Assembly (NCBI RefSeq): GCF_003606385.1
Contig: NZ_CP032514.1
Coordinates: 1,426,001-1,490,000, forward strand
Direction of reading: 5' to 3'
Length of the DNA: 64,000 nt
From: Actinomyces lilanjuaniae
GTDB lineage: Bacteria; Actinomycetota; Actinomycetes; Actinomycetales; Actinomycetaceae
Both the position numbers and the translations under genes were made by a program. Below the pieces are notes generated by a model that ran no database searches, had not been told where the DNA came from, and saw only the letters and a list, made by a program, of their open reading frames with translations. Of this stretch, positions 1 through 64,000 are shown one piece after another. The stretch's first letter is position 1, and each line of letters begins with the position of its first letter.

Positions 1-38
1 GGACCGCAGGGACAGCGGCGGACGGGAGGCCCTCGTGA
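1..38 (+). CDS. 3' end of an upstream gene (possibly pgsA)
   Basis: Only the last codons are inside the window. A frame ending in TGA at 36-38 overlaps the GTG start of the next gene by four bases, the usual coupling in this operon. In related actinobacteria the gene before the PIM acyltransferase is phosphatidylinositol phosphate synthase (pgsA), so that identity is inferred from position only; about eleven residues are visible and show no motif. Confidence 0.4.
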   Translation, partial: TAGTAADGRPS

Positions 39-1120
39 AGCGGGTCCGGGTGAGACAGGTCGGTGCCGAGGACCTCTACCGGCTGGCCTGGAAGGCTGTG
101 CCCCACCTGCCGGGCAGCATCGGCTACGCCCTCTTCCACGTCGGTGCCGACCTGGCCTGGGCACTGCACCGGGTACGTGGCGGGCGCGGAGGTGTGGGCC
201 AGCTGGAGAGGAACCTGGCCCGGCTACTGGACCAGCCTGTTGGTTCCCGCCAGGTCTCGCGCCTCTCGCGCCAGGCCATGCGCTCCTACATGCGCTACTT
301 CTACGAGGCCTTCGCCCTGCCCTCCGTGGGTGCCAGCCAGCTCGCGGCCCGGGTGCGGTTCGAGGGGGCGTCCCAGGTCCTAGAGGACCTGGGACGCGGC
401 AACGTCGTCGTGGCTCTGCCTCACACCGGGAACTGGGACCTGGCTGCGGCCTGGGCCTGCCGTGAGCTGGCACCGGTGCTGACGGTGGCGGAGAGGCTGG
501 AGCCTGAGGATCTCTTTGAGCAGTTCACGCGCTTCCGCGAGCAGCTGGGGCTGCGCATCATCGGCCAGGGTCGTGGTGAGAAGGTGTTTGACCGACTCCT
601 GGAGGCCGCAGGGCAGGATCGGTACGTGATCGCCCTCCTGGCTGACCGGGACCTGTCGTCCTCGGGGGTCAGGGCTGAGCTGTGCGGTTACCCGGTCTAC
701 GTTGCCGCCGGACCGGCGGCCCTGGCTCACCGGCTGAGCCTGCCGTTGTACACGGCGGTCATCTACTACGAGAGGCTGTCAGGACGGCGGCGGCGTCAGG
801 CAGGCTCGCCGTGGGGGCTGGTCCTGAGCGTACGCAAGGTCGAGGTCCCCGTCGTAGAGACGGGGCACGACCAGGTAGCAGAGCACACGCGAGCCTGGGT
901 ACGGGCCGTTGAGCCCCTGCTGGTGGACCACCTGGTGGACTGGCACATGCTTCAGCCCGTCTTTGAGGAGGACCTCGATCCCGAGCGCCTGGCCCGGGGC
1001 CGCTCCCGCGGTGCGGGACACGGGGAAGGGGCCTCGGCCAGCCAGGGCAGTGGCGAGCAGGACGGCGGCGGCAGCGAAGGTAGCGGGCGTGCTGCTGTCT
1101 TGGGTGAGGGGAGATCATGA
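35..1120 (+). CDS. Phosphatidylinositol mannoside acyltransferase (PatA-like)
   Basis: This 361-residue protein belongs to the LpxL/HtrB-type lysophospholipid acyltransferase family. The family HX4D catalytic motif is visible as HTGNWD at residues 130-135, and a second conserved block LADRDLSSSGV lies near residue 200. In actinobacteria the member next to pimA acylates a mannose of phosphatidylinositol mannosides at the inner face of the plasma membrane. The stop overlaps the pimA ATG (ATGA), which fits one PIM operon. The last 40 or so residues are a Gly/Ser/Glu-rich tail outside the domain. The GTG start is supported by its overlap with the upstream stop. Confidence 0.85.
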   Translation: MKRVRVRQVGAEDLYRLAWKAVPHLPGSIGYALFHVGADLAWALHRVRGGRGGVGQLERNLARLLDQPVGSRQVSRLSRQAMRSYMRYFYEAFALPSVGASQLAARVRFEGASQVLEDLGRGNVVVALPHTGNWDLAAAWACRELAPVLTVAERLEPEDLFEQFTRFREQLGLRIIGQGRGEKVFDRLLEAAGQDRYVIALLADRDLSSSGVRAELCGYPVYVAAGPAALAHRLSLPLYTAVIYYERLSGRRRRQAGSPWGLVLSVRKVEVPVVETGHDQVAEHTRAWVRAVEPLLVDHLVDWHMLQPVFEEDLDPERLARGRSRGAGHGEGASASQGSGEQDGGGSEGSGRAAVLGEGRS

Positions 1121-2298
1121 GGATCGGCATCGTGTGCCCGTACTCCTTTGACGCCCATGGTGGGGTGCAGGTCCACGTGACAGATCTGGCGCAGGAGCTG
1201 TCCAGGCGGGGGCACGACGTGTCCGTGCTGGCTCCGGCGAGCGAGGGCACCGATCTCCCTAAGTGGGTGACCAGCGCCGGTGACGCCCTTGCCATCCCCT
1301 ACAACGGCTCCGTCGCCCGGCTCAACTTCGGCGCGGCTGTCGCCCGACGGGCCAGGCGGTGGCTGGCGGCCGGGGACTTCGATGTCCTTCACGTCCACGA
1401 GCCCATTACCCCCTCGGTGGGCATGCTGGCGTTACAGGCCGCCACTGGCCCGGTGGTGGGAACCTTCCACGCGGCCATGGACCGCTCCCTGGCCCGAGAA
1501 CTGGTCTCACCTGTCGCCGTACCGCTGCTGGAGAAGCTCTCAGCGCGCATCGCCGTCTCCGAGGAGGCCCGCAGAACCCTCGTCCAGCACCACGGCGGAG
1601 ACGCCGTCGTCATCCCTAACGGGGTCAGCATCGCCCCCTTCGCCACCGCCCCCCGGGACGACCCGCGCTTCCGCGGGACGCCCCAGTCTCCTACGATTGC
1701 CTTCCTGGGACGCCTGGACGAGCCCCGAAAGGGCCTGACCGTGCTCGCCGCCGCGGTACCTGCGGTCCTGGAGGCCTTTCCGGGTGCGCGCTTCCTGGTG
1801 GCTGGACGGGGACAGGCCCAGGAGGTGCGTGACAGCCTAGCCCGATACGGGGATGCAGTGCGCTTCCTGGGAGGCGTCACCGAGGAGGACAAGGCTTCCC
1901 TGCTAGCCTCGGCGTCGTGCTACGTGGCGCCGCAGACGGGGGGAGAGTCCTTCGGAATCGTCCTGGTGGAGGCGATGGCGGCGGGGACGTCGGTGGTCGC
2001 CTCTGACATCACCGCCTTCTCCGACGTCCTGGGTGCGGGGCGCTACGGCACCCTGTTCCCCCGTGGGGACCCGCAGGGCCTGGCCCACGCCGTTATCACC
2101 ACTCTGCGTGACACCGAGGCGGCTGCTGCCCGTCGCGAGGCGGCGGCGGCCGTTGTCACACGCTATGACTGGCAGACGGTCACCGACGCCGTGCTCGACG
2201 TCTACGATATGGCCCTGTCCGCGGCTCACACGCGGGTGAGCCTGGAGCCGGGATCGCGTACCATGCTGGCGCGGCTACGCGGTAAGAGAGGGGACTGA
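1117..2298 (+). CDS. pimA: Phosphatidylinositol alpha-mannosyltransferase
   Basis: GT4-family glycosyltransferase of 393 residues. The N-terminal half begins with the glycine-rich HGGVQVHV loop typical of GT-B donor/acceptor binding, and the C-terminal half carries the EX7E-type nucleotide-sugar site in GGESFGIVLVEAMAAG near residue 275. PimA transfers mannose from GDP-mannose to phosphatidylinositol, the first PIM step, on the cytoplasmic leaflet. It overlaps the acyltransferase by four bases and a GAGGGGAG ribosome site lies just upstream of its ATG. The neighbouring acyltransferase supports the PimA assignment over other GT4 enzymes. Confidence 0.88.
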   Translation: MRIGIVCPYSFDAHGGVQVHVTDLAQELSRRGHDVSVLAPASEGTDLPKWVTSAGDALAIPYNGSVARLNFGAAVARRARRWLAAGDFDVLHVHEPITPSVGMLALQAATGPVVGTFHAAMDRSLARELVSPVAVPLLEKLSARIAVSEEARRTLVQHHGGDAVVIPNGVSIAPFATAPRDDPRFRGTPQSPTIAFLGRLDEPRKGLTVLAAAVPAVLEAFPGARFLVAGRGQAQEVRDSLARYGDAVRFLGGVTEEDKASLLASASCYVAPQTGGESFGIVLVEAMAAGTSVVASDITAFSDVLGAGRYGTLFPRGDPQGLAHAVITTLRDTEAAAARREAAAAVVTRYDWQTVTDAVLDVYDMALSAAHTRVSLEPGSRTMLARLRGKRGD

Positions 2299-2300
2299 GC

Positions 2301-3134
2301 ATGCCCTCATCCGCCTGCCTCTGTGTCTGCTACGTGCTGTACGACCTGCCGACAAACCTTTCTCCCGCCTGGGTCGGGGCGGACGCGGTGACGTCTCCCG
2401 GGCAGGTGGGACTGCTGGGCCGGGGCGGGTGGAGCGGACTGCTGCTCGTCGTGGTCCTGGTTCTGCTCCTCCTTCTGGTCCTCGGGTGGGCGCTGTACGC
2501 CCGCGCCGTGCGCGTGGACCGCCTGCACCGTCAGGTCCTCGGAGCCCGGGCTACCCTGGAGGCCCAGATCCTGCATCGGGCCGAGGCTGCTGCGGACCTG
2601 GCCTCCACCGGTGTCCTCGACCCTGCCTCCTGCATGCTGCTGGCCCAGGCCGCTCGGGACGCCCTGGACGCGGAGGGACCGATCGTCAACGACGGCCTCG
2701 ACCCCGTTCCCCGGCTGGACTCCGCCTACGGTCATGCAGGGGCAGGTGCTCACGGACCGCAGCCGACCAGGAGCCGCTCTCGCTCCCAGCTCGAGTCAGA
2801 CCTCAGCCGAGTGATACGTACTGTCGTCGACATGCAGGCTCGTGAGGACCTGGACGGCAGCCAGAGGGGCTCACAGGCGCTGGCACGGCTTGACCGTGCC
2901 TGCTATCGCATGGTCCTGTCCCGCCGGTTCCACAACACCCACGTGAGGCAGGCGCGCGCCCTGCGGGAGCGGCCTGTCGTGCGTGTTCTGCACCTGGCTG
3001 GGCACGCACCCATGCCGCAGACCTTCGAGGCTGATGACGAGACAGCACCGGTGGGGCACGTCGGCCTGGAGCCTGAGCAACCGCGATCGCAACCAGGAGA
3101 GCAACCACGACCGTTGCAGGGGGAGGGGTCATGA
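2301..3134 (+). CDS. LemA-like single-pass membrane protein, function unknown
   Basis: A 277-residue protein with one strong membrane segment at about residues 46-66 (a run of Val/Leu) followed by a charged helical region, VDRLHRQVLGARATLEAQI, which resembles the start of LemA-type helical bundles. Similar proteins often sit after pimA in actinobacteria but have no assigned role. The tail is Pro/Gln/Glu-rich. The ATG follows pimA by two bases and has a GAGGGGA site eight bases upstream. It overlaps the next gene by ATGA, so co-translation with the PrsW-like protease is likely. I infer no function. Confidence 0.7.
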   Translation: MPSSACLCVCYVLYDLPTNLSPAWVGADAVTSPGQVGLLGRGGWSGLLLVVVLVLLLLLVLGWALYARAVRVDRLHRQVLGARATLEAQILHRAEAAADLASTGVLDPASCMLLAQAARDALDAEGPIVNDGLDPVPRLDSAYGHAGAGAHGPQPTRSRSRSQLESDLSRVIRTVVDMQAREDLDGSQRGSQALARLDRACYRMVLSRRFHNTHVRQARALRERPVVRVLHLAGHAPMPQTFEADDETAPVGHVGLEPEQPRSQPGEQPRPLQGEGS

Positions 3135-4408
3135 CGCTGCCTCCCCCGAGCCGGTCCTGGGCTCCCCGCAGCGGCTACCGGCGCCCTGGTGCGGACCTTC
3201 CGAGCCTGTCAGGGAGCCCGGCCGCACCGGTGGGGGGCGTGCACGCAGGTGCCGGGCAGGGTGCTGGCGTGAGGCTCCCCGGGTGGGGGCGGGTGCCCGG
3301 CCCGGCCAACGGTGCCACAGCACCCAGCCTTCAGGACGCCGCACGATGGCGCGAGGTGCTCTACTATGTCCTGGCCTTCCTGGGAGCAGCCGGACTGGCA
3401 GGGATGCTGTGGCTGGTCTCCGGGTCCGCCTCAAGTGTCCCCGACCTGGCCCTGGTAGTGCTCCTGGCGACGGTCCCCCTACTCGTCGTGCTGGCCGTGG
3501 TCTTCTGGATCGACCGGTGGGAGCCCGAGCCCGTCAGGATGCTGCTGGTGGCCTTCCTGTGGGGTGCCGGAGTCTCGACGGCGGTCTCGCTGCTGGTCAA
3601 CTCCACCTTTGCGGCGGTGGTGGCCGACGCCACCGGGGACCTCCAGGAGGCCGAGGGCCTCGCTGCCGTCGTGTCCGCCCCGATTGTGGAGGAGACGGTC
3701 AAGGGGCTCGGAGTGCTCGTCATCTTCCTGGCGTGGCGGCGTACCTTCAGCGGCGCTGTGGACGGGCTGGTCTACGCTGCCGTGGTGGCAGCGGGCTTCG
3801 CCTTTGCCGAGAACATCCTCTACTTTGTCACCAACCGGGAGAACCTCCTCCTGGTCTTCATGATACGTGGCCTCTTCTCCCCCTTCGCCCACGTGACCTT
3901 CACGGCGTGCACGGGAGTCGCGATCGGCCTCTCCGCCCGGAGACGGTCGAGGCTGGCGTGGGTGTGGTGGACCCCGGTGGGCCTGGTGGCCGCAGTCGTC
4001 CTCCACGCGTTCTGGAACGGTGTCGTCACTGTCGCACCCCGGTACTACCTTCTTGTCGAGGTTCCCTTCTTCCTGGCCTGCATCGGTATGGTGGTGTGGC
4101 TGCGCTGGGCGGAGCGCATGACGATGAGGCGTCGGCTGGACGACTACGGGCGCGCGGGCTGGTTCTCCCCGCAGGAGGTCATGATGCTGACCACGGGGCC
4201 GGGGCGCTCGGCGGGTCGCCGGTGGGCACGCACGCGAGGGCCTGCCGCAGCCACCGCGATGAGCCGCTTTCAGAAGGGGGCGGCCGAGCTGGCCCAGCTG
4301 CGTCAGCAGGCGGTGGACGGGCACGCCGGCTACGACTTCGCTGACAAGGAGCGCGAGCTCCTTGCCCGGATCACCTCCAGTCGTCAGGTCTTCCTCGGTG
4401 CCGCGTGA
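3131..4408 (+). CDS. PrsW-family intramembrane metalloprotease
   Basis: A 425-residue polytopic membrane protein. After a Pro/Gly-rich N-terminal region of about 70 residues come several hydrophobic segments carrying the PrsW signatures: EETVKG at residues 187-192, FAFAENILYF around E227, FAHVTF around H254, and LHAFWNG around H292. In the PrsW family these acidic and histidine residues bind the catalytic metal for intramembrane cleavage, for example of anti-sigma factors. No sigma/anti-sigma pair is in the window, so the substrate is unknown. The C-terminal 90 residues are a basic cytoplasmic tail. It ends the PIM-linked operon; a 227-bp gap follows. Confidence 0.82.
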   Translation: MTLPPPSRSWAPRSGYRRPGADLPSLSGSPAAPVGGVHAGAGQGAGVRLPGWGRVPGPANGATAPSLQDAARWREVLYYVLAFLGAAGLAGMLWLVSGSASSVPDLALVVLLATVPLLVVLAVVFWIDRWEPEPVRMLLVAFLWGAGVSTAVSLLVNSTFAAVVADATGDLQEAEGLAAVVSAPIVEETVKGLGVLVIFLAWRRTFSGAVDGLVYAAVVAAGFAFAENILYFVTNRENLLLVFMIRGLFSPFAHVTFTACTGVAIGLSARRRSRLAWVWWTPVGLVAAVVLHAFWNGVVTVAPRYYLLVEVPFFLACIGMVVWLRWAERMTMRRRLDDYGRAGWFSPQEVMMLTTGPGRSAGRRWARTRGPAAATAMSRFQKGAAELAQLRQQAVDGHAGYDFADKERELLARITSSRQVFLGAA

Positions 4409-4635
4409 GTGGTGTGTGAGTTGTGTGAGTACTGTGTGAGCAGGCCAGGTCGGCTGCGGGCCAGGACCGGGGCCGGGGGCATCCGGGACGGGTCAGGAAT
4501 TGTTGCGGTAGAGTGAGAGAGGGCGCACCTGGGTGTCTTGCTGCGAGGCCCCAGCCCGTGAGGACACGTCGTCCAGGTGCCCTCACAGACTTTGCGATAG
4601 ACCTTTGCGACAGACCTAGGTGAACAGGAGTGCCC
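4406..4635 (+). promoter_or_regulatory. Intergenic region before pdxS with short tandem repeats
   Basis: It starts with an imperfect tandem repeat of TGTGTGAG units (about 4408-4442). A TAGAGT hexamer near 4508 could be a -10 box. Two tandem copies of a TTTGCGAYAGACC-type 13-mer lie at about 4591-4616, just ahead of the pdxS ribosome site. No gene is seen here. Confidence 0.4.
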
Positions 4636-5532
4636 ATGAACGCCTCACATGCGTCTACCGGTAGCCGGGCCGTCAGGAACGACATGATCGAGTCCCTCAA
4701 GGGGGGCGTCATTATGGACGTGGTCACGCCGGAGCAGGCGCGCATCGCCCAGGACGCCGGTGCCGTCGCGGTCATGGCTCTGGAGCGGGTCCCGGCCGAC
4801 ATCCGGGCGCAGGGCGGTGTGGCCCGCATGTCGGATCCCGAGCTTGTCAGCGCCATCATCGAGTCAGTCTCCGTCCCGGTCATGGCCAAGGCCCGTATCG
4901 GCCACTTCGTCGAGGCCCAGGTACTGCAGTCCCTGGGAGTCGACTGCGTGGACGAGTCCGAGGTCCTGACCCCGGCTGACTACTCCCACCACATTGACAA
5001 GAGGGCCTTCACGGTACCGTTCGTGTGCGGGGCGACCAACCTGGGAGAGGCGCTGCGCCGTGTCGCCGAGGGCGCTGCGATGATCCGCTCCAAGGGCGAG
5101 GCTGGCACGGGCGACGTCTCCAACGCGGTGACGCACATGCGCTCCATCCGTGAGGGGATCCTCCGTCTTGCGGCCCTGCCTGACGAGGACCTCTACCTGG
5201 CGGCCAAGGAGCTGGGTGCACCTTATGATCTGGTGACTGAGGTGGCTTCGACCGGTCGTCTTCCTGTGACCCTGTTTACCGCAGGAGGAGTCGCGACCCC
5301 TGCTGACGCCGCCATGATGATGCAGCTGGGTGCCGAGGGCGTCTTTGTGGGCTCGGGTATCTTCAAGTCCGGTGATCCGGTCAGGCGCGCCCGCGCTATC
5401 GTGCGGGCCACGGCCCAGTTCAACGATCCTGAGGCTGTTGCCGAGGTGTCGCGGGGCCTGGGTGAGGCCATGGTCGGCATCAGCGCCGCGGACCTTCCTG
5501 TGCCGCACCGCCTGGCCGAGCGCGGCTGGTGA
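4636..5532 (+). CDS. pdxS: Pyridoxal 5'-phosphate synthase, PdxS (Pdx1) subunit
   Basis: PdxS makes PLP from ribose 5-phosphate, glyceraldehyde 3-phosphate and ammonia supplied by the PdxT glutaminase. The TIM-barrel protein (298 residues) has the family blocks [29 protein letters not shown] (Schiff-base lysine) and [15 protein letters not shown] (phosphate and second lysine). ATG 4636 is preferred over GTG 4630, because the AGGAG ribosome site overlaps the GTG and is correctly spaced for the ATG. The stop overlaps the GTG start of a NUDIX gene. No pdxT is in the window, unlike many actinobacteria where pdxT directly follows. Confidence 0.95.
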
Positions 5533-6212
5533 GCCCTGCTCCGGTACCGCCCGGGACCCTGGCCGCCGACGGCCGCCGTGCGGACCTGGTGCCGCCCGAC
5601 TGGACCGACCTGCTGGACCCCCGGGAGTGGCGGCTGGGCCCTGACGGCCTGCCGCACCGCCGGGCTGCCCGGGTGCTGGTCATGGCCGCCGGGAAGCAGG
5701 TGCTCCTCCTGAGGGGGCACGACACTGCCGACTCCTCCCACCGGTGGGTCTTCACTCCGGGCGGAGGACTGCACCCCGGTGAGAGCCCCAAGCAGGGCGC
5801 GGCACGTGAGCTGGCCGAGGAGACGGGGCTGGCTGTGGGCGAGGAGCACCTGGAGGGTCCTGTCGCCCGGCGTGAGGCCGTCTTCCGGTTCATGCAGGTC
5901 ACCTGCCGTCAGCACGAGCTCTTCTACCTCCTTAGGCTCCCTGGCCCGGTGGAGGTGCGCAGGGACGGGTGGACCGACCTGGAGCGTGACGCCGTCGACT
6001 CCGTGGGCTGGTGGAGCCTGGTTCAGGTGTCCCAGGCGCAGGCCAGGGGTGAGGCGGTCTACCCGGTCTGCCTGGTCGGCGCCCTGCGTGACCTGCGTGC
6101 CGGCTGGGATGGCAGGGTGGTGGACCTCACCGACCCTGCTGACGCTGGTTGCGTCCCCAGCTGCCGGGACGGCGGTGGGTGCTCGTGCTACTCGGGCGAG
6201 TGCGGTCAGTGA
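5529..6212 (+). CDS. NUDIX hydrolase
   Basis: A 227-residue protein with a perfect NUDIX box: G, five residues, E, seven residues, REL, one residue, EE, one residue, G, L ([23 protein letters not shown] region, about residues 77-99). NUDIX enzymes hydrolyse nucleoside diphosphates linked to other groups; the substrate cannot be told from sequence. The GTG start overlaps the pdxS stop, so it is probably co-translated with pdxS. The C-terminus is unusual in being cysteine-rich, with [20 protein letters not shown] as the last 20 residues, which could bind a metal or be a poorly conserved tail. Confidence 0.85.
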
Positions 6213-6339
6213 GGGGAAGCCGGTCCGGGAGGAGAGGCTGAGGTACCTTGCGCAGACTCGCGCTGGTCCAGCGGCCTTGGGAGGACGCTGAGCCGGGCGG
6301 TAGGATCAGCGCGGTTCGCACGGCTGCGTCCGTGCCTCC

Positions 6340-6364
6340 GCCCCCGCTGTGAGGTTGCGGGGGC
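6340..6364 (+). promoter_or_regulatory. Hairpin in the yebC leader
   Basis: Eight-base perfect arms GCCCCCGC and GCGGGGGC enclose a nine-base loop. It lies 116 bases before the yebC ATG, about 38 bases after a possible -10 box (TAGGAT at 6301-6306). There is no T-run, so it is not a clear intrinsic terminator; it may be a leader structure. Confidence 0.35.
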
Positions 6365-6480
6365 CAACCGGGTAGGCCATATCCTCGTCTCTGCGGCGGG
6401 TGCTGCCTGTCAGCACTTCCCGTCGCCCGCCAGGCCGTACCGGCCATCTGACGAACTTTCAAGGAGAACAAGGAGAACAC

Positions 6481-7245
6481 ATGTCGGGTCACTCCAAGTG
6501 GGCCACAACCAAGCACAAGAAGGCGGTGATCGACGCCAAGCGAGGTAAGCTGTTTGCCCGCCTTATCAAGAACATTGAGGTGGCCGCCCGCACGGGGGGT
6601 GGGGACCCTGCGGGCAACCCGACGCTGTACGACGCGATCCAGAAGGCCCGGAAGAACTCGGTGCCCGCTGACAACATCACCCGCGCCGTCAGGCGGGGCA
6701 GCGGCGAGGAGGCCGGAGGAGCGGACTGGCAGACCATCATGTACGAGGGCTACGGCCCCGCCGGTGTCGCCTTCCTGGTGGAGTGCCTCACCGACAACCG
6801 CAACCGTGCCGCCTCCGACGTCCGTGTCGCATTCTCCCGCAACGGCGGAAGCCTGGCTGACCCGGGGTCCGTGGCCTACAACTTCGCCCGCAAAGGTGTG
6901 GTCGAGGTGGCCAAGGCTGACGGGGTGGATGAGGACTCCATCCTGGCGGCCGTCCTGGACGCGGGGGCAGAGGAGGTCGAGGACGCGGGCGACTCCTTCG
7001 AGGTCTACTCCGATCCGGGTGACATCGTCGCCGTGCGCACGGCTCTGACGCAGGCCGGGATGGACTACGACTCCGCAGAGGTCCAGTTCGTGGCCGGGAC
7101 CAAGGTTGAGGTGGACCTGGAGGCCGCCCGCAAGGTGCTCCGGCTCGTCGATGCCCTGGAGGACTCCGATGACGTCCAGAACGTCTTTACCTCCGTCGAT
7201 ATCTCTGCGGAGGTCGCTGCCAAGCTCGACTCCGGTGAGGAGTAG
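6481..7245 (+). CDS. yebC: YebC/PmpR family regulator
   Basis: A 254-residue protein beginning [18 protein letters not shown], the hallmark N-terminus of the YebC family, followed by a lysine/arginine-rich domain 1 ([16 protein letters not shown]). The family acts as a DNA-binding regulator or, for some members, relieves ribosome stalling at proline stretches; which applies here is not known. The start is fixed by AAGGAG immediately upstream and by the conserved N-terminus. An in-frame GTG further upstream is rejected. It leads the ruv cluster, an order conserved across actinobacteria. Confidence 0.93.
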
Positions 7246-7295
7246 GGACTCGTGCAGGAGGGCGAGGAGCGCACGGCACGCAGCAGGAGCACCCG

Positions 7296-7958
7296 GTGAG
7301 CCCGGGGCCGGCCTCCAGGCGCGCCCTGGTGAGTCAGCAGAGGGTCCTCGGCATCGATCCCGGGCTGACGCGCTGCGGCCTGGGCTGTGTCGATATCGAT
7401 CCTCGTCGCCGGGCACGGCTGGTGGAGGTAGGGGTTGTCCGTACCTCGCCGGGCAGCAGTCCGGAGCAGCGTCTGCTGGCTGTCGCCGAGGCCATTGAGG
7501 ACTGGATCGCCCGCCTGGGGCCTTCGGTCGTCTCCATCGAGCGCGTCTTCGCCCAGGAGAACCTGCGGTCCGTCATCGGGGTGGCCCAGGTCATCGGCGT
7601 GGCCATGGTCGCAGGTGCTCGGTCCGGTCTTGACGTGGCCCAGCACACTCCTAGCGAGGCGAAGGCGGCTGTCACCGGGTCAGGTAGGGCGGACAAGGTC
7701 CAGGTTCAGCGCATGGTGACGCGTATCCTCAGACTGGACTCCCCGCCGCAGCCAGCGGACGCCGCCGACGCCTTGGCCCAGGCGATCTGCCACGGCTGGC
7801 GCGGTGGTGGCAGTGGAGCGGACGACGTCGGAGAGATGGTCTCGGCAGGGGGAGCGGTGCGGGCGTCGGCCCGCACCCCGGCGCAGCGTCAGTGGGCTGC
7901 GGCGCAGGCGGCCGCCCGGCGTACGGGTGCGGTCGATCCGCGCCGGGTGCGGCGGTGA
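7296..7958 (+). CDS. ruvC: Crossover junction endodeoxyribonuclease RuvC
   Basis: RuvC resolves Holliday junctions by symmetric nicking. The RNase H-like fold is shown by the catalytic acids: Asp in [10 protein letters not shown] near residue 22, Glu in [12 protein letters not shown], and the C-terminal Asp pair in [14 protein letters not shown]. The core matches RuvC length, and a roughly 45-residue Ala/Arg-rich tail follows it. GTG 7296 has a GGAG site seven bases upstream; an in-frame GTG at 7329 is a less likely alternative. The LexA box downstream suggests ruvA and ruvB can be induced apart from ruvC. Confidence 0.92.
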
Positions 7959-7984
7959 TCCTGCTGCTGCCGGGCGCGGCCTGC

Positions 7985-8007
7985 TATTCTCCGAACAGGT
8001 GTTCGAG
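7985..8007 (+). promoter_or_regulatory. LexA (SOS) box with overlapping -10 promoter element
   Basis: The sequence CGAACAGGTGTTCGAG at 7992-8007 contains GAAC-N4-GTTC, the actinobacterial/Gram-positive LexA operator core, with a partly symmetric flank. A TATTCT -10 hexamer at 7985-7990 directly abuts it, so bound LexA would cover the promoter. It lies 30 bases before the ruvA ATG, in the short gap after ruvC. Confidence 0.8.
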
Positions 8008-8036
8008 ATCCTCGTGGACAGGAGCTGGGCTCACAC

Positions 8037-8687
8037 ATGATTGCCTCACTGCGCGGTGCCGTCCTTGACGTCTCTCTGACGGGTGCCGTGATCGAGACCG
8101 GTGGCGTGGGGATGAGCGTACAGGCCACGCCCACTACCCTGTCCTCACTCAGAGTGGGCAGGGAGGTCCTGGTTCACACCGAGCTGGTGGTACGGGAGGA
8201 CTCCCTGACCCTCTACGCCTTTATCGACGCCGACGAGCGCGACTGCTTCCGTGTGCTCATGGGGGTGCGCGGGGTCGGCCCCAGGCTGGCCCTGGCGATG
8301 CTGGCTGTCCACACCCCTGACGCACTGCGCAAGGCTGTGGCAGACCAGGACGTGGCTGCTCTTAGGAGGGTCCCCGGCCTGGGACCCAAGGGGGCGCAGC
8401 GGGTCATCATCGACGTCGGTGACAGGCTGGGTCCTGCCGCCGGGGAGGCCTCTGGGTCCGGCGGCGGCCCGCACGACCAGGTGGCCGCGGTCTCCGGAGA
8501 GCCCAACCCCGACGTCGTGGCCGCCCTGGTCCAGCTGGGCTGGAATGAGGCCACCGCTCGTGAGGCGGTCAGTACCGTGGAGGCGGGGGAGGCGGGGGCC
8601 GCTACCACCGTGCCCGGGCAGGCTGCTGACGTGGCTGCCCTTCTCCGGGCGAGCCTGAGGTGGCTGGGAGGTGCACGACGTGGGTGA
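8037..8687 (+). CDS. ruvA: Holliday junction branch migration protein RuvA
   Basis: RuvA binds Holliday junctions as a tetramer and loads the RuvB motor. The 216-residue protein has the N-terminal OB-fold ([12 protein letters not shown]...), two helix-hairpin-helix motifs ([14 protein letters not shown] and [14 protein letters not shown]), and a C-terminal RuvB-contact domain ([20 protein letters not shown]). The linker before domain III is Gly/Ser-rich. Transcription probably starts at the LexA-controlled promoter just upstream. The stop overlaps the start of ruvB. Confidence 0.95.
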
Positions 8688-9723
8688 CGGCGGTGCGGTC
8701 AGTGGCGACCAGCGCCTGGTGACGGGGGCGGCTGACGAGGTCGAGCGTGCCGCCGAGGCGGCACTGAGGCCGCGAAGGCTGGAGGACTTCACGGGCCAGG
8801 AGGTGGTGCGCGGCCAGCTCTCCGTGGTGCTGCGCTCGGCGCTGGCCCGCGGCGTCGCGGCTGACCACGTGCTGCTGTCGGGTCCCCCTGGTCTGGGGAA
8901 GACGACCCTGGCCATGATCATCGCCAACGAGGTCGACGGTGCCCTGCGGCTGACGTCGGGACCAGCGATCCAGCACGCTGGCGACCTGGCGGCGGTCCTG
9001 TCCTCCCTGGAGGAGGGCGACGTCCTCTTCATCGACGAGATCCACCGTCTGGCGCGGACCGCCGAGGAGATGCTCTACCTGGCTATGGAGGACTTCCGGG
9101 TCGATATCGTGGTGGGCAAGGGCCCTGGTGCCACCTCTATCCCCCTGTCGCTGCCTCCTTTCACTGTGGTCGGGGCGACCACGCGGGCAGGGCTGCTTCC
9201 TGCTCCCCTGCGTGACCGCTTCGGCTTCACCGGCCACCTGGACTTCTACGGGCCGGGCGACCTGACTCGCATCCTGCGGCGCAGTGCCGGCCTGCTGGGT
9301 GTCCACCTGGAGGAGGAGGCTGCAGACGAGCTGGCCCGTCGCTCCCGGGGCACGCCACGGGTGGCCAACCGACTTCTGCGGCGGGTTCAGGACTGGGCGG
9401 AGGTCCACGGCGCTCCCGGTCGGCTGGACCTGTCTGCGGCTCGCAGCGCCCTGGAGGTCTTCGAGGTTGACGCCTTGGGCCTGGACCGCCTGGACCGTCA
9501 GGTGCTGCACGCCTTGTGCACCCGTTTTGGCGGCGGTCCCGTCGGGCTGGCCACCCTGGCGGTCACCGTGGGGGAGGAGCCGGAGACGGTCGAGACCGTC
9601 GCGGAGCCCTACCTGGTGCGGGAGGGTCTGATGGTGCGCACCCCTCGTGGCCGTGCGGCGACCTCTGCCGCCTACGAGCACCTGGGGCTAGTGCCCCCTG
9701 CCGAGGGGACGTTGTTCGGCTAG
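8680..9723 (+). CDS. ruvB: Holliday junction ATP-dependent helicase RuvB
   Basis: AAA+ motor for branch migration. Walker A is GPPGLGKTT, Walker B is LFIDEIHR, and the sensor/arginine-finger region [17 protein letters not shown] is intact, followed by the winged-helix DNA-binding domain. Of two in-frame GTG codons, 8680 is preferred because GGGAGG ends at 8670 and would overlap a start at 8671; the coding region therefore overlaps ruvA by eight bases. Length (about 347 residues) is normal. Confidence 0.95.
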
Positions 9724-9939
9724 AGTGCTGCGCGGCTCACAAGCATGGGGGAGAGCAGCCTGTGTGGGCGTCGGTCTCTGCGGGCCTGGGTGCGGCCTGG
9801 CTCTGAATCGGGGCGGGAGCAGCCGTGATGTGCCCAAGTCCTCGCCCGAAGGCACTGGCGTCCGGGACGAGGTGTCCTAGACTCGCCCCCGTTGGCCTGT
9901 GCCAGGGACAGGTCCTGATCGCGATACGGGGAGGCTTCC
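9724..9939 (+). promoter_or_regulatory. Intergenic region between ruvB and yajC
   Basis: A 216-bp gap. A TAGACT hexamer at about 9878-9883 is a reasonable -10 box for the yajC-secDF-apt operon. An open frame over part of it has no recognisable product. No terminator hairpin with a T-run is seen after ruvB. Confidence 0.35.
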
Positions 9940-10401
9940 GTGGAACTGATCTTCATGCTCGTTGTGATGATGGGGGTCTTCTGGCTGTTCTCTGTGCTTG
10001 GCCGCAGGCAGCAGCAGAGAATGGCTGAGGAGCAGGCGCGGCGCACTGAGGAGGCCCTCGTCCCCGGGACCTGGGTGCGCACGACGGCCGGCTTCTACGG
10101 CAAGGTTGTCGAGGCCGACGGAGACGTCGTCACCCTCGCCACACCCCTGGGCGACGAGACGCTGTGGGCCAAGCGCTCCATCGTCGGTGCTGAGGAGCCT
10201 CCCTTCGCTGTCACGGGCGAGGCCGACGAGGATGACGAGCCTGAGGATGATGACCCCGAGGGCGAGCCGGACCAGGACGCAGGCGGGGTCGGTGACATCG
10301 ACTCCGACAGCGACGCGGAGGCCCATGAGGAGGCTGACGACGGTGGCGACACTGGTGAGGAGGCCGACACGGCCGAGGACCTGCGCCAGCCACGGTCCTG
10401 A
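9940..10401 (+). CDS. yajC: Preprotein translocase subunit YajC
   Basis: YajC is the small membrane partner of SecD-SecF. The 153-residue protein has an N-terminal membrane helix (LIFMLVVMMGVFWLFSVL), a basic patch, then the conserved cytoplasmic block VPGTWVRTTAGFYGKVVEADGDVV. The remaining 70 residues are a very acidic Asp/Glu tail, longer than in most YajC. The GTG start follows a GGGGAGG site. Position before secD-secF supports the call. Confidence 0.9.
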   Translation: MELIFMLVVMMGVFWLFSVLGRRQQQRMAEEQARRTEEALVPGTWVRTTAGFYGKVVEADGDVVTLATPLGDETLWAKRSIVGAEEPPFAVTGEADEDDEPEDDDPEGEPDQDAGGVGDIDSDSDAEAHEEADDGGDTGEEADTAEDLRQPRS

Positions 10402-10474
10402 GACCGCACCTGAGACGTGACTACCCGGCTGACAGGTGTCGGCGGGACTGAGTACTTCACCAGGAAGGGACCAG

Positions 10475-12391
10475 GTGTCCAGAAAGCAGCGCAGGCGTCC
10501 AGGACGTCGTCTTCTTATGGTTGTCCTCGTCATTGCCGTCGGCTTCGCAGTGCTGGCGGTGGGGACGATGAGGGGATGGACTTCCATGACCCCGGGCCTA
10601 GCCCTCGACCTTGAGGGAGGTACTCAGATCATCCTGACTCCCACGACGACCGACGGCTCACAGGTCACGGACTCCGACGTGGACCAGGCGATTGACGTCA
10701 TCCGCCAGAGGGTGGACGCCTCCGGGGTCTCGGAGGCCCAGATCTCCCGTCAAGGCGGGCAAAACATCGTGGTCTCCCTACCTGGTGAGCCTGACGAGCA
10801 GGCCCTCGAGCTCGTCCGCACATCTGCGGTTATGTACTTTCGCCCGGTGATCAGGGCCATCCAGTACAACGCCCACCTGATGGCCCAGGCACAGAACCAG
10901 CAGGCTACTGCTAGCGACGGCGCCACCGCTGGTGCCGAGACGGACGCCACTGCCGGGGACGAGGAGGCGGCTACCACCGTGACACCCGAGGAGATCGCCA
11001 CGAGCTATGCCGACGTGGACGGCGACGGCACGATCTCCTCGGACCCTCTTCCCGAGACCTCGCAGGACGCCTCCTCGGACTCCTGGATCAGCGAGCAGCT
11101 GCTCTATGAGGCGTACATGACAGACTGCACCCAGGCGGACAACCTCACCGGAGAGACGCAGGACCCCTCCGTCGCCGTGGTCTCCTGCTCCAGGGACGGA
11201 TCCCCCGGGGCCTATGTCCTGGGGCCGGCTGAGATTGCGGGTACCGAGCTGTCCAATGCCGTCTCTGGCCTGGAGACCACTAGCCAGGGCTCGACCACGA
11301 GCAACTGGGTGGTGTCCCTGGAGTTCAACTCCGAGGGGACCCAGGCCTTCGCCGACCTGTCAGGACGGCTCGTCGGCTACCGTGACACCGCATCGGCGTC
11401 CGCAGGCGCCTCACCAAGTACCGACGCGGAGAAAGCCCAGTTCGCGATCGTCCTTGACGGCCTGACCATCATGGCCTCGGGATTCAACGAGGAGGTCACC
11501 TCCGCGATCACTGATGGCAGGGTCCAGATCACCGGCGACTTCACCCAGGACGAGGCAGCCACGCTAGCCAACCAGCTGTCCTTCGGCTCCCTGCCACTGA
11601 GCTTCACCGTCCAGTCCGAGCAGCAGGTCTCGGCGACACTGGGGACGGAACAGCTGCGCAACGGCCTTATCGCCGGGCTTATCGGCTTCGTCCTCATCAT
11701 CATCTACCTGGCCTGGCAGTACCGAGGTCTCATGGTCGTTGCCGTCTCCTCCCTGCTGGTAGCGGCAGCCGTCACCTACCTGGTCATCGCGCTGCTGAGC
11801 TGGGGGATGGGGTACCGGCTCTCCTTGGCGGGCGTGGCCGGGCTGATCATTGCCATCGGCGTCACGGTGGACTCTTTTATCATCTACTTTGAGCGAGTCC
11901 GTGATGAGGCGCGCCAGGGCCGTACCCTGTCCACGGCCGTCGATGAGGGGTGGAAGCACGCCCGGCGCACGATCGTCATCTCCGACACTGTCAACATCCT
12001 GGCCGCGGTGGTGCTGTACTTCCTGGCCGTGGGCGGGGTCCAGGGATTCGCCTTCACCCTGGGGGTGACCACGGTGGTGGACCTGGCGGTCATCATCCTG
12101 TTCACTCACCCCCTCATGGAGTGGCTCCTGCGGTTCCGCTTCTTCAACGAGGGCCACCGGCTGTCCGGGCTCGACCCCGAGCGACTGGGGGGAAGCGCGG
12201 TCTCGACCTACGGCCGGGGGCGTGAGGCCCTGGCCCAGGGCGTCACGATGTCCCTGGCACGGCGCAAGGCCGAGGCCCGCAGCACCGCACACCGGGCCGT
12301 GGCTGATAACGCGGGTGCCGACACCGATGACGAGGCCGATGGCGAGGCCCATGACGCTCTCGCAGGGACAAAGGACGGTGAGGCCAAATGA
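10475..12391 (+). CDS. secD: Protein translocase subunit SecD
   Basis: SecD is the RND-type motor that uses the proton gradient to pull exported proteins through SecYEG. The 638-residue protein has an N-terminal membrane helix, the P1 motif region LALDLEGGTQIIL, a large extracytoplasmic domain and five C-terminal helices with GVTVDSFIIYFERVRDE. The extracytoplasmic part contains an Ala/Thr/Asp/Glu-rich insertion (about residues 140-200) typical of Actinomyces-type SecD. GTG 10475 has GGAAGGGA just upstream and is preferred over an in-frame GTG at 10436. The C-terminal tail is acidic. It overlaps secF by ATGA. Confidence 0.94.
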   Translation: MSRKQRRRPGRRLLMVVLVIAVGFAVLAVGTMRGWTSMTPGLALDLEGGTQIILTPTTTDGSQVTDSDVDQAIDVIRQRVDASGVSEAQISRQGGQNIVVSLPGEPDEQALELVRTSAVMYFRPVIRAIQYNAHLMAQAQNQQATASDGATAGAETDATAGDEEAATTVTPEEIATSYADVDGDGTISSDPLPETSQDASSDSWISEQLLYEAYMTDCTQADNLTGETQDPSVAVVSCSRDGSPGAYVLGPAEIAGTELSNAVSGLETTSQGSTTSNWVVSLEFNSEGTQAFADLSGRLVGYRDTASASAGASPSTDAEKAQFAIVLDGLTIMASGFNEEVTSAITDGRVQITGDFTQDEAATLANQLSFGSLPLSFTVQSEQQVSATLGTEQLRNGLIAGLIGFVLIIIYLAWQYRGLMVVAVSSLLVAAAVTYLVIALLSWGMGYRLSLAGVAGLIIAIGVTVDSFIIYFERVRDEARQGRTLSTAVDEGWKHARRTIVISDTVNILAAVVLYFLAVGGVQGFAFTLGVTTVVDLAVIILFTHPLMEWLLRFRFFNEGHRLSGLDPERLGGSAVSTYGRGREALAQGVTMSLARRKAEARSTAHRAVADNAGADTDDEADGEAHDALAGTKDGEAK

Positions 12392-13491
12392 TGTCTCTAG
12401 CCAGTCTCGGTAACGACCTCTACTCCGGCAGGACCTCCATCCCCTTCGTCGGCAGGCGGCGGATCTGGTACAGCGTTGCCGCGCTCATCGTCCTAGGTTC
12501 AGCGGTCCTGCTGGCTACCGTGGGCCTGACCCCCGGGATCGACTTCAGGGGCGGCTCGGAGCTGACCGTCACCGGCCTGTCCAACCCGCAGGTGGGCCCT
12601 GCTGACACAGTCATGAGCGACAACGGCCTGACCACTGGGACGTCGGTGACGACAATGGGATCCTCCTCGGTGCGCGTCCAGACCGCTGAGCTGAGCAAGA
12701 GCCAGCTGGACGAGGTCTCCGCCGACCTGGCCAGCGCCTACGGGGTGGAGCCCGCCGATGTAGCCGCCACGACGATCGGACCCACCTGGTCCTCCGACGT
12801 CACCACCAGGGCTGTCAGGGGCCTCCTCCTGTTCTTCGGTCTGGTGGCCCTGCTGATATGGGCCTATTTCCGGACCTGGAAGATGGCCCTGGCGGCACTG
12901 GTGGCCCTGGCGCACGACGTCGTTGTCACCGTCGGCGTGTACGCACTGTCCCGCTTTGAGGTCACTCCTGCCACCATTATCGGTGTCCTCACCATCCTGG
13001 GCTACTCCCTGTACGACACCGTCGTGGTCTTCGACAAGGTTCGGGAGAACACGGAAGGGTTCGAGTCCCAGAGCCGCTCGACCTATGCTGAGCTCGCGAA
13101 CCTGGCCGTCAACCAGAGCTTCGTCCGCTCGCTCAACACCTCAGTCGTCGGTGTGCTGCCCGTGGCGTCCCTGCTCGTGGTCGGCACGCTCCTTCTGGGA
13201 GCGGGGACTCTCAGCGACATCGCTCTGACCTTGTTTATCGGCATGATCGCGGGGACGCTGTCCTCGCTCTTCCTGGCCACACCGCTCCTGGTGGACCTGC
13301 GCTCACGCGAGAAGGCCGTCAGGTCCCAGGCCGAACGGGTCGCTGCTGCCCGTCAGCGGCGTGCTGAGGAGGCTGGCGACGACCCCGAGGCTCTTGCCGC
13401 CCTGGCGGCTCTGCCCGCCGCCTCGCCCCTGAGGCCAGGCCACCACCGCGGTGTCTCCGCCCAGCCCAAGAAGAGGAGAAGGAAGTCGTGA
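12388..13491 (+). CDS. secF: Protein translocase subunit SecF
   Basis: Partner of SecD in the RND-type export motor. The 367-residue protein shows the SecF signatures PGIDFRGGSELTV and TILGYSLYDTVVVFDKVREN, with six membrane segments. The C-terminal 60 residues are a charged cytoplasmic extension ending in a basic KKRRRKS. It overlaps both secD (ATGA) and apt (GTGA), so the four genes yajC-secD-secF-apt form one operon. Confidence 0.95.
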   Translation: MMSLASLGNDLYSGRTSIPFVGRRRIWYSVAALIVLGSAVLLATVGLTPGIDFRGGSELTVTGLSNPQVGPADTVMSDNGLTTGTSVTTMGSSSVRVQTAELSKSQLDEVSADLASAYGVEPADVAATTIGPTWSSDVTTRAVRGLLLFFGLVALLIWAYFRTWKMALAALVALAHDVVVTVGVYALSRFEVTPATIIGVLTILGYSLYDTVVVFDKVRENTEGFESQSRSTYAELANLAVNQSFVRSLNTSVVGVLPVASLLVVGTLLLGAGTLSDIALTLFIGMIAGTLSSLFLATPLLVDLRSREKAVRSQAERVAAARQRRAEEAGDDPEALAALAALPAASPLRPGHHRGVSAQPKKRRRKS

Positions 13492-14045
13492 CTATCGCCG
13501 AGACCCGCGCCGACAGCGTCCCCGCCTCGCTGTCGCAGCTGGTCAGTGACCACCTGCGAGTCGTCCCCGACTTTCCTGAGCCCGGGGTCCTCTTCCGCGA
13601 CATCACCCCGCTGCTTGCTGACGGCGTGGCCTTCGCCGAGCTTGTCGAGGGGCTGGCGGACCACTACCGGGGCCGTGTGGACGCCGTGGCCGGCCTGGAG
13701 TCCCGCGGGTTCATCCTGGCCGCACCGCTGGCTGTACGGCTGGGCACCGGCATGGTGACGGTGCGTAAGGGCGGCAAGCTTCCCGGGCCTGTGATCGGGG
13801 TGGACTATGAGCTGGAGTACGGGACGGCCCGTATGGAGCTGCGACCGGACAGCGTCGTCAATGGCTCACGGGTCCTTGTCATCGACGACGTCCTGGCCAC
13901 CGGAGGTACCGCCGCGGCCTCTATCGCCCTTATCGAGCAGGCGGGTGCCCGGGTGGAGGCGGTGTGCATGCTCCTGGAGCTCCAGGACCTGGGGGGACGC
14001 TCCGTGCTTGAGGGACGGCACATCGACTCGGTCCTGACTGTGTGA
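13488..14045 (+). CDS. apt: Adenine phosphoribosyltransferase
   Basis: Converts adenine and PRPP to AMP in purine salvage. The 185-residue protein has the APT N-terminal region VVPDFPEPGVLFRDITPLLAD, the GLESRGFILAAPLA block, and the PRPP-binding loop VLVIDDVLATGGTAAA near residues 129-144. GTG 13488 overlaps the secF stop and has GAGGAG/AAGGA upstream. The apt-rel adjacency is standard for actinobacteria. Confidence 0.95.
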   Translation: MTIAETRADSVPASLSQLVSDHLRVVPDFPEPGVLFRDITPLLADGVAFAELVEGLADHYRGRVDAVAGLESRGFILAAPLAVRLGTGMVTVRKGGKLPGPVIGVDYELEYGTARMELRPDSVVNGSRVLVIDDVLATGGTAAASIALIEQAGARVEAVCMLLELQDLGGRSVLEGRHIDSVLTV

Positions 14046-14176
14046 GGCAGAGGCGGTGTGAGGCAGCGGCGAGAGGCCCGGGTGCAGCCCCGGCGGTACC
14101 GGTCCTGACGTGGTCCGTGGTGCGGTCGTATACGTCTCATCATGGGGCGCCGTACGGTGATGAAGGCGGTTTCACA

Positions 14177-14190
14177 TATACCATGCCCTA
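14177..14190 (+). promoter_or_regulatory. Probable leaderless promoter of rel
   Basis: A TATACC hexamer at 14177-14182 sits eight bases before the rel ATG and there is no purine-rich ribosome site between them. That spacing would place the transcript start at or next to the initiation codon, giving a leaderless mRNA. Confidence 0.5.
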
Positions 14191-16536
14191 ATGACCGAGA
14201 CCAAAACGACCCCGGACACGGGAGGCGACAGCGTCGTCCCGGGCTCGCGCGTGCGCAGCCGTCTGGCCTGGTTCGGGGGCCGGGGGCACTCTACGCCTGC
14301 TGCCATTGAGCCGCTGCTGCGGGCTGTGCGGGCCAACCACCCCAAGGCGGACACCGATCTCATCGTGCGGGCCTACGAGGTGGCGGAGAGGGCGCACTCG
14401 GGGCAGCGTCGCAAGTCTGGAGAGCCCTACATCACGCACCCGGTCGCGGTCGCGACCATTCTGGCCGAGTTGGGGATGACCCCTCAGACCCTGGCGGCGG
14501 CCGTGCTCCACGACACCGTCGAGGACACCGACTACACCCTGGAGCGCCTGCGTGGGGACTTTGGTGACGAGATCGCGCTGCTTGTGGATGGCGTCACCAA
14601 GCTCGACAAGCTCCAGTACGGGGAGGCAGCCCAGGCTGAGACCGTGCGCAAGATGATTGTCGCCATGTCGCGTGATATCCGCGTCCTGGTCATCAAGCTG
14701 GGCGACCGGCTCCACAACGCCCGGACATGGAAGTACGTCTCCGCCGACAACGCCGCCCGCAAGGCCAGGGAGACCCTGGAGATCTACGCACCGCTGGCCC
14801 ACCGTCTGGGTATGAACACGATCAAGTGGGAGCTGGAGGACCGGTCCTTCCGGGCTCTCTACCCGGGGGTGTATGAGGAGATCGAGCACATGGTGGCCGA
14901 GCGGGCTCCGGCGCGGGAGGAGTACCTGCGCAAGGTTCGTCTCCAGATCGAGGAGGACCTGAGGGTCAACAAGATCAAGGGCGTGGTCACGGGAAGGCCT
15001 AAGCACTACTACTCGATCTACCAGAAGATGATTGTGCGCGGTAAAGACTTTGACGACATCTACGACCTGGTAGCCGTGCGCGTCATCGTCGACTCCGTCC
15101 AGGACTGCTACGCGGTCCTGGGAGCGCTGCACTCCCGCTGGACCCCGATGAGCGGACGCTTCAAGGACTACATCGCGGTCCCCAAGTTCAATCTCTACCA
15201 GTCTCTCCACACCACGGTGCTCGGGCCCGGGGGCAACCCCGTGGAGATCCAGATCCGGACCCATGAGATGCACCGGATGGCGGAGTACGGGGTCGCGGCG
15301 CACTGGAAGTACAAGCAGGACCCTCATGCCTCAGGCGCGGGGTCAGCCAGGAGCCGGGGCGTCGGCTCTGACCAGGCGGAGATGGGGTGGCTGCGCCAGC
15401 TGGTGGACTGGCAGAAGGAGACCCAGGACCCTGCTGAGTTCCTTGATGCCCTGCGCTACGAGATGGCGGGAGGGCAGGTCTACGTCTTCACCCCTAAGGG
15501 TGACGTGCTCTCACTGCCGTCGGGGGCCACCCCGGTGGACTTCGCTTACGCCATCCACACCGAAGTCGGTCACCGTACCGTCGGTGCACGTGTCAACGGG
15601 CGCCTGGTTCCGCTGGACACGCGCCTGGACAACGGGGACTCCGTCGAGGTCTTTACCTCCAAGGCCGTCAACGCGGGCCCGTCGCGGGACTGGCTGTCCT
15701 TCGTCGGCTCGAACAAGGCGCGCAACAAGATCCGCTCCTGGTTCTCCAAGGAACGTCGCGAGGAGGCTATTGAGGAGGGCAAGGCTGCGATTGCGCGGGC
15801 CATGCGCAAGCAGAACCTGCCTATCCAGCGACTGATGAACCACGACTCGCTCATGGGCGTGGCCAAGACCCTCGACAAGGGGGACATCGACGGCCTCTAC
15901 GCTGCGGTCGGGGAAGGCCATGTCTCCGCCCACCACGTCGTGGACACCCTGGTCACCACCATGGGGGGTGAGGCCGGTGCGGAGGAGACCCTGGCTGAGG
16001 GGGTGCTGCCCACACGGGCTGCCAGCGCACGTCACCGCTCCCGAGGCGGTGACGCCGGTGTGGTGGTCGCCGGGATGGAGGCAGGCGACGTCTATGTCAA
16101 GCTGGCACGGTGCTGTACCCCTATGCCCGGAGACCCGATCGTCGGCTTTATCACTCGCGGGTCGGGGGTCTCGGTGCACCGTGCGGACTGTCAGAACGTG
16201 GACCAGCTCCAGCACGAGCCGGAGAGGATGATCGGCGTCTCCTGGGCGGACCATGCCCACTCCGCCTACCTTGTCCAGGTGGAGATCGAGGCCCTCGACC
16301 GTGGCGGCCTCCTGGCTGACATCACCCGTGTCCTGGCTGACGGCCACGTGAACCTTATCAGTGCCCATATCGGCACCAGCCGGGACCGGGTTGTCACCGG
16401 CCGGTTCGTGGTGGAGCTGGCTGAGGCTGGGCACCTTGACCACACTCTGTCCGCGCTGCGGCGTATTGACGGGGTGTTTGAGGCACGCCGGGCAGCACCG
16501 TCAGCGTCTGCGGCGCGGAAGGTAGCACAGGCGTGA
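14191..16536 (+). CDS. rel: Bifunctional (p)ppGpp synthetase/hydrolase Rel
   Basis: Makes and degrades the alarmone (p)ppGpp. The 781-residue protein has the HD hydrolase domain (ITHPVAVATILAELG, then HDTVEDTDYTLERL), the synthetase domain (GRPKHYYSIYQKM, GRFKDYIAVPKFNLYQSLHT), the TGS domain (VYVFTPKGDVLSLPSGATP) and a C-terminal ACT domain. Both the HD pair and synthetase residues are present, so both activities are expected, as for most actinobacterial Rel. It appears to have its own promoter after apt. Confidence 0.95.
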   Translation: MTETKTTPDTGGDSVVPGSRVRSRLAWFGGRGHSTPAAIEPLLRAVRANHPKADTDLIVRAYEVAERAHSGQRRKSGEPYITHPVAVATILAELGMTPQTLAAAVLHDTVEDTDYTLERLRGDFGDEIALLVDGVTKLDKLQYGEAAQAETVRKMIVAMSRDIRVLVIKLGDRLHNARTWKYVSADNAARKARETLEIYAPLAHRLGMNTIKWELEDRSFRALYPGVYEEIEHMVAERAPAREEYLRKVRLQIEEDLRVNKIKGVVTGRPKHYYSIYQKMIVRGKDFDDIYDLVAVRVIVDSVQDCYAVLGALHSRWTPMSGRFKDYIAVPKFNLYQSLHTTVLGPGGNPVEIQIRTHEMHRMAEYGVAAHWKYKQDPHASGAGSARSRGVGSDQAEMGWLRQLVDWQKETQDPAEFLDALRYEMAGGQVYVFTPKGDVLSLPSGATPVDFAYAIHTEVGHRTVGARVNGRLVPLDTRLDNGDSVEVFTSKAVNAGPSRDWLSFVGSNKARNKIRSWFSKERREEAIEEGKAAIARAMRKQNLPIQRLMNHDSLMGVAKTLDKGDIDGLYAAVGEGHVSAHHVVDTLVTTMGGEAGAEETLAEGVLPTRAASARHRSRGGDAGVVVAGMEAGDVYVKLARCCTPMPGDPIVGFITRGSGVSVHRADCQNVDQLQHEPERMIGVSWADHAHSAYLVQVEIEALDRGGLLADITRVLADGHVNLISAHIGTSRDRVVTGRFVVELAEAGHLDHTLSALRRIDGVFEARRAAPSASAARKVAQA

Positions 16537-16582
16537 CACCGCCTGGCTGGTGTGGTGTGCTGTCTGCCTGCCTCCAGTGTGC

Positions 16583-17281
16583 TCATGGCGCTCCTACTGT
16601 CGGCCCCGTGAGGGTGTGGCCTGGGCGCCTGGGTAGGTTGCGTCTTGCTCGTAGAAGCCGTCGGCCCCGTGAGGGTGTGGCCTGGGCTTGTCCCGGTGGC
16701 ATGACGGCGTCGATGATGCGCTGGGCCCGGGGGCGGCCAACAGCGCCTGCGCCCTGGCAGTGCGTCAGCGCCAGGAGCAGCCGAGCCCGGCTGGCTCCTG
16801 CGTCACGTGCCCGCATCACCGCGCGTACTGCCTCTACCGGGGGTGCCAGGCGGGCGACATCGACACAGGCCCGTTCCAGCGTGGCACACCGCAGTCCGGC
16901 GACCGTCTGCGTGTCTGCTGGAGGTAGACGGGTGCGGCTGATGTCGAGGGTACGCCACCTGCCCCTGGCGTGACCCGTGGCGGCAACCGTGAGCCGTCGA
17001 GGACACTCGCCACCGGTGTGTACCCACAGAGCGGTGGCTCCGATCACAGTCGCGCCCTTGGGGACCTGCGAGCTGACGGCACGCATCCTCCCCTCGGGCG
17101 AAGCCAGGGTGTCCACCGGGTAGTAGTGGCCCAGGGTCCGGACCAGGACCTGGCTGTCCAGGTGGTGGCAGCGCAGTACGCCCAGTTCCTCCTCCTCTAG
17201 CGCGTCCAGGGCCGGCCGCTGGGGGGAGGCGGCAAGGTAGGCCAGGGCGGCGTGGCCGCGGACGGGGATGGGACGTGCCAT
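16583..17281 (-). CDS. AbiEi-like antitoxin-type hypothetical protein
   Basis: A 232-residue protein whose middle (VIGATALWVHTGG, then DISRTRLPPADTQTVAGLR and ERACVDVAR) resembles the AbiEi-type antitoxin/DUF559-associated proteins of actinobacteria. No AbiEii-type nucleotidyltransferase toxin lies beside it, so if related it is an orphan. ATG 17281 gives the natural N-terminus; an in-frame GTG at 17332 is possible. A 27-bp direct repeat duplicates part of the last coding segment, so the C-terminal 30 residues are unlikely to be conserved. It is divergent from the MerR gene. Function is not established. Confidence 0.55.
   Translation of the reverse strand: MARPIPVRGHAALAYLAASPQRPALDALEEEELGVLRCHHLDSQVLVRTLGHYYPVDTLASPEGRMRAVSSQVPKGATVIGATALWVHTGGECPRRLTVAATGHARGRWRTLDISRTRLPPADTQTVAGLRCATLERACVDVARLAPPVEAVRAVMRARDAGASRARLLLALTHCQGAGAVGRPRAQRIIDAVMPPGQAQATPSRGRRLLRARRNLPRRPGHTLTGPTVGAP
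16600..16687. repeat. 27-bp direct repeat (two copies, 61 bp apart)
   Basis: Identical 27-base copies lie at 16600-16626 and 16661-16687, beginning TCGGCCCCGTGAGGGTGTGG. Both fall in the 3' end of the AbiEi-like gene. The 61-bp period is not a multiple of three, so the copies are read in different frames. Confidence 0.85.
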
Positions 17282-17399
17282 GGTCCCATGATGGGTCCGT
17301 CCCGGAGCCTGGGCCAGCTCGCAGAAAGGCACCTGTGGACAGCCGTGTCGCCTGTGCCTGGCTTGACCCTGACGCAGGGTGAGGCAGGAGGATAGGACT

Positions 17400-18305
17400 A
17401 TGGCACAGCGTTATGAGGCCGACCATGTCGGGAGAGCGGACGGGGACGGGTCTGGGTCGGCACCCGGGCCTGTCATGATGACGGTGGGGGAGGTCGCTGC
17501 ACTGCTGGGAGTCAGTGTCCGTACGTTGCACCACTGGGACGACGTCGGCGTGGTTCGGCCCTCTCGGCGCAGTCAGGTGGGGTACCGGCTGTACTCCTCA
17601 GGAGACTGTCAGCGCCTGGAGCAGGTCCTTGCCTACCGCGAGGCAGGAGTACCGCTGGCGCTCATCGGTCGACTCCTGGACGCCCCGCACATGGAGGTGC
17701 TGACCCACCTGGTGCGCCAGCGTGAGCTGCTGGAGGAACGTGTCTGCCAACTGACGCGGGCCCTAGGTGTTATCGACTCCATGGTGGAAAGGACAGAAGC
17801 GATGAAGAAGGAGAGGAAGACAGAGGAGGGACCGCAACAGCTACCGGAAGACACCAGAACCGCCTTGGCCGGGCTCTGGGGACACTTCTGGGGAGCCACC
17901 TGGGACCCTGCCTACGCGCAGGAGGCTGAGCAGCGGTGGGGACGTACCGAGCAGTGGGCGCAGGCTGGCCACCGACAGGCTTCCATGACCTGGGGAGACT
18001 GGGAGCAGGCCTGCCAGGAGTCTGAGGCGCTGGAGAGCGAGCTGGTCGAGGCGATGCGTCGTGGCGTGGTCCCGGGGAGCCCGCAGGCCTGCATCTTGGC
18101 GGAACGCCACCGCAGCGACCTCAGCCGCTGGTTCGACGTCTCGGTGTCCCAGCAGGTGCTCATCACGCGCCTCTACGAGAAGGACGAGCGTCTTCGCCGT
18201 CACTACGACCACCGTGCCCCAGGGCTGGCGGCCTGGCTCCGGGAGGTTGTTGAGGCCTGCGCCAGGATCCAGGGCCTCGACCCGCAGACGGCACGGTGGT
18301 CGTAG
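17400..18305 (+). CDS. MerR-family regulator with TipAS-like effector domain
   Basis: The N-terminal winged helix-turn-helix (MTVGEVAALLGVSVRTLHHW, then DDVGVVRPSRRSQVGYRLYS) is classic MerR, followed by a dimerisation coiled coil (LVRQRELLEERVCQL). The C-terminal half (about residues 140-260) fits TipAS, the domain of Streptomyces TipAL that binds thiopeptide antibiotics, including the WGDWEQACQESEALESEL helix. TipA proteins activate their own promoter when drug-bound. ATG 17400 has an AGGAGG site eight bases upstream and is chosen over an in-frame GTG at 17379. No obvious efflux target is next to it. Confidence 0.82.
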   Translation: MAQRYEADHVGRADGDGSGSAPGPVMMTVGEVAALLGVSVRTLHHWDDVGVVRPSRRSQVGYRLYSSGDCQRLEQVLAYREAGVPLALIGRLLDAPHMEVLTHLVRQRELLEERVCQLTRALGVIDSMVERTEAMKKERKTEEGPQQLPEDTRTALAGLWGHFWGATWDPAYAQEAEQRWGRTEQWAQAGHRQASMTWGDWEQACQESEALESELVEAMRRGVVPGSPQACILAERHRSDLSRWFDVSVSQQVLITRLYEKDERLRRHYDHRAPGLAAWLREVVEACARIQGLDPQTARWS

Positions 18306-18316
18306 GGCTGTGGCCG

Positions 18317-20034
18317 CTAGGCTCGGGCTGAGCGGCGCACCTGCTCCAGCCAGGCGCGCCGCGCGGTCAGGGCTGCCTCCGCCTCGGCCACCTTCTTGGA
18401 GTCGCCCGCAGTCCGGGCAGCAGCGAGGTCCGTCTCCAGGGCGGCAATGGCGTCCTGGAGCTGGCCAGCCAGGCCTTCGGCGCGCGCCTTGGTCTCAGGG
18501 TCGCTACGACGCCACTCGGCGTTCTCCGCCTCACGCACGGCGTCCTCGACAGCACGCATCCGTCCCTCGACCCGGCGAACGGCACCGCGTGGGACCTTGC
18601 CGGCTTCATCCCAGGCATCCTGGATGGGGCGCAGCGCCCTTCTGGCTGCCTTGACGTCGGTAACCGGCACCAGCGCCTCCGCCTTGGCCAGGAGCGCCTC
18701 CTTGACCTTGAGGTTTTCGGCGAGCTCGGCGTCGGCAGCCGCGTCCTTGGCTCGACGGGCGTCGAAGAAGACCTGCTGGGCGGCGCGGAAACGTGCCCAC
18801 AGGGCGTCGTCCTCCTTGCGGGAGGCGCGTCCAGCCTTCTTCCACTCCTCCAGGAGGTCTCGGTACTTGGCTGAGGTCCCGGCCCAGTCCGTGGAGTTCT
18901 GGAGCTCCTCCGCCTTCTTGATGAGGGCCTCCTTGGCCGCACGGACCTTGGCCTGCCTGGCGTCCAGCTCGCTGAAGAACTGGCGGCGGTGGCGGTCAAA
19001 GGTCGTGCGGGCGTGGGAGAAGCGCTTCCACAAGCCGTCCTCAGTGGGACGGTCCAGCCGGGGGCCGCGGCGCTGTGCCTGCTTCCAGGACTCCAGAAGC
19101 TCGCGCAGCTCGGTGCCGGAGCTCTTCCACTGGGTACGAGCAGGGTCCTGGGCCGCGATGGCCTCGGCCCGCTCCACGATGGCCGTACGCTCCTTGAGCG
19201 CCTGCTCCTTGGCGGCAGCCCGTTCCGCGGCTACCGCCTCACGGCGCTCAGTGGCGACAGTCTTGAGCGCGGCGAAGCGGGAGCGCAGCCCGTCGAGGTC
19301 GCCGACAGCCGCAGGCTCCTTGAGGGAGTCCTCCACAGACTTCAATGTGGAGTCGATCTCCCGGACGCTGAGCTGGGGCAGGCGGGTGGCGAACAGGTCT
19401 ACCGTCGACTTCAGGTCCAGGAACCGGCGCACGTAGAAGGCCATCGCCTCGGCGACGGGGACATCGGGGAACTGGCCGACCTCGCGCTCGGTACCGCCGT
19501 CCTGGACATAGACCCGTCCCTCTCCGTCCACCCGGCCCCACTTGGCGGCGTCCATCGCCTCCTGCGGGTCCACTGTCGGCTCTGAGGGGGCCGCTGGGGC
19601 CGACTGAGCCTGGGCGGCCTGGGCAGCAGGCGGGGTCAGACTCTCCTCACCCTTGCTCTCCTCGCCCTTGGCGCCGTCCGGCCCCTCGGGCTGTGCCGGA
19701 GGTGCTGGGGACGCCTCGGCAGGCTCAGGGGACCTGGGCGACAGGGAGCTGGAGGGCTCCGGAGTCTCAGAAGCGCCGGGGCGCTCGCCTCCTGCGTCTG
19801 GGGCGCCTCGTCGCTGTCCTGATCACTGCCGTCCTGCGCCGCCTGTGCTGTTGTGTCGGGGGCAGCGAGGCTGTCCGTTCCTGTGCGGGTGCCGACTGTC
19901 TCAGTGCTCTCAGTGTGTTCGGTGCTCTCGGTGGAGTCGGCGACCTGGGCGGCCTCGGAGGTCGGCTCCTGTGGTGCCTCGCTCGGTGCGGTATCGGGCT
20001 GGAGCCCGGTGATGGGCTGTGTCTGCTCGGACAC
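18317..20034 (-). CDS. DUF349 domain protein (reading frame broken once)
   Basis: The main frame (18317-19573) encodes charged, helical DUF349 repeats with recurring W-x-RF/F-x-x-AR patterns (for example GLWKRFSHARTTFDRHRRQF and ALWARFRAAQQVFFDARRAK). The true start is GTG 20034, which has AAGGAG eight bases upstream and begins a Glu/Thr/Pro-rich N-terminus. The two frames join if one base is added to the G4 run at 19778-19781; the DUF349 frame is open upstream to that point and reads in the same Ala/Pro/Glu-rich style. Inferred length is 572 residues. DUF349 proteins follow rel in many actinobacteria and have no established role. Confidence 0.8.
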
Positions 20035-20267
20035 GGGGGTGCTCCTTCATCAGTTGACGGGGTGGAGGCCCGGGCGGGCCTCGCTTCCGTACGCGACCGG
20101 AGGCAGGGTCGGCTGGTGACCCAGCCACCGGAAGGCGGCAGTGCCAGGAAGTCTACGTCGTTGTCCTGTGGGGGGCCAGGCCTCATAGCGGTGGGCTGCC
20201 AGCTCCCGAGGTGGCTGGCCCAACCTATAACCGACATAGGCCGGTGGCTTAGCGGCCTCTTAGCGGC
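20035..20267. other. Intergenic segment holding the left island repeat
   Basis: It contains the DUF349 ribosome site, the left 70-bp repeat (20111-20180), and a short region with two tandem CTTAGCGGC units near 20248-20270 just after the toxin stop. Open frames read through it share the peptide DNDVDFLALPPSG with the right repeat, but nothing else supports a gene. Confidence 0.5.
20111..20180. repeat. Left 70-bp direct repeat of the toxin island
   Basis: This segment, starting GGCTGGTGACCCAG and ending GGGGGGCCAGG, recurs at 22661-22730 in the same orientation with one mismatch (ccagC/Tcacc). It lies in the upstream region of the DUF349 gene. On the minus strand it contains a TAGACT hexamer that could be a -10 box. 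Confidence 0.95.
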
Positions 20268-21667
20268 TTAGGCCTCGGTTGCGTCTGCGGTTTCTGGTGG
20301 GGGTCTGGCGTGGGGTGGGGGCTGGGTGGGCTGCTGGGCGGCTGCGGTGATCCTGGCCAGGACCTCCTCGCGGGTCAGCGGCCGGGGTGGTCTGTCTGTG
20401 GTGGGGCCTGCCTGGGGCTGGGCCTGTGCTGGTGGTGTTCGTACGGTGGTGGGTGGGTGGGGGAAGGAGGCCTCGCGCAGGCGGGTGGTGCGGGCGAGGT
20501 CGGTCCCGGTGGGTGCCTCGCGCCGGTCCTGGGCCACGTGGGACGCGATGTTGGCCAGGACCTCCTCGCGGGTCAGCGGCCGGGGCGGCTGGCCTGCACG
20601 GGGCTGGCCCGTCTGGGGCGGCCCAGCCGTAGCGGCGCCGGTGCGGGTGGGGCCTGGCCGGGGTGGCTCCGGCGACGGCTGGCTGGTGGTGGGCTGGCCT
20701 GGTCCCGGCTGCCCGGTCCCGGGCCGGGTCGTGGCCGAGGGCGCGGGCTCCTGTCCCCGGGCTGGTGGGTGCCAGGGTGGGTGGCCTGCGGCGATGGTGG
20801 AGGCGAGGTGGGTGGGGGTCCACGGTGGCCCCGGGGGCTGGTGGCGCTCACCTGGGCCTGGGTGCGGGGCTCCAGGTGCGCCTGGCCGTGGCGCAGGTCC
20901 TGAGCCAGGTCGGGGGAGCCGGTGAGGACGGCGCGCACCAGCAGGCGCACGTGCGGCCTCTGGTCGGGTGGGACCTGGAGGGCGGCCTGCTCCAGGACCG
21001 CCACCATGGGCCTGTTCTGGCCGCCGACGGAGGAGTTGACCGCCTTGTGGCCCAGGGAGGGCCAGCCCTCGGTGGTGGCGGGCTGGGAGGGGCCGTAGGT
21101 GACCTGGTCGGGCTCGTGGAGGACCACCAGCGCCCGGTCGATCCTGGCCGTCTCCGCCAGCGCACGCTCCTCAGAGAACTGGTGCACACGCTGCAGGTCG
21201 TCCACGACCTGTTCCATGAAGAGGTCCCGGGCGTCCCTGGTGGTCTTGGAGGTGGGGTGGCGGCCCTGGGTTCGGTAGGTGCGGATGCCCTCCAGCAGGC
21301 GCTCAGCGGACAGCAGGGACAGGGCTGAGAGCTGGCGGTCGAGCTGGCGGGTGAACTCGGAGGCCAGCGCCTGGGTGGAGGCGTGGTGGCCGGTGTGGAA
21401 GAACACCTCCACCGGCACCGCGGAGTGCCAGGCCAGCGGGCTGGCCGGGGCTGCCACCGACCCCTCCCACACCAGCACCCCCTGCCCGCCCGCCCTGCCC
21501 GGGGTGAACATGTCCCCAGGCGCCAGCGAGGCACCAGGACCAGGAGCCCCGCCCCCGTGGCCAGGGGCCTGGCCACCACCGCTGCCTGCGGGACCAGCGG
21601 CGGGGGCGGGTGGGCGCCCGCGCCCGCGCCTGAGCCAGCGGGGCCGGCCCCGCCAGCGCCCGGGCAT
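20268..21667 (-). CDS. Ntox15-type polymorphic toxin (Tde1-like DNase), frame broken
   Basis: The central domain matches Ntox15, the nuclease family of Agrobacterium Tde1: a RQLDRQLSALSLLSAERLLE helix block, a basic segment, the catalytic HxxD motif in VVLHEPDQVTYG (His codon 21116-21118, Asp codon 21107-21109), then KAVNSSVGGQ. Family members are DNase effectors. The ATG at 21667 overlaps the immunity stop as TGATG. Near 20829-20837 the frame must shift by one base to enter a Pro-rich C-terminal tail ending at 20268 that contains two in-frame PPRPLTREEVLA repeats. A third frame over 21550-21665 reads as a Gly/Ala/Pro linker, so a direct fusion to the immunity protein cannot be excluded. No export domain is visible. 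Confidence 0.75.
20354..20585. repeat. 34-bp direct repeat, two copies 198 bp apart
   Basis: Identical 34-base copies lie at 20354-20387 and 20552-20585 (starting TGGCCAGGACCTCC). The 198-bp period is 66 codons, so on the minus strand both encode PPRPLTREEVLA in the same frame. This supports that frame as the translated C-terminus of the toxin protein. Confidence 0.9.
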
Positions 21668-22498
21668 CACGACCCCGCCCCGGCCCGCCCGTCCCCTCCT
21701 CACCGGGGCCACCGGCACCGCCCGGGCCGCCGCCTGTCCCGTCACCGGTGCCCGGGCCGCCTGCGGCGATGCTGGCGGCTGTCTGCGCGGCGGCGGCGGA
21801 GAAGTCGGGGCCCAGGACGTGGTCCTGGGCCTGGGCCAGGAAGACCAGGTGCGCGGTAGCGTCCTCAATGCCGACCTGGCTGGTGCTGACACGCCCGGTG
21901 AAGCAGTAGGCCGGGGTCAGCCCGTAGACCTGCCCCGCCCCCAGCACCCCCAGGTTGTCTATGGCCCAGTCAGCCACCAGCACACCCGTGTCGTCGTCGT
22001 CGATCGTGTCCCTGCGTGGTGAGACCAGGGTGTTGGCGCCCATGCGCTCACGCATCACCGGGTCAGCCATGTCCCGGGCGTGGCCGGAGTGGGGGTAGAC
22101 GGTTCCCAGGGCGGGGGTGAGGGTCAGGGCGGGGCCGGAGACCTCCCCCACACCTTCATGGCCCCCATCGCGGAGCGGGCCAGGCACCACCACCGCTGCT
22201 CCGGGAACGGCACAGGGGTGCCCTCCAGCCACGCCTGGACCACCGGGGCCCACCGGAAGGGGTCAGCGAACCACCACCGCCCCTGCCCGAACCCGTCGAA
22301 CCCGAACCTCTCCCACAGGTGCAGCACCGAGGCGGGCAGCACACCGCCGAAGTAGCTCACGTGCTCCTCCGTGACAGGGGCACCCACACCCATGGGCGAC
22401 CACCCCCGCAGCCTCAGTGCCTCCTCCATACGTGCGTCCACCCACTCAGGCGTGGCGTGCAGCCACGCCTCGTGCCACTGAGCCTCGCTCATCCGCAT
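21667..22498 (-). CDS. GAD-like/DUF1851 immunity protein (Tdi1-like), frame broken
   Basis: The first frame (from 22498) encodes a GAD-like domain: LWERFGFDGFGQGRWWFADP, then WLEGTPVPFPEQRWWCLARS and MKVWG. Adding one base to the C5 run at 22145-22149 continues it into a DUF1851 domain: EVSGPALTLTPALGTVYP, and further on YGLTPAYCFTGRVS and HLVFLAQAQDHVLG. This pair of domains is that of Tdi1, which neutralises the Ntox15 DNase Tde1. A second one-base shortfall, likely at 21693-21696, brings a Gly-rich tail to the TGA at 21667-21669 that overlaps the toxin ATG. Inferred length is about 277 residues. ATG 22498 or 22492 may be the start; neither has a strong ribosome site. Confidence 0.75.
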
Positions 22499-22895
22499 AA
22501 ACCAAACCGTAACCCTCACCACACCACCACCACAACCCCTCCAGGCACAAGACCCACCCCAGGCACCAACGGAAGGGGCAGGACACCTGAGACCGGTGGC
22601 AGATGAGAAGGACCCCTCCCAGCCACCAGCAAGGCACCCACCACGCCCCCCGTGCACCCTGGCTGGTGACCCAGTCACCGGAAGGCGGCAGTGCCAGGAA
22701 GTCTACGTCGTTGTCCTGTGGGGGGCCAGGGCTTGGAGCAAGCATCGGGAGCCTGGACCGGCCGGACCTAGGCGGAGGTGTCCCTGGTAACCTGACGGAG
22801 CCAGGTCCGGGAGGCAGCCCCGGCCGGAGCCCGGCAGACGCGGGTGTCCCGGCCTGTGTGTTTTGTTACCGGAACGGGAGTACGGAGGGATACCC
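22499..22895. other. Intergenic region before the aldo/keto reductase, with right island repeat
   Basis: About 400 bp divergent between the immunity gene and the reductase gene. It holds the right 70-bp repeat (22661-22730). A GGAGGG ribosome site at 22884-22889 serves the reductase. Two open frames crossing the repeat look non-coding apart from the short peptide shared with the left repeat. Confidence 0.5.
22661..22730. repeat. Right 70-bp direct repeat of the toxin island
   Basis: It matches 20111-20180 at 69 of 70 bases in the same orientation. The two copies bracket the toxin/immunity genes, leaving about 2.48 kb between them. No integrase or transposase is encoded inside. Confidence 0.95.
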
Positions 22896-23900
22896 ATGAG
22901 CGCGTCTGTACCTGCCGAGCTCGCGGCTGCGGGTGCCCTGGATGCGAGCCGTGAACCGAGCCCACCTGTGGGTATCGCGCTGGGGACGATGCAGTTGGGG
23001 ACGCGGGTCCCGGCTGATCGGGCCTACGACATTCTTGACGCCTACCTGGACCTGGGCGGGCAGTGGCTGGACACGGCCAACTGCTACGCCTTCTGGTTGT
23101 CAGACACCGGCCTGGGAGGTCAGAGCGAGACCGTGATCGGCGACTGGCTCGCCCGTCGCGGTGCGCGCGACAAGGTCCTGCTCAGCACGAAGGTCGGGGC
23201 GGAGCCGACCCGCCCGGGAGGGTTCCCCGCCCACGCCGAGGGACTGGCGCCCGAGGTCGTGCGCGACCGTCTCCGGGGCAGCCTCCAACGGCTACGCACC
23301 GACCGCGTGGACCTGTACTGGGCACACATGGAGGACCGCAGCCGCCCCGTCCCCGAGGTGGCCGACACCTTCGCCGACCTCGTCGCGCAGGGCCTGACCT
23401 CCCGCATCGGGCTGTCCAACCACCCCACGTGGTTCGCGGCGGCGGCCAAGGTCCACGCCGAGTCCAAGGGTGCTGCCGCGTTCACCGCCCTCCAGCTGCG
23501 GGAGTCCTACCTCCACCACAGGCCCGACGTCGAGGTCGAGGGTGAGAACCACCCGCACGGCATGATGACTATCGGGAGCAAGGACTTCGCCGCCAGGAAC
23601 GGGGTTGACCTGTGGGCCTACACACCGCTACTCACCGGTCTCTACGAGCACCCTGACCGCCCCCTGCCCACCGCCTACGACCACCCCGGGACCTACGCCA
23701 GGCTGGAGGCGCTGCGCACCTGGTCCCGTGAGCTGGGCGTCAGGCCCAGCCAGCTCGTCATCGCGCTGCTGATAGCGCAGGAGCCCTCCATCAGGCCCAT
23801 CGTGGGGGTCAGCAGCGTCGCCCAGGTGCGTGACGCCGTGGAGGCCGCGCGCCTGAGCCTGCCCGAGGAAGCGCTGAGGTCACTCAACGCCGCCGGCTGA
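22896..23900 (+). CDS. Aldo/keto reductase
   Basis: NAD(P)H-dependent oxidoreductase with a TIM-barrel fold, 334 residues. The AKR catalytic tetrad is visible: Asp and Tyr in WLDTANCYAFW, Lys in LLSTKVG and His in YWAHMEDR. IGLSNHPTWF and PIVGVSSVAQV correspond to the conserved barrel and cofactor-binding segments. The physiological substrate cannot be read from sequence. ATG 22896 has GGAGGG six bases upstream. Its stop is followed 20 bases later by a long perfect palindrome. Confidence 0.9.
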   Translation: MSASVPAELAAAGALDASREPSPPVGIALGTMQLGTRVPADRAYDILDAYLDLGGQWLDTANCYAFWLSDTGLGGQSETVIGDWLARRGARDKVLLSTKVGAEPTRPGGFPAHAEGLAPEVVRDRLRGSLQRLRTDRVDLYWAHMEDRSRPVPEVADTFADLVAQGLTSRIGLSNHPTWFAAAAKVHAESKGAAAFTALQLRESYLHHRPDVEVEGENHPHGMMTIGSKDFAARNGVDLWAYTPLLTGLYEHPDRPLPTAYDHPGTYARLEALRTWSRELGVRPSQLVIALLIAQEPSIRPIVGVSSVAQVRDAVEAARLSLPEEALRSLNAAG

Positions 23901-23920
23901 CCCGCTACGGCCCCGTCTCC

Positions 23921-23970
23921 CGCGTGTTCCGTCCTGCCCCGGCCCTGGCCGGGGCAGGACGGAACACGCG
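23921..23970. repeat. Perfect 24-bp inverted repeat between two genes
   Basis: Arms CGCGTGTTCCGTCCTGCCCC+GGCC and their exact reverse complement are separated by only two bases (CT). It lies 20 bases after the reductase stop and 12 bases before the metallo-hydrolase ATG. It could be a terminator for the reductase, although there is no T-run, or an operator over the downstream promoter. Confidence 0.9.
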
Positions 23971-23982
23971 TAGTCTGATCGT
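23971..23982 (+). promoter_or_regulatory. Possible leaderless promoter of the metallo-hydrolase gene
   Basis: TAGTCT at 23971-23976 is six bases before the ATG and directly abuts the palindrome. No ribosome site is present. The assignment rests only on the hexamer and spacing. Confidence 0.35.
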
Positions 23983-24806
23983 ATGATCATCGAGCGCACC
24001 GTCGCCCCCGTCTTCGCCGCCAACTGCTACGTCCTGGCCCCGCCCCAGGTGCGCCCGCCCTGGTCGTGGACCCCGGTGCGGGGGCGGCTGCCGGGGCACT
24101 CGCCCTCCTACGCGCCCACCGGCTCACCTTGGGTGCGGTGCTGCTCACCCACGGCCACGCCGACCACGTGTGGGACACCAGCGCCCTGGTCGCCACCGCC
24201 CACGCCCAGGGCCTGCTCGCCCGCGACGACGCCGTGGACGTCCCCGCCTACCTCCCCCAACCGGACCTGTACCGTATGGAGGACCCTGACGCCACCACCG
24301 GTATCCGCTCCCGGGCCGCGGGCTTCGCCGACATGGCTGGCACTCCCTGGGTGCGGCCCACGGACCTGCGTGCCTTTCCCGAGGAGGGCTACTCCCGGGC
24401 TGTCGAGCCCGTCCCTGGCATCGCCGTCCAGGCCGTGCCCGCGCCGGGCCACACCGAGGGCTCGGCGATGTTCTTCCTCAACGCCGCCCTGGGTGACCAC
24501 CCGCTGCTGCACGAGGCGGAAGTTCCTGAGGTCGTCAACGCAGACCCCGCGCAGGCCGACCAGCCCCGCAGCTACCTGGTCGCCCTGGGCGGTGACGTCA
24601 TCTTCAAGGGCTCCGTGGGGCGCACGGACCTCCCGGGCGGGGACCAGTACCAGATGCTGGCCACCCTGCGCCTGCTGGCCACTGCGGTGTCCCCGGGCAC
24701 GCTCATCCTGCCCGGGCACGGTGCGGCCACCACCATGGCCCACGAGCTGCGTGCCAACCCCTACCTGGCCGAGGCCAGGGTCCGCGGCGGCGAGACCGGA
24801 CGATGA
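23983..24806 (+). CDS. Metallo-beta-lactamase-fold hydrolase (frame broken once)
   Basis: Glyoxalase II-like hydrolase of the metallo-beta-lactamase fold; homologues sit before hisS in many actinobacteria. The N-terminus MIIERTVAPVFAANCYVLAP is in one frame and the rest, from VVDPGAGAAAGALALL through the zinc motif LTHGHADHVWD, is in another. The frames join if one base is restored within 24037-24060, a run-rich CCCCGCCCC stretch. Later zinc ligands are seen in VPAPGHTEGS and LPGHGAATT. Inferred length is 274 residues. Substrate unknown. Confidence 0.85.
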
Positions 24807-24877
24807 CCGGTATGAACCGGTATGACCCCTGTCCTCCTAAGAGGCGCCCCTGACGGACTCCTGACGGACCGCCATGA

Positions 24878-24890
24878 CACAATGTGCCCT
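24878..24890 (+). promoter_or_regulatory. Probable leaderless promoter of hisS
   Basis: CACAAT at 24878-24883 lies seven bases before the hisS ATG with no ribosome site between them. The same CACAAT-to-ATG layout recurs before yciO. Confidence 0.4.
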
Positions 24891-26370
24891 ATGGCTCAGG
24901 TGCAACAGGCAGTATCCTCCCTCTCCGGCTTTCCCGAGTGGCTCCCCACGGGCCGCCTTGTGGAGCAGTCCTTCCTGGACACGTTGCGCACCGTCTTCGA
25001 GCTCCACGGCTTCACCGGTATCGAGACCCGGGCCGTTGAGCCCCTGTCGGCACTGACGATGAAGGGGAGACCTCCAAGGAGGTCTACCTGCTCTCCCGTC
25101 TCCAGGCCGGGTACCCCAGCCCGGTGGGGACCTCGACCCCCGCCACCAGCTTGGGCTCCACTTCGACCTCACTGTCCCCTTTGCCCGCTACGTGGTGGAC
25201 AACGCGGGGGCGCTGTCCTTCCCTTTCAAGCGCTACCAGGTGCAGAAGGTCTGGCGTGGCGAGCGGCCCCAGGAGGGACGTTTCAGGGAGTTTGTCCAGG
25301 CCGACATCGACGTCGTGGCCGACGGCACCCTGCCGCTGCACTACGACGCCGAGCTGCCGCTGGTCATGCACGAGGCCCTCACCGCCCTACCGGTACCCAG
25401 GGTGACCATCCACGTGTCTAACCGGAAGGTGGCCCAGGGCTTCTACCAGGCTGTGGGCATCAGCCAGGACCAGGTGATCGAGGTCCTGCGCGTGGTCGAC
25501 AAGCTGGACAAGATCGGGGAGCAGGCGGTGGCTGCCGAGCTCGTGGACGCCGTCGGCACCACGCCACAGCAGGCCCAGCGCGCGCTGGCGCTGGCCCGCG
25601 TCAGCGGTACCGATCCCCGCGACGTCTCCGACCAGGTCCACCGTGCCCTGGACGGTGCCCAGCCCACCGAGCTCCTCCAGGAGGGGCTGGGCGAGCTTGC
25701 GGCCGTCCTGGACTCGGCCGGGCGCCGACGTCCGGGAGCGCTCCTGGCTGACCTGCGGATCGCCCGTGGCCTGGACTACTACACCGGCACCGTCTACGAG
25801 TCCTTCATGGAGGGGCACGAGGACCTCGGGTCGGTGTGCTCCGGCGGGCGCTACGACTCCCTGGCCGCAGGCTCAGGACGGACCTACCCCGGGGTCGGCA
25901 TATCGATCGGCCTGTCCCGCCTGCTGTCCCGGGTCGTCTCGGCAGGCCTGCTGGAAGTCAGCCGCCCCGTACCCACCTGCGTCCTGGTGGCTGTTACTGA
26001 CGAGGAGCACCGCTCCCGCTCCGAGGAGATCGCCGACACCCTGCGCGCGCGCGGTATCAGTGCCGACGTGTCGCCCTCGGCGGCGCGGTTCGGCAAGCAG
26101 ATCCGTTTTGCCGACAGGCGCGGCATCCCCTTCGTCTGGTTCCCGGCCACCGGAGCCGACAGTGCCGACGACGCCCCCCGGGCGGACGGTGCTGACGACC
26201 CGGGCGGCTCCGACTCGGTCAAGGACATCCGCAGCGGGGAGCAGGTCCAGGCTGACGCGCGCACCTGGACTCCCCCTGAGGATGACCTGCGCCCCCAGGT
26301 GCGTGCCACGGTACTCCAGGCCGGGTACCGGGACAGGTACCAGGACGGGTGCACGGGCTCTGGACGGTGA
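24891..26370 (+). CDS. hisS: Histidyl-tRNA synthetase (frame broken twice)
   Basis: Class II synthetase charging tRNA-His. Three frames must be joined: the N-terminus (MAQVQQAVSSLSGFPEWLP, to LSALTMKG), a short middle (ETSKEVYLLSRLQAGYPSP), and the rest from DLDPRHQLGLHFDLTVPFAR. One G is short in each of the G4 runs at 25064-25067 and 25126-25129. The remaining catalytic motifs are intact: RFREFVQADIDVV, RGLDYYTGTVYE, SVCSGGRYDSLA and the C-terminal anticodon-binding domain. Inferred length is 493 residues. As the only hisS seen here and normally essential, the breaks are most likely sequence errors. Confidence 0.92.
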
Positions 26371-26376
26371 GGCCCG

Positions 26377-28134
26377 GTGTCCGCCGCTGCCGCCCCGGGG
26401 CCGTCCTCGGAGGGCGTGGTCCAGCAGGCCAGGGAGGCGGTCCGCGTCCTGCGGGAGGAGCTGGGTGGTCTGTACCTTCCCTACGACCTGGCTGGCACGG
26501 CCGGGGCACTCAGGTGTCGCGACCGGGTCCGCGACCAGCTCGGTGACTACGTCCTGCCCCGCCTGGCCAGTGCCGACGCCCCGCTCCTGGCCGTCGTCGG
26601 CGGCTCGACAGGTGCGGGCAAGTCCACGCTAGTGTCCTCCCTGGTGCGTCAGCCCGTCGCCGCCTCCTCGCCGATCCGTCCCACGACGCGCCGCCCCATG
26701 CTCCTGCACGCCCCCGACGACGCCGCGTGGTTCGAGGGCGGACGCGTCCTGGGGTCCCTGGCCCGACTGCGGGTCGATCCACACGCTCCTGCCACTCCGC
26801 CCGGCGGGCACACGCCCCGCGAGCTGGAGCTGCGCTCCTGCGAGGCCCTGCCCGAGGGCCTGGCGCTGGTGGACGCGCCGGACGTGGACTCCCTGGTCGA
26901 GGACAACCGGGACCTTGCCGCCACGCTCCTGTCCGCCGCCGACCTATGGGTCTTTGTCACCACGGCCTCCCGCTATGCTGACGCCGTCCCCTGGGAGCAC
27001 CTGCGCGAGGCGGCCCTACGGCAGATCACGGCTGCCGTCGTGCTCGACCGGGTCCCGCCCGGGGCCGGTGAGCAGGTGGAGACGGACCTGCGGCACCGGC
27101 TGGAGGCGGCAGGGCTAGGAGGCTCTCCCGTCTTTACCCTCCCCGAGACTGCCAGGGATGCCGAGGGCCTCCTGCCCGGTGAGGTAGTGCTGCCGGTGCG
27201 CCGCTGGCTGGAGGCACTCGCAGCCGACGAGCAGATCAGGAGGAACCTGGCCCGCAGGACCGTCGTGGGCGCGCTGGGCCACGCCCTGGGGGAGTGCGAC
27301 CGGCTGTGCGCGCACCTGGAGGTCCAGGAGCGCCAGCACGACGCCCTCGTCCACGTGGCTGTCTCGCGCCACCGTGAGGCCCTGGAGCGGGTGGAGCGGG
27401 TTACCGCGGACGGGTCGATGCTGCGCGGGGAGGTCCTGGCCCGCTGGCAGGACCTTGTCGGCACCGGTGACCTCCTGCGGTCCCTGGAGGGGAGGGTGGG
27501 GCGCCTGCGGGACCGAGTCTCCGCCCTGCTACGCGGGCGGCCTGTGTCGGCAGACCGGGTCGAGGAGGCCGTTGAGTCCTCCCTGACGGCCCTTCTCATC
27601 GCTGAGAGCCGACGTGCTGCCTTGGAGGTCGAGCAGGACTGGCTCAGGCAGGACTGCGCCTGTCGCCAGCGTGTCCGTGCCCTGGAGCAGCTGGAGGCCG
27701 AGGAGGATCTGGCGCTGCGTGCCGCAGAGGTGGTCCGCCAGTGGCAGGGTGACGTCTTGGCGCTTGTTCGCTCGGAGGGCTCCGACCGCCGTGTCACGGC
27801 TCGGCTGGTCTCCCTGGGGGTCAACGGCGTCGGCGTGGCGCTCATGATCGTGGTCCTGGCCCACACTGGCGGGCTCACCGGGGCGGAGGTGGGTATTGCC
27901 GGAGGAACGGCCCTGGTGGCACAGCGGCTCCTGGAGGCCGTCTTCGGCGACCAGGCTCTGCGGACTATGACGGTGCGGGCTCGTGCTGACCTGGCTCGGC
28001 GCTGCGAGGAGCTGCTCGGTGCCCAGGAGCAGGTCTTTACCGGGACGCTGGCGCCTCCCAGCCCGGGAAGCGCCCTGCTGCACGGTAGTGTCGAGACCTG
28101 CCGCGCTAGCGCCGCCCTTCTGGAGCAGGCATGA
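26377..28134 (+). CDS. Dynamin-like membrane GTPase, first of a pair
   Basis: A 585-residue GTPase with P-loop GGSTGAGKST near residue 76 and a G3 motif VDAPDVDS. A long helical middle (residues 280-480) is followed by two hydrophobic segments (LVSLGVNGVGVALMIVVLAH and VGIAGGTALVAQRLLEAVF), a layout like dynamin-like or YfjP-type membrane GTPases. These families remodel or protect membranes; the role here is not known. GTG 26377 follows the hisS stop by six bases, and the stop overlaps the second GTPase (ATGA), so the pair is likely made together. Confidence 0.72.
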   Translation: MSAAAAPGPSSEGVVQQAREAVRVLREELGGLYLPYDLAGTAGALRCRDRVRDQLGDYVLPRLASADAPLLAVVGGSTGAGKSTLVSSLVRQPVAASSPIRPTTRRPMLLHAPDDAAWFEGGRVLGSLARLRVDPHAPATPPGGHTPRELELRSCEALPEGLALVDAPDVDSLVEDNRDLAATLLSAADLWVFVTTASRYADAVPWEHLREAALRQITAAVVLDRVPPGAGEQVETDLRHRLEAAGLGGSPVFTLPETARDAEGLLPGEVVLPVRRWLEALAADEQIRRNLARRTVVGALGHALGECDRLCAHLEVQERQHDALVHVAVSRHREALERVERVTADGSMLRGEVLARWQDLVGTGDLLRSLEGRVGRLRDRVSALLRGRPVSADRVEEAVESSLTALLIAESRRAALEVEQDWLRQDCACRQRVRALEQLEAEEDLALRAAEVVRQWQGDVLALVRSEGSDRRVTARLVSLGVNGVGVALMIVVLAHTGGLTGAEVGIAGGTALVAQRLLEAVFGDQALRTMTVRARADLARRCEELLGAQEQVFTGTLAPPSPGSALLHGSVETCRASAALLEQA

Positions 28135-29894
28135 GCACCTCCGTGACGGCAGGCAGCCTGGGCGCCAGTCTGGATACTGCGCTGGCAGGACTGGAACGCG
28201 TGGCTGTCCTGAGCCAGGAACTGGGGCTGGAGGCAGAGACGGCTGAGGTCCGCGCACTGCTGGAGCGCGTAGACCAGCGCCGCCGTCTGGCAGCCGAGAC
28301 CACTGTCGTCGCCCTCATGGGTCCCACCGGCTCAGGCAAGTCCTGCGTCCTCAACGCCCTGGCAGGAGCCGCGGTCGCCTCTACGGCGGTGACCAGGCCC
28401 ACGACCACTGAGCCTCTTGCCCTCCTGCCCGCCCAGGAGACCGGAGGGGTACGGGTGGAGGAGATCACAGAGCTCATGGACTGGCTGAGCGTGGGTCAGC
28501 GTGTCCAGGCGTCCAGGGAGGCAGTTGACAGGCTGGGTCCGCACACCGTGCTGCTGGACCTGCCCGATATCGATTCTGACGAGCCGGCCCACCGCCGTGT
28601 CGCCGAGCACCTGGCGGGCATGGTAGACGTGCTGGTGTGGGTCCTGGACCCGCAGAAGTACGCCGACGGGGTCATCCACCACGAGTTCCTGGCTCCGATG
28701 GCGGCCCACGCCGAGGTCACGCTGGTCGCTCTCAACCAGGTGGATCGGCTGGACGCCCAGTCTGTCGAGCCGGTCCTGGCCGACCTGCGCCGTCTGCTTG
28801 ACCAGGAGGGCCTGGACAGTGCTGAGGTGCTGCCACTCAGCGCGCTCACCGGTGCGGGTGTCGAGGCGCTGGGCAGCTGGGTGCGGCAGGCGGCGGCTGG
28901 GCACACTGCGGCGACCCTGCGCCTGGCTGCTGACACACGGGCCCTGGCAGCCGGGCTCCGTGAGCGGCTGTTCGGCAGCGGAGGTACCGGGGCGGACAGT
29001 ACTGGTGGTGCAGCCGGTTCCGGGGATAACGTGAGGGAGCGGCAGATAAGAGCCGAGGCCGACCTGCGCCAGGCTGCAGCCGTGGCTGCTGGCGTGGACG
29101 CCGTGGCTGAGGCGGTCCGGGGCTCCTATGTGCACCAGGCTCGCGCCAGGGTGGGGTGGCCGCCCCTGGGCTGGTTGGAGCGGCTACGTCATGACCCACT
29201 GACAGCGCTGCACCTAGGGAGGGTCGCTGGGAGGGTCGCTGTCCGTTCTGGTACCTCCTCCGGGTCTGTCACTACTGCCAGCACCACCGGTAGTCCTCGG
29301 GTAGGACAGACCGCCCTACCTGTGCCACGTACGTCCCTGCCTCAGGCAGGACCAGCCGCACTGGCCGCCCTGCAGACCGCCGCGCACTCCTGGTGCCTGG
29401 CGTCCTGCGCCGCTCTTCCCGGGGAGGTGAAGGCTGACATCGTCGAGCGCAGCGACCAGAGGGCGGCAGCGCTTGCCCCCGCCCTGGACCAGGCGGTAGC
29501 TTCCACCGACCTGGAGCAGCGCCACCTGCCCTTCTGGTGGTCCCTGGCTAGGATGCTTCAGTGGTTGCTGGGGTCTGCTGCTCTGGTCGGGGGTCTGTGG
29601 CTGGTGGTTGGCCACATTGTTGAGACCAACCTGCCCGTGGTTCTTGACCCGCCCCGCTGGGGGCAGGTGCCCTGGCCCGTCGTCCTGCTGCTGGGTGGTC
29701 TAGGACTGGGGGTGCTGCTGGCCCTGCTGGCTGGGTTCGCAGCCTCGTGGCAGGCCCGACGGCGTGGTCGCAGAGTCCTCGCACGGCTGCACCGGGCTAC
29801 TAGCTCCGTGGTACGGCAGCGACTGGTTCTGCCCCTGCGCCAGGAGCGTGCCCGCTGGGAAGAGCTGAGGGCACTGCTTGAGGACCTGTCCTGA
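28131..29894 (+). CDS. Dynamin-like membrane GTPase, second of a pair
   Basis: A 587-residue GTPase with P-loop GPTGSGKSC near residue 63, G3 LDLPDIDSD and a clear G4 NQVDRLD. Two C-terminal membrane helices (WLLGSAALVGGLWLVVGHIV and VVLLLGGLGLGVLLALLAGF) end in a basic amphipathic tail. The P-loop ends in Ser-Cys, not Ser/Thr-Thr, which is tolerated in this family. It is coupled to the first GTPase by a four-base overlap. Paired dynamin-like proteins (DynA/DynB, IniA/IniC) are known in actinobacteria, and this pair resembles that arrangement; the family link is inference. Confidence 0.72.
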   Translation: MSTSVTAGSLGASLDTALAGLERVAVLSQELGLEAETAEVRALLERVDQRRRLAAETTVVALMGPTGSGKSCVLNALAGAAVASTAVTRPTTTEPLALLPAQETGGVRVEEITELMDWLSVGQRVQASREAVDRLGPHTVLLDLPDIDSDEPAHRRVAEHLAGMVDVLVWVLDPQKYADGVIHHEFLAPMAAHAEVTLVALNQVDRLDAQSVEPVLADLRRLLDQEGLDSAEVLPLSALTGAGVEALGSWVRQAAAGHTAATLRLAADTRALAAGLRERLFGSGGTGADSTGGAAGSGDNVRERQIRAEADLRQAAAVAAGVDAVAEAVRGSYVHQARARVGWPPLGWLERLRHDPLTALHLGRVAGRVAVRSGTSSGSVTTASTTGSPRVGQTALPVPRTSLPQAGPAALAALQTAAHSWCLASCAALPGEVKADIVERSDQRAAALAPALDQAVASTDLEQRHLPFWWSLARMLQWLLGSAALVGGLWLVVGHIVETNLPVVLDPPRWGQVPWPVVLLLGGLGLGVLLALLAGFAASWQARRRGRRVLARLHRATSSVVRQRLVLPLRQERARWEELRALLEDLS

Positions 29895-29998
29895 CGTGGC
29901 CTCGGGGCCATGACCGGCTAGGCGACGTCGAAGGACAGCGTGAGTGCCCAGGGACGTGCCCTGAAGTTACTCCTGGCGCCCAAGGGAGATAGCGACGG

Positions 29999-31612
29999 TC
30001 ATGCAGGCTGTTCCTCCGGGGCGACCGTCTCTGTGGACTCGACTGCCTCGGCCAGGGCCGTGCCCAGGCCGTCGTAGATGTTGACGACGGTGTTCACGCC
30101 ACGTTGGCGCATGGCCTCGGCCTCGTCGTCGTACCCGGCGACCGCCAGTACCTGGCCCTCGAAGCTGGACCGCTCCAGCCAGTCCAGGACGTGGAGGTTG
30201 GCGCCCGGCTCCGGCATGGCCAGGACCGCCGTGGAGGCATGGACCGCGTCGAGCTTGTCCCAGAAGTCCTGGTCCGTCGCGTCGGCCTCCAGGACGTTGA
30301 GGCCCTGGGCGGCCAGCCCGGCGACCTTGGCGGCGTCGTTGTCGATGCCGAGCACGCCGACCTGGCCGTCCTGGGTCAGACGCGCGTAGGTGGCTCGTCC
30401 CACACGGCCCATTCCGAAGATAACCGTACGCACGCCGGTAAGGTCCAGCGGGCGCTCTGAGGGGTGGAGGAAGGAGGGCGGCCGGTGGGGCAGGGCCTGG
30501 GTCATCCAGCGCACCAGCCTGGCCGGGTTGTGGTTGACGACTCCCGAGACGACAAAGGACAGGGCCAGTGTCAGGCTGACTGCAGCCGTCCACTCCTCGC
30601 CCAGGAGCGAGTGGTCAACGGCGACAGCCACGACGATGAGAGCGAACTCGGAGTAGGCGGTCATGGCCAGGCCGGTGACCACGGCGGTGCGTCGGCGCAT
30701 CCGTTCCAGCCGCACGACCACGGTGTAGACCATGGCTCTGACCGGCATGAGCAGCAGGAGGGCAACGGCCAGGACGACGGCGCCCGGGCCGGGCAGGCCC
30801 TCCATGCCGATGGATAGGAAGAATCCCACCAGGAGGAGCTCCTTGATGGTGAACAGGGCGCTGGAGAGCTCCTTGGCCGCAGGGTGGGAGGCAAGAAGCA
30901 CTCCCATGATGAGTGCCCCCAGGTCGCCGTCGACACCCAGGATGGAGAAGAGCAGGTACCCGGGAAGAAGGGCCGTGGAGATGCCGAAGAGCGTGCGCAT
31001 CTCCCGGTGGTCGATGTGGTCGAGCACGCTGCCCAGGATCCTGGCTCCCGGCCACAGCAGCACCAGGCACAGTGCCCAGGGCGAGGGCCGCTGGCCCGAG
31101 GCCACCGTCATGTACAGGACTGCGGCGATGTCCTGGACGACAAGCACACCGATGGCGATGCGGCCGTACAGTGCGCCCAGGTCGTCGCGGTCCTCAAGAA
31201 GTTTGACGACGACGACCGTGGAAGAGAAGGACAGGGCGAAGCCCAGGGCCACGACACCACCGGGCGTGACTACCCCGATCTGCAGCCCCAGGAGGACCAG
31301 GCTGTAGACGAGCGCGGTTCCCAGGAGAGACAGGATCAGGATCGTGGCTACGGCAGTGCCCACCACCTCCCGCCTAGCCAGAGCGCGCAGGTCTACCTTC
31401 AGGCCGATCATGAACAGCAGCACCGCCACCCCGACGTCTCCGAGCACCTCGATGGCCTCCAGGTGGGGCGTACCCGAGGCACCCAGCACGAATCCGGCGG
31501 CCAGGAAGCCGACCAGGGGCGGCAGGCGCAGGAGCGTCGCCGTGAATCCCAGGAGGACGACGGCGAGCAGGTAGATGGCAGGAACAATGGACAGCGCAGT
31601 GTCTGGGGTCAC
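29999..31612 (-). CDS. CPA2-family (KefB-like) cation/proton antiporter with TrkA-N domain
   Basis: A 537-residue protein. Residues 1-380 hold about 12 membrane segments of the monovalent cation:proton antiporter-2 type, with LLFMIGLKVDLRALARREVV and ALSFSSTVVVVKLLEDRDD. The C-terminal domain begins with a Rossmann nucleotide site, TVIFGMGRVGRATYARLTQD, typical of TrkA-N/KTN gating domains. It likely exports K+ or Na+ in exchange for protons. GTG 31612 follows an AAAGG site and gives the natural membrane start; the upstream in-frame extension is rejected. It is convergent with the GTPase pair. Confidence 0.85.
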   Translation of the reverse strand: MTPDTALSIVPAIYLLAVVLLGFTATLLRLPPLVGFLAAGFVLGASGTPHLEAIEVLGDVGVAVLLFMIGLKVDLRALARREVVGTAVATILILSLLGTALVYSLVLLGLQIGVVTPGGVVALGFALSFSSTVVVVKLLEDRDDLGALYGRIAIGVLVVQDIAAVLYMTVASGQRPSPWALCLVLLWPGARILGSVLDHIDHREMRTLFGISTALLPGYLLFSILGVDGDLGALIMGVLLASHPAAKELSSALFTIKELLLVGFFLSIGMEGLPGPGAVVLAVALLLLMPVRAMVYTVVVRLERMRRRTAVVTGLAMTAYSEFALIVVAVAVDHSLLGEEWTAAVSLTLALSFVVSGVVNHNPARLVRWMTQALPHRPPSFLHPSERPLDLTGVRTVIFGMGRVGRATYARLTQDGQVGVLGIDNDAAKVAGLAAQGLNVLEADATDQDFWDKLDAVHASTAVLAMPEPGANLHVLDWLERSSFEGQVLAVAGYDDEAEAMRQRGVNTVVNIYDGLGTALAEAVESTETVAPEEQPA

Positions 31613-31794
31613 GATCACCTTTCCCGGTTCCGTACCGGTGTCTCCTCCGGTGCATCCCGGTTGGGGAAGCAGTGAAGACAAGGAAGACAAGCTGGAGCCA
31701 GTCTACCCCGGGTACGGAAGTGACTAGTACCGGGCTCGGAGGTGCTCGCAGGCCGTCTGCCCTGAGCGGCCCCGGGGCGGCAGCGCAGCAGGGC

Positions 31795-34260
31795 TCAGCG
31801 CGCGTCGCGGTTTCCCCGGTAGCCTCCACCCCGGTTGCCGCCGAAGCGACTGGAGCCGCGGTCGTCGCGTCCGGAGCGGTACCCCCTGTCGCGGTCCTCC
31901 CAGCGGCGGCGGGGTCGCTCGTCGCGGTCCCAGCCTCGTGAGCCTCTACCTGACTGGCCGTCGCGGCCAAAGCCCCGGCGCCCCTCACGGTCGCGGTCCT
32001 CCCAGCGGCGGCGGGGTCGCTCGTCGCGGTCCCAGCCTCGTGAGCCTCTACCTGACTGGCCGTCGCGGCCAAAGCCCCGGCGCCCCTCACGGCTGCCGGG
32101 TCCTGACCACCCGTGCCCCGGACCCTCGTCAGGGCGGATCCTCAGCTCGCGTCCGCTCACGGTCGCCCGGCCGATGACGTCAAGCTGGTCAGGTGTCAGC
32201 TCGGTGTGGACCGTAACCAGGGAGAAGGACTGGAGGATGTCGATCTTGCCGATGGCGGATCCGTCAATGCCGCCCTCGTTGGCTAGTGCCCCCACAATGG
32301 CGCCTGGCATGACGCGGTCACGGTGACCGACCTCGAGACGGTAGACCGTGCCCGGTCCCTCAGGCTCGCGACGCCCGCCTCTGGTCGCGCCACGCCTGGT
32401 GTCGGACCGGTCCCTGCGGTGGCGGTCGTCGCGTCCGCCCTCGAAGGAGGCTGACACGAAGGCGCCGTCGGAGTCGAGGCTCTCCTCCCGGGAGCCCCGT
32501 GTCGCACGGTGGCTGGGGGAGCCGCGGTCCCCGTCGTCACGGCGAGCGGGTCCCTCGTCACCGACGGCCAGCGCGACCAGGGTGGCTGCCAGCTCCTGGG
32601 TGGTGGTGCCCAGGTCCTCGGCCGTGGAGGCTACCAGGGGCAGGTAGGCGTCCAGACGTCCTCGCTGGTGACGGGAGCGTGCCCGCTCCAGCAGGGTGCG
32701 GGCACGGTGCTCGGAGACGTCGGCCGGGGAGGGCAGGGTGATCTCCTCTAGACGCGTCCCGGTCAGCCGCTCGATCTGACGCAGCTTGCGCTTCTCCTTC
32801 GGCGTCAGGAAGGTGACCGCCTCTCCGTGGCGTCCCGCCCTGCCGGTACGACCGATGCGGTGCACGTAGGCCTCGGCCTCTCGGGGGACGTCAAAGTTGA
32901 CTACGAGCCCGATGCGGTCCACGTCAAGGCCTCGAGCGGCGACGTCAGTGGCGACAAGCACGTCCAGGGTGCCTGAGCGCAGCCGCTCGACTAGGCGCTC
33001 CCGCTCCCGCTGGGGTACGTCCCCGGAGATGGCGGCAGCCTGGATACCTCGGCCCGCCAGCTCGATGGCGACGTCCTCTGCAGTGGACTTGGTACGTACG
33101 AAGACGATCGCCGCCTGGGCCTCCGTGACCGCCAGGACACGGGAGACGGCACCGATCTTGTGACGGAAGGGGACGACGGCGTAGGTCTGGCGGACGGTGG
33201 CGACGGTGGAGGCGGGGCGTGAGACCTCCACCTGGACGGGCTCGTGAAGGTGCTGACGAGCCACCTCCTGAATGGCGGGCGGCATCGTCGCGGAGAACAG
33301 GGCGGTACGGCGCTGCGAGGGCAGGGAGGAGGCGATGGTCTCCACGTCCTCAGCAAAGCCCATGCGCAGCATCTCGTCGGCCTCGTCCAGGACGAAGTAG
33401 CGTACGTCCTCCAGGAGCAGCGCTCCCTTTTCAATGAGGTCGATCACCCGTCCCGGGGTGCCGACCACGACCTGGGCACCGTCCTTGAGCGCGCCGATCT
33501 GGGGGCCGTAGGGCGCGCCCCCGTAGACCGCGACAACGTCCAGGCCCCGGGAGCGGGCGGCCATGTCGGTGAGGGCTTCGGCACTTTGCAGGGCCAGTTC
33601 CCGGGTGGGAGCCAGCACCAGGGCCTGGACCCTGGCGTCACGGGCCTCGACGGTGTCCAGCAGGGGCAGCCCGAAGGCTGCCGTCTTCCCGGTACCGGTC
33701 TGAGCCACGCCGACGACGTCGCGGCCGCCCAGCAGCACCGGGATCGCCTCCCTCTGGATGGCGGTAGGAGTGGTATAGCCCATGTCGGTGACAGCCTTGA
33801 GCAGGTCGCCCGGAAGTCCTAGGTCAGCGAAGGTGAGCTCCCCTGGGTCTGCGGCCTCGGTGCTCTCGGAGCCCTCCCCGCGGTCCCCACGGTGCTCCTG
33901 AGGAGCAGGAGCAGTGCTTCTCCCGGTTCCCGGCTCCTCGGAGTCCCTGGGACCTCTGTGCTGACCATCCTCCTGGTCATCGGGCCGGTCGTCGTGAAGG
34001 TCGTCGTCATGGGAATCCCTGTCCTCGGGGTTCTCGGGGTCGCGCTCGGGGACGTCTCGCTCGATGTCGTCCTCCTCGTCCTCGTGCTCTACGTCGACAG
34101 GGTCCTCAGGCGAGTCGGAGGAGGCGGGGGTGGCGAAGTCGTCCGGCGAGGTGGCAGAGGTGGCATGGGGGTCATGGCCCTGAGGAGTGGCGATGCCGTG
34201 GCCGGAGGCCTCGGCGGCGAACATAGCGTCGAGGCTCAGTGGCCCGTTGCTGGTTGTCAT
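31795..34260 (-). CDS. DEAD-box ATP-dependent RNA helicase (DeaD/CsdA-like)
   Basis: An 821-residue RNA helicase. An acidic N-terminal extension of about 110 residues precedes the core: Q motif FADLGLPGDLLKAV, motif I AQTGTGKTAAFG, motif II DEADEML, motif III SAT, and motif VI HRIGRTGRAGRHG. Then come a DbpA/CsdA-type RNA-binding domain (YRLEVGHRDRVMPGAIVGAL) and a long Arg/Gly/Asp-rich tail. It likely unwinds structured RNA in ribosome assembly and mRNA decay, often under cold stress. ATG 34260 begins MTTSNGPLSLDAMFAAE. The RGG-like tail contains a 102-bp tandem duplication. Confidence 0.9.
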   Translation of the reverse strand: MTTSNGPLSLDAMFAAEASGHGIATPQGHDPHATSATSPDDFATPASSDSPEDPVDVEHEDEEDDIERDVPERDPENPEDRDSHDDDLHDDRPDDQEDGQHRGPRDSEEPGTGRSTAPAPQEHRGDRGEGSESTEAADPGELTFADLGLPGDLLKAVTDMGYTTPTAIQREAIPVLLGGRDVVGVAQTGTGKTAAFGLPLLDTVEARDARVQALVLAPTRELALQSAEALTDMAARSRGLDVVAVYGGAPYGPQIGALKDGAQVVVGTPGRVIDLIEKGALLLEDVRYFVLDEADEMLRMGFAEDVETIASSLPSQRRTALFSATMPPAIQEVARQHLHEPVQVEVSRPASTVATVRQTYAVVPFRHKIGAVSRVLAVTEAQAAIVFVRTKSTAEDVAIELAGRGIQAAAISGDVPQRERERLVERLRSGTLDVLVATDVAARGLDVDRIGLVVNFDVPREAEAYVHRIGRTGRAGRHGEAVTFLTPKEKRKLRQIERLTGTRLEEITLPSPADVSEHRARTLLERARSRHQRGRLDAYLPLVASTAEDLGTTTQELAATLVALAVGDEGPARRDDGDRGSPSHRATRGSREESLDSDGAFVSASFEGGRDDRHRRDRSDTRRGATRGGRREPEGPGTVYRLEVGHRDRVMPGAIVGALANEGGIDGSAIGKIDILQSFSLVTVHTELTPDQLDVIGRATVSGRELRIRPDEGPGHGWSGPGSREGRRGFGRDGQSGRGSRGWDRDERPRRRWEDRDREGRRGFGRDGQSGRGSRGWDRDERPRRRWEDRDRGYRSGRDDRGSSRFGGNRGGGYRGNRDAR
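31891..32094. repeat. 102-bp tandem duplication in the helicase tail
   Basis: Two near-identical 102-bp units (31891-31992 and 31993-32094) encode a 34-residue Arg/Asp/Gly repeat twice (each containing WDRDERPRRRWEDRDR). The period is 34 codons, so the frame is kept. Such copies can expand or contract by slippage or recombination. Confidence 0.9.
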
Positions 34261-34910
34261 GAAGTTATCCCGTTCTGTCCCGTGAGTGAGACGGGGACTG
34301 CTCTGTGGAGAGTGGGGAGGACCGTGTGTCCTCCGCTCTTGCCGCACCTGACCCACTGCTCCCGCCGCCGCTGCCTGCCCGCAAGCGGGTCCAGGACGGC
34401 TGACGGTTCTACGCACAGGCTCTCGGGTCACCGACGCCACCAGGCGGCGCCGTGGTCCTCCGGACGGGGCACCAGCGCGGATCGCTCCAGTGATGAGGTT
34501 ACGGCAGCCCAGGGAGGGGTTCCACCACCTGGAGCCATGTCACAGGTGAGGTGGGTCTCGGGCCAGGGCGGTTCGTCCGGGTTCGTGTGAGAGGTAATGC
34601 AAGAGAGATGTTGGTGACGCAAAAGTAATATCCTATTTTGCAGTGCTTTCGTCTCCTTGATTCTACTTGCGTGTCCAGATCCTGGTAGGTGACTTCTCTT
34701 ATTTCTGCTGGGCTCCGGGCATTTCTGGTCGTCGTCTCGTGACCTCACTGTGGCCTAGGCTGGTGACGCCACAAGATTCGTGGGATATATCATCACTTTG
34801 ATGCCGGTGGGGCGCGCAGGTGTTCTCAACCCCTTTCCTTGCGGGGCACGTGCCTGCGGCCTGCCGTCCCAACGTCCCTACAGGTCCCCCACAGTGAACG
34901 AGGCCATCTC
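34261..34910. other. 650-bp intergenic region with an AT-rich patch
   Basis: Divergent gap between the helicase and a secreted protein, with no supported gene. Bases about 34600-34700 are clearly AT-richer than the flanks and contain, on the minus strand, TAGGAT/TATTAC hexamers that could drive the helicase with a 5' leader of over 300 bases. On the plus strand GATATATC near 34785-34791 is a good -10 candidate for the secreted protein. Confidence 0.5.
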
Positions 34911-36344
34911 ATGCGACACCCGTTGCAGCCGCCTGCGGCGAGCCACGCGTCAGGGCTGTCGTGGCACGCGGGAGTCGTGCTGCCGGTGACGCTCGTCATG
35001 CTTTTGGCGTCTCCGGCGGGAGGGCAGGAGCAGGGCCCATCTGATGCCCCAGAGGTGTCCTGGTCATGTGCTGACGCTGCCCTAGGAGCCTGTGTGCGGC
35101 TGCAGGAAGAAGCCGATGGTGACGGGAACACCGACGCCAGGTCCTTTTCCATTGAGGGCACCATGGAGCGGGCCGCGGAGCCGACACCCACCGGAGAGCC
35201 TGCCGAGCCTGTGCCGCCTACTGAGGACGAGGAGGCTGCCGAACCTGCTCAGCCCGACCAGGAGGTGCAGTCCCCGCAGTCCCCCCTGCCTGCTGACTCT
35301 CCGGCTGGCTCGCTCGGCCCCGATGACCCCGCGGACTCCGCCACGCCGAGGGAGCCCGCCGCTCTCGCTGAGGCCGCCGACACGGCGCAGGCGGGGCCGA
35401 CCGATCCGCCCGGTCCCGACGAGCCTGAGGCCGCAGGCCCCGGGCAGCCTTCGGCCTCCGAGGAGGTGGGGGCTGGCGCGCAGCCTGAGTCCTCTGACCC
35501 TTCTGTACCAGCCCCGGCTGCTGAGGAACGCACCAGGAGCGACGAGAGTCAAGGTGATGGCGCGGACGATGGCGTGGACGAGGTCAGCAGAGGTGTAGCA
35601 GAGGATGCGGGTACGGGTGCGGAGTCAGGCACACCTGTCCTGACAGCCCCTCCGACGGCGACAGGGCTGCCAGACAGCGGGAGCGAAAGCGACCTTGACC
35701 AGTCAGGCCGCGGCGGTGGTGAGGACAGCTCGCAGGTGCGGGACGGCTCCGGTCCCTCCTCGGACTCGCCTGAGGCCTCCGTCGATGCCCGTGAGCGTCC
35801 GTCCTTTGACCCTGTCCCACCCGTCTCGGACACCTCCCAGCTCAGTGCGGACAACGCAGGAGCACTGTCAGGAACCCGTCGGGGAGATGCCGTGGTGCTG
35901 ATGATTCCCAGAGACCGGGCCTCGGCCGGAGAATGGGTGTCCGTCTTTGTCCTCTCCGACAGCACGCGGTCCCTAAGCGTTTCCGACAGCACGTCGTCAG
36001 GCTGGATCCAGATCGACTCGTCCAACAGCGTCACTGTCGATATATCCGGCCTGAGGACTGGTACCTACAGGCTGGTTGTCGCTGACAGCGGCAACAATCT
36101 GCTTGGATGGGCGCAGCTGGAGATACAGGCGGGCTCCTCCGGCAGTGACGGCAGCGAAGTCGCCTACGTCATCCCGGGGGAGGCCGCCGTTGGCCAGACG
36201 TTACGTGTTGGGCCCGAGGACTGGATGCTCCTGGGAGCCGGGATGCTGCTCGTCCTGGGGACGGCAGGATTCCTCGTGGTCGCACGCCCGGGTGTCCTCA
36301 GGTCAGTGGCGCGTGCCGCCTCGGAACTCGGCCGCAGGCGCTAG
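34911..36344 (+). CDS. Secreted, membrane-anchored Pro/Glu/Ala-rich protein
   Basis: A 477-residue protein with an N-terminal signal segment (GVVLPVTLVMLLASPAGG), a long low-complexity stalk rich in Pro, Glu, Ala, Ser and Asp (roughly residues 75-320), a small folded domain (about 330-425, DAVVLMIPRDRASAGEWVSV, SVTVDISGLRTGTYRLVVAD), and a C-terminal membrane helix (WMLLGAGMLLVLGTAGFLVV) with a basic tail. No LPXTG is seen, so anchoring is by the helix. ATG 34911 starts just before the signal; an in-frame start at 34839 is less likely. It precedes a protein with similar architecture. I do not recognise the family. Confidence 0.65.
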   Translation: MRHPLQPPAASHASGLSWHAGVVLPVTLVMLLASPAGGQEQGPSDAPEVSWSCADAALGACVRLQEEADGDGNTDARSFSIEGTMERAAEPTPTGEPAEPVPPTEDEEAAEPAQPDQEVQSPQSPLPADSPAGSLGPDDPADSATPREPAALAEAADTAQAGPTDPPGPDEPEAAGPGQPSASEEVGAGAQPESSDPSVPAPAAEERTRSDESQGDGADDGVDEVSRGVAEDAGTGAESGTPVLTAPPTATGLPDSGSESDLDQSGRGGGEDSSQVRDGSGPSSDSPEASVDARERPSFDPVPPVSDTSQLSADNAGALSGTRRGDAVVLMIPRDRASAGEWVSVFVLSDSTRSLSVSDSTSSGWIQIDSSNSVTVDISGLRTGTYRLVVADSGNNLLGWAQLEIQAGSSGSDGSEVAYVIPGEAAVGQTLRVGPEDWMLLGAGMLLVLGTAGFLVVARPGVLRSVARAASELGRRR

Positions 36345-36410
36345 GGAGGCTATGTGGTCGTCGCAGGCGGAGCCAGGCAGAGTCAGGAAAGGCAAGGCAG
36401 AGGAGGAGAC

Positions 36411-37235
36411 GTGTCGCCAGTACACACGGTACCTGGGGTCCTGCCAGCCGCCTGTACCGTGGCCGGTGGCAACGCCGCTGGTGACGTGGCTGCGAGTACT
36501 GTGCGGCGGCTCCGGGCGGCTGTGCTCATGCCTTGCACCACCGCCGTGGCTGTGCTCCTGCTCCTGCTTCTGGCCTCACCTGTGATGCCCGTCCAGGCCA
36601 GCGCAGACACGACGACGGGGTCCTCTACCACCGGAACAGCCTCTACCGTCAGTCCCTCTACTGTCGCGGTGGGAGGTACGGTGGTCTACACGGTCTCAGG
36701 GTTTCCCCGCGGGGCGACAGTTCAGGTGCTCGTAGACGACGGGGCGCTGGCAGCGTCGACCGGCCCGGACGCAGGAGTGGTCACCACGCTCCACATCGAC
36801 GAGGACGGCACCGCCTCCGGGGCATTCGAGCTGCCTGCCTACGTCGGCCTGGGGGAGCACTGGCTGCGTTTCCGTGCTGTCGCGGGACCGGATGTGGCCA
36901 CCTCGGACCTGCGGACGACGGAGTACACCAACAAGAGCCCCTACTTCACCGTTGCGGGAGTTACTGTGATCGGGGGCGCCGATCAGGCCTCTCCGGTGCC
37001 CACGGAGGATGACGGTGCGCTCGCGTCATCCTCGGACACGGCCACGGAGTCTGTCAGTGCCAGCCACAGACCCACCCCTGCAGTGGCCCTTGCGGAAGCT
37101 GAGCGGGGGCCGTCCAAGGACTTCCTCCTTGTCGGGACAGCGGTCCTGGCCGTCTCGCTGGTGGTCTTCATCCTTGCTGGCATCGTCATCGTCAACCGGC
37201 GGCGACTTGCTGGCCTGGAGGGTCGCCGGTCCTGA
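36411..37235 (+). CDS. Secreted, membrane-anchored protein with Ig-like domain
   Basis: A 274-residue protein. A signal segment (TTAVAVLLLLLLASPVMPVQ, about residues 41-60) is followed by a Ser/Thr linker, a beta-rich domain resembling bacterial Ig-like folds (STVAVGGTVVYTVSGFPRGA and LPAYVGLGEHWLRFRAVAG), a short stalk, and a C-terminal helix (LLVGTAVLAVSLVVFILAGI) with a basic end. GTG 36411 has GAGGAG five bases upstream, giving a long n-region; ATG 36528 is the alternative. It lies 66 bases after a gene of the same architecture, suggesting a surface pair. No sortase motif. Function unknown. Confidence 0.65.
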   Translation: MSPVHTVPGVLPAACTVAGGNAAGDVAASTVRRLRAAVLMPCTTAVAVLLLLLLASPVMPVQASADTTTGSSTTGTASTVSPSTVAVGGTVVYTVSGFPRGATVQVLVDDGALAASTGPDAGVVTTLHIDEDGTASGAFELPAYVGLGEHWLRFRAVAGPDVATSDLRTTEYTNKSPYFTVAGVTVIGGADQASPVPTEDDGALASSSDTATESVSASHRPTPAVALAEAERGPSKDFLLVGTAVLAVSLVVFILAGIVIVNRRRLAGLEGRRS

Positions 37236-37285
37236 TCAGCACCGGGCCGTGCCACATCGTCGGGCGCCTGGACCGCACCAGCCAG

Positions 37286-37307
37286 CCGGTGGTGCGTGCA
37301 CCACCGG
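37286..37307. terminator. Hairpin after the surface-protein genes
   Basis: Ten-base perfect arms CCGGTGGTGC and GCACCACCGG enclose a two-base centre. It lies 50 bases after the second surface-protein stop and before the aspS promoter region. There is no T-run, so it is only a candidate terminator. A GTAGACTT -10-like element follows at about 37320. Confidence 0.4.
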
Positions 37308-37397
37308 TCCCGGCCAGGCCGTAGACTTCACCCGGTGCCCGCTGCCGGCGTCGCGGCAGGTACCTGAATCGTCTCCCTGATGGAAGGACTCGGCACC

Positions 37398-39197
37398 GTG
37401 CTGAGAACGCGAGCAGCAGGCTCCCTGCGCACCGGCGACATCGGACAGACCGTTACGCTGGCCGGGTGGGTGGACCGTCGGCGTGACCACGGCGGGGTGG
37501 CTTTTGTCGACCTGCGTGATGCCTCGGGGGTCGCCCAGGTCGTCATTCGCGAGGAGGTTGCCCACGACCTGCGCTCGGAGTACGTGCTGAGGGTAGTCGG
37601 CGAGGTCAGCGCTCGTCCCGAGGGCAACGAGAACCCGAGCCTGCCGACCGGGGACGTCGAGGTGGTGGTCCGTGACCTCGAGATCCTTAACCCCTCTGCC
37701 GCTCTGCCCTTCCAGGTCTCCGACCACGCCGAGGACTCTGGTCAGGCAGGTGAGGAGGCCCGCCTGAGGTACCGCTACCTGGACCTTCGCCGCTCACCGA
37801 TGCAGCGTGCCATCCGGCTGCGCTCGCAAGCCTCCCGCGCCGCCCGTCGGGTGCTGGACTCCCACGACTTCGTTGAGGTCGAGACCCCCACCCTGACCCG
37901 GTCGACACCCGAGGGCGCCCGCGACTTCCTTGTGCCCGCCCGCCTGGCTCCCGGGTCGTGGTATGCCTTGCCGCAGAGCCCCCAGCTGTTCAAGCAGCTG
38001 CTCATGGTGGCTGGCATGGAGCGCTACTACCAGATCGCTCGCTGCTACCGCGACGAGGACTTCCGGGCGGACCGGCAGCCGGAGTTCACCCAGCTTGACG
38101 TAGAAATGAGCTTTGTGGACCAGGAGGACGTCATCAAGGTGGCGGAGGAGGTGATCCGTGAGGTCTGGGCGCTGGTCGGCCACGAGGTGACCACACCGAT
38201 CCCGCGGGTGACCTATGCCGAGGCGATGAGGCGCTACGGAACGGACAAGCCGGACCTGCGTTTCGGGTGCGAGCTGGTGGACCTCACCGAGTACTTTGCG
38301 GCCACAACGTTCCGGGTATTTCGTCAGCCCTATGTCGGTGCGGTCGTAATGCCTGGGGGCGCCTCGCAGTCGAGGAGGACCTTCGACGCCTGGCAGGAGT
38401 GGGCCAGGCAACGTGGCGCCAAGGGCCTGGCCTACGTCACTGTGGCCCAGGACGGGACGCTCGGCGGGCCTGTGGCCAAGAACATCACTGAGGCGGAGCG
38501 TGCGGGCCTGGCGCAGGCCTGTGGTGCTGCCGCAGGTGACTGCATATTCTTTGCTGCCGGGCAGGTCGAGCAGGCGCGCGCCCTGCTCGGGGCCGCTCGT
38601 GTGGAGGTGGCGCGCCGTTGCGGACTGGTGGACGAGGAGGACTGGAGCTTCGTGTGGGTGGTGGACGCCCCCCTGTTCAAGGCCGCCGCTGAGGCTCGGG
38701 CAGACGGGGACGTCACCCTGGGTGCCTCCGCGTGGACTGCGGTCCACCACGCCTTCACCGCCCCCAGGCCGGAGTGCCTGGGGACCTTTGACACCGACCC
38801 AGGCTCTGCCCTGGCCTACGCCTATGACATCGTGTGCAACGGCAACGAGATCGGTGGCGGATCGATCCGCATCCACCGCCGTGACGTGCAGGAGCGCGTC
38901 TTCAAGGTCATGGGAATCGAGCCGCAGGAGGCCCAGGAGAAGTTTGGCTTCCTCCTGGAGGCCTTCTCCTACGGGGCGCCGCCACACGGGGGTATCGCCT
39001 TCGGGTGGGACCGGATCATCGCGCTGCTGACGCGCGCGGACTCGATCCGTGACGTTATTGCCTTCCCGAAGTCGGGAGGTGGCTACGACCCGCTGACGGA
39101 GGCGCCGGCGCCCATCACGGCCCAGCAGCGCAAGGAGGCGGGGGTGGACGCCGTACCCGCCCGCCGGGACTCACCCCGGCCCCCTGCCAGCCAGTAG
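37398..39197 (+). CDS. aspS: Aspartyl-tRNA synthetase
   Basis: Class IIb synthetase, 599 residues in one intact frame. An N-terminal OB-fold ([20 protein letters not shown]) precedes the class II core: [46 protein letters not shown], and the C-terminal [14 protein letters not shown]. It includes the bacterial-type GAD insertion. GTG 37398 ([13 protein letters not shown]) matches actinobacterial AspRS starts and has a GAAGGA site nine bases upstream; ATG 37380 would add six residues. Confidence 0.95.
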
Positions 39198-39215
39198 GTA
39201 CGTGCGAGCCTGAGG

Positions 39216-39227
39216 CACAATAGGCCC
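39216..39227 (+). promoter_or_regulatory. Possible leaderless promoter of yciO
   Basis: CACAAT at 39216-39221 lies six bases before the ATG, with no ribosome site. The layout parallels that before hisS. Confidence 0.35.
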
Positions 39228-39844
39228 ATGGCGCGCTACACCGAGATCCACCCCGTCAACCCACAGACCCGTCTGGTCAGAAAAGTCGTGGACACCGTGC
39301 GGGAAGGGGGGCTGGTCGCCTACCCTACCGACTCCGGGTACGCCCTGGCCTGCGCCCCGGGTAACAAGGAGGGACTGGACCGTATCCGCTCTATCCGGCA
39401 GCTGGACAGCAGGCACAACTTCACCTTCGTGTGTGCCAGCTTTGCGCAGGTCGGTCCGATGGCGATCCTGGGCAACAACGCCTTCCGCCTGGTCAAGCGG
39501 CTGACTCCGGGGCCGTGGACCTTCATCCTCAAGGGAACTAAGGAGGTCCCGAGGATGACGCTCAACCCCAGGAAGCACACCCTGGGGGTCCGTATCCCGC
39601 AGCACGCCCTGACGCAGGCCCTGGTGGCCGAGTTCGGGAGCCCCTGCTGTCCTCCACGTTTATCCGCCCCGGCCAGGACGAGCCGGAGACCAGCGGGTGG
39701 GAGGTTGAGGAGTCCCTGGGCCACCTTATTGACATCGTCATAGAGGGACCGGTTGGCCGTGGAGAGCCGACGACGGTGGTGGACCTGACTGATGACTACC
39801 CCGAGGTCGTGCGGGAAGGGGCCGGGGACGTCAGCCTGCTGTAG
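39228..39844 (+). CDS. YciO/YrdC-family protein (frame broken once)
   Basis: YrdC-fold protein close to E. coli YciO: IHPVNPQTRLVRKVVDTVRE, GLVAYPTDSGYALAC, RIRSIRQLDSRHNFTFVC and TFILKGTKEVPR. The family is related to TsaC/Sua5 threonylcarbamoyl-AMP synthases, but YciO's own role is less certain. After LVAEFG the frame breaks; restoring one G at 39636-39638 gives EPLLSSTFIRPGQ and the YciO C-terminal block TTVVDLTDDYPEVVREG, ending at 39844. Inferred length is 205 residues, matching YciO. It converges on the MMPL gene and overlaps its 3' end by 14 bases. Confidence 0.85.
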
Positions 39845-42524
39845 GCGACGCCGACTCCACCGCTGACTGTGCTGACTCCGCTGACTCCACGGAGGACGCC
39901 GTCCTGTCGGGAAGGGCCTCCTCACCAGCCGGTTGTCTACCAGTCGGCATGCCACCGGCCGCCATGACCTCCTCATCGGGCGCAGCGGACCTGGCAGTCT
40001 CCAGTGTCTCGGGGACCTCGGAGGTCTCGGCAGGCTCTCTAGCCTCTCCGTTCGGGTCCTGCTCCGTCTCCTGGTCCACCTCCTGGCGGTCAGCACGGCC
40101 CTGTGCCGCGGACGCTCCGGAGGGTCGGAGCCAGCGTGGTGCCCACCAGCTCCAGCGTCCCAGGATCCTCATGACGGAGGGCAGCAGCAGCAGCCGGACC
40201 AGCAGGAGGTCCACTGCGACGACGAGGGCGAGCGCCAGCCCGGTCTCCTGGACGAGCGGAAGCCTGCTGACCAGAAGGCTCGTACAGGCAGCCACCGTGA
40301 CGACGGCTGCTGCGAGAACGGGGCCTCGTGACTGGCGCAGTCCCAGGTGCAGCGCGGTCCGGTGGTCCGTGCCAGCGCTGCGGTACTGGGCGACACGGCT
40401 CATCAGGACGACCTCGTGGCTCATCGCCAGGCCCAGCCCGAGGAGCACTGCCGTGACGACAGCGGTGGTGTCCACACCGACGCCTCCGGCCGGGGCCAGT
40501 CCCAGCAGGCTGCGGCCGTGGCCCTCCTGGACCACCCAGGTCAGCACTCCCAGGGAGGCGGACAGTGACAGGCCGGTGACGGGAACCGCTACGAGCGGCA
40601 GGAGCAGGGAGTCCGTCAGGAGAAGCAGGAGGACGACAGTTGCCAGGACTACTGCCGCCGCCACCACCGGGGCGCTTCCGAGCAGCGAGCCGCGCATGTC
40701 GACCTGGCTTGCCGCCTGCCCCGTCACCCACGTCTCTACCGGGGGATCGAGGGCGCGAAGGGCGGTGACGGCCTCCTCGGCGGTGCCTGACCAGCGCTCT
40801 CCGGTCAGGTCCAGGTAGACCACCGTGTAGTCGCCAGCGGTCGAGGGGCTCACAACTGCCTCAACCCCGGGGACTGAGGCGACGTGGTCGTTGATGAACT
40901 CGGTGACGCTCTCCCCGGTCCCGGCGAGGATGAGCGTGGCGTCCTGGTCCACCGTTGAGGGGTACTCCTGCTCCAGCACCGCTGCGTAGGCCCTCTGGTC
41001 GGAGCCGACCGGGAGCTGGTCCGAGGCAGTCGAGGTGAGCGTGTGCAGGCTGCCCAGCGGGACAGCCAGACCGGTCAGCACCAGCAGGCATCCTGCCAGG
41101 ACAGCCCAGGGGTAGACGCTGCTACGACGAATGCGGGCACCTGCTGGTGTCGTCCCCCGGCCGTCCCTTCTTATGCCTGACAGGCGTCTCAGCGCGGACG
41201 AGAGCGTGGGGCGGATGGGGAGGAGGACCGGGGAGACAGGCCGGGACGAGGGGCGCAGCACCTCCTGTCCCGTCAGCGCCAGGAGTGCTGGGACCAGCGT
41301 CAAGGAGACGCTGACGGACACGAGGAGGACAACAGCCCCTGTCAGTGCTGAGGCTCTCAGCGTACCCTCGGCTGCCAGGTAGAGACCGCAGAGGCTGACC
41401 GCTACCGCCAGGGCTGAGAAGACGACTGTGCGGCCTGCTGTCCGCATCGTCGCTGACAGCAGGCGGGCAGCGGGAGGGGCCTCGGCGTCGCGTCGGTACC
41501 GGTGCGTACCCCGCACGGGAGCAGGCCTGTCCGGGGTGGTACCCGAGCCAGGGTCCTGCGTGTGCGTGTCACCTGGCGCGCTGCCTGCTGGGCCGTCCTC
41601 CGGCGGTCCTTCTGGCTCTGTCGCGCTCGCGCTCGGTGTGCCCGAGCCGAGCGTCTCCTGGTAGCGGGAGGTGAGCAGCAGCGCGTAGCCCAGAGTCAGG
41701 GATGCTCCCAGGACCCAGAAGACAACAGCTGCCACGTAGGGGACCTCGACGACGAGGGACAGCCCGTAGACGGCGCCCAGGGTGCTGGCTGCTGAGACCA
41801 CGGTAGCCAGGAGGCAGGCGCCGACCTGCAGGAGCCTGCTGACGGCCAGCGCCGTCACCAGCAGGGCCACAGGAAGGAGCAGGAGTCCGGATCGCAGCAG
41901 GTCCCGGCCTGCCTCACTGCTGATCGCCTCCTCGACGGAGCCGTCGTGGGAGACGGTGCCTCGGGCGCCCGGAGCGGTTGCGGCGAGCTCTGCAGGCACC
42001 TCTTCCAGGCGGTTACTCACCTGGTCCACCAGGGCGGCTACCTCCTGGGCGTAGCGGGTGTCCTCAGGGTCGGCGACCGCGGAGCCGTTGGGGTTGACCG
42101 TGACGACGACGACGAAGCCGTCCATGCTGTCGGCCGCCATCGACCGGGCCGCGTCCGAGGTCAGCATCCCCGGGACCACAAAGGGGTCCAGGACGTTGTG
42201 TGTGCCCACGAGCTGCCCCAGGTCGGCGTGGGCGGTGGACAGGGCCTGGGCCACCTCCTCCTGCTGCTGGGTCGTGCTCAGGTCCACGTCCGAGACCAGG
42301 AGGGTCACGGTGACGGCGTCACCGGACAAGGAGTCCAGGACATAGCCGCCCTCAGCGCTCTGGGTCCCTGGCGTGTCAGCTGTCACGCTGTGGAGGCGGG
42401 AGAACAGGTTCTGTCCTCCCAGGCCGGTCAGCGCCGCGACTACCAGGACCGCCGACAGGACGAGCCAGGTCGCGACGACGAGCCAGGCGTCCTTGAAGAC
42501 ACGGTAGGAGAGCCAGCCGAGCAT
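39831..42524 (-). CDS. MMPL/RND-family transporter
   Basis: An 897-residue membrane protein with the two-fold RND layout: a membrane helix (WLVVATWLVLSAVLVVAAL), a large extracytoplasmic loop, helices 2-6, and a repeat of the same after about residue 470. The second half has VVTAVLLGLGLAMSHEVVLM, which fits the MMPL helix-4 acidic region, and an acidic C-terminal tail. MMPL proteins export lipids or small molecules. ATG 42524 (MLGWLSYRVFKDAW) is chosen because it directly precedes the first helix; in-frame starts upstream exist. It is divergent from rarA. Confidence 0.8.
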   Translation of the reverse strand: MLGWLSYRVFKDAWLVVATWLVLSAVLVVAALTGLGGQNLFSRLHSVTADTPGTQSAEGGYVLDSLSGDAVTVTLLVSDVDLSTTQQQEEVAQALSTAHADLGQLVGTHNVLDPFVVPGMLTSDAARSMAADSMDGFVVVVTVNPNGSAVADPEDTRYAQEVAALVDQVSNRLEEVPAELAATAPGARGTVSHDGSVEEAISSEAGRDLLRSGLLLLPVALLVTALAVSRLLQVGACLLATVVSAASTLGAVYGLSLVVEVPYVAAVVFWVLGASLTLGYALLLTSRYQETLGSGTPSASATEPEGPPEDGPAGSAPGDTHTQDPGSGTTPDRPAPVRGTHRYRRDAEAPPAARLLSATMRTAGRTVVFSALAVAVSLCGLYLAAEGTLRASALTGAVVLLVSVSVSLTLVPALLALTGQEVLRPSSRPVSPVLLPIRPTLSSALRRLSGIRRDGRGTTPAGARIRRSSVYPWAVLAGCLLVLTGLAVPLGSLHTLTSTASDQLPVGSDQRAYAAVLEQEYPSTVDQDATLILAGTGESVTEFINDHVASVPGVEAVVSPSTAGDYTVVYLDLTGERWSGTAEEAVTALRALDPPVETWVTGQAASQVDMRGSLLGSAPVVAAAVVLATVVLLLLLTDSLLLPLVAVPVTGLSLSASLGVLTWVVQEGHGRSLLGLAPAGGVGVDTTAVVTAVLLGLGLAMSHEVVLMSRVAQYRSAGTDHRTALHLGLRQSRGPVLAAAVVTVAACTSLLVSRLPLVQETGLALALVVAVDLLLVRLLLLPSVMRILGRWSWWAPRWLRPSGASAAQGRADRQEVDQETEQDPNGEAREPAETSEVPETLETARSAAPDEEVMAAGGMPTGRQPAGEEALPDRTASSVESAESAQSAVESASPTAG

Positions 42525-42621
42525 GACGGCATTGTCGCACCATGTGCCGACGCTCATGGGCAGGACGAGGGATGCGCCGCGTCCCCTGCGAGCCAACCGG
42601 CGGCACCGAGGCTGAGAAGGC

Positions 42622-42635
42622 TATGGTCAGGACCC
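42622..42635 (+). promoter_or_regulatory. Possible leaderless promoter of rarA
   Basis: TATGGT at 42622-42627 lies eight bases before the rarA ATG, with no ribosome site between them. Confidence 0.4.
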
Positions 42636-44136
42636 ATGGACCTGTTCGAATCTGTGGGTACCGACGACGCCGGGTTGCCGACCCACCGCCACGCGCCGCT
42701 GGCGGTGCGCATGCGTCCGCGCACCCTGGAGGAGGTCCAGGGCAGGACCACCTTCTGGGGCCGGGGGCGCCGCTGCGACGCCTTGTGGAGCCGTCAGGGG
42801 CAGGTGACGACCGGGGTGCGGGGGTGTCCTCGGTCATCCTGTGGGGCCGCCGGGGACCGGCAAGACGACGCTGGCCTACCTGGTAGCCCGGGCTAGCGGG
42901 CGCCGTTTTGTCGAGCTGTCCGCAGTGACCGCCGGGGTCAGGGATGTACGCTCCGTCGTCAGCGACGCCCGCCGTCAGCTGGCGGCGTCGGGGCAGGAGA
43001 CGGTGCTCTTCGTGGACGAGGTCCACCGCTTCTCACGCTCGCAGCAGGACGCCCTGCTGCCCAGCGTGGAGAACCGGTGGGTGACCCTGGTAGCGGCGAC
43101 CACGGAGAACCCCTCCTTCTCCGTGGTCTCACCTCTGCTGTCACGTTCCCTCCTGCTGACCCTGCGCTCCCTGGGCCCTCAGGACCTGAGGCTCCTGCTG
43201 GAGCGTGCCCTCACCGACGAGCGCGGGCTGGCCGGGGCGGTCGCTCTTGAGGAGGAGGCTCGTGACCAGGTGGTGCGTATGGCAGGCTCCGACGCGCGCA
43301 GGGCGCTGACCGTCCTGGAGGCGGCCGCGGGAGCCGTCCTGGCGGAGGGTGCGCGCGGTAGCGGGCACGACGGTGTCCCTGCCACTCCCAGAATCGTCCC
43401 CAGCATCACGGTCAAGGACGTGGAGCGCGCTGCCGACACCTCGGCGGTGCGCTACGACCGCCAGGGAGACCAGCACTACGACGTCGTCAGCGCCTTCATC
43501 AAGTCGATGCGGGGCTCCGACCCTGATGCCACGATCCACTACCTGGCACGGATGATCGCCGCAGGCGAGGACCCCCGCTACATCGCCAGGAGGATCGTCG
43601 TCCACGCCTCCGAGGACGTGGGGCTGGCGGACCCCTGGGTGCTGTCAACCGCGGTTGCTGCCCAGCAGGCGGTGGCGGCGATCGGGATGCCTGAGTCCGG
43701 TCTCGTGCTGGCCCAGGCCGCGCTGGCCGTGGCGACGGCACCGAAGTCCAACGCGGTAGCCACGGCCCTGAGCCGGGCTCTGGAGGACGTGAGGGCAGGA
43801 CGCGGCGGCACAGTGCCCTCCCACCTGCGGGACGCCCACTACGCCGGTGCCCAGGCGCTGGGGCACGGGCGGGGCTACCTCTACCCCCACGACTTCGCGC
43901 ACTCGGTAGTAGCCCAGACCTACCTGCCTGAGGACCTGGACGGCACCCAGTACTACCAGCCGACCACCAACGGGCACGAGGACCGCGTCTCCCAGAGACT
44001 GGCCCGGGTACGGTCCATCCTGAGCTCCGGTGAGAGCCCCGGTGACGGTCCTGGTGGCGCGCCAGGGGCTACCTGGCCCCAGGCTCCCGCGCCCGCGCGC
44101 TCCCGGAAGGACTCCCCGGGCACTGGACAGTCGTAG
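42636..44136 (+). CDS. rarA: Replication-associated recombination protein RarA/MgsA (frame broken twice)
   Basis: AAA+ clamp-loader-like ATPase acting at stalled forks. Three frames join: [20 protein letters not shown] to [30 protein letters not shown] to VSSVILWG; and [20 protein letters not shown] to the end. One G is short at 42740-42742 and at 42843-42846. Walker [10 protein letters not shown] is split by the second break. Walker [20 protein letters not shown], sensor AATTENPSF and the C-terminal MgsA oligomerisation domain are intact. Inferred length is about 500 residues. Confidence 0.9.
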
Positions 44137-44214
44137 GCTGTCTCGGTGAGCAGCATGCGGGGCGGGACGGGGACGACGGAGACAGGGCGCAACGAAGGCA
44201 GGGGAGGCGTAGCC

Positions 44215-44985
44215 GTGCCAGGAAGGCTGCCAATGGTACTTGTCGGCCTGGCGGCGGGCCTGCTCTCCGGGCTCTTCGGCGTGGGCGGGGGAGTGCTGCT
44301 GGTGCCCGCCCTGGTGGCAGTCCTGGGCCTGGACCACAGGCGGGCTGCGGCGACCTCTCTGGTGGCGATCCTGCCTACCTCTGTCGTCGGTGCGCTGACC
44401 TACGGCCTGCGGGGTCAGGTCTCCCTGGTAGCGGCCGTCATCCTCCTGGCCGGGACCCTGGTGGGTGCCCAGGTAGGCGCCTGGCTGCTCCACCGGCTGC
44501 CCGCAAGGGTGCTCCCGTGGACCTTTGCCTCCTTTGTCGTGCTCGTTCTGGTGTCCCAGCAGGTCGTGCCCCCGGTGCGGCACGCGGACCTGACCCCGGA
44601 CCCGGTGAGGGTGGTGGCGCTGGTCGTGGTGGGACTGGCGGCGGGTGTCCTGTCCGGCCTGGTGGGGGTTGGAGGGGGCGTCGTGGTGGTGCCGGGCCTA
44701 GAGGCGGTCGTCGGGCTGGGGGACCTGCTGGCCCGTGGTACCTCTCTGGCCGTCATGGTCCCCACTGCCGTGTCCGGGGCAGTAGCCCACCTGCGGCGCG
44801 GGCACGCGGACCTGGCCACCGCAGTGGTGACCGGCCTGGCCTCCTCCGCGGCCTCTCCCGTGGGGGCGCTCCTGGCGGCCCGTGTCCCTCCCGGGCCGAC
44901 CTCCTGGATGTTCAGTGCCTTTCTCGTGGTGGTGGCGGTCCTGGTGCTGCGGCGCTCGCCGGGTCGCAGTACCGCTTCCCGCTGA
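44215..44985 (+). CDS. TauE/SafE-family anion exporter
   Basis: A 256-residue protein with about eight membrane segments built as two repeats; each starts with the family signature (GLAAGLLSGLFGVGGGVLLV and GLAAGVLSGLVGVGGGVVVV). Members move sulfite, sulfoacetate or related anions across the plasma membrane; the substrate here is unknown. GTG 44215 has GGGGAGG seven bases upstream and starts next to the first helix. GTG 44146 is an alternative that would add 23 hydrophilic residues. Confidence 0.85.
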   Translation: MPGRLPMVLVGLAAGLLSGLFGVGGGVLLVPALVAVLGLDHRRAAATSLVAILPTSVVGALTYGLRGQVSLVAAVILLAGTLVGAQVGAWLLHRLPARVLPWTFASFVVLVLVSQQVVPPVRHADLTPDPVRVVALVVVGLAAGVLSGLVGVGGGVVVVPGLEAVVGLGDLLARGTSLAVMVPTAVSGAVAHLRRGHADLATAVVTGLASSAASPVGALLAARVPPGPTSWMFSAFLVVVAVLVLRRSPGRSTASR

Positions 44986-45278
44986 CGCCCGCTGGACTGG
45001 CGCAGTGTCCCTCGGCTGCCCCGGCTCCCGTCCGACGGCCCGCAGACGGCTCACCTGCAGGGACTGGGTGCGCGCAGGTGTGAGGATCGGCTCACAGCCG
45101 GACCGGGAAGGTGCGTGCGCCAACTGGTTCGCGCTAGAGTTCAGCAGCCGCACGACTGGGGCGAGCCCCGCTCCCGAAATGCAGGCCTCCTGGGGTCCTG
45201 GCCCGTACCGCGGCTGGCCCCGCGTCGCAGGGCGCTGCCTGTGACGTGCGAACACTACTCCGACAGGAAGAAGCAAGC
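44986..45278 (+). promoter_or_regulatory. rpsD upstream region
   Basis: A 293-bp gap. TAGAGT at about 45135-45140 is a -10 candidate, giving an rpsD leader of about 135 bases. Ribosomal protein S4 often controls its own mRNA through leader structure; no such fold can be shown here by eye. No gene is seen. Confidence 0.35.
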
Positions 45279-45902
45279 ATGAGCTCATCACGTTCCCGCC
45301 GCCAGGTCCGTCTGTCCCGTGCGCTGGGCATCCCGCTGACGCCCAAGGCGGTGCGCTACTTCGAGAAGCGCCCCTACGGTCCTGGCGAGCACGGTCGCGC
45401 GCGTCGGCGCACCGAGTCCGACTACGCCGTGCGCCTGAAGGAGAAGCAGCGGCTGCGCGCCCAGTACGGCATCCGTGAGGCCCAGCTCCAGCGCGTCTTC
45501 GAGGAGGCCCGTCGTGAGAGGGGACTCACGGGTGAGTCGCTTGTCGAGCTGCTGGAGATGCGGCTGGACGCCCTGGTCCTGCGCTCCGGCATCGCCCGCA
45601 CCATCGCCCAGGCTCGCCAGAACGTCGTGCACCGCCACATCCTCGTGGACGGAAGGGTGGTCGACCGCCCCTCCTTCCGGGTCAGGCCCGGCCAGACGAT
45701 CCAGGTACGCCCCCGCTCCCAGGTCATGGTCCCCTTCCAGGTCGCTGCTGCTGGCACGCACCGTGACGTGCTGCCTGCTGTCCCCGACTACCTGACGGTG
45801 GACCTGGAGAAGCTGTCTGCGACGCTGGTGCGTCGCCCCAAGCGTGACGAGGTCCCGGTCACCTGCGACGTGCAGATGGTGGTTGAGTACTACTCACGAT
45901 GA
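45279..45902 (+). CDS. rpsD: 30S ribosomal protein S4
   Basis: Primary 16S rRNA-binding protein of the 30S body, 207 residues. N-terminal LSRALGIPLTPKAVRYFEKR and the S4 RNA-binding domain LEMRLDALVLRSGIARTIAQ, then ARQNVVHRHILVDGRVV, are diagnostic. The standalone location before alaS, away from the alpha operon, is normal in actinobacteria. ATG 45279 (MSSSRSRRQVRLSRALG) has a GACAGGAAG site upstream; an in-frame GTG at 45246 is rejected. Confidence 0.96.
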   Translation: MSSSRSRRQVRLSRALGIPLTPKAVRYFEKRPYGPGEHGRARRRTESDYAVRLKEKQRLRAQYGIREAQLQRVFEEARRERGLTGESLVELLEMRLDALVLRSGIARTIAQARQNVVHRHILVDGRVVDRPSFRVRPGQTIQVRPRSQVMVPFQVAAAGTHRDVLPAVPDYLTVDLEKLSATLVRRPKRDEVPVTCDVQMVVEYYSR

Positions 45903-46022
45903 CCTGAGGGTGGCCGGTGGACCAGTCTGCCGGGCGGCAGCGCCCGCGCTGGTTACCGGTCGGCTCCCAGCGTCTGCGTGGGCACCGGGCCCGTGCCGAG
46001 CGTGACACCGACAACCAGATGA

Positions 46023-48742
<2,720 letters not shown>

Positions 48743-48752
48743 GGCAGGCTCC

Positions 48753-49238
48753 GTGTCTGCTGTGCGCCCCGGGGTACGTCTGGCCTTTGACGTAGGCACC
48801 TCGCGTATTGGTGTCGCCCGCTGCGACCAGGAGGGAATTCTTGCCGTCCCGGCACTCACTCTCAGACGTGACCGCTACGGTAGCGATCTTGACGAGGCAG
48901 CCGACCTTGTCGGGGAGTACGCTGCTGTCGAGGTTCTTGTCGGTCTTCCTCGGAGCATGGCGGGCGGCAGCTCCTCCTCAGCGCAGGACTCTCGCCGCTG
49001 GGCCCGCAGTCTCGCCGGTACCGTCGCGCCGGTGCCCGTACGGCTGGTCGACGAGCGCCTCACGACGGTGACGGCCCACCGCCGCCTGCACGAGGCAGGC
49101 CTGCGGGAGAGGACCTTTCGCGGCGTCGTCGACGAGGCGGCGGCGGTCGTCATACTGGAGCAGGCTCTTGAGACCGAGCGGCTCACCGGGCAGCCGCCCG
49201 GCGAGCGAGTCCCCCCGAGCAAGAGAGGCAGCGCGTGA
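48753..49238 (+). CDS. ruvX: RuvX/YqgF RNase H-fold protein
   Basis: A 161-residue YqgF-family protein, named as a putative Holliday junction resolvase but linked in E. coli to 16S rRNA 5'-end processing. Conserved catalytic residues are seen in LAFDVGTSRIGVARC, EVLVGLPRSM, VDERLTTVTAHRRL and DEAAAVVILEQ. GTG 48753 lies 10 bases after the alaS stop; longer in-frame ORFs overlapping alaS are rejected. It overlaps mltG by GTGA, a conserved alaS-ruvX-mltG order. Confidence 0.92.
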   Translation: MSAVRPGVRLAFDVGTSRIGVARCDQEGILAVPALTLRRDRYGSDLDEAADLVGEYAAVEVLVGLPRSMAGGSSSSAQDSRRWARSLAGTVAPVPVRLVDERLTTVTAHRRLHEAGLRERTFRGVVDEAAAVVILEQALETERLTGQPPGERVPPSKRGSA

Positions 49239-50488
49239 GTCAGGACGACTTCTTTGCTGAGCTTGGTATCCAGCGTCAGGACGGGGCGGATGCCGACCAC
49301 GGGCCCAGGGGCCGCCGGGCACGGCGTGCGGAGAAGAAGGAGCGTCGTCGGCGCAGGCGCCGTCGTCGCTGGCTGACCTCCGTGGTCCTTGTTGTGGTCC
49401 TGATCGCCGTAGGCGTGGTGGCCTACCGGGCGCTAGGCGTCATGCGCGACACCCCCTCCGCGACCTCGGCGGCCCAGGACTACGAGGGAGCCGGTGAGGA
49501 GGAGGTGGTCATCACGGTTCCTGAGGGAGCCTCCGGACGTGATATCGGCGCGCTCCTGGAGGAGGCCGACGTGGTCGCCTCCGCCGCCGCCTTCGTCGAG
49601 GCCTACAAGGCCAACGAGAAGTCGGGCACCATCCAGCCGGGGACCTATACGCTCAAGACGCACATGTCCGCGGCCAACGCCGTAGCCACGCTCCTGGATC
49701 CGGCGTCCAAGGCCGAGCACAGCCTGACCGTCGCCGAGGGCTTCACCAAGAACCAGGTCAAGGAACGGCTTATGAGCGTGGGAGACTTCACCGCGAAGGA
49801 GGTTGACGAGGCCTACGCGGACACTGAAGCCATCGGCCTACCTGAGCAGGCAGGTGGTGACGTCGAGGGCTGGCTGGCACCGTCTACCTACGACATCGGC
49901 GAGGACGACACCGCCACGGACGTGGTGGCGCAGATGGTCTCCACCACAGTCGCCAACCTACGCTCCGCCGGCGTAGAGGAGGAGGACTACCAGGAGGTCC
50001 TGACCAAGGCCTCTATCGTGGAGCGCGAGGTCTCCCAGGCCCAGTACTACGGTCAGGTGGCCCGGGTCATCGACAACCGCATCGCGGATACCGAGGGTGA
50101 GACCCAGGGCATGCTCCAGATGGACTCCACCGTCCTGTACGGCCTGGGCCGAGTGGGGGGCATCCCCTCCCCGGAGGACACGGCCGACGCATCCAACGCC
50201 TACAACACCTACCAGCACCCCGGCCTGCCGCCAACCCCGATCGGGAGCCCCGGTCAGGAGGTTATCGCGGCCGTGCTGGACCCGCCCGAGGGCGACTGGC
50301 TGTACTTCGTGACAGTTGACCTGACCACGGGTGAGACGCTCTTTGCCGCGACGCTGGAGGAGCAGGAGGCCAACACGGAGAAGCTCAACGCCTACTGCCG
50401 TGAGAACCAGGAGGTCTGCCAGGGCGCCACTGCGACCGCCACGGCTGCGCCTGATCCGGCCACGGCTACCCCTGATGGCGGGTCGTAG
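49235..50488 (+). CDS. mltG: Endolytic murein transglycosylase MltG
   Basis: Membrane-bound lytic transglycosylase that cleaves nascent glycan strands and sets their length. The 417-residue protein has a basic cytoplasmic tail, one membrane helix (WLTSVVLVVVLIAVGVVAYR, about residues 45-65), a LysM-like segment (VITVPEGASGRDIGALLEEA) and the YceG catalytic domain with Glu in KASIVEREVSQAQYY and MDSTVLYGLG, GLPPTPIGSPG. The C-terminal Ala/Thr-rich tail overlaps the aroE start. Confidence 0.93.
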   Translation: MSQDDFFAELGIQRQDGADADHGPRGRRARRAEKKERRRRRRRRRWLTSVVLVVVLIAVGVVAYRALGVMRDTPSATSAAQDYEGAGEEEVVITVPEGASGRDIGALLEEADVVASAAAFVEAYKANEKSGTIQPGTYTLKTHMSAANAVATLLDPASKAEHSLTVAEGFTKNQVKERLMSVGDFTAKEVDEAYADTEAIGLPEQAGGDVEGWLAPSTYDIGEDDTATDVVAQMVSTTVANLRSAGVEEEDYQEVLTKASIVEREVSQAQYYGQVARVIDNRIADTEGETQGMLQMDSTVLYGLGRVGGIPSPEDTADASNAYNTYQHPGLPPTPIGSPGQEVIAAVLDPPEGDWLYFVTVDLTTGETLFAATLEEQEANTEKLNAYCRENQEVCQGATATATAAPDPATATPDGGS

Positions 50489-51524
50489 GCCTGCCAGCCC
50501 GGTGAGGCCTGTGGCAGGTTCCGGGACTGGTGCTGCCGGGGAGGGTAGCGCCAGTCGGCAGGGGGAGGTACTGGGCCACCGGGCCGCGGTCGTCGGGCAC
50601 CCGGTCTCCCACTCCCTGTCACCGGTCCTGCACCGTGCCGCCTACGCCCAGCTCGGCCTGGGCACGTGGCACTACACCAGGATCGACCTGCCTGTCACGC
50701 GGCTGCCGGGCCTGGTGTCCCAGCTGGCCGCGCCGGTCAGCGATGGCTGGGCCTGGTCGGGGCTGAGCGTGACGATGCCGCACAAGCAGGCCCTGGTGCC
50801 CATGCTGGACGTGGTCGACCCTCTGGCCCAGGCGGTGGGCTCGGTCAACACCGTGGTGGCCCAGCGCTCGGGCACGGGACCGGCCCTGCTGGCGGGGTTC
50901 AACACCGACGTGACTGGGATCGTCGAGGCGGTACGGGAGACTGCTGCGGCGTGGTCCGCCCAGGCGCTGCCAGCCTTGCCGACCTGTGCACCGGGCAGGG
51001 CCGACGGGTGGGGAGTCTCTGGGGCAACAGCCGTCGTCCTGGGCTCTGGGGCCACGGCGTGCTCAGCCCTGGCCGCGCTCACCGAGCTGGGCGCGACACG
51101 GATCGTCGTAGCCGCCCGCCGCCATGCCGGCCCTGGCCGCGCCCTGAGTGCAGCACATCGTATGGGTCTGGAGGTGGAGGCCCTCACCTGGACCCCGGGC
51201 GAGGTACGTTCTGACTCTGCCGTGGCCGAGGTTCTGGCCCAGGCGGACCTAGCGGTCTCCACCCTGCCCGCAGGTGGTGCGGACACGCTGGCTGAGGCCC
51301 TGCCCGGAGTCCTGGGCGGGAGACTTACGGCAGGAGCGGTCCTGCTTGACGTCGTCTACGCGCCCTGGCCGACACCTCTGGCCAGCGCCTGGGAGCGCGG
51401 TGGCGGGGCGGTGGCACCCGGCTGGCTCATGCTGCTGCACCAGGCGGTGCCCCAGGTCAGGCTGATGACGGGCCGCGGCCCTGATGTCGCACCCATGCGA
51501 GACGCACTGCTGCGTGCCCTGTAG
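50475..51524 (+). CDS. aroE: Shikimate dehydrogenase
   Basis: Reduces 3-dehydroshikimate to shikimate with NADPH. Substrate-domain signatures are GHPVSHSLSPVLHRAAYA, SGLSVTMPHKQALV with the catalytic lysine, and AGFNTDVTGI; the NADP loop is VVLGSGATACSALAAL. The C-terminus QAVPQVRLMTG is typical. ATG 50475 overlaps mltG by 14 bases. The first 30 residues are not conserved and a start near 50502 is possible. It is followed by aroC and aroKB in the same direction, forming a shikimate cluster. Confidence 0.92.
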   Translation: MAGRRPASPVRPVAGSGTGAAGEGSASRQGEVLGHRAAVVGHPVSHSLSPVLHRAAYAQLGLGTWHYTRIDLPVTRLPGLVSQLAAPVSDGWAWSGLSVTMPHKQALVPMLDVVDPLAQAVGSVNTVVAQRSGTGPALLAGFNTDVTGIVEAVRETAAAWSAQALPALPTCAPGRADGWGVSGATAVVLGSGATACSALAALTELGATRIVVAARRHAGPGRALSAAHRMGLEVEALTWTPGEVRSDSAVAEVLAQADLAVSTLPAGGADTLAEALPGVLGGRLTAGAVLLDVVYAPWPTPLASAWERGGGAVAPGWLMLLHQAVPQVRLMTGRGPDVAPMRDALLRAL

Positions 51525-51590
51525 GCGTGCCCTGTAGGGCGCACGCCCGGGCCGGAGAGGTCGGGTGCCCGGCTGTGGGCCACGGTGTGG

Positions 51591-51603
51591 GATGATCGGT
51601 GCC
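51591..51603 (+). promoter_or_regulatory. Possible leaderless promoter of aroC
   Basis: GATGAT at 51591-51596 is seven bases before the aroC ATG and no ribosome site is present. The call is tentative. Confidence 0.3.
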
Positions 51604-52824
51604 ATGCTTCATTGGATGACGGCCGGGGAGTCCCACGGCGAGGCCCTGACCGCCGTGGTCGACGGCGTCCCGGCGGGCGTGGAGATCACCAGCGAGGACA
51701 TCCGGGAGGCCCTGGCACGTCGTCGCCTGGGTCACGGCCGTGGCGCCCGGCAGTCCTTCGAGCGCGACGAGCTAAGGATCCTAGGAGGGATCAGGCACGG
51801 CCGTACGATCGGTAGCCCCGTGTCCCTGCAGATCGGCAACTCCGAGTGGCCCCGGTGGTCCACGGTCATGAGCGCCGACCCGGTGGAGGCCGAGGCGCTC
51901 CTGGTGGACGCAGGAACCGGGGACGAGCGGGAGCTGGCTCGCAACAGGCCCCTGACCAGGCCCCGTCCTGGTCATGCGGACCTGCCGGGAATGCTCAAGT
52001 ACGATCTGCCGGAGGCGCGGCCGGTCCTGGAACGCGCCTCGGCACGTGAGACCGCGGCCCGGGTCGCCCTGGGTGCGGTGGCGGAGGCGCTCCTGGCGCA
52101 GGTTGCCGGGATCAGGCTGGTCAGCCATGTCGTACGTGTCGGGACAGTGGCTCTGCCTGAGGACGTCGCCGCGCCGCAGCCGCAGGACACCGCACGCCTG
52201 GACGCCGACCCGGTGCGCTGCACCGACCCCGCGACCAGCGCCGCGATGGTCTCGCTCATCGACGAGGCCAGGAAGGCGGGCGACACCCTGGGGGGAGTAG
52301 TTGAGGTGGTCGCCACCGGGGTCCCGGTGGGGCTGGGTTCCCACGTTCAGGCCGACCGGCGCCTAGATGCCCGGCTGGCTGGTGCGCTCATGAGCATCCA
52401 GGCGGTCAAGGGAGTGGAGGTGGGTGACGGCTTCGCCCAGGCTCAGCTCAGGGGCTCCGCAGCCCACGACGAGATCCTCTCGGTCCGCTCGGGTGGTGTC
52501 AGCCGTGCCTCCAACCGCGCCGGCGGGGTGGAGGGCGGTATCTCCAACGGTTCCCCGGTGCGGGTCCGTGCCGCCTTCAAGCCGATCTCCACGGTGCCGC
52601 GAGCGCTTCGCACCGTGGACATGGCCACGGGAGAGGAGGCGACCGGACTGCACCAGCGCTCCGACACCTGCGCCGTCGTCCCGGGTGCCGTGATCGCCCA
52701 GGCCATGACGGCGCTGGTTCTGGCAGACGCCCTGACTGACAAGACCGGAGGTGACTCCGTGGTGCAGGCCCGTAGCAGCCTCGTCTCCTACCTGGACCGC
52801 GTGGCTGAGCGGACACGATGGTGA
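51604..52824 (+). CDS. aroC: Chorismate synthase
   Basis: Converts EPSP to chorismate using reduced FMN, the last shared aromatic step. The 406-residue protein starts [20 protein letters not shown] with the first catalytic histidine motif, then [37 protein letters not shown], and the FMN-binding [13 protein letters not shown], with a C-terminal [11 protein letters not shown]. The ATG is fixed by the conserved N-terminus; an in-frame GTG at 51565 is rejected. A 100-bp gap leads to aroKB. Confidence 0.95.
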
Positions 52825-52924
52825 CCGGGAGGGCGGGCAGCGCCAGACAGAGCCAGACGCGCGGGAGCGTGAGCCAGGAGAACACCCGGAAAGGACACAA
52901 AGGACACGTAGAGAGGAGCCGCCC

Positions 52925-54862
52925 GTGAGCACGACAGGCCGCTACAACGACAGGCTGCCTCCTGCTGTTGACGCCGAGGTCCTGCCGCTGGTCCTTGTCG
53001 GGCTTCCTGGTGCGGGCAAGACCACGGTGGCACGGCTGCTTGCCCACGCCCTGGGCGTTCAGGTCACCGACACTGATGCCGAGGTACGTCGTAGGTCCCG
53101 GATGACCATCCCGGAGATCTTCGCCTCCGAGGGGGAGGAGCGCTTCCGCGACCGTGAGCACCGGGCGGTGCGGGCCGTCCTTGACTCCCCGGCGGCGGCG
53201 CACGGCGTCGTGGCGCTGGGCGGTGGCGCGGTGGTGCGCAAGGAGAACCGCGAGCTCCTCAAGGGTCGCGTTGTGGTCTACCTCGAAGCTACCCCCCTCA
53301 CCGCTGCCGTCCACGTCGGGGACGGGTCCGGCCGACCACTCATGACGACCGGGGACGAGGCACCCGGTGGTGCTGGCACCCTCCCTGCGCGGATCGGTGC
53401 CGTGCCGGAGCAGGGCACGTCCTCACCCGGTGCGGCTGACACGGCTGTGGGCCAGGACCCGCAGGACGCGAAGCAGGACGGGGGAGGCGGCAGCCATGAC
53501 CCGGTCCTGGAACGGATGGAGGCCCTGTACGCGCAGAGGGCAGCACTGTACGAGGAGGTCGCCTCGATCACCGTCCCTACCGACGGGCTGAGCGCCGAAC
53601 AGGTCGCGGCCCTGGTCCTGGTGGCCCTGGGAGCCAGGCCCCACCGGGTCGCCGGGGCGCTGGCCCCCGTCGCGCCCGGCTCCGGCGACGTGACCGGCTC
53701 TGCCCGTGCCGGGGCGCAGTACGAGGAGCCGCCCGTCCCAGAGGCAGTCGGGCTGCGTCGCATCGGCGTGAGAGGGCCGCATGCCTACGAGGTCCTTGTG
53801 GGTCGAGGGCTTCAGGACCAGCTGCAGGCAGCGGTGCGCCAGGTGGCGGGCGGCGGCAGGGGCGGGGTGGCGGTGGTCCATGACGAGCACCTTGGTGCCG
53901 TCGCCGCCACCTACGAGGCCGAGCTGGGTCGTGCCGGCCTGCGTACCACCCGAATCAGGGTTCCTGCCGGGGAGGAGGCCAAGACCGCGAAGGTCCTGGA
54001 GAAGGTGTGGCACGACCTGGGAGTCTTCCGCATGGGGCGTGACGGGGTGGTGGTCGGCCTGGGCGGCGGGGCTGTCACTGACCTCGCGGGCTTCGCTGCC
54101 GCCAGCTGGCTGCGAGGAGTGCCCGTGGTCCAGGTCCCCACCTCCCTGCTTGCCATGGTTGACGCCGCAGTGGGTGGCAAGACCGGGATCAACACGGCAG
54201 CGGGAAAGAACCTTGTGGGGGCGTTCCATCCTCCCTCTGTGGTCCTGGCGGACACGCAGACGCTGGCGAGCCTGCCGGGTGCCGAGCTGCGGGCCGGCCT
54301 GGGCGAGGTCGTCAAGTGCGGGCTCATCGCAGACCCTGTCATCCTGGAGAGGCTCCTGGAGGACCCGCAGGCCTGCACCCGCTGGGACTCCCCGGTCCTG
54401 GCCGAGCTGGTAGCCCGTTCGGTATCGGTCAAGGCCGCCGTCGTTAGCGAGGACCTGACCGAGTCCGGGCAGCGGGAGGTGCTCAACTACGGGCACACCT
54501 ACGCCCACGCGGTAGAGAGGGCCACCGGGTACACCTGGCGGCACGGAGAGGCGGTAGCGGTAGGCTGCCTGTTCGCTGCCCACACGGCTCATCTGGCAGG
54601 CAGGCTCGACGCCGAGACCCTGGCCGTGCACTACCGTGTCCTGTCTGCTGTCGGCCTGCCGACCTCTTTCCCGCAGGGACACGGACGCTGGGAGGAGCTT
54701 CACGAGATCATGCTGAGTGACAAGAAGGTGCGCGGCGGGGTGCTGAGGATGGTGCTCCTGGAGCGGGTCGCAGCCCCGGTGCGCACGACCGCTCCCGGGG
54801 AGCCTGTCCTGCGCCTGGCCCACGAGGCTGTCACCGCTGGTGGGCACGGGGCGGCACGGTGA
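52925..54862 (+). CDS. aroKB: Fused shikimate kinase / 3-dehydroquinate synthase (AroK-AroB)
   Basis: A 646-residue bifunctional protein. Residues about 18-235 are shikimate kinase: P-loop VGLPGAGKTTVARLL, DTDAEVRRR and GGGAVVRKEN. The kinase lid region is interrupted by about 45 extra Gly/Asp/Gln-rich residues between RPLM and the RMEALYAQRAALYEEVA helix. Residues about 285-630 are 3-dehydroquinate synthase: VVGLGGGAVTDLAGFAA, VPTSLLAMVDAAVGGKTGIN, GLGEVVKCG and NYGHTYAHAVE. It supplies steps 2 and 5 of the shikimate pathway. GTG 52925 has a GAGAGGAG site. Such fusions occur in Actinomycetaceae and bifidobacteria. Confidence 0.93.
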   Translation: MSTTGRYNDRLPPAVDAEVLPLVLVGLPGAGKTTVARLLAHALGVQVTDTDAEVRRRSRMTIPEIFASEGEERFRDREHRAVRAVLDSPAAAHGVVALGGGAVVRKENRELLKGRVVVYLEATPLTAAVHVGDGSGRPLMTTGDEAPGGAGTLPARIGAVPEQGTSSPGAADTAVGQDPQDAKQDGGGGSHDPVLERMEALYAQRAALYEEVASITVPTDGLSAEQVAALVLVALGARPHRVAGALAPVAPGSGDVTGSARAGAQYEEPPVPEAVGLRRIGVRGPHAYEVLVGRGLQDQLQAAVRQVAGGGRGGVAVVHDEHLGAVAATYEAELGRAGLRTTRIRVPAGEEAKTAKVLEKVWHDLGVFRMGRDGVVVGLGGGAVTDLAGFAAASWLRGVPVVQVPTSLLAMVDAAVGGKTGINTAAGKNLVGAFHPPSVVLADTQTLASLPGAELRAGLGEVVKCGLIADPVILERLLEDPQACTRWDSPVLAELVARSVSVKAAVVSEDLTESGQREVLNYGHTYAHAVERATGYTWRHGEAVAVGCLFAAHTAHLAGRLDAETLAVHYRVLSAVGLPTSFPQGHGRWEELHEIMLSDKKVRGGVLRMVLLERVAAPVRTTAPGEPVLRLAHEAVTAGGHGAAR

Positions 54863-55410
54863 GGGCCAGTGGTCCCGTCGTGCTCCTGGGACCGCCGGGA
54901 GCCGGGTGCTCCAGCGTCGGTCACGCCCTGGCCCAGACCACGGGCCGGGTGCTCACGGACCTGCGGACCACAGTGGCCCGCGAGCTGGGCGTCCACCCGT
55001 CAACCGCGCTGGTCGAGGTGCCGGAGGAGCGGTACCGGGAGGCTGAGGCCCGCTGCGCGTGCGCCGCGCTGCGCGAGGCCGAGGACCAGTTCCCGGCAGC
55101 CGTGCTGGCCCTGGGCTCGGGCTGCCTGGACCGAGATGAGGTCCGTGCCGCGGTCGGCAGAATACGGGGCGCGGGTGGCTGCGTGGTGGCACTGCTGGCC
55201 CGCGCGCGGGCCCTGGCAGCTCGCAACGGCCTGGACGCACCACGCTCCATCGCGCTGGGAGACGTCCACCGGCAGTTCACGCGCATGCTGCGGCAGCGCG
55301 AGCAGGCCTGCCGCGAGCTGGCCGACGTCGTCGTCGACACGACGGGTACCACTCCTTGCCAGGCTGCTGAGCAGGTGGTGCAGCGCTGCGCAGCCGCAGC
55401 GGGCTCGTGA
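54859..55410 (+). CDS. Degenerate shikimate-kinase-like protein, probably inactive
   Basis: A 183-residue protein that aligns along its length with the kinase half of the upstream aroKB: VVLLGPPGAGCSSVGHALAQ against LVLVGLPGAGKTTVARLL, then TDLRTTVARELGV, PEERYREAEARC and AVLALGSGCL. The key residues are lost: the P-loop lysine is Cys (GAGCSS), the shikimate-binding DTD is TDL, and the GGG motif is GSG. It therefore probably does not phosphorylate shikimate. The GTG overlaps the aroKB stop (GTGA), so it is co-translated. It may be a structural or regulatory partner or a decaying duplicate. The open frame is intact. Confidence 0.75.
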   Translation: MRASGPVVLLGPPGAGCSSVGHALAQTTGRVLTDLRTTVARELGVHPSTALVEVPEERYREAEARCACAALREAEDQFPAAVLALGSGCLDRDEVRAAVGRIRGAGGCVVALLARARALAARNGLDAPRSIALGDVHRQFTRMLRQREQACRELADVVVDTTGTTPCQAAEQVVQRCAAAAGS

Positions 55411-55565
55411 CCGGCTTGACAGGAGCCCGTCTGGGGCAGGAGGACCGGGGGCACGATACACTTTCGCCGTTCCCGGACCTTCCGCAGTCCCCGCACCCAA
55501 GACGCCATAGATCCTGAGACAGACCCTGAACAGACAGACCTTGAACAGACAGTGAGGATGTGCTC
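55411..55565 (+). promoter_or_regulatory. efp upstream region
   Basis: A GATACACT -10-like element at 55455-55462 suggests a promoter for efp-nusB. Two TGAACAGACAG units in tandem lie at about 55526-55552. A GTGAGGAT ribosome site precedes the start. A TTGACA at 55416-55421 is too far from this -10 to pair with it. Confidence 0.45.
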
Positions 55566-56129
55566 GTGGCCACGACAAACGACTTGAAGAACGGCATGGT
55601 GCTCAACCTGGAGGGGCAGCTGTGGCAGGTGGTGGAGTTCCAGCACGTCAAGCCGGGCAAGGGGCCCGCCTTCGTACGTACCAAGATCAAGAACGTGCTG
55701 TCGGGTAAGACTGTGGACAGGACCTTCAACGCCGGTCTTAAGGTGGAGACGGCGACCGTCGACCGCCGTGACATGCAGTACTCCTACAAGGACGGTGACG
55801 ACTTCGTTTTCATGGACGTCAAGACCTTCGACCAGGTCTACGTCTCTGCGGCGACCGTGGGAGAGGCCGCAACCTTCATGCTTGAGGGCCAGGACGTCAC
55901 GGTCGCCTTCCACGAGGACGCCGTCCTGTTCGTCGAGCTTCCCCCCTCCGTGGTCCTCACGATCTCGCACACGGAGCCGGGCCTGCAGGGCGACCGCTCC
56001 TCCGCCGGTACCAAGCCTGCCACTGTTGAGACCGGTGCAGAGATCCAGGTGCCCCTGTTCCTCAACACCGGTGACAGGGTCAAGGTTGACACCCGTACCG
56101 GCTCCTACATCTCCCGCGTCACTGACTGA
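55566..56129 (+). CDS. efp: Translation elongation factor P
   Basis: EF-P binds between the P and E sites and rescues ribosomes stalled at polyproline. The 187-residue protein has three beta-barrel domains; the tip loop [14 protein letters not shown] carries the Lys that contacts P-site tRNA. GTG 55566 ([13 protein letters not shown]) matches actinobacterial EF-P starts and has a correctly spaced GAGGAT; the in-frame GTG at 55560 is rejected. Its stop overlaps the nusB ATG. Confidence 0.96.
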
Positions 56130-56800
56130 TGACAGATCCTGCTGTCCAGGGCTCCTCACCGCCAGCGGAAGCCGTGGCAGGTAGTGACCGGCCTGGTGCT
56201 GGCGTCCAGGGGGAGGATCCGGGCGGCGGGGCTCGGGCCGCGGCGTCATCCTCCCGCCGCGGCAGGCGGGCTAGGCACACGGTCACTGCGCGGACCAAGG
56301 CCCGGCGTCGCGCCGTGGAGATTCTCTTCGAGGCCGACCAGCGTGGGCTGCTGGTACCCACCAGCAGAGGGGCGCAGGAGACCGAGGGTGACACTCCCGA
56401 TCTGGGCGTCCATAACGCCTCTTACCACGACGCCTCCTACCGCGAGGCCTCGCGCAGGTTGAGGAGCTTTGCCGCGCAGCGGGCGGTCCACTCCGCGAAC
56501 CACACTGAGGCCCCTGCCTACGCCCGACAGGTGGTCGAGGGGGTCTGCGACCACCTGGCAGACATTGACGAGGCCATTCAGACCTATGCCCAAGGGTGGG
56601 TGCTCATGCGCATGCCTGCCGTGGACCGGGCAATTGCCCGTGCAGCCACCTGGGAGATTGTCTACAACGACGACGTCGACGTCCCCGTAGCGGTGGACGA
56701 GGCGGTGACTCTGGCGCGCCTGCTGTCGACCGAGGAGTCCCCAAGGTTCCTGAGCGGCCTGCTAGGCCGTATCGGTGACCTGGCGGACACGCTGCGCTGA
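56129..56800 (+). CDS. nusB: Transcription antitermination factor NusB
   Basis: NusB with NusE/S10 forms the boxA-binding complex for rRNA antitermination. The 223-residue protein has a roughly 50-residue Ser/Gly/Arg-rich N-terminal extension, then the NusB fold starting ARRRAVEILFEADQRG and ending RAATWEIVYNDDVDVPVAVD, EAVTLARLLSTEESPRFLSG, LLGRIGDL. An insertion of about 50 residues (residues 70-120) separates the first helices. ATG 56129 overlaps the efp stop. Confidence 0.94.
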   Translation: MTDPAVQGSSPPAEAVAGSDRPGAGVQGEDPGGGARAAASSSRRGRRARHTVTARTKARRRAVEILFEADQRGLLVPTSRGAQETEGDTPDLGVHNASYHDASYREASRRLRSFAAQRAVHSANHTEAPAYARQVVEGVCDHLADIDEAIQTYAQGWVLMRMPAVDRAIARAATWEIVYNDDVDVPVAVDEAVTLARLLSTEESPRFLSGLLGRIGDLADTLR

Positions 56801-56855
56801 CCGGGTGCACCGAGAGATGCGCCGCAAGGGGCGTATCGGGACAGGGTAGGGCTCG

Positions 56856-57563
56856 TCAGGGGTGCTCAGGGAGCTCCTGAGGGGCTGCAGGACGTTGGGA
56901 CCTCTCCTGCGCGCTGCGGGTGCGACTGCGCAGGCTGCTGATGGTGGCAAAGCGCTCCTCAGCGTAGGGCAGGCTGACCTCCCGCAGAAAGTTCACCAGC
57001 CTCGTCTGCCCCTGCTCCTCCAGGGCGGCGATCAGGCTGCGGATGTCGTCAGGGTGCCGGTTCTGGCTCATCTTGGCCTTGCCCGTCACCTGCTCGACCT
57101 GGACCTCCACGGCAACGATCGCGCGGGCCATCCTCTCCAGACTGTCCTCACCGACCCGGTCCAGGACCTCCTGAGGCTCCGTGCGCAGGGTCAGCTCGCG
57201 GGCCGCCCTCAGGGCAGCCGCAGGGCTGGGGTCGACCCGGACCCTCCCGGTGACGTGGACGGTGATGTAGTCCCAGGTAGGTACGTTCGCCTTGACCTCG
57301 TTGGTGGCGTACCACCTAGGAGCGACGTAGGCGTCAGCCTCATCCAGGATGACCAGCGCGGGTCCCAGGGCCGGTAAGCGGGCCTGGGGGTTGTTGCGTA
57401 CCAGGTGTGTCACTAGCGTGTCGCGGTCCTGATCAAGGTAGAAGGGCACCAGCGTGGCAGCAGGTCCGTCCGCGTGGACGGTCACGAGGTTGCCAACACG
57501 CACCTGGGTGAGCAGGCTGGCGGCGTACCCCTCAGGAAGCTCGAAGTGGCGGGGGACGTACAT
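56856..57563 (-). CDS. PaiB-family FMN-binding protein
   Basis: A 235-residue protein starting MYVPRHFELPEGYAASLLTQ, with HLVRNNPQARLP, YVAPRWYATNEVKANVPTWD and VTGKAKMSQNRHPDD. These are hallmarks of the PaiB family, annotated as FMN-binding negative transcriptional regulators from Bacillus; the fold is flavin-reductase-like and regulation by it is poorly established. It is opposite to its neighbours and interrupts the usual nusB-pyrR adjacency. The C-terminus is a polar tail. Confidence 0.85.
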   Translation of the reverse strand: MYVPRHFELPEGYAASLLTQVRVGNLVTVHADGPAATLVPFYLDQDRDTLVTHLVRNNPQARLPALGPALVILDEADAYVAPRWYATNEVKANVPTWDYITVHVTGRVRVDPSPAAALRAARELTLRTEPQEVLDRVGEDSLERMARAIVAVEVQVEQVTGKAKMSQNRHPDDIRSLIAALEEQGQTRLVNFLREVSLPYAEERFATISSLRSRTRSAQERSQRPAAPQELPEHP

Positions 57564-57803
57564 GCCGAGATGCTAGCGGGGCTGCCGTGGGAGCACCACT
57601 GCCGCCCGGGTGGCAACGGCGCGGGCGGGCACGGTTGGCCCCGCTGTCGGCAGGCAGTGGTGAGGTGATACTTCAGAGGTGATGCTGGTCTCTTCACTGG
57701 TGCACAGGAGTCCAGGCGCGTGCAGCGACAGGAGTCGTGCCCTAGGGTAGGGCCGACCGACATCCTTTAAGTCCGTCCAGCGAGGCGGGGAAGGAGGCCA
57801 GCA
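57564..57803. promoter_or_regulatory. pyr operon promoter and PyrR-type RNA site
   Basis: The divergent 240-bp region between the PaiB gene and pyrR. TAGGGT at 57743-57748 is a possible -10. At 57776-57786 TCCAGCGAGGC fits the PyrR RNA-loop consensus UCCNGNGAGGY. CCTT at 57763-57766 and AAGG at 57791-57794 can pair around it, burying the AAGGAGG ribosome site (57791-57797) of pyrR. This layout matches translational control by PyrR in mycobacteria. Confidence 0.7.
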
Positions 57804-59446
<1,643 letters not shown>

Positions 59447-59450
<4 letters not shown>

Positions 59451-60763
59451 CCTCCCACCTTCTGACCGGAGTCCGTCCCTACGGCGAGGACCCGACCGAC
59501 ATCCTCCTGGTCGACGGCGCGATCGCGGCGGTCGGCCCTGAGGCCTCGGCCCAGGCGTCTCAGGACACCGTGCGCCACGACCTAGAGGGGCTGGTGGCCC
59601 TGCCTGGCCTCGTTGACATCCACACCCACCTGCGCGAGCCCGGGGGCGAGTCGGCGGAGACGGTCTTTACCGGCACTCGTGCGGCTGCCGTCGGCGGCTA
59701 CACCGCTGTGTTCGCCATGGCCAATACCACTCCCGTCCAGGACAGCGCCGGGGTGGTCGAGCAGGTCCTGCGCCTGGGCAGGGAGGCAGGGTGGGTGGAC
59801 GTCCACCCGGTGGGGGCGGTGTCTGCCGGCCTCAAGGGTGACCGCCTGTCCGACATGGGGGCGATGGCCCGTTCGGCCGCCCGTGTCCGTGTCTTCTCCG
59901 ACGACGGCAGGTGCGTGTCCGACCCTGTCCTCATGCGTCGTGCCCTGGAGTACGTCAAGTCCTTCGACGGCGTCATCGCCCAGCACGCCCAGGACCCTCG
60001 CCTGACCGAGGGCGCCCAGATGCACGAGGGCGCCGTGTCCGCCGAGCTGGGCCTGCAGGGCTGGCCCGCGGTGGCGGAGGAGTCTGTCATCGCCCGTGAC
60101 GTCCTCCTGACCGAGCACGTGGGTAGCCGCCTGCACGTGTGCCACCTGTCCACGGCGGGCAGCGTCGACATCATCCGTTGGGCCAAGGCCCGTGGTATCC
60201 GCGTCACCGCAGAGGTGACTCCGCACCACCTCCTCCTGACTGACGAGATGGCACGTACCTACTCTCCGCTGTACAAGGTCAACCCGCCCCTGCGCACCTC
60301 GGCTGACGTCGAGGCACTGCGCCAGGCCCTGGCCGACGGCACCATCGACGTGGTCGGTACTGACCACGCGCCCCACCCCCTGGAGGACAAGGACTGCGAG
60401 TGGGCGGCAGGGGCCTTTGGCATGACAGGTCTGGAGACGGCACTCAGCGTCCTCATCGAGACCATGGTCTCCACCGGTCGCATGGGCTGGCGCGACCTTG
60501 CCCGCGTCATGTCCGCCACCCCGGCGCGTATCGGTCGTCTGAGTGACCAGGGCCAGGACCTGGAGCCTGGTGCCGCGGCCAACGTCACGGTGGTGGACCC
60601 CGACGTACGGCGTACCGTGGACGGTGCGGCGCAGTGGACCAGCTCGGACAACACCCCCTACGCGGGCACGGAGCTGCCTGGCCAGGTGCGGGCGACCTTC
60701 CTGCACGGGCGGCCTACCGTCCTGGACGGCGTACCGGTGGTGGCCGCGGGCAGCAGGGCGTGA
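59447..60763 (+). CDS. pyrC: Dihydroorotase
   Basis: Cyclises carbamoyl aspartate to dihydroorotate. The 438-residue amidohydrolase has the metal motif [20 protein letters not shown], further zinc ligands in [16 protein letters not shown] and [19 protein letters not shown] [15 protein letters not shown], and the catalytic Asp in [14 protein letters not shown]. It is a class I (long) dihydroorotase, the type that pairs with class B aspartate carbamoyltransferases. GTG 59447 overlaps the pyrB stop and the pyrC stop overlaps carA. Confidence 0.95.
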
Positions 60764-61983
60764 CCACGGTGGCTACCGTGGTCACGGGAGGCCGCGGGCG
60801 GCAGACCGCCCTGCTCGTGCTGGAGGACGGCTACGTTCTGCGCGGCCGCAGCTACGGGGCGGTGGGACGTACGGTGGGGGAGATCGTCTTCAGCACAGCG
60901 ATGACCGGCTACCAGGAGACGCTGACGGACCCGTCCTACCATCGTCAGATCGTGGTCCAGACGGCTCCCCACATCGGCAACACGGGGGTCAACGACGAGG
61001 ACCCAGAGTCCGCACGCATCTGGGTGGCCGGGTACGTCGTGCGTGATCCCGCCCGGCGGGCGTCAAGCTGGCGCTCGCGCCGCGAGCTGGAGGACGAGCT
61101 GTGCTCGGCCGGGGTCGTGGGCCTGTGCGAGGTGGACACCCGGGCACTGACCCGCCACCTGCGTGAGGCCGGGGCCATGCGTGCGGGGGTGTTCTCCGGG
61201 CAGGCTCTTCCTGCAGGTGCTGAGGACGCCGGGGGTCCGAGCCCGGCTGCGGTGGAGATATGCCTGGAGGCGGTGCGCTCCGAGCCCGGCATGACCGGGC
61301 AGGCACTGGCCGCCGAGGTCACGACCAGCCGTGGCTACGTGGTGGAGCCCTCGGGCGAGTTCGAGGGCCGCCAGCCACGGGCTGTCGTGGCCGCCGTGGA
61401 CCTGGGTATTAAGGCCCGGACTCCCTGGCAGCTGGCTGAGCGAGGCGCTCGCGTCCACGTCCTGCCCCAGTCGACGACCCTGGCGGAGGTGCTCGCACTC
61501 CGTCCCGACGGGGTCTTCTTCTCCAACGGGCCCGGCGACCCCGGTGCCTCGGACACCGAGGTGGAGCTGCTGCGCGGGGTCCTGGACGCCCGGATCCCCT
61601 TCTTCGGGATCTGCCTGGGCAACCAGCTGCTGGGGCGGGCGCTGGGCTACGGCACCTACAAGCTCGGCTACGGGCACCGGGGTACCAACCAGCCAGTCGT
61701 GGACCGTTCCACCGGGAAGGTGGAGATCACCGCCCACAACCACGGGTTCGCGGTCGACGCGCCCGTGGACGAGGCCTCGCTGGCTCCCTTCGACAACGGT
61801 AGGTACGGACGGGTAGAGGTGTCACACCTGGGACTCAACGACGGTGTGGTTGAGGGGCTGCGCGCCCTGGACCTGCCTGCCTTCTCTGTGCAGTACCACC
61901 CGGAGGCCGCCGCCGGGCCCCATGACGGCGAGCACCTCTTTGACCGTTTCATGCGTCTCATGCGGGACAACCAGGGAAGGTAA
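60760..61983 (+). CDS. carA: Carbamoyl-phosphate synthase small subunit
   Basis: Glutaminase subunit that channels ammonia to CarB. The 407-residue protein has the N-terminal CPSase domain ([39 protein letters not shown]) and a class I amidotransferase domain with the nucleophile in [16 protein letters not shown] and the His-Glu pair in [16 protein letters not shown] 60760 overlaps the pyrC stop (GTGA); the longer in-frame ORF starting inside pyrC is rejected. Confidence 0.95.
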
Positions 61984-61991
61984 GGGTCCCA

Positions 61992-64000
<2,009 letters not shown>

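What the first reader, a model, noticed from the sequence alone, without database searches (positions are those of the whole stretch)
20268..22498. Tde1/Tdi1-type (Ntox15 with GAD-like/DUF1851) toxin-immunity module in a Gram-positive chromosome
The sequence shows an HxxD-containing Ntox15 domain (LHEPDQ, KAVNSSVGGQ) next to a GAD-like plus DUF1851 protein (FGFDGFGQGRWWFADP, YGLTPAYCFTGRVS). The founding pair, Agrobacterium Tde1/Tdi1, is a type VI secretion DNase effector with its immunity protein. No type VI genes, PAAR, VgrG or type VII (WXG100/EssC) genes are in this window, and the toxin has no recognisable export domain. How, or whether, this toxin leaves the cell is open: it may be an orphan cassette, an intracellular defence or addiction module, or use an unknown route.
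Basis: partly seen in the sequence, partly recalled or inferred. Interest (0 to 1): 0.8.

Follow-up and report, generated by a model that had tools for sequence, protein, structure and literature searches.

The report
Scattered, shuffled bacterial DNase toxin-immunity genes
The spot holds an immunity gene followed by a DNA-cutting toxin gene of a known family; the unusual part is that this one chromosome carries eight scattered copies whose toxins look like shuffled patchworks of each other, with no obvious way out of the cell.

Summary
The pair is real: on the minus strand, 22498 to 20260, GAD-like and Tdi1_C (DUF1851) immunity domains, then an HxxD Ntox15 domain. In this record both genes are split between reading frames; the only hisS found in the genome is split too, so assembly errors are likely. 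Tde/Tdi pairs in Gram-positives were reported in 2014, and WXG100-Ntox15 with GAD-like/DUF1851 in mycobacterial prophages later, so that part is not new. The genome also has an ESX-type T7SS locus outside the window.

Unusual: the pair is one of eight copies scattered in this chromosome, eleven in relative G037. Immunity comes first in 37 of 39 toxin genes examined. Relatives show no secretion domain and mostly end in L-x-R (52 of 68). Copies come and go between sister genomes, and toxin domains are mosaics (0 of 1000 permutations).

Best reading: a recombining Tdi-Tde repertoire for competition among Actinomyces, export route unknown. Intracellular addiction and decay remain live rivals.

The parts
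22205..22498 (-). GAD-like (N-terminal) part of the immunity gene; conserved start at 22498
   Evidence: PF08887 E 1.4e-14; domain match immN in L044 = window 22205-22492; start located
21771..22052 (-). Tdi1_C/DUF1851 (C-terminal) part of the immunity gene, in another frame than the GAD-like part
   Evidence: PF08906 E 0.0021, below cut-off; immC match to the sibling in L043; frames
21497..21517 (-). GDMFTPG motif near the toxin N-terminus
   Evidence: located; conserved in alignment A1
20933..21361 (-). Ntox15 domain
   Evidence: PF15604 E 1.6e-12, residues 178-320 of ORF 20573-21892
21104..21121 (-). HxxD motif (LHEPDQ)
   Evidence: kept in 24 of 24 first-subfamily domains examined (2 split copies dropped)
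20260..20830 (-). Pro/Arg-rich C-terminal tail with a repeated LTREEVLAxI motif, ending in RNRGLSR and a stop; lies in frames other than the Ntox15 domain in this record
   Evidence: (repeat D4 20349-20390 / 20547-20588)
20258..22580 (-). Unit shared with the dispersed sibling cassettes (about 80 bp leader + immunity + toxin)
   Evidence: outer bounds of blastn matches to sibling loci
20111..20183 (+). Direct repeat, 3' side of the cassette
   Evidence: 73 nt, 97% to the other copy; only these two full copies in the genome
22661..22733 (+). Direct repeat, 5' side of the cassette
   Evidence: in the sister genome G037 one copy is found

Best explanation
A tdi-tde (immunity then toxin) cassette of the known Tde/Tdi family, one member of a multi-locus repertoire in an Actinomyces chromosome. 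Shown: family membership by sequence, immunity-first order, dispersal, gain or loss between sister genomes, and mosaic toxin sequences. Inferred: the toxin is an Mg-dependent DNase acting through HxxD, the immunity protein binds and disables it, and the toxins are used against neighbouring Actinomyces cells lacking matching immunity. The exit route is not shown. Candidates are the ESX T7SS acting in trans, or an unknown route reading the conserved C-terminal end; no known N-terminal signal was found.
For: Profiles; PDB matches of the family profiles; immunity fold 6itw/8g0k_B/8fzz_B; HxxD in 24 of 24. Eight Ntox15 places here and eleven in G037; unit bounds. Sites without a cassette in G000 for 4 of 5 unpaired G037 cassettes. 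Recombination: toxin 15 copies, 110 sites, 0 of 1000 permutations; within G000 and within G037 too. Immunity dN/dS 0.27-0.47 in six comparisons against 0.71-1.14 for three toxin comparisons. Tandem imm-tox arrays in other species. YukD/EccD in 9 of 12 carriers against 15 of 37 non-carriers, one-sided p 0.04, uncorrected for kinship or for testing two families.
Against: No export domain or signal found in relatives. EccB in only 4 of 12 carriers against 9 of 37 others, p 0.40, so the ESX machine is not required for carriage. Toxin and immunity distances do not co-vary among copies of this clade (rho 0.11, 28 pairs). immC shows no recombination signal. The toxin model is poor (pLDDT 52.6) and its best PDB hit, Tde1 8fzy_B, is not significant (E 0.13). 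The window copy is frame-broken as recorded. Two of six flanking control genes change as fast as the immunity gene (raw ratios 0.43, 0.46).
Confidence: 0.55

Rival explanations
1. Intracellular addiction or defence module: the toxin stays in the cell, the upstream immunity gene acts as antitoxin, and scattered copies persist because losing the immunity kills the cell or because they stop phages.
For: Immunity first in 37 of 39, as in many type II TA operons (recalled); no export domain; some copies sit beside genes that read by eye as valS (L043) and trpS (L047), not in an obvious secretion locus.
Against: Immunity can be lost while the toxin stays (L055, and a stub in L059), so single loci are not addictive by themselves; toxin domain mosaic and fast-changing; one genome of the order carries Ntox15 in a 1994-aa multi-toxin protein.
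Confidence: 0.22
2. Decaying relics: the copies are mostly pseudogenes, kept alive only by sequence exchange, with no present function.
For: The two immunity parts lie in different frames in 5 of 8 copies of this genome (L042, L044, L047, L048, L049) and the toxin domain is split in L045; deletions or losses in L055, L059, L060; high dN/dS of the toxin.
Against: The only hisS found is split too while G037's is whole, so splits are partly assembly error; intact genes exist in A. glycerinitolerans, A. ruminis, A. succiniciruminis and others; HxxD 24 of 24; immunity constrained.
Confidence: 0.18
3. T7SS toxin whose ESX-recognised part has been overlooked or is supplied by a partner protein (a special case of the best explanation).
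For: ESX-type locus in the genome; WXG100 in 49 of 49 genus genomes; mycobacterial prophage versions are WXG100-Ntox15.
Against: No WXG100 among the precomputed Pfam domains of 68 relatives nor in P0009 and P0041; EccB absent in 8 of 12 carriers; YukD/EccD absent in 3 of 12, one of them an 82% complete genome.
Confidence: 0.2

Closest known systems
Agrobacterium Tde1-Tdi1 (Ma et al. 2014, PMC4096383; passages seen)
   Same: Ntox15/toxin_43 with HxxD; GAD-like plus DUF1851 immunity; the paper already lists Gram-positive carriers without T6SS
   Different: Here immunity precedes toxin, no PAAR gene was found in the genus, the toxin domain is followed by a long tail, and there are eight dispersed copies
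Bacteroidales Tde1/Tdi1 and Tde2/Tdi2 (PMC10470768; passages seen; PDB 8fzy, 8fzz, 8g0k)
   Same: Profile match to 8fzz_A E 2e-8 including the HxxD stretch; immunity fold match
   Different: There a toxin is fused to Hcp and delivered by T6SS
McProf/MabR mycobacterial prophage PT-Imm cassette (PMC9434293, PMC8191103; passages seen)
   Same: Actinobacterial Ntox15 toxin with GAD-like/DUF1851 immunity
   Different: N-terminal WXG100 domain, toxin domain at the C-terminus, immunity downstream, WXG100 partner gene, prophage-borne

Membership tests
Tde/Tdi toxin-immunity family | Ntox15 domain above curated cut-off | tested here: met
   48.2 bits against 22.5
Tde/Tdi toxin-immunity family | HxxD catalytic motif | tested here: met
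   LHEPDQ 21104-21121; 24 of 24 first-subfamily domains, 2 split copies dropped
Tde/Tdi toxin-immunity family | Adjacent GAD-like + DUF1851 immunity gene | tested here: met
   GAD-like above cut-off; Tdi1_C below cut-off in the window copy, above it at 3 of 7 places of the genome
Tde/Tdi toxin-immunity family | Immunity fold like Tdi1 | tested here: met
   Family representative P0069, not the window copy: 6itw E 5.2e-11
Tde/Tdi toxin-immunity family | Mg-dependent DNase activity neutralised by the partner | not testable with these tools
   needs an assay
T6SS effector | Delivery by T6SS (PAAR, Hcp or VgrG part; machine in genome) | tested here: not met
   PAAR family in 0 of 49 genus genomes; no such domain in P0009 or P0041; VgrG, Hcp and Tss families not searched genome-wide
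T7SS polymorphic toxin | WXG100, LXG or similar N-terminal domain | tested here: not met
   P0009 and P0041 give Ntox15 only; no NCBIfam match for P0009; no such domain precomputed for the 68 relatives
T7SS polymorphic toxin | T7SS machine in the genome | tested here: met
   FtsK/SpoIIIE ORFs, WXG100, EccD, EccB, subtilase in L095; EccE not looked for
Type II toxin-antitoxin module | Antitoxin first in the operon | tested here: met
   37 of 39 toxin genes
Type II toxin-antitoxin module | Toxin acts in the producing cell when antitoxin is lost | not testable with these tools
   needs induction or loss experiments; L055 toxin domain persists without adjacent immunity
Transposable cassette | Flanking direct repeats at the copies | tested here: inconclusive
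   Own up/down flank similarity above the 97th percentile of mismatched flanks in 3 of 17 loci (L044, L050, L060), L058 above the 95th only; no clean target duplication seen by eye at L052 or L058

The most novel reading that the evidence does not exclude
A combinatorial toxin repertoire: dispersed tdi-tde cassettes in one chromosome exchange short segments around the DNase active site, building new toxin specificities in the way gene families for antigenic variation do, and the toxins leave the cell by a route that reads the extreme C-terminal L-x-R end rather than an N-terminal trafficking domain.
Probability: 0.2. Interest if true: 0.75.

Novelty: new variant of a known kind. Interest (0 to 1): 0.48.

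Why it matters
Polymorphic toxins are usually thought to diversify by swapping C-terminal cassettes at a delivery gene (recalled, and stated in the abstract start of PMC3482391). Here, stand-alone pairs sit at many unrelated places of one chromosome and the toxin domain itself is a patchwork, so the family offers a natural set of toxin/immunity variants for mapping specificity. It also makes the question raised in 2014, how Tde leaves cells without T6SS, testable in Actinomyces with and without an ESX system.

Tried and rejected
Tried and dropped. (1) A mobile element with clean ends: unit bounds coincide with the toxin stop and a short leader, and the L052 and L058 empty/filled sites show no clean target duplication. 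(2) The window's 73-nt repeats as a family feature: only 2 full copies in this genome and 1 in G037 among 49 genomes, and they do not fold better than shuffles. (3) ESX as the dedicated exporter: EccB in 4 of 12 carriers against 9 of 37. (4) Contractile injection: phage-sheath family 0 of 49, PAAR 0 of 49. (5) Toxin structure: low-confidence model, no significant PDB match. (6) dN/dS as proof of diversifying selection: the toxin has GC3 0.95, which lowers dS, and recombination breaks the orthology assumption, so I use it only as a comparison. (7) immC shows no recombination signal (811 of 1000 permutations as low or lower). (8) L049 and L050: flanks not found at the predicted places in the other genome, so their history is unresolved. 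(9) A fixed C-terminal end in the whole family: the second subfamily ends otherwise (mostly -PER in the printed sequences).

Full report
Observation. On the minus strand the open pieces match GAD-like (E 1.4e-14), T6SS_Tdi1_C, the former DUF1851 (E 0.0021, below its cut-off) and Ntox15 (E 1.6e-12). HxxD is at 21104-21121, the conserved immunity start at 22498 and the toxin end at 20260. The pieces lie in different frames. No hisS of the genome reaches the family cut-off; the best match is split in two open frames inside the window, while G037's is whole. hisS is taken to be essential from general knowledge, so at least some splits in this record are probably assembly errors. The window is position 1426001-1490000 of a 3.02-Mb single contig.

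Family and prior art. A profile of 23 of the 68 toxin relatives found matches PDB 8fzz_A (E 2e-8), and more weakly 8g0k_A and 8fzy_A, all Ntox15 chains; the printed 8fzz_A alignment covers the HxxD stretch. A profile of 30 immunity proteins matches Atu4351 (6itw, E 5e-5) and 8fzz_B, and the predicted immunity fold (pLDDT 84.6) finds 6itw (E 5e-11), 8g0k_B and 8fzz_B. The toxin model is poor. From passages seen: Ma et al. 2014 showed HxxD-dependent, Mg-dependent DNase activity and already listed Gram-positive carriers without T6SS, noting that another secretion mechanism or function is implied. Two mycobacterial papers describe WXG100-Ntox15 toxins with GAD-like/DUF1851 immunity in prophages. 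Zhang et al. 2012 lists Ntox15 in Actinobacteria among others, with T2SS, T6SS, T7SS and PVC export. The Bacteroidales paper reports that Tdi splits the Ntox15 fold.

Many copies. This genome has 8 Ntox15 and 7 Tdi1_C places; G037 has 11 and 9. Proteins on a contig of the same length as G037's are named Actinomyces wuliandei. Ntox15 occurs in 15 of 199 genomes searched, this one included, 12 of them among the 49 genomes of the genus. Seven of the eight copies here are one subfamily, 77-86% identical in DNA over about 2.3 kb in unrelated surroundings; the eighth (L047) is a second subfamily. Of 39 toxin genes in the 36 loci I examined, 37 have immunity domains upstream on the same strand within 1.5 kb and 2 (L055, L108) do not; loci of G007, G016, G107, G139 and G149 were not in that count. 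Within this genome both immunity parts lie in one frame in 3 of 8 copies and in different frames in 5 of 8.

Gain, loss and exchange. Six of the eight places have toxin-bearing counterparts in G037 by their flanks (L042-L057, L043-L056, L044-L055, L045-L054, L047-L053, L048-L051). At the window's own counterpart L055, the immunity gene and part of the neighbouring gene are missing. L046's place is also found in G037 (L092), where the match covers the immunity part and no Ntox15 place is listed. L049 is unresolved. Four of the five unpaired G037 cassettes (L052, L058, L059, L060) have sites in G000 without a cassette; at the L060 site G000 carries about 1.4 kb of other sequence instead. In 3 syntenic pairs with a whole toxin domain on both sides, 0 are each other's best match. 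A pairwise-homoplasy-type test of mine shows clustering of compatible sites in the toxin: 15 copies, 110 sites, 0 of 1000 permutations as low at three window sizes; G000 alone, 6 copies, 0, 0 and 1 of 1000; G037 alone, 9 copies, 0 of 1000; immN, 12 copies, 0 of 1000; immC, 12 copies, 811 of 1000, so no signal (L045 and L051 are not in the toxin set because split). By eye, alternative segments at about residues 11-22, 61-76, 81-96 and 102-123 of the domain alignment recur in different combinations. L050 and L059 share 969 bp at 97%, and L056 and L060 share 713 bp at 99% outside the toxin although their toxins differ. So sequence moves between places in the chromosome, or between strains and then into several places; the data do not separate these.

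Rates. Between sister genomes the toxin domain has dN/dS of 1.14, 0.87 and 0.71, immunity parts 0.27-0.47 in six comparisons, and six flanking genes raw pN/pS 0.06-0.46, so the fastest flanking genes match the immunity gene. The toxin's GC3 of 0.95 and recombination make the toxin figure unreliable as proof of selection. Toxin and immunity distances correlate across 11 copies of several species (rho 0.77) but not within this clade (rho 0.11, 28 pairs; pairs are not independent).

Export. Of the 68 relatives, 63 have Ntox15 as the only precomputed Pfam domain, 1 has Ntox15 plus PF01430, 1 has PF08906 only and 3 have none; direct scans of P0009 and P0041 agree. No hydrophobic N-terminal stretch stands out (highest 17-residue mean 1.04 among 23). 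Unlike the usual arrangement (recalled), the toxin domain is followed by a tail of 66-207 residues in the 22 of 23 proteins where its start was found. The last three residues are L-x-R in 18 of 23 aligned and 52 of all 68 relatives; several exceptions look shifted, cut or fused, and the second subfamily ends otherwise. The genome has an ESX-type locus at about 146.7-158.9 kb: two FtsK/SpoIIIE ORFs, WXG100 genes, EccD, EccB and a subtilase. Across the genus EccB is in 13 of 49, in 4 of 12 Ntox15 carriers (p 0.40); YukD/EccD is in 24 of 49, in 9 of 12 carriers (one-sided p 0.04, not corrected for kinship or for testing two families). Phage-sheath and PAAR families have no match (0 of 49 each). 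In another family of the order one 1994-residue protein joins Ntox15, TNT and glutamine-deamidase toxin domains.

Flanking elements. The window cassette lies between 73-nt direct repeats that are unique to it in this genome. In G037 a different 69-nt palindrome lies at seven places, five of them beside Ntox15 cassettes (nominal binomial 3e-8, but copies that moved with a cassette are not independent). These look like scars of past rearrangement rather than ends of a transposon.

Verdict. The pair is a Tde/Tdi member; such pairs in Gram-positives are known. The dispersed, mosaic, immunity-first, tail-bearing form is a new variant of a known kind. My searches of the held library listed no paper that describes it; that library lacks most subscription journals and preprints.

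Noticed in passing
window 24855-26328: hisS is split between two frames, with no other hisS above the family cut-off in the genome, and whole in G037; points to indel errors in this assembly.
   Followed up: yes
window 23921-23970: Perfect 24-nt inverted repeat with a 2-nt spacer, between ORFs that read by eye as an aldo-keto reductase and an MBL-fold protein.
   Followed up: no
L050:4727-4795 and six other places in G037: 69-nt palindrome with strong fold in the L050 upstream copy (z -5.1); 5 of 7 places lie beside Ntox15 cassettes, in L057 and L060 next to immunity matches that start late.
   Followed up: partly
L097:5200-11181: 1994-aa protein in another family of the order with Ntox15, TNT and glutamine-deamidase toxin domains.
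   Followed up: partly
L115:13060-15666: 869-aa ORF near a weak WXG100 match at 266.9 kb of this genome; possible T7SS toxin.
   Followed up: no
G028 and G029: Tdi1_C matches without an Ntox15 match: orphan immunity genes in 2 of 49 genus genomes.
   Followed up: no
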